NCBI GenBank assembly: GCA_030688685.1 | Contig: JAUYJF010000048.1 | Span: 1 to 32,133, forward strand | Direction of reading: 5' to 3' | Length of the DNA stretch: 32,133 nt | Source of the DNA: Candidatus Yanofskyibacteriota bacterium | GTDB lineage: Bacteria; Patescibacteriota; Minisyncoccia; Minisyncoccales; UBA10102 | Shown: positions 1-32,133 of the stretch, in pieces | Position numbering within the stretch: the stretch's first letter is position 1 | Layout of the letters: every line of letters begins with the position of its first letter | The notes under the pieces: generated by a model | What the model saw: only the letters and a program-made list of their open reading frames with translations | What the model was told of the DNA's origin: nothing | The model's database searches: none | Translations under genes and position numbers: made by a program

Positions 1-219
1 CGCTCCTCCGCAGAACACGATCTCCCCCGCCTTGCAGGATAAAAAGGAGGCGACTCTCTCCCGCGCCTCTTCAATGGCGGCGCGGGCTGTCTGCCCATAG
101 CTGTGGACAGAAGAAGGGTTGCCGAATTCCTTCTTCAGATATGGGAGCATGGCAGAAAACACCTTTGGATCCAAAGGTGTGGTTGCCGCGTAGTCCAGAT
201 AGACGCGCTTCCTCCGCAT
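1..219 (-). CDS. Cysteine desulfurase (IscS/NifS family), N-terminal part only
   Basis: The ATG at 219 opens a 73-codon frame that runs off the left edge of the window. It begins MRRKRVYLDYAATTPLDP and continues with FGNPSSVHSYGQ, the N-terminal signature of class V PLP-dependent cysteine desulfurases. These release sulfur from cysteine for Fe-S clusters or tRNA thiolation. The PLP lysine and the catalytic cysteine lie outside the window, so IscS, SufS-like and NifS-like forms cannot be told apart. The ORF listed at 71..292 is a shadow in another frame. No Shine-Dalgarno site was recognised before the start. Confidence 0.88.
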   Translation of the reverse strand, partial: MRRKRVYLDYAATTPLDPKVFSAMLPYLKKEFGNPSSVHSYGQTARAAIEEARERVASFLSCKAGEIVFCGGA

Positions 220-258
220 AGTGGCATGCTAGCAAAAAAGAGTTGAGTTTTCCACATC

Positions 259-1272
259 CTAATCCTGAAAGAGTACACGCGCGCTGTTCCAAATTTTAGC
301 ATCATCTGCTTTCTCCTTCGTCCAGTACCACCATTCAGCGCCCCAGAAATAAAACTCGTCTAATCCGGTGGCCCGCGCGTAGGCGATATTATCCTGAAAT
401 TGCTCAGGGCTCATGGTCTGATACTGCGCCTCTAAGGAGTGTGCGGTTATTGGCTGCCACTCCACCCATGGCTCTGCCTGGAGTTCCCCGACGATCACGC
501 GCACTTCAGGATGCCACCACTGAAGCCACATCGCCTTTCTCTGGTACATCACGGGAGGATACGGATACCTAACGTATCCTAATGTGGGATCATGAATAAT
601 ACGGAAAAGCGTGCTGGAAAAGATATCTGTTTTCCCAGGAGTTTTTATCCAGAAAGAATTCTCTCCCGTGTCGGTTAAAACAATGGGGCGAGTTGGATCT
701 AATTCGCGGACCTGAGCAATCTCCCTGTCAACAAACTCTTCTGAGATTTTCCGTTCAGGACACAAGCCGAACGACAGAAAGGGTTCGTTCTCAATCTGCC
801 ACGCCCATACCGCTTCATGCTCTTTGTAATGCTCTACAACAGCCGCCATCATGCGAAGCTGCTCTTCTTGTCGTTCTTCCTTGGGAAGAGCACTCACCCA
901 GTCTGGCATTCTGCACTCCGGCCATCTGGGAAGCTTCATGCCAATGGCAAGAAACGCTTTTCCTCCCCGTTTCTCCAACTCTTCCAATTGCCAATCCCAG
1001 GCGGAGAAATCAAATACTCCTTTTCGCGGCTCTAATTCATCCCAATACACGGGAATGCGGAAATGCCGCACCTTGAGATCATCCAGCAGAGCAAGGTAGG
1101 TTTCTTGCCAATCAAGACCAAGTTCTTCTGCTTGCGAATGCCCAAAGGTTACTCCCCAGGTGATGGATTCTGCCTGTTCAACTTCCCCTATGAACAAGAA
1201 TACAGCGATTCCACCCACCAAGAGCAGAATAATCCCAAACGTGATCCCGAGTATCTTGAGAATGCGTTTCAT
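259..1272 (-). CDS. Membrane-anchored clan GH-A glycoside hydrolase (cellulase-like TIM barrel)
   Basis: The protein has 337 residues. An N-terminal hydrophobic segment (about residues 4-29) acts as a signal anchor, so the barrel should face outside the membrane. Clan GH-A marks are visible: an acid/base glutamate in WQIENEPF and a candidate nucleophile glutamate in VIVGELQAEPW. Aromatic residues are abundant (for example WGAEWWYW), as is usual in sugar-binding barrels. The ATG at 1272 is preferred over the track start at 1308, because it overlaps the stop of the upstream transporter gene as TGATG. It is the last gene of a GH1-transporter-hydrolase operon. The exact GH family (5, 39, 42 or other) and the substrate cannot be fixed from sequence alone. 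Confidence 0.75.
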   Translation of the reverse strand: MKRILKILGITFGIILLLVGGIAVFLFIGEVEQAESITWGVTFGHSQAEELGLDWQETYLALLDDLKVRHFRIPVYWDELEPRKGVFDFSAWDWQLEELEKRGGKAFLAIGMKLPRWPECRMPDWVSALPKEERQEEQLRMMAAVVEHYKEHEAVWAWQIENEPFLSFGLCPERKISEEFVDREIAQVRELDPTRPIVLTDTGENSFWIKTPGKTDIFSSTLFRIIHDPTLGYVRYPYPPVMYQRKAMWLQWWHPEVRVIVGELQAEPWVEWQPITAHSLEAQYQTMSPEQFQDNIAYARATGLDEFYFWGAEWWYWTKEKADDAKIWNSARVLFQD

Positions 1273-2189
1273 CAGAGCGTAAAAAGCAGAAAGCCCGCCG
1301 CGATACACGAGGCCCCAAGCACCCGCCAGAGTACGTTCAGGCCGGAGAACTCTTCCTTTAATAATCTCGGCTTTTTCACTGCCAAAATACCCACGAAAAG
1401 AAGCAGGAAGAAATATTGCATTCCCTGGAGCGCACTGATAACCGCGAGCTGAACGCTCTGGACAAGAAAAATCGCGTACTGCTGCATCAAGAACGCGGCT
1501 GATCCTGCGCCCTTCCCCAGGAGAAATGGGATATACACGCGTTTTTGGGATGCTGGATTTTTTGTCGCGCGAAAGACCACCTCGCGGGTCGCGGGAAACG
1601 CGAGAAGAGAAACCGCAGTGAGAAATCCTCCCCAGCGCATCCAGATAAATCCGTTTAAAAAGGACTCGTGCCCATACACAAGTTTTGCCAGCACAAAACC
1701 TGCGGCAAAGAGAAAGGCAACGAGCAGGGAATTGCGGATATCAAACAAGGAAGGAGCAAACTCCCGCAAAGACCCGCGCAGAGACAGGAGTATTGTTCCA
1801 AGAATAAAGAACGCGAGCGCAACCAGTATGCCCGGGGAAACCACAGCTTCCCTTCCCAATATGAGTATACTCAAGAATAGCGTAAAGATCGGGAACAACC
1901 CTCCCACCATGGGAACAATGCGGGAAACCCCGCTGTGATATACTGCCCGATACGCGGAATATAAGCCAAGCACGCTCACAACTCCCGCAACCAATGCGAG
2001 CATGATTACGAAGGGCTCTGGAACAGAAAATCCAAACGGGATAAGAAAGGAGGCAAGAATGCCCGTGACCCCAGTATAAAAGGCAAATACCCGCGGATGC
2101 GGCAAGGGCCCCGCCAAGAGATAGCGATCGGTAAGTGATGAAAACGCAAAAAGGAAATACGCGCCGATGGTTATATAAAGCCAGAGCAT
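1272..2189 (-). CDS. EamA/DMT-superfamily transporter
   Basis: This 305-residue protein is almost entirely hydrophobic, with about ten predicted TM helices in two halves, the usual layout of the drug/metabolite transporter superfamily. The region GLYSAYRAVYHSGVSRIVPM before a hydrophobic helix resembles the first EamA repeat. The substrate is unknown. It lies 4 bases after the GH1 gene and overlaps the next hydrolase gene by one base, so the three are probably cotranscribed. The partners make a sugar or sugar-derived substrate possible, but this is inference. Confidence 0.78.
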   Translation of the reverse strand: MLWLYITIGAYFLFAFSSLTDRYLLAGPLPHPRVFAFYTGVTGILASFLIPFGFSVPEPFVIMLALVAGVVSVLGLYSAYRAVYHSGVSRIVPMVGGLFPIFTLFLSILILGREAVVSPGILVALAFFILGTILLSLRGSLREFAPSLFDIRNSLLVAFLFAAGFVLAKLVYGHESFLNGFIWMRWGGFLTAVSLLAFPATREVVFRATKNPASQKRVYIPFLLGKGAGSAAFLMQQYAIFLVQSVQLAVISALQGMQYFFLLLFVGILAVKKPRLLKEEFSGLNVLWRVLGASCIAAGFLLFTL

Positions 2190-2193
2190 TGTT

Positions 2194-3375
2194 TTAACCC
2201 GTTATGCTGTTCGTGCGGCAGATTTCAGCATAGACCTTTGCGCTGGGACGAGGCGTGCGCTTGAACGTCTCAAAATCCACGTGCACCAAACCGAATCTCT
2301 TGGTAAATCCTTCCGCCCACTCAAAATTGTCGAGCAAAGACCAGTGAAAATATCCCCGCACATCCGCTCCCTCCTCTATTGCGCGGTGAAGCCACACAAG
2401 ATGCTCCCGAATAAAGTCGGGGCGCTGGTCGTCATCCGCGTCCGCGATGCCGTTTTCCAAAATGAAAATTGGTTTGCCGTATCTATCCCATGATTGCTTG
2501 GCAAGATAGTATATTCCTTCCGGGAAAATCTCCCATCCAAAGTCGCTTTGCTTTTTCCCATCTTGATACTTTCCCCTCAAGATATGAATTTTATAATGAT
2601 TATAGTAATTTATGCCCATAAAATCTTGAAAATCTTGAATAGAATCAAGAAATCCGAAATTTCTCCTCGCAACCAAAAACTTTACAAGTAATCCATTCGC
2701 AAATTTGAGGTTGGGAGCTGGCTCCAAGTAATTCTGATTCTGCGCAATCCCAACGCGAGGCGCTTTGCCCATAGTATGGATAATTTCATACGCTAATTGA
2801 TGAGCCCTCGCCATGTGACGTTGAGCCGTAAAGAACCCGAAGATGTCCCACTTCTTAAACGGAGGTGTATCACAAGAAAGGTATCCTTTTGCGTTCCATA
2901 TATCTGGTTCATTCATCGTGATCCAGTACGTAGCTTCCATTCCAAGGTGTTCTGCGACAAACTGTACATACCGGGCAAAGTACTTTGGAGCATTCTTGCT
3001 TTTCCATCCGTCCTTTTCGATAAACCATCGTGGATTGGAAATGTGGTGAAGTGTAACAAAGGGTTCCAATCCCCTTTCTTTTGCAGCGCGAATCACCTTT
3101 CTATAATGCTCTATCTCCTCTTTCGTAAACTTCCCTTCTTCCGGCTCAATGCGCGCCCATTCAAGAGAAAAACGATGCGCGTTGTTGTGCATCGCCTTGG
3201 CTAAGTCAAAGTCCTCCTCATATCTGTTGTAGGAATCGCACGCTCTGCCTGACTTGTGCGGCACTTTTCCTTCCTGCTCCGCCTTCCACCAGTCACTATG
3301 GATGTTATCCCCTTCAATTTGGTGGGCAGAGGTAGCAGTACCCCACAAGAATCCCTCGGGAAATTGCCTTATCAT
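2194..3375 (-). CDS. Glycoside hydrolase family 1 beta-glycosidase
   Basis: This 393-residue GH1 protein hydrolyses beta-glycosides with retention of configuration. Visible marks are the N-terminal FPEGFLWGTATSAHQIEG, the acid/base glutamate in ITMNEPD, the nucleophile in FILENGIAD, and the C-terminal GYFHWSLLDNFEWAEGF aglycone-site block. No signal peptide is seen, so it is probably cytoplasmic. It is shorter than typical GH1 enzymes (about 440-480 residues), with the loss between the NEP and ENG motifs. A TATGAT -10 box sits six bases before the ATG. Base composition is somewhat more AT-rich than in the neighbouring cell-division genes. Confidence 0.93.
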   Translation of the reverse strand: MIRQFPEGFLWGTATSAHQIEGDNIHSDWWKAEQEGKVPHKSGRACDSYNRYEEDFDLAKAMHNNAHRFSLEWARIEPEEGKFTKEEIEHYRKVIRAAKERGLEPFVTLHHISNPRWFIEKDGWKSKNAPKYFARYVQFVAEHLGMEATYWITMNEPDIWNAKGYLSCDTPPFKKWDIFGFFTAQRHMARAHQLAYEIIHTMGKAPRVGIAQNQNYLEPAPNLKFANGLLVKFLVARRNFGFLDSIQDFQDFMGINYYNHYKIHILRGKYQDGKKQSDFGWEIFPEGIYYLAKQSWDRYGKPIFILENGIADADDDQRPDFIREHLVWLHRAIEEGADVRGYFHWSLLDNFEWAEGFTKRFGLVHVDFETFKRTPRPSAKVYAEICRTNSITG

Positions 3376-3381
3376 TTCCCC

Positions 3382-3387
3382 ATCATA
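3382..3387 (-). promoter_or_regulatory. -10 box (TATGAT) for the GH1 operon
   Basis: TATGAT lies with six bases between it and the GH1 ATG, so transcription would start at or next to the start codon. No good -35 box is seen. The spacing matches the other near-leaderless starts in this window. Confidence 0.5.
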
Positions 3388-3436
3388 CTGGTTTTGGACC
3401 CCAAGGAGAAGCTTTTCTCTTCTCTAAAAAACTGGA

Positions 3437-3622
3437 CTAGGGCGCGGGAATGCCAAGATCCCGACATATTTTCTTTGCGAGAAAGTTGTGTATCTCAGAA
3501 TGTCTCGGAACAGTGGAGATTCGTCCAGTTTCAGGATTAAAAAAGACGCTATGGCGAGCGCCTTCACGCACAAACACACACCCATAATTTCTAAGATACA
3601 CTATGAGATCCCTCCGCTTCAT
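3437..3622 (-). CDS. hicA: HicA-family toxin (mRNA interferase)
   Basis: The ATG at 3622 gives a 61-residue protein beginning MKRRDLIVYLRNYGC. The block VREGARHSVFFNPETG carries the conserved histidine of the HicA double-stranded-RNA-binding fold, followed by STVPRHSEI and a KICRDLGI tail, all typical of HicA. HicA toxins cleave mRNA until bound by HicB. The track start at 3799 is too early: the first 59 residues of that ORF are antitoxin sequence read in another frame. The start overlaps the hicB stop by four bases (ATGA), giving antitoxin-first order. Confidence 0.9.
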   Translation of the reverse strand: MKRRDLIVYLRNYGCVFVREGARHSVFFNPETGRISTVPRHSEIHNFLAKKICRDLGIPAP

Positions 3623-3840
3623 GCGGGAGGCAGAGAGATTGCTTCTCGTATAACTTTGCCCTTGGAATCCTTTTTCAGTAATGCTCGGTTTGTTTCCAAT
3701 ACCAAAATCAGCGCTTCCCGAAGGTTTGCTTTTACCTCCCGCAAGGTTTTTCCTTGGGTATTCACGCCGGGAATCTCTTCCACCCAGCCCATATACCATT
3801 GCCCCGCTTTTTTATATGCGGCAGTAAATTGTCTCGCCAT
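3619..3840 (-). CDS. hicB: HicB-family antitoxin, short form
   Basis: This 73-residue protein has the HicB N-terminal fold: a hydrophobic strand with YKKAGQWYMGWVEEIPGVNTQG, then the helix TLREVKANLREALILVLE. It ends soon after the core (IREAISLPPA), with no ribbon-helix-helix or HTH domain. It may therefore neutralise HicA without being a classical DNA-binding repressor, or it may bind DNA differently; this is inference. The gene has its own promoter inside the 3' end of comEC and would be almost leaderless. A damaged relative of this gene lies near 20.2 kb. Confidence 0.88.
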   Translation of the reverse strand: MARQFTAAYKKAGQWYMGWVEEIPGVNTQGKTLREVKANLREALILVLETNRALLKKDSKGKVIREAISLPPA

Positions 3841-3849
3841 AGTATATTT

Positions 3850-3877
3850 ATTATACCCCTATTTCAGGTGATGTAAA
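3850..3877 (-). promoter_or_regulatory. hicBA promoter
   Basis: On the minus strand a TTTACA -35 box (3877-3872), a 16-base spacer and a TATAAT -10 box (3855-3850) precede the hicB ATG at 3840 by nine bases. The predicted mRNA would have a leader of only a few bases. The -35 box lies within the end of comEC. Confidence 0.7.
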
Positions 3878-5343
3878 GAACTTCCCGCGGGTTTTGGGCC
3901 CCAAGGAGAAGCGACCTTCTCCCGTTTCCAGAGAGCGTACACAAGCATAAACTCCAGGAGGAATACCAAAAAGAGAAGAGGCGCGGAAACGGGAATCACG
4001 GGAAACTTCGCAAAGAACGCGGCAACACCCGTAATCCAGGAGAGGAGAAAGAATTCCACATAGCCAAATACAAAGGCAAGGGGAGCAAAAAGGAATCCGA
4101 GAAGAAGAAACGCGAATCCGAGAGAAAGAATAAAAGGCAAGAGCGGAACCACCAGAATATTTGAAAGAAGAGCAACGGCGGAAGCGTAGTCAAACACAAG
4201 AAGCAAAAGCGGAAACGTGAAGATTTGGGCGGCAATACTCATGCCCAAAACCTCCCGCATGCCAAAGGCCTCAGGCATCCAGCCCAGGTACCTTTGAATC
4301 TCAGAGAGAAACAGGATAATCCCGAGAACCGCGAGGAATGACAACTGAAACCCCGCGTCATGGAGAAGGAGAAGAGGGTTCCAGAAAAGGAGCCCCGCTC
4401 CCGTGAACAAGAGAGCGCGCAAAGAATTCCCCATTCTCCCCGTATGGCGGCTCACCAGGTACATTCCCCCCATAATGCCGGCCCGCACCGCGGAAATCTG
4501 GAATCCCGTAAGCGCGATAAAAAAGAAGAGAACAGCAAGCGAAAGAAAAAACGCGTGCTGGCGCCACATGCCCAAGAACAAAAGAAAGGAAAGGATGAGG
4601 GATCCGGTGATGGCAACATGCATTCCTGAGATTGCGGTAATATGGCGAAGTCCTGACCGGGACAGGACATCTCCCAGCTCTTTTGACATTCTCCCTTTGT
4701 CTCCCAGGATCATGGCCGCGAGAACAGAAGACTCAGGCTCTGGAACAAGCTTGTCTATGGTTTTGCGGAGCTTTTCCTTAAGAGAAAAAATTCCAAAAAG
4801 AAGAGCTGACCCCTGGTTTTCAGAGACACGATCAAGAAACGGGTATTGGGATTGCGCATAAATACGTTCTTTGGCAAGAAACAACCGCCAGTCAAAGTCG
4901 CGAAAGGATTCCGGAACCTGAATCGTTCCCTGGAAAGATATCCTGTCCCCGTACCGGAATTCAGGAAAAGACGCGGCGCGCACGAGAATCCGCTCGCCTT
5001 TCAGAAAGACAGGTTCTATAACCAACTGCTGGGAATCTCCTCTTGGCTCTGGTTCCTCTGTAATAATTCCCTCAAAAGAAAACTCTCCTCCATGCTGGGC
5101 TGCCGCCACAAGTTTACTTTCATGCATACGGGCAGATTCCTGGGTACTGCGCCATATTCCCAAGGAGAAGGAAAAGAGAATGATGCCGCACAGGAGAAAC
5201 AAAAAAGAGCGGCGAGAAGCCGCAAGACACACAATACCCGGAATGAGAAAGAAAAAGAGGTCAAATCGCAAGAGTTCCCCAGCAATAATCCCTGCTCCAA
5301 AGGACAGGCATACGGCAAACACAAGCTGAGAACCGCGCGTCAT
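3859..5343 (-). CDS. comEC: ComEC/Rec2-family DNA uptake channel, lacking the metallo-hydrolase domain
   Basis: The protein has 494 residues and many TM helices. An N-terminal pair of helices and a soluble OB-like region (about residues 80-170) resemble the DUF4131 part of ComEC. The competence domain follows, with its signature RHITAISGMHVAI. Such proteins carry single-stranded DNA across the inner membrane during transformation. The C-terminal metallo-beta-lactamase-like domain of longer homologues is absent; the protein ends after the last TM segment with a short basic tail. The start overlaps the ftsZ stop by one base (TAATG), so it is translated from the division operon mRNA. Confidence 0.88.
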   Translation of the reverse strand: MTRGSQLVFAVCLSFGAGIIAGELLRFDLFFFLIPGIVCLAASRRSFLFLLCGIILFSFSLGIWRSTQESARMHESKLVAAAQHGGEFSFEGIITEEPEPRGDSQQLVIEPVFLKGERILVRAASFPEFRYGDRISFQGTIQVPESFRDFDWRLFLAKERIYAQSQYPFLDRVSENQGSALLFGIFSLKEKLRKTIDKLVPEPESSVLAAMILGDKGRMSKELGDVLSRSGLRHITAISGMHVAITGSLILSFLLFLGMWRQHAFFLSLAVLFFFIALTGFQISAVRAGIMGGMYLVSRHTGRMGNSLRALLFTGAGLLFWNPLLLLHDAGFQLSFLAVLGIILFLSEIQRYLGWMPEAFGMREVLGMSIAAQIFTFPLLLLVFDYASAVALLSNILVVPLLPFILSLGFAFLLLGFLFAPLAFVFGYVEFFLLSWITGVAAFFAKFPVIPVSAPLLFLVFLLEFMLVYALWKREKVASPWGPKPAGSSLHHLK

Positions 5344-6275
5344 TATGAAACAAATCCAGTCGCAATAACAGTGAGTTTGATTTCTCCCGGCTTCAGACTC
5401 TTATCGGTAACCGCCCCAAAGATGACACGGGCATCAGGAGCAACCTCTTCCCTGATTTTCTCTGCCGCTTCTTTGATTTCTCCCAAGCTCAAGTCATCTG
5501 ATCCTGCCACATTAAACAATACTCCTTTCGCGCCCTTGAGAGACAGATTGAGGAGAGGAGAATGAAGAGCCATATCCAGGGCGGTCTCAATGCGCTTTTC
5601 TCCTTTCGCGCGCCCAGTGCCGAATACCGCGTTTCCCGCCTTGCTCATAATGGCCCGCACATCCGCGAAATCCACGTTAATGATCCCCGGAACAGCAATA
5701 AGATCTGAGATTCCCTGAACTGCTTCCCGCAGGATTTCATCCGCCTTCCAAAGAGCGGCAGACACGGTAGTCTCGCTATCCACCAGCTTCATAATCTGGT
5801 CATTCGGAATCAGGAGAAGTGTGTCCACCTTTCCCCGTAATTCCTCCAGCGCCGCATCCGCGAGGCGTATGCGCCATGAGCCCTCAAAAGAAAAAGGACG
5901 TGTTACCACGGCAATCGTAAGCGCCCCCTGGGCTTTCGCGATCTCCGCGATGACCGGGAGTGCCCCCCCTCCTGTTCCGCCTCCAAGTCCTGCCGTCAAA
6001 AATACCATTTCCGCTCCCTGGAGAGCTTCCATGATTTCTTCCCGATTTTCTTCAGCTGCTTTTCTCCCCGTCTCAGGACTCATGCCTGCTCCCATCCCGC
6101 GCGTCAGCTCCCGGCCTATGCGCACCTTGCGATCAGCCCGCACTTTCTTGAGATCCTGGGCGTCCGTATTGATCACGATAAGCTCCACTCCCTTCAGCTT
6201 TGCCTGAGCCATGCGATCTACCGCGTTTCCTCCCCCTCCTCCCACGCCGACTACCTTAATTTCGTTTCCATTCAT
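5343..6275 (-). CDS. ftsZ: Cell division GTPase FtsZ, core domain only
   Basis: FtsZ polymerises at mid-cell and organises the division ring. Visible are the nucleotide-binding VGVGGGGGNAVDRM, the tubulin signature AGLGGGTGGGALP, and the T7 region with NVDFADVRAIM. The protein has 310 residues and stops at TVIATGFVS, the end of the C-terminal globular subdomain. The disordered linker and conserved C-terminal peptide that normally bind FtsA, ZipA or SepF are missing, although ftsA lies nine bases upstream. The start is the only plausible ATG before the glycine-rich motif. Confidence 0.97.
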   Translation of the reverse strand: MNGNEIKVVGVGGGGGNAVDRMAQAKLKGVELIVINTDAQDLKKVRADRKVRIGRELTRGMGAGMSPETGRKAAEENREEIMEALQGAEMVFLTAGLGGGTGGGALPVIAEIAKAQGALTIAVVTRPFSFEGSWRIRLADAALEELRGKVDTLLLIPNDQIMKLVDSETTVSAALWKADEILREAVQGISDLIAVPGIINVDFADVRAIMSKAGNAVFGTGRAKGEKRIETALDMALHSPLLNLSLKGAKGVLFNVAGSDDLSLGEIKEAAEKIREEVAPDARVIFGAVTDKSLKPGEIKLTVIATGFVS

Positions 6276-6284
6276 ATCTTCTTC

Positions 6285-7487
6285 TTAGGGAATAAATGAC
6301 CTCAGCATTTTTTTCAAGGTCTGCGCTAATCCCCACGATTCTTTTGAAGGGCGGTATTCCTGGGAATCACAGCCGAGGATTAGGAGTCCCGCGAGCCCCA
6401 GGAGCGCCGGATCGTTGGGAAAGGCTTCAATGCGCTCTACGGTCCCGACGCGCACGGAGAGCTTGGCTTCTTTCTTCATGAATTCCGCGAGTCCGGGCAG
6501 TTTTACCCCCCCTCCCGCGAGCACGATGCCGGCAGGAAGCTTACCCTGTCGGGAAATCTTCTTCAGTTCGCCATTTACAGAGTCCGCAATCTGTTTTATG
6601 CGGGCAGAAATAATGCCGCTGAGTTTCTTCTGGGGAACAAGGAGGATCTGGCCGTCAGCAAGTTCAACGCGCTCGGTTTTCCTCCCCCTGGAAGCAAGGA
6701 GGGTTCCGTATTCTTTTTTGATGCGTTCTGCCAATTCAGGCTCCGTCTGCAGGCCAATGGCGATATCGTTTGTGATATTTCCAGAGCCGACGGGAAAAGC
6801 AGCCGTATGGAGGAGCTCTCCCTCTTCAAACACCGCGAGCGAGGTGGTGCCGGCCCCAATTTCCAGAACCGCCACTCCGAGCTCTTTTTGATCCTGGGAA
6901 ATCACGGCAGCTGACGTGGCGAGAGAGGAAGGAATGATATCCGCAATCTCCAGCCCCGCGGCCAGCACCGCGCCGGTAAGGTTCTTCACGTAGGGAGCAA
7001 ACCCGCACACAGCCAGCACGTCTACTTCCAAGCGGTTCCCTTTCATTCCGGTCACGTCCCGGATTCCCCCCACCCCGTCCAAGATATACTGCTGGGGAAA
7101 TACATCCAGCACTTCCTGATTCTGTCCAAGGGTAAGAGCCTGAGCCGCCTGCAGCACCCGGTCTACGTCTTCTTGAGAAACCATGGAGTCAGCTCGTGAA
7201 ACAGCCACAATCCCTCGGGATGTGGCGACAAAAACATGACTTCCTCCAAGATTCACAAATACCTCCTCAAGAGGAGCTCCGCATATCTGCTCTAATCGCG
7301 CCTTGAGCACCACGATGCGGGAGGCAAGGTCATCGGGATGGACAACAGTCCCTTTGCGCACTCCCGCGGACGATTCTTCCGCTATTCCCAAGATCTCCAC
7401 AGTGCCCCGTTCTTCATTGCGCCGCCCAGCCCCCATTTTCAGAGTGCGCGTGCCAATATCAAGAGCGGCAATGATATGAGATTTCAT
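6285..7487 (-). CDS. ftsA: Cell division protein FtsA
   Basis: This 400-residue actin-fold ATPase tethers FtsZ filaments to the membrane in known bacteria. It has the phosphate-1 motif AALDIGTRTLKM, the 1C domain around residues 80-160, a second phosphate motif VLEIGAGTTSLAVF, and the adenosine motif VLAGGGVKLPG. The C-terminus (WGLAQTLKKMLRSF) is an amphipathic, basic helix typical of FtsA membrane targeting, so the membrane end of the tether is preserved even though its usual docking peptide on FtsZ is missing. It lies eight bases after ybeY and is cotranscribed with ftsZ. Confidence 0.95.
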   Translation of the reverse strand: MKSHIIAALDIGTRTLKMGAGRRNEERGTVEILGIAEESSAGVRKGTVVHPDDLASRIVVLKARLEQICGAPLEEVFVNLGGSHVFVATSRGIVAVSRADSMVSQEDVDRVLQAAQALTLGQNQEVLDVFPQQYILDGVGGIRDVTGMKGNRLEVDVLAVCGFAPYVKNLTGAVLAAGLEIADIIPSSLATSAAVISQDQKELGVAVLEIGAGTTSLAVFEEGELLHTAAFPVGSGNITNDIAIGLQTEPELAERIKKEYGTLLASRGRKTERVELADGQILLVPQKKLSGIISARIKQIADSVNGELKKISRQGKLPAGIVLAGGGVKLPGLAEFMKKEAKLSVRVGTVERIEAFPNDPALLGLAGLLILGCDSQEYRPSKESWGLAQTLKKMLRSFIP

Positions 7488-7495
7488 GGATAGTA

Positions 7496-7894
7496 TTACT
7501 TGAACAAAAGGCCGAAATATTCTTCTTCCTTTTCTTGCATGGTCTTATGGGTGTAGCTGAGTAAATGCAAAACCCCATGGACGACACAGCGCCCTAATTC
7601 CTCTTTTTCTGTTATACCATACTTTTCAGAATCCGCGCGAATCTTCTCAGGACACAGGACCAGTTCGCCCAATCCCATGTCCCCGTCCTCAAAAGAAAGG
7701 ACATCGGGAACGTATTCCTGTTTCCGGTATTTCCTGTTTAAGTCCCGAGCTTGAGAGGAGGCAACCAGCGCAACAGACACGGATACTTTTTGTTTTCCTT
7801 CCAGTTTTAGTACCTTTTGGATCACTCGCTTGATGAATACCGTGTCAACAGACTCGTTTGTTTGGTTGTTTATTTCAATCATGAAGAAAGACAC
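7496..7894 (-). CDS. ybeY: Endoribonuclease YbeY (rRNA maturation factor)
   Basis: YbeY is a zinc-dependent RNase involved in 16S rRNA 3' processing and ribosome quality control. The zinc motif is present as HGVLHLLSYTH: the three histidines are kept, but the usual GYDH reads SYTH. DVLSF upstream matches the family core. The track start is a GTG at 7894; an in-frame ATG at 7882 (MIEINN) is equally possible, and neither has a clear Shine-Dalgarno site. It is the first gene of the ybeY-ftsA-ftsZ-comEC string. Length (about 130 residues) is slightly below the usual 150. Confidence 0.9.
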   Translation of the reverse strand: MSFFMIEINNQTNESVDTVFIKRVIQKVLKLEGKQKVSVSVALVASSQARDLNRKYRKQEYVPDVLSFEDGDMGLGELVLCPEKIRADSEKYGITEKEELGRCVVHGVLHLLSYTHKTMQEKEEEYFGLLFK

Positions 7895-7993
7895 GCAATA
7901 CCCTATCTTTACCCGTTCAGGTCAGAATGTAAAGGAGCGTGCGTCAGTATGTATAGCCATCTTCAGCAAAAAAGTTTCCTGAAAGGAGGTCTC

Positions 7994-8350
7994 ATGGCAG
8001 CCCATCAGCAAGCCAGGCCTCAAGCATCGTCGCTGCAGGCCCAATCACGAAAAAAAGGGATACTAAACTACCTTGCCATATCAGGAGTCATCGCGGTGAT
8101 TGGCGTTGGCCTTGGATTTCTCGTGTACCAAGCTCCTTGGAAACCGACGGCCTTTGCCGAAGTAGGCGTCTGGGGTACGGCAATCCGCTGCGGAAACAGC
8201 ACACGCTTCGTGCCCGGAACGTTTAACACCGTGGGGGGCATGCCAATTCTCATTCTCCTGGATGACTGCAGCGACCAGCATCCGGCCGGAACGATCATTG
8301 ACCTGCAAACCAGACAGATCATCCCTCCCCTTGCCGTTCCAAGCAATTAG
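7994..8350 (+). CDS. Unknown one-TM protein with extracytoplasmic Cys pair
   Basis: A strong Shine-Dalgarno site (AAAGGAGGT) four bases before the ATG at 7994 sets the start; the longer track ORF from 7817 runs through intergenic sequence. The 118-residue product has a basic, Gln-rich N-terminus, a TM helix at about residues 24-46, and a polar domain of about 70 residues with two cysteines (IRCGNS and DDCSDQ) that could form a disulfide outside the membrane. I do not recognise a family. A perfect 11-bp terminator follows immediately, so the gene is probably monocistronic. Its layout resembles that of the next gene. Confidence 0.75.
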   Translation: MAAHQQARPQASSLQAQSRKKGILNYLAISGVIAVIGVGLGFLVYQAPWKPTAFAEVGVWGTAIRCGNSTRFVPGTFNTVGGMPILILLDDCSDQHPAGTIIDLQTRQIIPPLAVPSN

Positions 8351-8353
8351 CAT

Positions 8354-8378
8354 AAAAGCCCCGACTCTCGGGGCTTTT
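8354..8378 (+). terminator. Rho-independent terminator after the 118-residue protein gene
   Basis: AAAAGCCCCGA and TCGGGGCTTTT form a perfect 11-bp stem with a three-base loop, ending in a T run. It starts three bases after the stop codon. Confidence 0.9.
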
Positions 8379-8399
8379 AGTTTTCCACAGACGTACTCC

Positions 8400-8427
8400 T
8401 GGACACTCTCACCCCCGTTGGTATAAT
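8400..8427 (+). promoter_or_regulatory. Promoter of the 104-residue membrane protein gene
   Basis: TGGACA (8400-8405), a 16-base spacer and a perfect TATAAT (8422-8427) preceded by TTGG. The predicted start near 8434 gives a leader of about 70 bases containing the Shine-Dalgarno site. The track ORF start at 8426 lies inside the -10 box and cannot be used from this promoter. Confidence 0.75.
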
Positions 8428-8506
8428 GCCATCAGAAACAATACTCGCGGGAGAAGTCTCGCATATACACAGTACTTTGGTTGAAACGGAACGAAAGGAG
8501 GACACT

Positions 8507-8821
8507 TTGGTAAAAGAAGCGTGGCGAGGGCTTGCGATAGCCATACCTCTGTTTATGATCGGTTTCCTTTTTTTCCTGCTCCTGTATCTCGGCATAGGAG
8601 TGGTGTTCTCAGGAAAAAACCCAACAACAGAACTGGCAAATGGGGCACTGGCAATTCAGTCCAAGGTGCCGGATCTGGCAACCCCCGCGCGCGCGTCAAC
8701 TCAGTTCACCGAAGCGTATCTGGGAGACTCTAGTATCCTCCTGATAGATTGCCGGCGAGGCAACAAGGAGGTCATGATGAGGCATGAAGATGGCGATGTC
8801 ACCTCCATGTCGTGCGAATAA
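8507..8821 (+). CDS. Unknown one-TM protein, TTG start
   Basis: AAAGGAGG ending five bases before an in-frame TTG at 8507 marks the start; the track start at 8426 lies within the promoter. The 104-residue product has a TM helix at about residues 10-34 (AIAIPLFMIGFLFFLLLYLG), then a polar domain with two cysteines (LIDCRRGN and the terminal MSCE). No family is recognised. The layout (TM helix, about 60-70 polar residues, two cysteines, monocistronic, strong ribosome site) repeats that of the preceding gene, but no clear sequence similarity is visible. The codon pattern gives no strong sign of transfer. Confidence 0.75.
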   Translation: MVKEAWRGLAIAIPLFMIGFLFFLLLYLGIGVVFSGKNPTTELANGALAIQSKVPDLATPARASTQFTEAYLGDSSILLIDCRRGNKEVMMRHEDGDVTSMSCE

Positions 8822-8824
8822 CAA

Positions 8825-8869
8825 AAGACCTTGGTGCTTGTCGTTTTCTGCGACGCGCGCCAAGGTCTT
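8825..8869. terminator. Bidirectional terminator between convergent genes
   Basis: AAGACCTTGG (8825-8834) and CCAAGGTCTT (8860-8869) form a perfect 10-bp stem with a smaller GTCG/CGAC stem inside. It lies between a plus-strand stop (8821) and a minus-strand stop (8880), so it can serve both, including the long lepB-hisS operon. Confidence 0.75.
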
Positions 8870-8879
8870 CGCCTTTCCC

Positions 8880-9329
8880 TTACCCCGCAATCTGAACGGA
8901 ATCTATATAGTATTGCTCAAGGATCTTTTCTGCCTCAAGCAGTTCAAGACGCGGAAATCCCTGACTGGTCCGCACAGAGACTTGAAAGCGAAATCTATTC
9001 TCCTCTAATTGTTCGCTCTGCTGTATCTCAAACGCCTGAACGTCCCCTATGAGCTGAAATTGCTCTTCCGCGTTTTGCTGAGCAGCGCGCTCGGTGAGCC
9101 ACCTCATGGCCTGCTCCTGATTCCCCTCTTGGCGCGCTCGCATGAATGAGTCAACCGTATTTCTCGCGTCCTGTCTTTCTGCCGCCTGCTTTTGTTCCTG
9201 CAGCTCCTGCTCAATGTGCGGAAGACGCCGTTCTTCTATCGCCTTGTATTGCCACGCGAGAAAAAAGAGGCCGGCTGCGACCACAACTCCCGCGATGACA
9301 AGCGCTTTGATTGATTCTGCGTTAAACAT
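8880..9329 (-). CDS. Unknown membrane-anchored coiled-coil protein
   Basis: This 149-residue protein has a TM helix at about residues 9-27, a Glu/Gln/Arg-rich helical segment likely to be a coiled coil (about 30-60), and a C-terminal alpha/beta-looking region ending LLEAEKILEQYYIDSVQIAG. The C-terminal part could be an NTF2-like fold, but this is a guess. It is the last gene of the minus-strand string from lepB, nine bases after a multi-TM protein gene. Confidence 0.7.
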   Translation of the reverse strand: MFNAESIKALVIAGVVVAAGLFFLAWQYKAIEERRLPHIEQELQEQKQAAERQDARNTVDSFMRARQEGNQEQAMRWLTERAAQQNAEEQFQLIGDVQAFEIQQSEQLEENRFRFQVSVRTSQGFPRLELLEAEKILEQYYIDSVQIAG

Positions 9330-9338
9330 TGCTTTCTT

Positions 9339-10031
9339 TTACCGTACGTCCGGCTCCTTTGATTTTTTTATCTGATAATACACTTGAAATCCGTAGACGA
9401 AGAAGAATGGGTACAAGGCCATACTGAACGCCGTACTTATAATGCCGGCTCCAAGGGCAAGCCTGGCAGGCAGAAGTTCTGGGAGCGCGGAACCAACAGC
9501 TCCGAGGAAAAGCAAGGGAATGAGGGCGAAAAACCTCCAGATTACGGGAACCCACATCTTTGCCATGAGCTCCTTGCTTCTCTTGAACGCCTCCCACCCT
9601 CGCTTGCCCTCATCCACAAAGACAAATGAAGTGAGCGCGTACCAAAGTGAAAATATGATTCCCGGAATGATGAAAAAGAGAAGGCCGAGCAGCACAACAA
9701 CATTCTTGATGGCGCTCACCCAGAGAAATGGGAGTATCCTCCGGAGCGCTGTCAGGATCGCCTGTCGCGCTCCTAAGGTGCTATCCTGGATCGCGCAGAG
9801 GATCGCCAGGTGCACAAGCAGCCAAAGAACAATGGTAAAAAGAAACCAGAGAAACCCAGCCGCAATCCAGAACGGGTTTGTTTCAGGCTGAACAAGCTCG
9901 GGAACATACGTGAGAAGCGTGGGACCGACCAGAAGCCGCACAAACACCCAGAACCGCTTCTTATATATGCTCACTGATTCCCGGAATAGCTGAAAAACTC
10001 CCGCGAATTGTGCTGCCTGCCTTTGTTCCAT
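9339..10031 (-). CDS. Multi-TM protein of the YciC/GPDPase-membrane-domain type
   Basis: The 230-residue product has about five or six TM helices. The stretch FFIIPGIIFSLWYALTSFVF, followed by VDEGKRGWEAFKRSKEL, is characteristic of the membrane-domain family related to glycerophosphodiester phosphodiesterase membrane domains and YciC/DUF975-like proteins. No catalytic domain is attached and the function is unknown. It lies between yqeY and a coiled-coil membrane protein in the lepB operon. Confidence 0.65.
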   Translation of the reverse strand: MEQRQAAQFAGVFQLFRESVSIYKKRFWVFVRLLVGPTLLTYVPELVQPETNPFWIAAGFLWFLFTIVLWLLVHLAILCAIQDSTLGARQAILTALRRILPFLWVSAIKNVVVLLGLLFFIIPGIIFSLWYALTSFVFVDEGKRGWEAFKRSKELMAKMWVPVIWRFFALIPLLFLGAVGSALPELLPARLALGAGIISTAFSMALYPFFFVYGFQVYYQIKKSKEPDVR

Positions 10032-10049
10032 GCGATCTGATATGAAAAA

Positions 10050-10544
10050 TTACGAGAGGAGATCTTTCACGATTCTGCTTACCTCAGCTCCTTCCGCCTT
10101 TCCCCGCACTTTCGGCATGAGAATACGGAGCACATTTCCGATATCCTTGGGACCTGCCGCTCCTGCCTCCTTGATTGCGAGGGCGGCGAGTGAACGAACC
10201 TCTTCTTCTGAGAGCTGTTCTGGAAGATATGCCTGAAGTATGACTGCTTCTCTCCCCTCCTGTTCCGCTAATTCGGGCCTTCCTCCTTTGAGAAATGCTT
10301 CCTGCGCTTCCTTGCGCTTCTTCACTTCAAAAGCAACCGCGTTCTGGATCTCCTCGTCGGTGAGCCGGCTCTTCTCCTGGAGATCCTCTGGTTTTGCGTC
10401 CGCGTGTTCTTTGGCGAACCGTTGGCGCTTCTCAAGTTCGCGGTTCTGTAATGAAGAAAGGAGCATGCGCAAAACGCCTGCCTTTTCTTGCTCGCCCCCT
10501 TTGAGGGCACTCTTCAAATCTTCCTGAATTTTCTCTTTTAGCAT
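10050..10544 (-). CDS. yqeY: GatB/YqeY domain protein
   Basis: The ATG at 10544 gives 164 residues starting MLKEKIQEDLKSALK; the 35 extra residues in the track ORF come from the upstream intergenic region. The two-helix-bundle YqeY fold is recognised from RMLLSSLQN, the DEEIQNAVAFEVKKRKEA segment, LQAYLPEQLSEEE, and the terminal MPKVRGKAEGAEVSRIVKDLL. It resembles the tail domain of GatB, which binds tRNA, but the cellular role of YqeY is unsettled. Its location directly after rpsU is the common bacterial arrangement. Confidence 0.92.
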   Translation of the reverse strand: MLKEKIQEDLKSALKGGEQEKAGVLRMLLSSLQNRELEKRQRFAKEHADAKPEDLQEKSRLTDEEIQNAVAFEVKKRKEAQEAFLKGGRPELAEQEGREAVILQAYLPEQLSEEEVRSLAALAIKEAGAAGPKDIGNVLRILMPKVRGKAEGAEVSRIVKDLLS

Positions 10545-10633
10545 AATAAATTGTCTTGAGAGAAATGCGACGAGCGGGTTATAAGGTCCCGGAGGAACAT
10601 TTCTCGAAAGACACTGTGACTTCTTGGCGGGTA

Positions 10634-10660
10634 GACACCTTCTTTTCAAGAAGGGGTCTA
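10634..10660. promoter_or_regulatory. Hairpin between rpsU and yqeY
   Basis: AGACACCTTCTT and AAGAAGGGGTCT form a 12-bp stem with one mismatch and a three-base loop, overlapping the end of rpsU. No T run follows on the minus strand, so it is more likely an RNA stability, processing or attenuation element than a full terminator. Confidence 0.5.
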
Positions 10661-10873
10661 AATTTTCCCAAGCTTCTTGTTCCGCTCGTATTCTGCCTGC
10701 TTCTCCAGCCGCCTCAAAGCTGCGCGCTTTTTTGCCGCGGGAGATTGCTCGCGTTGCCGATACGCGGACCTTTTCGCGGCGGCTATAATCCCGCTTTCCC
10801 GCAAACGCTTCATGAAACGCCGAACCAGCCCCTGATTGCTTTCCCTATCTGATTTTTGAACTTCAAAACCCAT
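10658..10873 (-). CDS. rpsU: Small ribosomal subunit protein bS21
   Basis: The 71-residue basic protein carries the bS21 pattern: a short N-terminal strand, then LVRRFMKRLRESGII, then a highly basic helix (KRSAYRQREQSPAAKKRAALRR). bS21 binds near the anti-Shine-Dalgarno end of 16S rRNA and helps initiation. Many lineages with few Shine-Dalgarno sites treat it differently, so its presence beside several nearly leaderless genes is notable. It lies 17 bases after the HIT gene and is followed by a hairpin and yqeY. Confidence 0.92.
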   Translation of the reverse strand: MGFEVQKSDRESNQGLVRRFMKRLRESGIIAAAKRSAYRQREQSPAAKKRAALRRLEKQAEYERNKKLGKI

Positions 10874-10890
10874 AAAATAGTTGTTCGTTA

Positions 10891-11211
10891 TTAATTGCTC
10901 TTCGCCGGTTCCCCCAACACATGGAGATGGAGGTGGTCAATAATCTGCCCGCCCTGCTTGCCTACATTAATGCGCACCCGATATCCCGTCAAGCCTGCTT
11001 TCCTGGCTGCGGCTTTGGCGCAAAGCAGAAGAGTCCCGCCAAGTTCTGTGTCTTCTAGCTCTAGGAGCGAAGATACGTGCTTCTTCGGGATTACCAGGAG
11101 GTGCACTGGAGCTTCCGGGTGAATGTCCCGGAACACGAGGCACCGCTCATCCTCATGGGTGATGTCAGCTGGCGCCTTTCTTTCAACAATATTGCAAAAG
11201 ATACATTCCAT
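10891..11211 (-). CDS. HIT-family nucleotide hydrolase/transferase (HinT-like)
   Basis: This 106-residue protein shows the histidine triad as IIDHLHLHVLG, together with the N-terminal CIFCNIVERKAPA and the HLLVIPKKHVSSL block. HinT-type enzymes hydrolyse purine nucleoside phosphoramidates and aminoacyl-adenylates. The gene starts within the hisS stop (TAATG), suggesting translational coupling with the histidyl-tRNA synthetase, which makes an aminoacyl-adenylate. The CxxC at the N-terminus is common in the family. Confidence 0.93.
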   Translation of the reverse strand: MECIFCNIVERKAPADITHEDERCLVFRDIHPEAPVHLLVIPKKHVSSLLELEDTELGGTLLLCAKAAARKAGLTGYRVRINVGKQGGQIIDHLHLHVLGEPAKSN

Positions 11212-12515
11212 TATCCTTTGAGCCGCTGTTTTACTTCTTCAACGGCGCGGCCAAGCGCGACAGTTTCCTGCTCTCCCGTGTCCATCTTACGAATTACGAT
11301 GGTGTTGTCCAGGACTTCCCGCTGGCCAAGAATCAAGGTAAGAGGAACCCCGAGCTTGTCTGCCCGAGCAAGCTGCGCCCGGAGGGAATCGCGACCTAAG
11401 GAATCTGCGATGGGGATCTTTGCCTTGCGAAACTCTTCTGCGAGCTTGATGCTTTTCTTCTTCGGAAGATCCCCGAGCTGGGCAAGAAAAACCTTAGGCT
11501 GTACCTGATGCTCTGAGATTACTCCTCCGGCCTTCATAAGCTCCACGATGCGCTCTATTCCCGCTGCCCATCCAACCGCCGGAACCTCCTTGCCTCCGAG
11601 CTGTTTTAAGAGATTGTCGTACCTTCCTCCTCCCACAAGAGCCGTGCGAGAGGGAGCATCCTCTGCTTCTGGCGCCTTGACCGTCTTATCGGAGAATATC
11701 TCAAATACTGTCTTGGTGTAATAATCCAGCCCCCGCACCAGGTACGGGTCCAGGTGGTAAGGAAGATCCGCTTCATCAAGAAATTCCAGGAGCTGTTTGA
11801 AATGATTCTTGCACTCCTCGCATAAGTGATCCACCATCTGGGGCGCCTGGCTTCTCACCCGTTGGCATTTCTCCTCTTTGCAGTCAAGGACACGGAGAGG
11901 GTTTGCCCGCAGTCGCCTCTTGCAATCAGCGCATAAGGATTGCTGGCGCGCCCTCAGGTAATTTACCAGTGTTTTCTTGTAGTATGGCCGGCATTGGCTG
12001 TCTCCGATGGAATTCACCTCAATGATCAGATGGGAGAACTTAAGGTCGCTCAGCAACGCGTGGGCAATCTGGATGAGCTGGGCGTCAATCGCCGCGGATT
12101 CCTCTCCGAATACTTCCAGGTCCAGCTGGTGGAATTGCCGGTAGCGTCCCGCCTGCGGGCTTTCATGCCGGAACAGGGGGCCAGAGGTCCAGAGCTTGAT
12201 GGGCTGAGGACGGTCTACCATGCCATGCTCAAAATACGCTCTCGCGATACCCGGCGTGAATTCAGGACGCAGGGCAAGCATATCTCCTCCCTTGGTCTTG
12301 AACGTGTACATCTGCTTCTCCACGATATCGGTGGAAGCTCCCGTTGCTTTTTCATAGAGTTCCGCGTCCTCCACGAGGGGGGTGTCAATCCGCTGAAAAC
12401 CATAAAAGCCCATCATCTCCTCTGCGGTTTTTGCAATCTTCAGGTACGCGGGCTGATCTTCGGGCAGAATATCGTGCATCCCCCTCGGAGTCTGGAATTT
12501 CAGTTTTTTGGTCAT
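11211..12515 (-). CDS. hisS: Histidyl-tRNA synthetase
   Basis: The class II synthetase of 434 residues charges tRNA-His. Motif 1 lies near the start (TPRGMHDILPED onward); motif 2 appears as LWTSGPLFRHESPQAGRYRQFHQ; the histidine-specific LVRGLDYYTKTVFE is at about 260; motif 3 is VGWAAGIERI; a C-terminal anticodon-binding domain follows. It overlaps the lepB stop by four bases and the HIT start by one. Two CxxC-type pairs in the insertion region (CADC near residue 195 and CEEC near 233) could bind a metal, as in some HisRS. Confidence 0.97.
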   Translation of the reverse strand: MTKKLKFQTPRGMHDILPEDQPAYLKIAKTAEEMMGFYGFQRIDTPLVEDAELYEKATGASTDIVEKQMYTFKTKGGDMLALRPEFTPGIARAYFEHGMVDRPQPIKLWTSGPLFRHESPQAGRYRQFHQLDLEVFGEESAAIDAQLIQIAHALLSDLKFSHLIIEVNSIGDSQCRPYYKKTLVNYLRARQQSLCADCKRRLRANPLRVLDCKEEKCQRVRSQAPQMVDHLCEECKNHFKQLLEFLDEADLPYHLDPYLVRGLDYYTKTVFEIFSDKTVKAPEAEDAPSRTALVGGGRYDNLLKQLGGKEVPAVGWAAGIERIVELMKAGGVISEHQVQPKVFLAQLGDLPKKKSIKLAEEFRKAKIPIADSLGRDSLRAQLARADKLGVPLTLILGQREVLDNTIVIRKMDTGEQETVALGRAVEEVKQRLKG

Positions 12516-13075
12516 TGTGTTGGAATTTCGTATGAGGGCTGCTCAATCTTAGCAAGAGCCCCCACGGGAAACAGGCGTATTACGACTCTTCCTATAATAT
12601 TACGCTCCGGAAGCACTCCCCACTTTCTGGAGTCAGAGGAATGCGTGCGGTTATCCCCAAGAACAAAGTACTCGTGGTCTGAAAGCGTCAGGCGGGAGGA
12701 TCCATTCGTATTCATGCCAGAAAGGTAAGGTTCTTCTAAAACAAAGGATACGCTGCCTGTTCCGGAATTATACACGATTACTTTCCCGTCCTGCACCTCT
12801 ACGGTTTCTCCCGGCAGTCCGATCACGCGCTTGATATAGCGCTGAGAAGGATCAAAAGGAAACTCAAAGATAATCACCTCCCCGCGCTCAGGACTCTTGA
12901 ACCGATAGGAAAGCTGATCCACAAGAAGATAGTCTCCGTTATGGAAATTCGGCTCCATGGAAGCTCCGCGCACCAAGAAGGGCTGGAATACGAATGTCCT
13001 GATAGGAACTACGATGAGAAGCGCGATGAGAACTGTTTTTGCTACATCTCCCACCATGGGCATCACACTTTTCAT
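12512..13075 (-). CDS. lepB: Signal peptidase I
   Basis: The 187-residue membrane protease has one N-terminal TM helix (about 10-30), the catalytic serine in GASMEPNF, and the general-base lysine in RYIKRVIGLPGE. Box E appears as VLGDNRTHSSDSRKWG. It removes signal peptides on the outer face of the membrane. It is the first gene of a seven-gene minus-strand string and has a clear promoter whose -10 box is six bases before the ATG, so the mRNA should be leaderless. Confidence 0.96.
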   Translation of the reverse strand: MKSVMPMVGDVAKTVLIALLIVVPIRTFVFQPFLVRGASMEPNFHNGDYLLVDQLSYRFKSPERGEVIIFEFPFDPSQRYIKRVIGLPGETVEVQDGKVIVYNSGTGSVSFVLEEPYLSGMNTNGSSRLTLSDHEYFVLGDNRTHSSDSRKWGVLPERNIIGRVVIRLFPVGALAKIEQPSYEIPTQ

Positions 13076-13081
13076 GATAGT

Positions 13082-13110
13082 ACTATACCATGGATTTTTC
13101 CGCTTTACAA
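13082..13110 (-). promoter_or_regulatory. lepB operon promoter (leaderless)
   Basis: TTGTAA (13110-13105), a 17-base spacer and an extended -10 box TGGTATAGT (hexamer 13087-13082). Six bases separate the -10 box from the ATG at 13075, placing the expected transcription start at or beside the A of the start codon. Confidence 0.75.
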
Positions 13111-13186
13111 ATGTCAGAATCGTATGCCTTGTGCGTCTTACTCAATAGATCACATATTTTGGGGAAACCCAAGAAGGAGGGAAACT

Positions 13187-13474
13187 GTGGACATTCTGGT
13201 GGCGGTACTTCTGGCGGCGATTCTGGTGGCGCTGGGCTTGATGGGCGGATTGCTCCTCATGCACCTTATGCGCAAGCAGTCCAAGATGCTGGTCGTCCTG
13301 GCGATCATGGGACTCGCGGTCTTCGGGGCCTGGGCCATCGTGACCAAGATCTCAGGACTCTTTGCCTACCCAGAGTACAGCGCGGCAGCGTTCGGCCTGG
13401 GCGTGGCAATCAGCGTCCTTCTCCGCGCAGATGAGGTCTTCCCGACTCTCTCTGCCAAGAAACTCACTCCATAG
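13187..13474 (+). CDS. Unknown small membrane protein, about three TM helices, GTG start
   Basis: AAGGAGGG lies about seven bases before a GTG at 13187, which is the likely start; the longer track ORF from 12941 covers lepB antisense. The 95-residue product is very hydrophobic with helices at about 2-26, 33-55 and 62-82 and a short basic C-terminus. No family is recognised. Codons are rich in CTG, GTG and GCG. It is monocistronic, with its own terminator downstream. Confidence 0.7.
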   Translation: MDILVAVLLAAILVALGLMGGLLLMHLMRKQSKMLVVLAIMGLAVFGAWAIVTKISGLFAYPEYSAAAFGLGVAISVLLRADEVFPTLSAKKLTP

Positions 13475-13511
13475 ACAACATCCTCTCTCGGTTCCCCATC
13501 CCCCTTTTCCA

Positions 13512-13539
13512 GAGGCGGGCTGCCCACACAGCCCGCCTC
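13512..13539 (+). terminator. Rho-independent terminator
   Basis: GAGGCGGGCTG and CAGCCCGCCTC pair perfectly over 11 bp with a six-base loop, followed by ATTTCTTT. It ends the 95-residue membrane protein gene. Confidence 0.88.
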
Positions 13540-13636
13540 ATTTCTTTCCCGTCCGCGGCATTCATCCCAAGTAATATTTTCTGGAAGTCCTCGTCTCTCT
13601 CAATGCAAGGAACCGCAAGCAGCACAAGGAGGAGGC

Positions 13637-14038
13637 ATGCAACAACAACCGAGTTTCTGGTTCACTCTGTTCGCGGTCGTCGGCATGACGGTGGTCATCA
13701 TGCTCGTAGCGCTGTTCTCGCGCTCCGCTGAGCGCCGCGAGGCACTTCCAAGGATCTCTCTGGTTTTCTTTCTCGGTTTGGCGGCCCTGATCCTGTTTCA
13801 TAGCCAAGCCGCAGCTCTTTCGTTTACCATCGTGGGCATTGCGGGCTTTCTGTTCCTGAGAATCCTCCGGGACCCAGCGTATCGTGAGTCCGTTGCCGTA
13901 TATTTGGTTCTTGCCTTTGGCGCGGTCACCCTTACCCTCCTGCATACATCAGCTTCCGCCATTGGGTTCGCACTCGGGGGGTTCCTGAGCTTCTGGCTCG
14001 TGAAGTCCGGCAGGCAGAGGAGTCTCACGCCTCCGTAA
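13637..14038 (+). CDS. Unknown small membrane protein, about four TM helices
   Basis: AAGGAGGAGGC directly precedes the ATG at 13637. The 133-residue product has four predicted TM helices (about 8-28, 41-57, 60-76 and 85-122, the last region possibly two helices) and a charged loop RSAERREALPR. It resembles the preceding gene in size, hydrophobicity, strong ribosome site and private terminator, but I see no clear homology. No family is recognised. Confidence 0.7.
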   Translation: MQQQPSFWFTLFAVVGMTVVIMLVALFSRSAERREALPRISLVFFLGLAALILFHSQAAALSFTIVGIAGFLFLRILRDPAYRESVAVYLVLAFGAVTLTLLHTSASAIGFALGGFLSFWLVKSGRQRSLTPP

Positions 14039-14062
14039 AAGCATTCACCGTCCCTTCTGTTT

Positions 14063-14095
14063 GAGGCAGGTTTTGATTCCAACAAAGCCTGCCTC
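14063..14095 (+). terminator. Rho-independent terminator
   Basis: GAGGCAGG and CCTGCCTC pair over 8 bp, extended by TTT/AAA past a single bulged G, and are followed by TTTTC. It lies 24 bases after the 133-residue membrane protein gene. Confidence 0.75.
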
Positions 14096-14109
14096 TTTTC
14101 GTTCTCCAA

Positions 14110-14139
14110 TTCACCTGAGCTTTTCTCTTGTGGTATACT
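14110..14139 (+). promoter_or_regulatory. pth promoter (near-leaderless)
   Basis: TTCACC (14110-14115), an 18-base spacer and an extended -10 box TGGTATACT (hexamer 14134-14139). The ATG follows after 11 bases, so the leader would be only about five bases. Confidence 0.65.
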
Positions 14140-14150
14140 AGCCCATACGC

Positions 14151-14681
14151 ATGACTATCATTGTGGGATTGGGAAATCCAGGAAAGAAGTATGAACAAAC
14201 CAGGCACAACGCCGGCTTTCTTGCGTTAGACATGCTTGCGCGCCATTGGCAATGCGACGAATGGCGTCAGGATAAAAAATCCGGCTCTCTCCTCGCAGAA
14301 TGCGCGAGGCCCGGGCTTAAACAACCCATCCTGTTGGTGAAGCCGCAAACGTTTATGAACAACTCCGGCGCAACGATAAAATCCCTTGCCATGTTTTATA
14401 AACTGCAATCGGCAAACTTTACGGTGATTCACGATGATATTGATATTCCGCTGGGAGAGGTAAAAGTTTCTCAAGGGAGCGGATCTGCGGGACACAAGGG
14501 AGTAGAATCCATTATTCAGCACCTGGGAACAAAAGAGTTTACCAGAATGCGCGTTGGCATTTTACCAGAGTCAGGAAAGCCAGAAAATGTGGAGCAATTT
14601 GTACTGAAAGATTTCACAAAAAAAGAGCTCCCTTTGTTAGAGGAAGCTCTGAGGAGATGCGCAGATCTCCTGAACTTGTAG
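14151..14681 (+). CDS. pth: Peptidyl-tRNA hydrolase
   Basis: Pth releases tRNA from prematurely dropped peptidyl-tRNA. The 176-residue protein has the N-terminal VGLGNPGKKYEQTRHNAGF with the catalytic histidine, LLVKPQTFMNNSG, the HDDIDIPLG block and GSAGHKGVESI. No Shine-Dalgarno site is seen, in line with its nearly leaderless promoter. It is convergent with a small minus-strand gene five bases away. Confidence 0.96.
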   Translation: MTIIVGLGNPGKKYEQTRHNAGFLALDMLARHWQCDEWRQDKKSGSLLAECARPGLKQPILLVKPQTFMNNSGATIKSLAMFYKLQSANFTVIHDDIDIPLGEVKVSQGSGSAGHKGVESIIQHLGTKEFTRMRVGILPESGKPENVEQFVLKDFTKKELPLLEEALRRCADLLNL

Positions 14682-14686
14682 AATGA

Positions 14687-14968
14687 TCAGTGGACGAACC
14701 TTCTTCGTCCTGTTCTTCGCTGGGGCTGGCCTCGAGGAGGAAGACCCGGAGACTCGGTGACTTTTTTGTACTCAACCTTCGCAAACAGCTCAGGTCCCAA
14801 TGCCTCCATAAGCTGCGTAAGGGTTCCTCGGACAATGAATCTCGTTCTCGATCCATTCAATCTAGGTTGCAGGTTCCCGGCTTCACAGCGCTGAAACGCG
14901 TCCTGCCTCGAAACAATATCTCCCTGGATTTCCCAGAGAGCAAGCGCGCGCGGGTACTTCTGCTCCAT
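14687..14968 (-). CDS. Unknown small basic protein
   Basis: AAAGGAGG lies nine bases before the ATG at 14968, supporting this 93-residue ORF. The product starts MEQKYPRALALWEIQGDIV, has a mixed alpha/beta-looking middle (TRFIVRGTLTQLMEALG) and a strongly basic Pro/Arg-rich tail. No TM segment is predicted. I do not recognise a family; nucleic-acid binding is conceivable from the tail but unsupported. It follows a strong hairpin that separates it from a 53-codon gene. Confidence 0.6.
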   Translation of the reverse strand: MEQKYPRALALWEIQGDIVSRQDAFQRCEAGNLQPRLNGSRTRFIVRGTLTQLMEALGPELFAKVEYKKVTESPGLPPRGQPQRRTGRRRFVH

Positions 14969-14997
14969 ATGAGAATACCTCCTTTGTAATAAAGATT

Positions 14998-15032
14998 GGG
15001 CCGGAGCATGGTTTCTGTGCCATGCTCCGGCC
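14998..15032. terminator. Strong hairpin between two small minus-strand genes
   Basis: GGCCGGAGCATGG and CCATGCTCCGGCC are perfect complements flanking a short loop, a 13-bp stem. A TTTTG run follows on the plus strand and a weaker CAATCTTTATT on the minus strand. It probably terminates or attenuates transcription between the 53-codon gene and the 93-codon gene. Confidence 0.7.
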
Positions 15033-15052
15033 TTTTGATACGGGAAATGAGG

Positions 15053-15214
15053 TTATGCGGCCCGAGCGTGATGCAGCATCAGAGTCGCCCGGGTTAATTC
15101 CTGGATGACTGTTGCTGCTACTCCAGGAGGAAGACTCCCCCTCTCCAGACGAGCAGCGAGTTCGTGAACTCGGCGCGCCAGATCTGCCAGATCTACGAGA
15201 TCAGCTTCTTCCAT
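15053..15214 (-). CDS. Unknown 53-residue acidic/helical protein (missed by the ORF track)
   Basis: An ATG at 15214 preceded by GGGAGGGGAA opens 53 codons ending in TAA. The product (MEEADLVDLADLARRVHELA...) looks wholly helical, with LARRVHELAARLERG and VIQELTRATLMLHHARAA as two amphipathic helices, so a small helical hairpin is likely. It is below the 60-residue limit of the supplied track. Support comes from the ribosome site, a 5' palindrome and the strong downstream hairpin. Function is unknown. Confidence 0.55.
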   Translation of the reverse strand: MEEADLVDLADLARRVHELAARLERGSLPPGVAATVIQELTRATLMLHHARAA

Positions 15215-15236
15215 TTCCCCTCCCCCCCGAAAATTT

Positions 15237-15253
15237 TAGAGGTGAAACCTCTA
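15237..15253. promoter_or_regulatory. Perfect palindrome in the 5' region of the 53-codon gene
   Basis: TAGAGGT and ACCTCTA flank a three-base GAA spacer, forming a perfect 7-bp inverted repeat 22 bases upstream of the ATG at 15214. It could be an operator or a leader hairpin that affects the adjacent G-rich ribosome site. Confidence 0.5.
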
Positions 15254-15283
15254 CTCAATAGTATGCCATTTCTCAAGAAAACG

Positions 15284-15322
15284 TATCAACAATAAAGTAC
15301 GCCACTCAGTTGGCGTATTGAT
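15284..15322. terminator. Compound inverted repeat downstream of the zinc-ribbon-like gene
   Basis: TACGCCA and TGGCGTA pair over 7 bp, and the flanking TATCAA and TTGATA pair outside them with an eight-base bulge on one side. It lies between the minus-strand terminator at 15338 and the start region of the 53-codon gene. It may be a second terminator or a protein-binding site. Confidence 0.4.
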
Positions 15323-15337
15323 ATGCTGCCATTTAAA

Positions 15338-15375
15338 AAGCCAAGGAAATGGGGTAGGACCATCCTCCTTGGCTT
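15338..15375 (-). terminator. Rho-independent terminator of the zinc-ribbon-like gene
   Basis: AAGCCAAGGA and TCCTTGGCTT form a perfect 10-bp stem, with ATGG/CCAT inside, and TTTTT continues on the minus strand. The stem overlaps the stop codon of the 116-residue protein gene. Confidence 0.85.
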
Positions 15376-15721
15376 AATTCCAGCGAGCTTTTGCGGCTTT
15401 CCTCGCTGCCTTAATACATCGGATCCATTCTTCTGCCGACGCGATAAGCGCTTGGGCCGTTTCCTTTGGCAGCCTCACTTCTCTGCCACAATTGGTGCAG
15501 AGAACAGACTTGTTGAGCGGAAACTCCTCGTCTTGCCAAAGGAATTCGGGGTTCTTGATTTGATACCACCCCCCTTGGATCCGCCCTACCATTACTACGG
15601 TATGGAGTTTTCCTCCACAGCTTATGGATGAACAGGTCCCCATAATGTCTGCGAGAATCCTCTCTCCTCCTTCCTTGCGCTCTGTCCAAAAGAGAACGAG
15701 GGCTCCAATTTCGTTTTTCAT
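15374..15721 (-). CDS. Unknown protein with two CxxC-like pairs (possible zinc ribbon)
   Basis: The ATG at 15721 is preferred over the track start at 15733, because GAGG sits six bases before it. The 116-residue product has cysteines in GTCSSISCGG (about residue 30) and VLCTNCGREVRLP (about 75), which could together bind one zinc. A helical, basic C-terminus follows. GRIQGGWYQIKNPEF suggests a small beta domain between the pairs. No family is recognised. A TTGACA-type promoter and a perfect terminator frame it as a single-gene unit. Confidence 0.6.
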   Translation of the reverse strand: MKNEIGALVLFWTERKEGGERILADIMGTCSSISCGGKLHTVVMVGRIQGGWYQIKNPEFLWQDEEFPLNKSVLCTNCGREVRLPKETAQALIASAEEWIRCIKAARKAAKARWN

Positions 15722-15747
15722 CTCTTCCCTCACATTCTGCTGCTTTT

Positions 15748-15776
15748 CCCATACTGCTCTGCCGCAAATTTGTCAA
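15748..15776 (-). promoter_or_regulatory. Promoter of the zinc-ribbon-like gene
   Basis: A perfect TTGACA (15776-15771), a 17-base spacer and a weak TATGGG -10 box (15753-15748). The predicted leader is about 20 bases and contains the GAGG ribosome site. Confidence 0.55.
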
Positions 15777-15801
15777 ATACGGGACTTTGCTGTATATAAA
15801 A

Positions 15802-15945
15802 ACCTGCGGATGGAATCATTGCATCCGAAAAATCAAATATCGCAGGTGCTTATCCCAAGCATCACCCCATACTTTGTCGCTACCGCTCCTTCAAAACCCT
15901 CGGTTTTGAATAATTTCCGACACGGGGAGATACCCAATCTCCCCG
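15802..15945. other. Cluster of three hairpins upstream of mfd
   Basis: Three inverted repeats follow one another: ACCTGCG/CGCAGGT (15802-15847) enclosing GATG/CATC; TTCAAAACC/GGTTTTGAA (15890-15910, 9 bp, three-base loop); and CGGGGAGA/TCTCCCCG (15923-15945, 8 bp). No T run follows any of them directly. The mfd promoter starts ten bases later. They may be a small RNA, an attenuator array, or remnants of a decayed gene. Confidence 0.55.
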
Positions 15946-15954
15946 ACCCCCTCT

Positions 15955-15982
15955 TTGAAAATATGGGGATTTTTGCTATATA
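15955..15982 (+). promoter_or_regulatory. mfd promoter (leaderless)
   Basis: TTGAAA (15955-15960), a 16-base spacer and TATATA (15977-15982). The ATG at 15991 follows after eight bases, so the mRNA would begin almost at the start codon. Confidence 0.55.
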
Positions 15983-15990
15983 TGGCACGG

Positions 15991-17946
15991 ATGCCAACAT
16001 CATCCAAGTCAATCACTAGTATACTTATAGTGGCTATAACCCCATATTTTCTGGAAAAGGGGAATCTTTGGTTTGCCCAAAACCTTCACAAGCTTATTCG
16101 GGCAAGAGACACGCAGCCATTCTTTCAGGAGCATACTGAGTTTGTGCGGGTTGGAGCAAAGACAGAACTTTTCTGGCTCTTGCGCAGATTGGACGAGCTG
16201 GGATACGAAAAGGTGTTTGAAGTGCGCGAGCCAGGGGAATTCGCGCACCGGGGAGGATTTGTGGAGCTCTTTCCCATTAGCCTTCCGTACGCTATCCGCA
16301 TAGAATTCCTGGGGAATACGCCAGAAAGCATAGAGGAGCTCCCCATTCGCGTTGAGAACGAACAAAAATCCAAAGATATTCTCAAGAAGCGCCTAAAATC
16401 CCAGAAGCTCTTTTCAGATCTCAAGAACCTCAAAGAAGGAGAATACCTTGTGCACCTGGGTCACGGTGTTGGAAGATACGCAGGATCAGAACGCATTGGA
16501 GATCGCTCCTACTATATATTGGAATATGCCTCCCAAGATCGGCTCTTTATCCCGCATGGGCTGGAGCGAAAGCTGTCCCGGTACGTTGGCTTTACAGAGC
16601 CTCGCGTTTCCCGATTAAGCTCCCCGGTATGGTTCAAGACAAAGCGAAAAGTGCGGGAAGAGGTGGAAAAGCTCGCGCGCGAGCTTCTGGAGCTGTACGC
16701 AAAACGGGAAACAGGAACACGAAAGCCCTACGCCATAGATCATGGGCTTGAAGGGAGCTTGCGGGAGACCTTCCCCTACCAGGAGACTCCAGACCAGCTC
16801 CAAGCGCTGCAAGAAATACGAGAAGACCTTCAAAAAGAAAAACCCATGGATCGTTTGGTGTGCGGAGATGTGGGATTCGGCAAAACAGAAATTGCCCTGA
16901 GAACCATGGCATACGCGGTGGAGAATGGGTACCAGGCAGCACTCCTCGCTCCCACCACGCTTCTCGCTCATCAGCATTTCCAGAATTTTAGAGAACGGCT
17001 TTCGCGCACTCCGATCCAGGTTGCCCTCCTTTCCCGGCTCCAGAAGAGCCGGGAGCAACAGGAAATCCTTAAGAAAGCGGCTCTCGGGACAATAGACATA
17101 ATCATCGGTACCCATCGTCTTCTTTCAAAAGACGTGCGGTTTCAAAACCTCGGCCTTCTTGTGATTGATGATGAACAGCGGTTCGGAGTGAAGCAGAAAG
17201 AAAAGCTGAGAGAGCTGCGCGCCTCCCTGGACGTCCTTTCACTTTCCGCCACACCCATTCCCCGCACCTTATATATGGCCCTTTCCTCTCTCAAGAATGT
17301 GAGTATCATACAGACTCCCCCCGAGGGAAGGCAGGCCGTGGATGTTCGCGTCGCGAAAAGGAGCGAGCGCGCCATTGCCCAGTTTTTGCGAGAAGAGCTT
17401 GAAAAGAAACATCAGATCTATTATCTCCACAACCGCATCGGAACCATCCAGCACGAAAAAGACTGGCTTCTTTCGCTTGCCCCAAACGCGAGAATAGGAA
17501 TCGTGCACGCGCGGATTTCAGAGAGGCAGCTTATCCAAATCATTGAGGATTTCAGAAACAAGAAATATGATATCCTTCTCGCGACCACCATCATTGAAAA
17601 CGGACTAGACCTTCCAGACGTGAACGCGCTTCTCGTAGATAACGCCACCAAGCTGGGCTTGGCTCAGGCCTACCAAATCCGCGGACGCATTGGCAGATCC
17701 CACGCCAAAGCAAAAGCCCTTTTTCTCTACGCCCCCCAAGAGCTCACAGAACAAGCAAAGCTGCGCCTGGACGCGCTTCAAGAAGCGACAGAGCCGGGAG
17801 CGGGGTATCGTATTGCCCTTCGCGATCTGGAAATCCGGGGAGCGGGAAATATCCTGGGAAAAGAACAGTCAGGATCCATCAACACCGTTGGATTAAATCT
17901 CTACTGTCAGATGCTCAGTGAAGCCGTAGAGAAACTGCGTTCGTGA
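15991..17946 (+). CDS. mfd: Mfd-like translocase (transcription-repair coupling factor), shortened at both ends
   Basis: From the ATG at 15991 the protein has about 651 residues (E. coli Mfd has 1148). It starts inside domain 1, near the GEFAHRGGFVELFP segment. The RNA-polymerase-interaction domain follows (EGEYLVHLGHGVGRYAG), then the RecG-like motor: Walker A GDVGFGKTE, an altered Walker B IDDEQRFG (usually DEEQRFG), motif III LSATPIPRT and motif VI RGRIGRSHAKAKALF. It ends right after the TRG region (GAGNILGKEQSGSINTVG), so the C-terminal regulatory domain 7 is missing. Most of the UvrB-like N-terminus is missing too. The track start at 15955 lies inside the promoter. It probably displaces stalled RNA polymerase; UvrA recruitment looks unlikely. 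Confidence 0.9.
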   Translation: MPTSSKSITSILIVAITPYFLEKGNLWFAQNLHKLIRARDTQPFFQEHTEFVRVGAKTELFWLLRRLDELGYEKVFEVREPGEFAHRGGFVELFPISLPYAIRIEFLGNTPESIEELPIRVENEQKSKDILKKRLKSQKLFSDLKNLKEGEYLVHLGHGVGRYAGSERIGDRSYYILEYASQDRLFIPHGLERKLSRYVGFTEPRVSRLSSPVWFKTKRKVREEVEKLARELLELYAKRETGTRKPYAIDHGLEGSLRETFPYQETPDQLQALQEIREDLQKEKPMDRLVCGDVGFGKTEIALRTMAYAVENGYQAALLAPTTLLAHQHFQNFRERLSRTPIQVALLSRLQKSREQQEILKKAALGTIDIIIGTHRLLSKDVRFQNLGLLVIDDEQRFGVKQKEKLRELRASLDVLSLSATPIPRTLYMALSSLKNVSIIQTPPEGRQAVDVRVAKRSERAIAQFLREELEKKHQIYYLHNRIGTIQHEKDWLLSLAPNARIGIVHARISERQLIQIIEDFRNKKYDILLATTIIENGLDLPDVNALLVDNATKLGLAQAYQIRGRIGRSHAKAKALFLYAPQELTEQAKLRLDALQEATEPGAGYRIALRDLEIRGAGNILGKEQSGSINTVGLNLYCQMLSEAVEKLRS

Positions 17947-17967
17947 GTATGCTATACTGCACATACC

Positions 17968-17995
17968 TTGCAATTTATTTGAGAATCAGTACACT
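17968..17995 (+). promoter_or_regulatory. Possible topA promoter
   Basis: TTGCAA (17968-17973), a 16-base spacer and TACACT (17990-17995), 11 bases before the topA ATG. A second possible -10 box, TATACT at 17953-17958, lacks a clear -35 box. Confidence 0.45.
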
Positions 17996-18006
17996 AGTGA
18001 ACTTGT

Positions 18007-20055
18007 ATGGCCAAACTTGTCATCGTTGAAAGCCCAAGAAAAGCTTCTACCATAAAACAATTCCTGGGGAAAGGGTATGAAGTAAAGTCCTCCTTTGGAC
18101 ATGTCCGAGATTTGCCCAAGGGAAAGCTTGGCATTGACGTGGAAAAGAACTTTGAGCCTTCGTATGTCATTCCCACCAAGGCGAGGAAGGCAGTAACGGA
18201 ACTCAAAAAGGCTGCGGCAAAAGCAGAAGCCACCGTGCTCGCCACCGACGAGGACAGAGAAGGGGAAGCAATCTCCTTCCACTTGGCGGAAATCCTGAAT
18301 CTTAAAGATCCCCAACGGATCGTATTTCATGAAATTACAAAACAGGCGATTGAAGAGGCCCTTTCCAATCCAAGAAGCATTGACCAGCATCTCGTGGACG
18401 CCCAACAAGCCAGGCGCGTTCTGGACCGGTTGGTAGGATACAAGCTCTCCCCGTTTCTCTGGAAAAAAGTCGCGAGGGGCTTGTCCGCGGGACGCGTGCA
18501 GTCTTCCGCCCTCCGTCTTTTAGTAGACCGGGAACGGGAAATCCAGAAATTCATTCCCGAGGAATACTGGTCCGTGGAAGCTGAGCTTCAAAAAGAAAAA
18601 GCGGTTTCCTTCCTTGCTCAGCTCGCCAAAAGAAATGGGAAAGCGGTAGCAAAACTCGGCATCAAGACCAAAGAAGACGCGGAAGGCATTGTCCGGGAAC
18701 TTTCAACCGCCTCTTACATGGTTGAAAACGTGGAGCGCAAAGAAACCAAGCGCAATCCCCTCCCTCCCTTTACCACCTCTACGCTACAGCAATCCTCTTG
18801 GAATAAGCTGAAATTCGCAGCAAAGCTTACCATGCAGACAGCCCAGCAGTTATATGAAATGGGATTGATCTCCTACCACAGGACAGACTCTCTCCACCTT
18901 TCGGAGTTTGCTCTGCAGAAAGCGGAGGAGTATATTCTGGAGCACCACGGAAAAGAATACTGGCAGGGCTCCCGTCAGTTCAAGGCAAAACAAAAAGGAG
19001 CGCAGGAGGCCCACGAGGCCATCCGGCCAACAGATCCATTCCGCGACGCTCAGGCATTGAGTTTGAATCCAAGGCAGGAAAAACTCTATCGCCTCATCTG
19101 GCAGAGGTTTATGGCTTCCCAAATGTCCCCCGCGCTCTTTGACACACTCTCTGTGGATATTGCGGCTGGAACCTGGGGCTTGAAAGCAAAAGGACAAACC
19201 TTGAAATTCAAAGGATTCTTAGCTGTCTATTCCATGGCGTACGAGGAAGCAGAACTCCCTGCTCTTGCGGAAGGAGATAGAGTGCACCTTATAAAACTTA
19301 TCCCTTCCCAACATTTCACTCAGCCTCCCGCGCGCTACACAGAAGCAAGCTTAATTAAAATGCTGGAGGAGCTTGGCATTGGAAGACCCTCAACCTACGC
19401 CTCCATACTTTCCACCAATCAGGACCGGGGATACATTTTGAAGGATGAGCAGAAAAGATTCGTGGCTACCGATCTTGGGTTTGCCGTTGCGGATCTTTTA
19501 GCTGAACACTTCCCGAAGATTGTAGACCTTCAGTTTACCGCCTCCATGGAAGAGGAGCTTGATGATATCGCGGGAGGAAAGAAGGAATGGCTCCCCATGA
19601 TCAAAGGGTTCTACGGCCCGTTTGCCGAAAACCTGGAGAAAAAAGAGCAAGAAGTGCAAAAACAAATCGTTGTTGAGGAAACCGGAAAATTGTGCCCTGA
19701 ATGCTCAGCTCCTCTCGTGACCCGTTTGGGAAGATTTGGGAAATTTGTCGCGTGCTCCAAGTTCCCTGAATGCCGGCACACAGAACCTGTGGAAGAAGAG
19801 AAAATCAATGTTCCTTGTCCAAAATGCAAGGAGGGACAACTGACTCCAAAGCGCACGCGCAAGGGAAAGGTTTTTTATGGATGCAACAGGTACCCCGCGT
19901 GCGACTTTGCCTTATGGGACAAGCCCACCGGAGAAAAATGCAAAGAATGCGGATCTCTTCTCATGGAAAAGGGAAAGCAAATTAAATGCTCAAACTCCGA
20001 GTGCGTGAACGGTGTAAAGAAACGGTTTACAAAAAGGAAAAAATCAGTAGAATAA
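18007..20055 (+). CDS. topA: DNA topoisomerase I
   Basis: This type IA topoisomerase relaxes negative supercoils. The 682-residue protein has the TOPRIM motif VIVESPRKAST with acidic residues in ATDEDREGEAIS, the catalytic tyrosine in GLISYHRTDS, and the domain II/III pattern IGRPSTYASI. Three C-terminal zinc-finger-like blocks follow (LCPECSAPL, VPCPKCKEGQ, KCKECGSLL), each with four cysteines. The length is somewhat below the E. coli enzyme. It follows mfd by 60 bases and precedes tRNA-Leu. Confidence 0.97.
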   Translation: MAKLVIVESPRKASTIKQFLGKGYEVKSSFGHVRDLPKGKLGIDVEKNFEPSYVIPTKARKAVTELKKAAAKAEATVLATDEDREGEAISFHLAEILNLKDPQRIVFHEITKQAIEEALSNPRSIDQHLVDAQQARRVLDRLVGYKLSPFLWKKVARGLSAGRVQSSALRLLVDREREIQKFIPEEYWSVEAELQKEKAVSFLAQLAKRNGKAVAKLGIKTKEDAEGIVRELSTASYMVENVERKETKRNPLPPFTTSTLQQSSWNKLKFAAKLTMQTAQQLYEMGLISYHRTDSLHLSEFALQKAEEYILEHHGKEYWQGSRQFKAKQKGAQEAHEAIRPTDPFRDAQALSLNPRQEKLYRLIWQRFMASQMSPALFDTLSVDIAAGTWGLKAKGQTLKFKGFLAVYSMAYEEAELPALAEGDRVHLIKLIPSQHFTQPPARYTEASLIKMLEELGIGRPSTYASILSTNQDRGYILKDEQKRFVATDLGFAVADLLAEHFPKIVDLQFTASMEEELDDIAGGKKEWLPMIKGFYGPFAENLEKKEQEVQKQIVVEETGKLCPECSAPLVTRLGRFGKFVACSKFPECRHTEPVEEEKINVPCPKCKEGQLTPKRTRKGKVFYGCNRYPACDFALWDKPTGEKCKECGSLLMEKGKQIKCSNSECVNGVKKRFTKRKKSVE

Positions 20056-20064
20056 AGTGTGCTC

Positions 20065-20150
20065 GCCCAGGTGGTGGAATTGGCTATACACGTGCGCCTC
20101 AAAAGCGCATGCCGTAAGGCTTGAGGGTTCGAGTCCCTCCCTGGGCACCA
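20065..20150 (+). tRNA. tRNA-Leu (anticodon CAA)
   Basis: The 86-base class II tRNA has a 7-bp acceptor stem (GCCCAGG/CCTGGGC), an anticodon stem TGCGC/GCGCA with loop CTCAAAA (anticodon CAA, reads TTG), a long variable arm (GCC/GGC with a GTAA loop), and a T stem GAGGG/CCCTC with TTCGAGT. The 3' CCA is encoded. Confidence 0.97.
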
Positions 20151-20160
20151 TAGTAATGTT

Positions 20161-20262
20161 CTCTGAGAGAGCTGAATGAGATTGCTTCTCGTATCTCCTT
20201 GGGGTCCTTTTTCAGGTACTGGAGTGTCAGACATGATTGAATACAATACCAGCGTTTCTTGA
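20161..20262 (-). pseudogene. hicB antitoxin remnant
   Basis: On the minus strand, YLKKDPKEIREAIS followed by serine-rich sequence closely matches the end of the intact HicB at 3.6 kb (LLKKDSKGKVIREAIS). The DNA also matches: GAGATTGCTTCTCGTAT and TCCTTTTTCAG recur in both places. Upstream, KKRWYCI resembles the KKAGQWYMGW part of HicB, but the middle is deleted and no start or stop is retained. There is no hicA next to it. The fragment lies just downstream of tRNA-Leu, a usual place for gene gain and decay. Confidence 0.7.
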
Positions 20263-20286
20263 CATTCGGAATAAATAGTATATAAA
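20259..20286 (+). promoter_or_regulatory. Promoter of the epimerase-like gene
   Basis: A perfect TTGACA (20259-20264), a 16-base spacer and TATAAA (20281-20286). The predicted leader is about 12 bases and contains AGGAGG in front of the ATG at 20305. Confidence 0.8.
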
Positions 20287-20304
20287 TACGCTCAGGAGGG
20301 GAAA

Positions 20305-20994
20305 ATGCCTATTATTATCACAGGAGCAAAAGGAACCATTGGGAGAGTCCTCAGGAATCTAGGTTCAGCCATCACCCCGGTAGACCTTCCGGAGATTGAT
20401 GCGAGAAACCCGAAAGACCTTGCCGAGGTTTTTCCGGGACATGACGCGGTGGTTCATTTGGCCTGGAACACGGCCACGGAAAACTGGAGGAGCGGCCAAA
20501 TAGATACTGACAACATCCTCATGGCCTACAATGTCTACGAGACGGCGCTGGAAACCGGCATTCCGCGGGTCATTATGGCCAGCTCTGTGCATACAGACAG
20601 GTTTCTTTCCTGGAAAGGCGAGGAACCCATGAGTCCCCTCAGAATCCCTATGCCGACTAGCCCTTACGGGGCAAGCAAGGTATTCGTGGAAGCTCTTGGA
20701 AGGTATTACGCAGAACACCGCGGCCTTCAGGTAGTCTGCATTCGGTTCGGAGGAGTGACTCCTCAGAACACTATCACCCAAGAGATGCTTCGCGAGGAAC
20801 CTATTTTGCCGAGGGTATGGCTCAGCCACCAAGACTGTGTAAGTCTGGTGGATGCCTGCCTACGCGCAGAATATATTCCTCATAATTTCGTGGTGGTATA
20901 TGGGGTATCAAACAATCCCCACAAGCTCCACGACATTGCGAATCCTTTCGGCTGGAGCCCGAAAGATAGCTCCAGGCAGTTCACGAGCAACTGA
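20305..20994 (+). CDS. NAD(P)-dependent epimerase/dehydratase-like protein (extended SDR)
   Basis: The 229-residue protein has the Rossmann motif GAKGTIGRVL, a VVHLAW segment after the fourth strand, serine in MASSVHTDR, and the catalytic SPYGASK (YxxxK). These mark the extended short-chain dehydrogenase family that includes sugar-nucleotide epimerases. It is shorter than typical members (about 300-340 residues), with a reduced C-terminal substrate domain, so the substrate cannot be named. It has a strong Shine-Dalgarno site (AGGAGG), unlike most housekeeping genes here, and a consensus promoter. Confidence 0.88.
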   Translation: MPIIITGAKGTIGRVLRNLGSAITPVDLPEIDARNPKDLAEVFPGHDAVVHLAWNTATENWRSGQIDTDNILMAYNVYETALETGIPRVIMASSVHTDRFLSWKGEEPMSPLRIPMPTSPYGASKVFVEALGRYYAEHRGLQVVCIRFGGVTPQNTITQEMLREEPILPRVWLSHQDCVSLVDACLRAEYIPHNFVVVYGVSNNPHKLHDIANPFGWSPKDSSRQFTSN

Positions 20995-21001
20995 TCAAAT
21001 C

Positions 21002-21037
21002 AGGCGCACGACCTACGGGTACGGCGCCTTTCCCTTT
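21002..21037 (+). terminator. Probable terminator after the epimerase-like gene
   Basis: AGGCGC (21002-21007) and GCGCCT (21024-21029) pair, followed by TTCCCTTTTC. The stem is short, with a 16-base loop. Confidence 0.45.
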
Positions 21038-21139
21038 TCTCGTGCCGTATCACTGTCGAGCAGCAATAGATTCCCCTGTTTGTAGTATTCCTTAGTCTCG
21101 CTAAGTCGTTCAGACCCGAATGGGTATCCACGCATGAGT

Positions 21140-21973
21140 TTACTGGGGTGTAATCCGGTGAGCTTCAAGGCGCTGAGTCCAATACCGTCCACAGTTTCCT
21201 GCCGCCTCCACCACAATAGAATGATCCCCTTCCTCTGCGCCATACACATGGGCAAAGGAACCCCCAAAGCTCCAGACCGCACCAAGCTCTGACGAGCGTG
21301 TCGGGAAATAAACTCTGGTGCTCACTTTCTGCTCCCCGTCAAAAAGAATCCTCACGGTTACATACGGTCCCCCTAAAGGTCCCTCTTGAGAACCACAGCC
21401 GCTTACAATGAACCCGTTCCATGAGATGGCAAAGTCCGCGGTTTCCCCCGCAGGCACATTCACTGTCTGGCCTATGATCTGCGTATATGATTGGGTTCCC
21501 CAAATGGCTCCTTGAGGCACATTTACCGAGGTCGCGATATTGGCTTCTCCCTCTGATTCAGAATCCATATTGTCCGTGGATTGCGCGCGCGAAAGAAGGT
21601 TTTCAGCCCCCAGGTTTTTCCAGCCAGCTCCATTACACCCATAAAACGCGTTATCTTCAGCATTAAAATACATTGTTCCCTCAAGCGCTGTCTCGCACGC
21701 GCCAGGATGACCGAGAAGAGGCTCAAAAAACAGCGCGGTGTCAATTCCCAGGCTTCCCACGGTCAAAGCTCCCTCTTTTACCTGGTCTTCCTCCCCGGTG
21801 TTGAGAGGAGAAACAATATTTTCTTCTGGGGGATTTGCTGAAGGCGATTGAAAATTCGCGAACACGGTTACAGCAAATAGAGAGAGGAATCCTCCCGCGA
21901 CACCAAGAATAAAGAGGGCTTTATTTTTCTGTTTGAGGATCGTATTGTTTCCCATAGAATATTCGTTATTCAT
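21140..21973 (-). CDS. Unknown exported/anchored protein with beta-rich C-terminus
   Basis: The likely ATG is at 21973 (MNNEYSMGNN; an inner ATG at 21955 is possible), giving 277 residues. A TM helix or signal (KALFILGVAGGFLSLFAVTVFA) lies at about 18-40. A segment with ACETALEGTMYFNAED and FYGCNGAGWKNL follows; the same Cys-bounded motif occurs in the 105-residue protein two genes upstream. The C-terminal 110 residues (for example IGQTVNVPAGETADFAISWNG) look like a beta-sandwich. It is probably a surface protein. Its start overlaps the upstream stop. No named family is recognised. Confidence 0.7.
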   Translation of the reverse strand: MNNEYSMGNNTILKQKNKALFILGVAGGFLSLFAVTVFANFQSPSANPPEENIVSPLNTGEEDQVKEGALTVGSLGIDTALFFEPLLGHPGACETALEGTMYFNAEDNAFYGCNGAGWKNLGAENLLSRAQSTDNMDSESEGEANIATSVNVPQGAIWGTQSYTQIIGQTVNVPAGETADFAISWNGFIVSGCGSQEGPLGGPYVTVRILFDGEQKVSTRVYFPTRSSELGAVWSFGGSFAHVYGAEEGDHSIVVEAAGNCGRYWTQRLEAHRITPQ

Positions 21974-22196
21974 CCGATGCCTGAAGCTGCCGCAACAGGT
22001 TCCTCTTTTCTTCTTGGCTCCGCTCAACCGCAGGCACCGCTTCCTCCCGAAATTGCTGAATCGTTTCCCCGCGGATTTCAGCTTTATCTTCTTGCTGATC
22101 CGTTTGTTCTGTGGGAGACCTGAGAACAGAGAACAGCACAAGAAACCCGGCGAGACCCAACAAGAGGATGCCGATGAATATTTTCTTTGCGGTCAT
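21966..22196 (-). CDS. Unknown small membrane-anchored protein
   Basis: The ATG at 22196 (MTAKKIF) is preferred to the track start at 22235, because it sits just after the upstream stop. The 76-residue product has one TM helix (about 5-22) and a charged, Glu/Gln-rich tail likely to be helical (EEAVPAVERSQEEKRNLLRQL). It lies between two exported proteins that share a Cys motif and is probably cotranscribed with them. Its function is unknown. Confidence 0.6.
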   Translation of the reverse strand: MTAKKIFIGILLLGLAGFLVLFSVLRSPTEQTDQQEDKAEIRGETIQQFREEAVPAVERSQEEKRNLLRQLQASDE

Positions 22197-22198
22197 TG

Positions 22199-22516
22199 CT
22201 ATGGGGCTAAGCTTCTCCACGCTGTTCCATTGCACACATAAAAACGCTTCTCGTCTTTATCAAAATACATAATTCCAGCGCTGCATGCGGGCCGCGCGAG
22301 AGGTTCCATTCTGACTGTGCTTTCAGCTAAGAGAGCGTTCACCCATATGCCCCCTGCTTTTTCCTGGGAGGCTGCGTCTTCACGCAAGGGAACAATGATA
22401 CTGCCTTCTCCTGGGGGCGCCACGGCGGGAGGGGCAAACGCGGACGCAAACTGAGCAATCAACGGAAGCGCAAAGATAAGTGCCGCGGCCACGAAAGCAA
22501 AAACGCGAAAGCTCAT
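22199..22516 (-). CDS. Unknown small secreted protein with MYF...FYxCNGxxW motif
   Basis: The ATG at 22516 (MSFRVFAFVAAALIFALPL) gives 105 residues with a signal peptide ending near the AFA at about 28. The mature part includes a short proline/glycine linker and ends with ACSAGIMYFDKDEKRFYVCNGTAW. That block is shared with the larger protein two genes downstream and contains two cysteines placed to form a disulfide. The track start at 22552 overlaps the promoter. It is the first gene of a three-gene string with a leaderless promoter. Confidence 0.68.
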   Translation of the reverse strand: MSFRVFAFVAAALIFALPLIAQFASAFAPPAVAPPGEGSIIVPLREDAASQEKAGGIWVNALLAESTVRMEPLARPACSAGIMYFDKDEKRFYVCNGTAWRSLAP

Positions 22517-22522
22517 TACTAC

Positions 22523-22552
22523 AGTATAGAGAAAAGGGGAAATACCCGTCAA
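22523..22552 (-). promoter_or_regulatory. Promoter of the exported-protein operon (leaderless)
   Basis: TTGACG (22552-22547), an 18-base spacer and TATACT (22528-22523), with six bases to the ATG at 22516. The transcription start would coincide with the start codon. Confidence 0.72.
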
Positions 22553-22564
22553 ACCAGAGCGCCC

Positions 22565-23395
22565 CTATTTTCTCTCAAAGGTTCTCAGAGAGAAAAGATT
22601 ACGCATCAAACACGCGACCGTCAGGGGTCCCACTCCCCCCGGAACAGGAGTAACCCATGCCGCCTTTTTTGAGACGCTTTCAAAATCCACATCTCCCGCG
22701 CTTTTTCCCTCTTCCACGGACGTACCAGCGTCAATAACAACAGCTCCCCTTTTCACCATGTCGCCTGTGATAAGTTTCGCCTTCCCGACGCCAGAGATAA
22801 TAACATCAGCGTCCCTCGCTGCTTTTCTAAGATCCAAAGTGTGCTTGTGAGCGACCGTCACGGTTGCCCCCTGCCGCGTCAGCCAGAAAGAAAGGGGCAG
22901 GCCAACCAAACGACCGGCTCCCACCACAAGAACAGGTGTTCCTTTGAGCTGGATTTTTGTTTGAATCAGAAGCTCAGATACGGCGGCCACCGTGGGGGGG
23001 AGAATAGGAGATGTTCCAAGAGCAAATTTTCCAAACGCCAGAGAAGAAAGCACATCCACGTCTTTTTCAAGGGGAATGCAGTCCAGAATCCGCTGCGTAT
23101 GCAAATCCTTGGGAAGAGGCAATTGAACAAGAACCCCCGCGTACTGAGAATCCAGGCCTACCTCTCTTACGCGAGACTCCAGCTCAGTTTGCGAAACGTC
23201 CTCTGGAAACCGAAATACCCGAAATGGGGTACTGAGACGCTCGGCAATCTTTTCTTTTTCCCTGACATAGGAAAGGGAAGTTCTGTGTTCTCCAACAAGA
23301 ACGACCGCAAGCCCGCCCAATGAATCCTGAGCCTCTTTGGAGAGAGACCTGAGAATGCGCTCTGCCAGTTCTGTTCCAGAAAGAATAGCTGCCAT
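22565..23395 (-). CDS. folD: Bifunctional methylene-THF dehydrogenase/methenyl-THF cyclohydrolase
   Basis: FolD interconverts 5,10-methylene- and 10-formyl-tetrahydrofolate. The 276-residue protein has the substrate motif SYVREKEK with the catalytic lysine, VQLPLPKDLH, the cofactor motif VVGAGRLVGLPLSFWL and the C-terminal VTPVPGGVGPLTVA. In the usual dinucleotide motif the text reads GRSxxVGxP; here it is GAGRLVGLP, a small variation. It lies three bases after glyA, whose product supplies its substrate. Confidence 0.95.
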   Translation of the reverse strand: MAAILSGTELAERILRSLSKEAQDSLGGLAVVLVGEHRTSLSYVREKEKIAERLSTPFRVFRFPEDVSQTELESRVREVGLDSQYAGVLVQLPLPKDLHTQRILDCIPLEKDVDVLSSLAFGKFALGTSPILPPTVAAVSELLIQTKIQLKGTPVLVVGAGRLVGLPLSFWLTRQGATVTVAHKHTLDLRKAARDADVIISGVGKAKLITGDMVKRGAVVIDAGTSVEEGKSAGDVDFESVSKKAAWVTPVPGGVGPLTVACLMRNLFSLRTFERK

Positions 23396-23398
23396 AGA

Positions 23399-24640
23399 TT
23401 AGTAAGGAAGGGGAAACTTTTTGCACATTGCCAACACCTCCCGGCGCAGACCCCTGAGCTTCTTTTTGTCCTTGCGGAATTCAATGGCGCCATTGATCCA
23501 TGAGGCGATCTGGCGCACTTCTTTTTCTTTCATGCCCCGAGTCGTGATCGCCGGAACTCCGATCCTCACTCCGCCTGGATCTATGGGGCCTCTCGTATCA
23601 TCTGGAATCATGTTCTTGTTCAGGGTCAGGCCGATTTCATCCAATACCGCTTCAGCTTCTTTTCCGCTTACGCCCTTTGAAGAGAACACATCCACCAGCA
23701 CCATGTGGTTCTCTGTCCCCCCGAACATGATCTGAAAACCATACGTTCGTAATTCCCGCTCTAAGACTTTCGCGTTCTTCAGGACTTGTTTGGCATATGC
23801 CCTGAACGCGGGCGACAAGGCCTCCTTGAACGCCACCGCCTTGGCGGCAATATTGTTCATATGGGGGCCTCCTTGAAATCCGGGGAAACAAGCCTTGTCT
23901 ATTGCCTGGGCAAACTCTTTCTTGCAGAGAATCATTCCTCCCCGGGGACCCCGCAAGGTTTTATGGGTCGTGGTCGTAACAATATCAAAATACGGAACAG
24001 GGTTGGGAAGGGCTTTGCCCGCGATAAGACCAGCGAGATGCGCCATATCAAACATGGATATTGCCCCAACCTTTTTTGCGATACCTGCAATCCTTTGATA
24101 GTCAATCTGCCTGGTATAGGAAGAAAAGCCAGCAAGAAGTATTTTTGGTTTTTCTTTCTTTGCCACGCGCTCAATTTCCTCGTAGTCCAGGAGGCCGTCT
24201 TTCTTTGTCTTATACCGGACAAATCTATACAGCTTGGCTGAAAGAGTAACAGGGTGGCCGTGCGTTAAGTGTCCCCCGTGGGAAAGATCCATTCCAAGAA
24301 CAGTATCCCCAGGCCGCAACACCGCGCTATACACGATCATGTTGGCGGGAGCTCCAGAAAGGGGCTGGACATTCGCGTGCTCAGCTCCAAACAGCTTTTT
24401 TGCCCGCTCAATCGCGAGACTTTCCACAGCGTCAGTAAACAATTGCCCGCCATAATACCTCTTTCCCGGATACCCCTCAGAGTATTTGTTCGTAAACACA
24501 GATCCCAAGGCCTCCAAGACTGCTCTTGATACATAGTTCTCGGAAGCTATGAGCTCCATGCCCTCCTGCTGACGCTTTTCCTCTTTTGCGATAAGGCTGG
24601 CGACTTTTGCGTCCGTTTTCTCAAGAAATGGTTTTTTCAT
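23399..24640 (-). CDS. glyA: Serine hydroxymethyltransferase
   Basis: GlyA converts serine and THF to glycine and methylene-THF with PLP. The 413-residue protein has the N-terminal ELIASENYVS, the EGYPGKRYYGG block, MAHLAGL, and the PLP lysine in TTTTHKTLRGPRGG. Length is normal for bacteria. It is followed at once by folD, forming a compact one-carbon module, and preceded by an MFS transporter 14 bases upstream. Confidence 0.97.
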   Translation of the reverse strand: MKKPFLEKTDAKVASLIAKEEKRQQEGMELIASENYVSRAVLEALGSVFTNKYSEGYPGKRYYGGQLFTDAVESLAIERAKKLFGAEHANVQPLSGAPANMIVYSAVLRPGDTVLGMDLSHGGHLTHGHPVTLSAKLYRFVRYKTKKDGLLDYEEIERVAKKEKPKILLAGFSSYTRQIDYQRIAGIAKKVGAISMFDMAHLAGLIAGKALPNPVPYFDIVTTTTHKTLRGPRGGMILCKKEFAQAIDKACFPGFQGGPHMNNIAAKAVAFKEALSPAFRAYAKQVLKNAKVLERELRTYGFQIMFGGTENHMVLVDVFSSKGVSGKEAEAVLDEIGLTLNKNMIPDDTRGPIDPGGVRIGVPAITTRGMKEKEVRQIASWINGAIEFRKDKKKLRGLRREVLAMCKKFPLPY

Positions 24641-24654
24641 GGGTAAGAGAGAGA

Positions 24655-25845
24655 TTACTTTTCCTGTGGCCTGCGCCGAACAAGGATTACACCCAAGGCG
24701 AGCACGGCTCCCACCAAGAATACGCTGTTGATCCCCAGATCCGGGAACAGAAAGAATACGAGGGCAAGAAGAACAAGGAATATGCCGCGCGCGCTGTTTA
24801 ATACCATTTCCACGCGCATAATGAATTCGTCAGCTTCTTCTCCCTTTTCCGCGGCCCGTTCGTAGAGAACCGTCTGAAAGGGAACGCTCAAGGCCCCCCG
24901 TGATATCCTGTATACCGTGTGCGCGAGAAGCGCGTCAAATGGGAGGCGAACAAAATATTTCAGGATCCAGGCTGCAGCGGTCCACATGGCTCCCACCCCC
25001 AGTAACCAGGAACGGTCTTGGGTGTCTGAAACTTTTCCCACATAGAGGAGAAACGCCATGGAAGCGGCGAGCGCCACAAAAGTAATCTGGCCCATCTGAG
25101 CGAAAGAAATACCCAAAAGAAAGAGGAAAAGGGGCCACATCATGTACTGGAGAAGGAGCTCTATTCCTTCTGACGCGAATCCGATATTTGTCAGCGCGTT
25201 CTTTTTACTCACGACCCTCTTCCAGGCGTCAGCGTAGGAATCAGTATACGTTTCCTTTGGCTCTTTGGAATACAGGAGAGGGATCGCGGCAGTGATAAAC
25301 ACAATAAGCACCACGGTAAACAATACAGGATATCCGAACAGGGCAAGGATCCATCCGCCTACGGCAGGAGACGCCACTACAGGAACAAACATGGCTACAT
25401 TCACTCTTCCTACCTCTCCTCCCCGTGAATCTTTTGAAGAAAGTCGGGTAAAGCTTACGTGGAACGCGGGCCAGAAAAGAGCCATCGCAATGCCGCTGAG
25501 GAGAGCCGCGAGCGGGATCAAAAAGAGCGAAACATCAAGAAAGATGAGAAGAACGTAGTAGGAGAGGGAGAAAAGAAAGCTCAGGAGAATCGCTTTTGTT
25601 ACTCCAATTCTCGCGAGCGCCTTTCCCGCGAATGGTATGAGCAGGGCAAGAGTGGTATACACAGACGCGAAATATAAAAACGTGGAAGGAAGAGAGTTTC
25701 CGAAATGAAGGTAAAGATATATGGGCTCAAAGATGAGCACGAGCCCAATGCCAAAGTTCCGAATGGCAACGGCAATATAAAGCTTGGTTACGTCCCGTTT
25801 TAGGAAGTAATCAATGGTCTGTATGGCAGGCAAAGAAAGAATCAT
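24655..25845 (-). CDS. Major facilitator superfamily transporter
   Basis: The 396-residue protein has about twelve TM helices in two halves with a central loop (SKEPKETYTDSYADAWKRVV), as in the MFS. The N-terminal half has PIYLYLHFGNSLPSTFLYFA before a transmembrane helix, and a short basic stretch (GKALARIGVTKA) at the A-like motif position. The substrate is not predictable. It overlaps the tsaC stop by four bases (ATGA) and is followed by glyA. Confidence 0.78.
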   Translation of the reverse strand: MILSLPAIQTIDYFLKRDVTKLYIAVAIRNFGIGLVLIFEPIYLYLHFGNSLPSTFLYFASVYTTLALLIPFAGKALARIGVTKAILLSFLFSLSYYVLLIFLDVSLFLIPLAALLSGIAMALFWPAFHVSFTRLSSKDSRGGEVGRVNVAMFVPVVASPAVGGWILALFGYPVLFTVVLIVFITAAIPLLYSKEPKETYTDSYADAWKRVVSKKNALTNIGFASEGIELLLQYMMWPLFLFLLGISFAQMGQITFVALAASMAFLLYVGKVSDTQDRSWLLGVGAMWTAAAWILKYFVRLPFDALLAHTVYRISRGALSVPFQTVLYERAAEKGEEADEFIMRVEMVLNSARGIFLVLLALVFFLFPDLGINSVFLVGAVLALGVILVRRRPQEK

Positions 25846-26417
25846 ACAATTTCAACGGCGCCCTTCCTGAGAATTTTCGGTTTGTCTCCTGTCAGATCCA
25901 CCACCGTAGAGGAAAGCGATGGAGGAAGTTCTCCCCCGTCAAATACCGCGTCCGGCTGATGCTCCTGGTTCTTGAATTGCCACACCGCTTCCCTGGCGCT
26001 GGAAGCTGAAGCCATGCCGGAAACATTCGCCGAGGTTCCCGTGACAGGCCCCCGCGCCACACCCAGCACAAGAGAAAGAAACGGAAAATCCGGGACGCGC
26101 AATCCAATGGTTTCTTTGCCCAGAACCTTGCTCTTCAGCACAACCGTAACTTTGCCGGGCCACACGCTTTCCAAAAACTTCCGCTGCTGCCGGGAAACCT
26201 CAGCAAGTTCTTCTGCTGCCGCAATATCTTGCACAAAAAGAGGAAGTTCCTTTTCCCGGGACCTTCCCTTGATCGCAAAGACCTGAGCCACTGCCCCCTC
26301 ATTGCTCGCGTCAGCAAGAAGCCCATAGACGGTATCTGTGGGAGCTACGAGGACCTTTCCCTGAGACAAAAGTTCCGCGGCTTTTTCCGCAGCCTGTTCC
26401 TGCCCCATCTTGTTCAT
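25842..26417 (-). CDS. L-threonylcarbamoyladenylate synthase (YrdC/Sua5 domain)
   Basis: This enzyme makes threonylcarbamoyl-AMP for the t6A37 modification of ANN-decoding tRNAs. The YrdC fold is marked by VLVAPTDTVYGLLADA, IKGRSREKELPLFV, the VTVVLK strand and GPVTGTSANVSG. The ATG at 26417 (191 residues) is chosen because a near-perfect GGAGGTGAT precedes it by eight bases. An in-frame ATG at 26432 could be used as a leaderless start from the -10 box just upstream. The C-terminal Sua5 extension is absent, so it is a TsaC-type single-domain protein. Confidence 0.93.
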   Translation of the reverse strand: MNKMGQEQAAEKAAELLSQGKVLVAPTDTVYGLLADASNEGAVAQVFAIKGRSREKELPLFVQDIAAAEELAEVSRQQRKFLESVWPGKVTVVLKSKVLGKETIGLRVPDFPFLSLVLGVARGPVTGTSANVSGMASASSAREAVWQFKNQEHQPDAVFDGGELPPSLSSTVVDLTGDKPKILRKGAVEIV

Positions 26418-26439
26418 ATCTATCACCTCCATGAAGGCC

Positions 26440-26445
26440 AGTATA
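26440..26445 (-). promoter_or_regulatory. -10 box upstream of the TsaC-like gene
   Basis: Extended -10 box TGGTATACT (hexamer 26445-26440). Seven bases separate it from an in-frame ATG (26432), and about 22 from the Shine-Dalgarno-preceded ATG at 26417. No convincing -35 box is seen. Confidence 0.6.
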
Positions 26446-26461
26446 CCATGGAAATGAAGCC

Positions 26462-26727
26462 AAAAGAAAACAGACCGAAGTTCGGTCTGTATAAGGGGAA
26501 GGATCTGTGGCAGCCTCCTCATCTGCTGAGGAGGCTGCCTATAAGGAGCCTGGCTGGCCAGCCAAGATCAGCCAGACCCGTGACCCAGAAAAAATCCCGC
26601 GCCGAGTGAAAGAAAAGTACTGGGGAATGACCCTGGGTAGGCAATCAGAGCCATTCCCCGCAAGGAGGAGAGTTCTGCACACACTCTCCTCGGTGGATGA
26701 CAGGCCCCCTCTAACCTGTCTTCCTGT
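26462..26727 (-). ncRNA. Candidate structured noncoding RNA of about 265 nt, family unknown
   Basis: No credible ORF fills this interval. Reading the minus strand, five hairpins follow one another before a terminator: GACAGG/CCTGTC (26720-26699); GAGGAGAGT/ACTCTCCTC (26691-26665); GGGGAATG/CATTCCCC (26659-26622); CTGGCTG/CAGCCAG (26575-26550); and a perfect 13-bp GGCAGCCTCCTCA/TGAGGAGGCTGCC (26539-26509). The sixth stem (26490-26470) ends in TTTTCTTTT. A TTGACA-16-TATAAC promoter faces it. I looked for the conserved cores of RNase P RNA, tmRNA and SRP RNA and did not find them. A 6S-like role cannot be excluded, but the string of separate stems is unlike 6S. Confidence 0.65.
26470..26490 (-). 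terminator. Terminator of the candidate ncRNA
   Basis: ACAGACCGAA and TTCGGTCTGT are perfect complements around one central base, followed on the minus strand by TTTTCTTTT. It lies upstream of the TsaC-like gene's own -10 box, so it closes a separate transcript. Confidence 0.85.
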
Positions 26728-26733
26728 AGGTGG

Positions 26734-26761
26734 GTTATAGCTGTTCTACAAAAATTGTCAA
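26734..26761 (-). promoter_or_regulatory. Promoter of the candidate ncRNA
   Basis: A perfect TTGACA (26761-26756), a 16-base spacer and TATAAC (26739-26734). The -35 box overlaps the stop codon of the GlmU-like gene. Predicted start is near 26727. Confidence 0.75.
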
Positions 26762-28038
26762 ATGTGTTCCCCCTTCTTCTTGACGATCTTCGTCTGCTCT
26801 GCATAGAGAAGGGAATGGCTTTCAAGATTTTCAGACACCACTGTCGCAGGGCCGATCATACAATGAGATCCGATGAGCACTCCCGGCATTATGGAACAGG
26901 ATACCCCTACGCGGGTATTGTCTCCCATGACTGTCCCAAATGAGGAAAGGCCGGTAGATTGTTTCTTCCCTTTTACGACAGAGGAGATCGCGCCCCGATC
27001 CAGCCTTTTGTTTCCGGTAATAATTCCCGCCCCCAACCTGCAATTCTTGCCGATGATTGAATTCCCCACATATCCTGAGTGGAAATGCGTTCCTTCTTGT
27101 ACAATGGAGTTCTTGATCTCGCAAAAAGCTCCGGTTCGCACTTCTTTCTCAAGATTTACAGGGCCGCGGAGCACATTATGAGAACCAATCTCGCAATCCT
27201 CCCCAATGTACGCGGGCCCTTCAATAACCGTGTATTCCCCAATCTTCACGTTCTCTCCAACATATACATCCTTGCCAACAACAGCAGTGGAAGCAATCTT
27301 GGCGGTAGCAGCTTTTTCCGGAGTGAAACTTCTGGATTTGAAAAGCGCATCCATGAGCGCGAACGCGTCCCACGGATATTTCAGCGAGGAAAGCTGTTCT
27401 TTCACGATAAGCTGTGTCTTTTTCTTTTGGATCAACAGGTTCAGGGCGTCGATGATATCCGTCGCGTGATGGAAAGGAAGCTGCTCATATGCTGAAAAAA
27501 AGTCTTCGGGCAGAAGCTCAATTCCGGCCCGCCTGATTTTTGAGGGCTCTTTTCCCGGCTCTGGCTTTTCAATGATAGAAAGAACTTTATCTCCCTCCAT
27601 TTGGAAAATGCCAAAGTCCTGGAGGTTTTCCGCGCGAGTACCGCAGAGCACCACTTCCGCTCCCTCCCGCTGTTTTTCCAGTATTTCTTTGGCAATCTCT
27701 CCTGCCTCAATTTTGTTTGGCCAAACGAGAAAGAACGGCCCTTGAATGAAATCTTTTGCCTGCCAAAGAGCATCCCCTGTTCCCAAAGCTTCTTGCTGAA
27801 ATACAAATTTCACGTCTGCTTTCAATTCTTGGAAACTCGTAAGGACGGGGATCGTGGAGTTCTTCTTGCATACCACAATAATCTCCTCTATGCCTTGGTC
27901 CACTAATCCCTTTGCGGTCCAATAGAGAATAGGCCGCCCAAAAAGGGAAAGCTCAGTCTTATGCGATCCATTGTTTAACGGCCAGAACCGTGAAGAATCT
28001 CCTGCGGCTATGAAAACTGCCTGAATTGCATTCATCAT
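26758..28038 (-). CDS. GlmU-like bifunctional sugar-1-phosphate nucleotidylyltransferase/acyltransferase
   Basis: The 426-residue protein has an N-terminal nucleotidylyltransferase domain (FIAAGDSSRFWPL, later lysine in HKTELSLFG) and, from about 245, a left-handed beta-helix of hexapeptide repeats (VGKDVYVGENVKIGEYTVIEG and on). Such proteins activate sugar phosphates and may acetylate them, as GlmU does in UDP-GlcNAc synthesis. The pyrophosphorylase motif is degenerate compared with the usual LAAGxGTRM, so the nucleotide and sugar are uncertain. Two adjacent ATGs overlap the yvcK stop; the first is listed. Confidence 0.85.
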   Translation of the reverse strand: MMNAIQAVFIAAGDSSRFWPLNNGSHKTELSLFGRPILYWTAKGLVDQGIEEIIVVCKKNSTIPVLTSFQELKADVKFVFQQEALGTGDALWQAKDFIQGPFFLVWPNKIEAGEIAKEILEKQREGAEVVLCGTRAENLQDFGIFQMEGDKVLSIIEKPEPGKEPSKIRRAGIELLPEDFFSAYEQLPFHHATDIIDALNLLIQKKKTQLIVKEQLSSLKYPWDAFALMDALFKSRSFTPEKAATAKIASTAVVGKDVYVGENVKIGEYTVIEGPAYIGEDCEIGSHNVLRGPVNLEKEVRTGAFCEIKNSIVQEGTHFHSGYVGNSIIGKNCRLGAGIITGNKRLDRGAISSVVKGKKQSTGLSSFGTVMGDNTRVGVSCSIMPGVLIGSHCMIGPATVVSENLESHSLLYAEQTKIVKKKGEHI

Positions 28039-28982
28039 AAAGAAAGGATGGCTTCTGCGAGAAGGTCAGAATCGTGCCGAATAAATCCGCGCTTTCGGAG
28101 CAGAGGTTTTTGCACAACCCGTATCTTCCTTTTTCTCAATGCCGCAGGGTCGTAGATAATCACTTCTGAGCGTTTTTCCTCATACTTCTGAATACGGGAT
28201 AGAGACGGCTTTTTTCCGTTCACCAACACGTAGTCCAGCGAATCCTTTCCCGCATACGCTTCTATCGTATCTACAAAATCATGTACTTGAAATCCGTTTG
28301 TCTCCCCATATTTTGTCATGAGGTTGCATACGTATACTTTTTTTGCGCGACTTTTCTGAAATGCTTGTTTCATCCCTGCGGGAAGAAAATTCGGCAAGAT
28401 GCTTGAAAAGATATCTCCTGGAGCAATCACGATGAGATTTGCTTTGGCAAGGGCTTTGAGGGCCTCGGGGTTTGCTTTGCACTTTGGCTTCAGCCACACC
28501 TTTTCAATTCTCAGTTCTCCGTTATGCGTTGGCACATCTATGTTCGCTTCCCCCTCAATAACATCCCCGTTCTCCAGCTGAGCGTACAGCTGCACATCCT
28601 GAAGAGTGGAAGGAAGGACCTCCCCTCGCAAGCGAAGGATCTTTGCTGTTTCCTTGAGCGCTTTCTGGAAACTTCCCAATTGATTCGTGAGAGCTGTAAG
28701 AAACAAGTTTCCAAAGTTATGTCCGCTCAGCCCGTTCCCGTTTGAAAACCGGTAGTTGAATAAGTCAGCCAGAGATTTCTCAGCTCCAGACAGAGCTACC
28801 AGAGCGGGGCGCACAGATCCTGGCGGCAGAATGCCAAACTCTTCCCTCAGGATCCTTGTGGATCCCCCGTTGTCTGCCATAGCCACAATAGCAGAAAGCT
28901 CCACGGGATAGTTTTTCAGGCCTGAGAGTACCGTAAAAGTCCCTGTGCCTCCTCCAATAACCGCGATGCTCTTGCGCTTCAT
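28035..28982 (-). CDS. yvcK: YvcK/GNGM-family protein (CofD-like fold)
   Basis: The 315-residue protein begins IAVIGGGTGTFTVLSGLK, then VAMADNGGSTRILREEFG and LFNYRFSNGNGLSGHNFGN, all conserved in YvcK/YbhK proteins. In Bacillus, YvcK binds UDP-sugars and is required for growth on gluconeogenic carbon sources and for cell shape. Immediate cotranscription with a GlmU-like gene fits a UDP-GlcNAc/cell-wall link, though this is inference. It follows the citryl-CoA-lyase-like gene by 25 bases. Confidence 0.93.
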   Translation of the reverse strand: MKRKSIAVIGGGTGTFTVLSGLKNYPVELSAIVAMADNGGSTRILREEFGILPPGSVRPALVALSGAEKSLADLFNYRFSNGNGLSGHNFGNLFLTALTNQLGSFQKALKETAKILRLRGEVLPSTLQDVQLYAQLENGDVIEGEANIDVPTHNGELRIEKVWLKPKCKANPEALKALAKANLIVIAPGDIFSSILPNFLPAGMKQAFQKSRAKKVYVCNLMTKYGETNGFQVHDFVDTIEAYAGKDSLDYVLVNGKKPSLSRIQKYEEKRSEVIIYDPAALRKRKIRVVQKPLLRKRGFIRHDSDLLAEAILSL

Positions 28983-29007
28983 TGCTCTTACATTGCCCTA
29001 AAAATGG

Positions 29008-29706
29008 TCATTTTGCAATGTCTCCTTCCTCAAGCCGATAGTAGGAGTTTCCTTGCTCCATCTCTTCCAGCACGTGAGCAGCGGCTCCCGCGAGACGGGG
29101 AATCAGGAACATTGCCTTACCAAAACGCCAATCTAGTTTCAGCTCCAGCATGGCAGCTGCCATTGCCCCGTCTATATTGAGGGGCAGTTTCTTTCCTTTC
29201 CTCTGGGCGAGCTCTGTCTCAACTTCGTACGCAAGATCAAAGTATTTGCAGGAAAATCCAAGTTCTTTCGCTTTTTGACAGATAACAGCAGCTCGCGGAT
29301 CTTCATCTTTATATACCTTGTGCCCAAAGCCGGGAATAATCTTGTTTTCTTCCACGATTTCTTTCGCGCTCTTCCCTAACTGAAGAAGGCGCGCGCATTG
29401 TTCCGCGGCCCCTCCATGGTTTTCCCCAATAGACAAAGCACCCGCGGCCAAGGCAACATGCATTGGGTTTCCCGTGGAAGCTGAAACACGAGGCACAAAC
29501 ACAGAGGGAGATTCAACCCCATTCTCTGTCGCGGCGATAAGGACGGCCTCCAGAAGCTTTGCCTCATTTTCTTGGGGAAGATCTCCGCGCCAGAGCAAAA
29601 AGAGAACTTCCGCGAATGAGTGCTTGCGCATGAGATCCAGAATATCGTGGCCGCGAACCAGGTGTTTTCCGTCTTCCGTTTTGCTTATAGAGGTTTTAAA
29701 TTTCAT
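29008..29706 (-). CDS. Citryl-CoA-lyase-like protein (citrate synthase fold)
   Basis: The ATG at 29706 gives 232 residues; the track start at 29763 adds sequence from the upstream gene. Marks of the citrate-synthase/citryl-CoA-lyase fold are SIGENHGGAAEQ, IIPGFGHKVYKDEDPR and LPLNIDGAMAAAML. It is far shorter than true citrate synthase (about 370-430 residues) but matches the size of citryl-CoA lyase and the C-terminal domain of ATP-citrate lyase. It starts in an ATGA overlap with a SucD-like gene. It probably cleaves, or makes, citryl-CoA or a related hydroxyacyl-CoA; direction and substrate are unproved. Confidence 0.85.
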   Translation of the reverse strand: MKFKTSISKTEDGKHLVRGHDILDLMRKHSFAEVLFLLWRGDLPQENEAKLLEAVLIAATENGVESPSVFVPRVSASTGNPMHVALAAGALSIGENHGGAAEQCARLLQLGKSAKEIVEENKIIPGFGHKVYKDEDPRAAVICQKAKELGFSCKYFDLAYEVETELAQRKGKKLPLNIDGAMAAAMLELKLDWRFGKAMFLIPRLAGAAAHVLEEMEQGNSYYRLEEGDIAK

Positions 29707-30608
29707 AGGGAAACATGCTCTTTTATGAGTGCTGGGATCTGATCCGCGGTGTCTGCGATCCACGCGCCAGCATCCTTGAGCGTCCGTATTTTTGAGGAAG
29801 CAGATCCCCTGCCTTTCTGCACAATCGCTCCCGCGTGCCCGAGCACAGTCTCCTGAGGAAGGGTTTCAGAAAACCTGCCCGCGATAACGGCAAACACCGG
29901 TTTTGTTATCTTCTTCTCCTGTATTGCGCCAGCTAACTGCTCTTCATACGTTCCTCCCACCTCTCCGAAGATCACGATTGCTTTTGTATCAGCGTCTTGT
30001 TCAAAGAGAAGGGCGATATCAACAAAGTCAGACCCAGCGAGAATGTCTCCTCCAATTCCCACAGCCGTACTCTGTCCCAATCCATTGTCTGTGAGAATGC
30101 GGGAAAGTTCAGCCGTCATGCCTCCTGACTTTGAAATAACCCCAACAGGTCCTTCAGAGAATACGCGCTTTGCCAGATCTCCTGACCCTATACTCCCTAT
30201 TTTCCCCTTTCCCGGGGAAAGGATCCCCACGGAGGAAGGACCTACCAGCCGCGTTCCTGTCATCTGAGCAAAGCGTATCATACGCGAGACAAAAGCGACA
30301 GGGATCTTTTCCGTAAACACATCCACGAGCGGAATGTTGTTCCCCATTGCCTCTAAAGCAGCGTCCGCGGCAAACGCGGAGGGAACGGTAATAAGAGTAG
30401 CGTTAATTTCAGGAAACGCTTCTTTTGCTTCCTTCACAGAGTTAAATACCGGCACCCCTTCTTCTGTAGCCATTCCTCCCTTGCCCGGGGTTACTCCCGC
30501 AACAACGCGAGTACCGTACGCGGCCATATCCTTTGCCGCCCGTGCCCCTTCTTTGCCGGTAATGCCTTGCACCAAGGCAACCGTGTTTTTATCAACGAGA
30601 ATTGCCAT
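29703..30608 (-). CDS. SucD-like CoA-ligase alpha subunit (citryl-CoA synthetase type likely)
   Basis: The 301-residue protein has the CoA-binding Rossmann start VQGITGKEGARAAKDM, then ISKSGGMTAELSRIL, GIGGDILAGSDFVD, and the active-site phosphohistidine in VLGHAGAIV. These match succinyl-CoA synthetase alpha and the matching part of ATP-citrate lyase. Pairing with a citryl-CoA-lyase-like gene points to citryl-CoA chemistry. The ATP-grasp beta subunit is not in the window, so it must be elsewhere or the complex is incomplete. Confidence 0.92.
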   Translation of the reverse strand: MAILVDKNTVALVQGITGKEGARAAKDMAAYGTRVVAGVTPGKGGMATEEGVPVFNSVKEAKEAFPEINATLITVPSAFAADAALEAMGNNIPLVDVFTEKIPVAFVSRMIRFAQMTGTRLVGPSSVGILSPGKGKIGSIGSGDLAKRVFSEGPVGVISKSGGMTAELSRILTDNGLGQSTAVGIGGDILAGSDFVDIALLFEQDADTKAIVIFGEVGGTYEEQLAGAIQEKKITKPVFAVIAGRFSETLPQETVLGHAGAIVQKGRGSASSKIRTLKDAGAWIADTADQIPALIKEHVSL

Positions 30609-30670
30609 AAGCGTATAGCCACTCTATATCACAAACCCCTCTTCCCGTCATCCATCTCAGAGCATAGTTC

Positions 30671-31675
30671 TTAATAGCTCTGTGCAGTAAAATACACCCT
30701 TTCTACTTCCTTTTGAAGCTTTTGGGTATTGCCGTGAGAGAGTAACCCCCTATACGATTGATACGTTTCCTGACTCGGATTTACACTGACTCTTTTGAAC
30801 ATGCGCCTCTTTGTAGTGGTACGAAGAACCCTATGGTCTGGAAAATGCACCCATCCAAGAAAGTCAACGCCGGAAGCTAGTGTCTGCAGTGAGATTTTCT
30901 TCGGATGAAGATTTATTCTTAGCTCTTCAACGAGGAATCCCTGAACTTTTTGGAGATATGTTTCCAGAAGCATCCTATTTGCCGAAAGAAACACAAAGTC
31001 ATCGGCATAGCGTATGTAATACTTTGCTTTGAGTTTGTGTTTCACAAATTGGTCAAACTCGTTCATATAGATATTCACCAGGAGTTGCGAAGTAAGATTG
31101 CCTAAAGGCAGCCCAACACCCTGCTTTGTAGAAGAAAAACTGGAAACAACCTCCCATAAGAGCCAAAAAACATTTTTATCCGGAATATACTTCTGAAGAA
31201 TATCCAGCAAAACTTTGTGATCAATATTCGCAAAGAACTTCCGGATGTCGCATTTCAAAACCCAGCAGGTCTTTGTGTTGTTTTTGCTCACGATATACCC
31301 AAAATCGCGTAAGCGATTGAGGGCTCTGTGCGTTCCTTTTTTCTTACGGCACGAAAAAGAATCAGCGATAAACGTTTTGTCAAAGAATGGATAGAGTGTT
31401 TTGTATAGAGCGTGATGCAAAAGTCGATCTCGCACTGTTGCCTTGTGGATATTCCTTGGTTTTGGGTCTGAAATGTTGAATTCCTTATATCCGCCATGCC
31501 GGTAGCTTTGGTTGGCAAGCTCGGAATGAAGAGCTAGAATGTTATCCATAAGGCGTAAAGAAAACTCCTGCACATCCTTCTTGCTTCTTTTGCCCCGCAC
31601 AAACTCTCTCCACGCCTCCAAAAGGTTTTCAATAGCAATAATATCTTCAAAACTATGAGTCAATTTGATTTTCAT
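30671..31675 (-). CDS. Diversity-generating retroelement reverse transcriptase
   Basis: The 334-residue RT shows ATVRDRLLHHALYKTLYPFF, catalytic aspartate in LKCDIRKFFANIDH, and the fourth motif LPLGNLTSQ, where SQ replaces the SP of other RTs, a known DGR hallmark. The active site is YIRYADDFVF, followed by FLGW. DGR RTs copy a template repeat with adenine errors, and the cDNA replaces a variable repeat in a target gene. AGAGG lies six bases before the ATG at 31675. The gene is AT-richer than its neighbours. An Avd-like gene starts 47 bases away on the opposite strand. No target gene is visible in the window. Confidence 0.9.
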   Translation of the reverse strand: MKIKLTHSFEDIIAIENLLEAWREFVRGKRSKKDVQEFSLRLMDNILALHSELANQSYRHGGYKEFNISDPKPRNIHKATVRDRLLHHALYKTLYPFFDKTFIADSFSCRKKKGTHRALNRLRDFGYIVSKNNTKTCWVLKCDIRKFFANIDHKVLLDILQKYIPDKNVFWLLWEVVSSFSSTKQGVGLPLGNLTSQLLVNIYMNEFDQFVKHKLKAKYYIRYADDFVFLSANRMLLETYLQKVQGFLVEELRINLHPKKISLQTLASGVDFLGWVHFPDHRVLRTTTKRRMFKRVSVNPSQETYQSYRGLLSHGNTQKLQKEVERVYFTAQSY

Positions 31676-31695
31676 AAAAAACCTCTACAAGTAAG

Positions 31696-31705
31696 CCCCC
31701 CCCCC
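31696..31705. repeat. Ten-base poly-C tract between RT and avd
   Basis: A run of ten C residues on the plus strand lies in the 47-base gap between the divergent RT and avd starts, followed by a small CGGC/GCCG hairpin. Such tracts can slip. It could also be an assembly weak point. Confidence 0.6.
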
Positions 31706-31722
31706 AACGGCTTCTGCCGCTC

Positions 31723-32073
31723 TTGGAGAAACTAAAGGGGGCGTATCTCTTGTGGTATGGCTACTACCAAACTTTGCCCAAACTCCATCGCCATTCTCTT
31801 GGACAAAGGATTGACACGCTGTTTGTTGAAATCATTGAAGCTGTCGCTTCGGCAAGCTTTCTTGTCCGTGAAGAAAAACATCCGTATATTCGCCTTGCCA
31901 TCAGAAAACTTGATACCTTAAAGGTACTCCTCATGGTGCTCTGGGAAACTAAATCCCTTGATAACAAAAAGTATATTGCTTTGTCTATAAAGATAGACGA
32001 AATCGGCAGAATGCTTGGCGGCTGGAGCGGCCAGCTACAAAAACAAAACTCTCCCGCCAAGGGAGAGGAATGA
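31723..32073 (+). CDS. avd: Avd-family DGR accessory protein (four-helix bundle)
   Basis: The 116-residue helical protein has the family features LWYGYYQTLPKLHRHSLGQRIDTLF and the helix YIRLAIRKLDTLKVLLMVLWE. Avd forms a basic pentameric barrel that binds the RT and template RNA in studied DGRs. The start is a TTG at 31723 with no evident Shine-Dalgarno site; an upstream in-frame CTG exists. It is divergent from the RT gene, and its last codons (about QNSPAKGEE) overlap the hairpin at the end of the AAC-rich repeat on the opposite strand. Confidence 0.87.
   Translation: MEKLKGAYLLWYGYYQTLPKLHRHSLGQRIDTLFVEIIEAVASASFLVREEKHPYIRLAIRKLDTLKVLLMVLWETKSLDNKKYIALSIKIDEIGRMLGGWSGQLQKQNSPAKGEE
32049..32067. 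other. Hairpin at the edge of the DGR repeat
   Basis: CTCTCCC (32049-32055) and GGGAGAG (32061-32067) form a perfect 7-bp stem with a five-base loop. Small hairpins near the repeat 3' end are known in DGRs. It also lies within the last codons of avd. Confidence 0.65.
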
Positions 32074-32133
32074 AGAGAGTTGCAGGAACCGCAGCGGGGT
32101 TGTTGGAGTTGAAGTCGTTGTCAAGCCAGTTGT
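32049..32133 (-). repeat. Probable DGR template repeat, cut by the window end
   Basis: The minus strand reads AACTGGCTTGACAACGACTT and on; in frame this is NWLDNDFNSNNPAAVP. The frequent AAC codons are the usual state of an unmutated DGR repeat, because adenines are the mutagenised bases and AAC can become many codons. It lies upstream of the RT on the same strand. The minus frame stays open to a TAG at 31987-31985, so a variable repeat at the end of a target gene remains possible. The left limit is arbitrary and the right limit is the window edge. Confidence 0.62.

Follow-up and report, generated by a model that had tools for sequence, protein, structure and literature searches.

We examined a window of 32,133 nucleotides from a Candidatus Yanofskyibacteriota genome assembly. 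At 21140-22552 it carries three genes (A, B, and C, first to third), all on the minus strand, and because A and B are separated by a 2-bp gap and B and C overlap by 8 bp on that shared strand, the three form one operon. Genes resembling glyA and folD lie upstream. The outer coordinate comes from a TTG start at 22552, which is probably 12 codons too early for A; an ATG is present at 22516. A contains ACSAGIMYFDKDEKRFYVCNGTAW, with cysteines 78 and 95 and Trp 100, and ends 5 residues after this motif. C starts with ATG at 21973 and carries ACETALEGTMYFNAEDNAFYGCNGAGW internally, with approximately 155 residues beyond the motif. The features of the operon are as follows.

22202..22516, minus strand: protein A, 105 aa; signal-peptide-like N-terminus, conserved head, C-terminal Cys module
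22283..22438, minus strand: head region of A, spanning residues about 27 (predicted mature start) to 78 (first cysteine)
22217..22285, minus strand: Cys module of A, Cys78 to Trp100; predicted strands at residues 83-86, 91-95, and 100-102
21969..22196, minus strand: protein B, 76 aa; one N-terminal transmembrane (TM) helix, charged tail, degenerate repeats
21143..21973, minus strand: protein C, 277 aa; signal-peptide-like N-terminus, head, Cys module, C-terminal beta-rich domain
21620..21697, minus strand: Cys module of C, Cys93 to Trp118; cysteines 93 and 113
21143..21556, minus strand: predicted C-terminal beta-rich domain of C, residues 140-277; second cysteine pair at 193 and 261

Relationship between A and C

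We aligned A with C and compared each score to the maximum obtained from 5000 shuffles. Residues 14-103 of A align with residues 32-121 of C, a stretch that begins where the hydrophobic N-terminal segment ends and closes with the module. The whole-protein alignment scored 131 (shuffle maximum 54), the module alone scored 76 (maximum 40), and the part N-terminal of the module scored 63 (maximum 52). The Cys-bounded motif that an earlier note on this DNA had reported for the first and third proteins is present in both beyond chance. That note read the motif as a single module placed at the end of A and in the middle of C; the positions are correct, but the module is not an isolated insert, since the head is shared too, and the similarity, rather than being confined to the motif, covers a longer region of which the motif is the last third. 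By these alignments, we regard A and C as paralogous over the head and the module, C being built like A but extended by a further beta-rich domain at the C-terminus.

The C-terminal domain of C (approximately 135 aa) had no detectable relative in our searches, and its predicted beta-rich structure is of low confidence (pLDDT about 40). The AlphaFold model of C is poor except for the helix and the module. A Foldseek search of this model against the PDB gave no significant match, and PDB sequence searches with C and with a module profile returned short chance matches only. Candidate relatives of the domain were rejected: an alignment to the protein ends at loci L073 and L071 was suggestive, but reciprocal domain searches found no homology, and a match at locus L223 (E=1e-4) was short, lay within a long repeat protein, and was taken as chance.

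The Cys module

The module of A is predicted to form a sheet of three short strands (pLDDT 87-94). Its pattern spans approximately 35 residues, P....G..Y(F/Y)(N/D)....FY.(Y/C)(N/D)G..W..L. A loose regular expression for this pattern returned mostly noise and was replaced by a profile. Across the phylum, 69 of 380 genomes contain the module. Among its carriers are very long repeat proteins (4354 and 4483 aa) from other Patescibacteria, with up to six copies within the single 4354-aa reading frame.

The same pattern is present in phage proteins, including the P-SSP7 tail fibre (gp17), a Synechococcus phage tail protein, a PM2-like Vibrio virus, and a Rhodococcus phage protein, as well as in PHROGs 8309, 38707, and 21412. 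Homologous modules matched phrog_1325 (E=3.2e-9), phrog_38707 (1.8e-5), and phrog_8309 (5.8e-5), whereas A and C themselves gave weak PHROG values of 0.007-0.04. A Foldseek comparison of A to viral proteins matched approximately 30 residues with a probability of 0.95-1.0; the E-values, limited by the shortness of the unit, were no better than 0.03-0.2. The module is a version, with paired cysteines, of this common phage tail-fibre-type hairpin. The phage hairpins that we saw have no cysteine or one (Rhodococcus phage Trina), whereas the module of A and C has two.

Most versions of the module likewise lack cysteine. Both cysteines were present in 15 modules, the first alone in none, the second alone in one, and neither in 29, with a further 9 modules left unscored by our automatic cysteine rule. 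This co-occurrence is significant by Fisher's test (p=4.6e-11, a value that ignores shared ancestry). Because the cysteines occur together, a disulfide clasp is supported, short of proof.

The proposal in the earlier note of a small disulfide-closed module is in line with this covariation and with the confident three-stranded sheet, the bond itself being putative. Of the two structure predictions suggested there, that of the module was confident and that of the C-terminal domain of C was poor. The statement that no known family is recognised stands for Pfam and NCBIfam, as A, B, and C had no match above cut-off in Pfam, NCBIfam, or PHROG; it does not extend to the module, which resembles families of phage structural proteins. 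The search for further occurrences succeeded for the module, as above, and for the head, described below.

The head family and its export signal

The head, with the consensus (A)W.EP...PPGGNV.APLNVG...Q.K.GGL, starts directly after the hydrophobic segment. Using a profile built from three sequences, we detected it in 83 of 247 genomes of the order, at 1 to 8 copies per genome (eight matches in G114). Head genes are often in tandem, with five in G196 and four each in G134 and G242. Five are encoded in the window's genome (694 kb, 48 contigs): besides the two in the operon, contig 17 carries a pair and contig 28 a single gene. Scanning one genome per species across 84,980 bacterial and archaeal species with the head profile yielded 77 loci. 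All informatively named records are patescibacterial, among them Nealson-, Moran-, Giovannoni-, Taylor-, Yonath-, Nomura-, Taga-, and Wildermuthbacteria and others, and the remaining records are 'bacterium' assemblies. The same scan queried with C alone gave no match. Judged from this distribution, the head defines a large family restricted to Patescibacteria, of which we found no description in the open-access literature searched.

Ala precedes the predicted mature start (position -1) in 92 of 119 head proteins (77%), V, A, or I is usual at -3, and the N-region is net positive. Type IV prepilins are marked by a type III signal peptide, in which G-F-T-L-x-E precedes the hydrophobic helix. None of the 119 head proteins has this prepilin motif, and none has a lipobox. 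The pattern suggests cleavage by signal peptidase I.

Variable C-terminal ends

We examined the C-terminal ends of 59 head proteins. Peptidase_S74, a trimerising chaperone domain, is present in five, which share it with tail-spike chaperone proteins, and is absent from A and C. Single proteins carry YadA_head, Gly_rich_2, DUF4082, DUF1554/endostatin-like, or DUF2341 domains, and one tail-fibre PHROG matches 15 of the 59. A 401-aa head protein matches the PilV/shufflon constant region over 82 residues (E=3.9e-22). Shufflon_N (PF04917) matched one of the 59 members, at profile positions 203-285 only (the shaft part), and matched neither A nor C.

At the DNA level, one pair of tandem paralogues is 98.7% identical over 308 bp and then unrelated, and a second pair is 97.7% identical over 257 bp and then unrelated. 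These pairs with identical fronts belong to relatives and do not describe A versus C. From such comparisons, the head family appears to consist of a constant front and exchangeable ends. Head genes with constant 5' and unrelated 3' parts were seen at loci L048 and L056.

Neighbours of head genes

Head genes are frequently accompanied by a B-like gene, encoding a protein of 60-130 aa with one N-terminal membrane helix and a charged tail that often holds two or three repeats (EEIL..LTAP-type) ending in LTAP or similar. Such a gene adjoins the head on the same strand at 36 of 102 non-redundant loci, compared to 5 of 205 control genes, and is nearly always upstream of it. In the window's genome, a B-like neighbour is present at each of the three head loci. 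B looks like a member of this conserved family of small membrane partners, a placement based on position and layout rather than on a significant sequence match. At 32 of 102 loci, compared to none of 19 random loci, the head also has a secreted FAWSxNIGW-repeat protein nearby. Secreted proteins with FAWSxNIGWISF repeats (L167:7962-9206 and homologues) recur near minor pilins and heads and belong to no clear family.

Linkage to pilus genes was clearest in G021, G023, G009, and G001, which represent four genera of the same family. Here a small TM protein and a head adjoin PilD on one strand, with minor pilins after the head in G021, G023, and G009, and with the major pilin and PilC on the opposite side in G023, G009, and G001. 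The 122-aa head protein of the G021 cluster matches A in layout. G080, from another family, has a rearranged version of the PilD-linked cluster. In the window's genome, contig 7 has the same pilus cluster with a FAWSxNIGW protein directly after PilD and no head between, and the pilus cluster on contig 18 is bordered by RNase Y and ClpP, at the site of head arrays in other families. None of the five head genes of this genome lies inside either type IV pilus cluster.

Across the data set, pilus genes or the ClpP-RNase Y slot lie within 7 kb of 35 of 102 head loci, compared to 0 of 19 random loci (p=0.0016, with this small random control). Approximately 65% of head loci have neither nearby, which is partly due to short contigs. 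We rate the pilus link as moderate over the whole set and strong in a small number of lineages. The idea in the earlier note of a surface-display or pilus-associated unit gains support from this linkage in relatives; in the window's own genome a pilus role would be extrapolated from them. As a separate observation, the two type IV pilus clusters of the window's genome, on contig 7 (L167) and contig 18 (L168), are distinct from one another; clade G1 Saccharibacteria likewise have two (PMC12206443).

Interpretation and alternatives

We favour the reading that A and C are exported fibre-type adhesins, linked to the pilus or surface, with exchangeable tips and made with the membrane partner B, and we give it roughly even chances. 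Each head protein would be exported by Sec, and its signal peptide cut at (V/A)-x-A before W/F..P. The PPxxN..PLNxG..Q.K.G.L segment would then dock the protein onto a shared surface platform, most likely the type IV pilus tip (minor pilins plus the FAWSxNIGW protein) or, alternatively, the membrane beside the pilus via B. A phage-tail-type stalk, possibly trimeric, would hold the exchangeable C-terminal domain that contacts a partner cell, with the Cys module as a disulfide-locked hairpin of the stalk. A would represent the minimal form (head and clasp), and C would bear a binding-type beta domain. Several observations count against parts of this scheme. The head genes of the window's genome lie outside its pilus clusters, and approximately 65% of head loci lack both pilus genes and the ClpP-RNase Y slot nearby. 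The trimer-implying domain occurs in only five of the 59 members and in neither A nor C, the C-terminal domain of C has no relative and a poor model, and the lone hydrophobic segment may be a membrane anchor that stays uncleaved.

The best reading of the comparison with known systems is that head proteins may work like PilV or PilY1, yet lie outside both families. PilV/shufflon adhesins of IncI-type thin pili (plasmid TP114, PMC9045228) resemble the heads in having a constant N-terminal part and exchangeable tips, and both groups are associated with type IV pili, the heads in relatives of the window's genome. The head family differs from PilV in having no prepilin N-terminus (0 of 119) and in comprising several separate genes, whereas PilV is one gene with invertible cassettes. 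Such cassettes, together with a site-specific recombinase, are the mark of the PilV shufflon. PilX1 and PilX2 of Nanosynbacter, which are PilY1-like, share with the heads their occurrence in Patescibacteria, a position in pilus loci (for the heads, in relatives of the window's genome), and the lack of a PilD signal peptide (PMC12206443). Their C-terminal beta domains are a jelly roll and a propeller, compared to a low-confidence beta-rich prediction for C, and they are described (PMC12206443) as minor pilins of lollipop architecture, a class other than that of the heads. Location in a pilus cluster, a trait of PilY1 and PilX2, applies to the heads of the four relatives and G080, and the window's copies are outside. 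PilX2 sets a precedent in Saccharibacteria: it is encoded in a pilus locus, has no predicted PilD signal, and is needed for cells to bind their host normally (PMC12206443).

A more specific version of the adhesin reading, which we hold tentatively and consider rather unlikely as a whole, is a display system specific to Patescibacteria in which the head docks interchangeable phage-fibre-like tips onto the pilus via the LTAP-repeat partner, so that an episymbiont could re-tool its recognition of hosts through swaps of the 3' gene end behind a 5' cassette that stays constant. Such a system would be a non-pilin counterpart of the PilV shufflon, and this part of the idea is equally tentative.

The head proteins could instead be surface fibre adhesins that act independently of pili, with either B or their own N-terminal helix as membrane anchor, and the pilus neighbourhood would then reflect no more than a common clustering of surface genes. 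We consider this possible, if somewhat doubtful. The copies in the window's genome lie away from pilus clusters, as do many head loci elsewhere, the N-terminus may be an uncleaved anchor, and the 4354- and 4483-aa repeat proteins that contain the Cys module are candidate large surface adhesins of the type noted in PMC4508563. However, four genera of one family retain the slot beside PilD, heads are enriched near pilus genes, and the frequent Ala at -1 fits cleavage.

Improbable, in our judgement, is an accessory role in the structure or assembly of the pilus or envelope, as a primer, stalk, or cap, in which the C-termini would drift without selection for binding. The minimal forms of approximately 105-145 aa (A and those of G021 and G023) have no obvious binding domain, and those of G021 and G023 sit in the pilus cluster, but arrays with identical 5' and unrelated 3' ends, and the lectin- or fibre-type domains, fit diversification of a tip. 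Remnants of prophage tail fibres, from phage infecting this bacterium, are suggested by the tail-fibre PHROGs and the Foldseek matches to Caudovirales proteins, but signal-peptide-like N-termini, housekeeping genes on both sides, conserved chromosomal synteny, and the absence of the head from 2.9 million viral contigs searched largely refute this explanation, which we regard as very unlikely. Equally slim are the chances that the cysteine pair binds metal in a zinc-ribbon-like manner, with no disulfide; weak PADR1 zinc-ribbon matches (E=0.19 and 0.03) fell under the curated cut-off, and we rejected this reading given that the exported proteins have only two cysteines and no conserved His and that Cys-free modules retain the same pattern.

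Pili are implicated in the recognition of host cells by the largely uncultured Patescibacteria, a question that is still open, and no tip adhesin for this class is described in the open-access literature searched. If the heads are adhesins, searches with their sequence could bring up hundreds of attachment candidates together with the exchangeable ends, and a recognisable head makes the question of host recognition testable in cultivable relatives.

Other features of the window

A diversity-generating retroelement (DGR) occupies the contig end at 30674-32133, with the following parts.

within 30674-32133: DGR reverse transcriptase (RVT_1, E=1e-25)
31723-32070, plus strand: DGR bAvd accessory protein (PF22296)
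32075-32128, minus strand: DGR template repeat

We considered a link between the DGR and the head genes and rejected it, as the variable repeat that we found sits in a headless protein. This repeat is on contig 10 at 496-549, and most of its differences from the template fall at template adenines. The window also encodes a tRNA-Leu (anticodon caa) at 20065-20150, between topoisomerase-like and NAD-epimerase-like genes.
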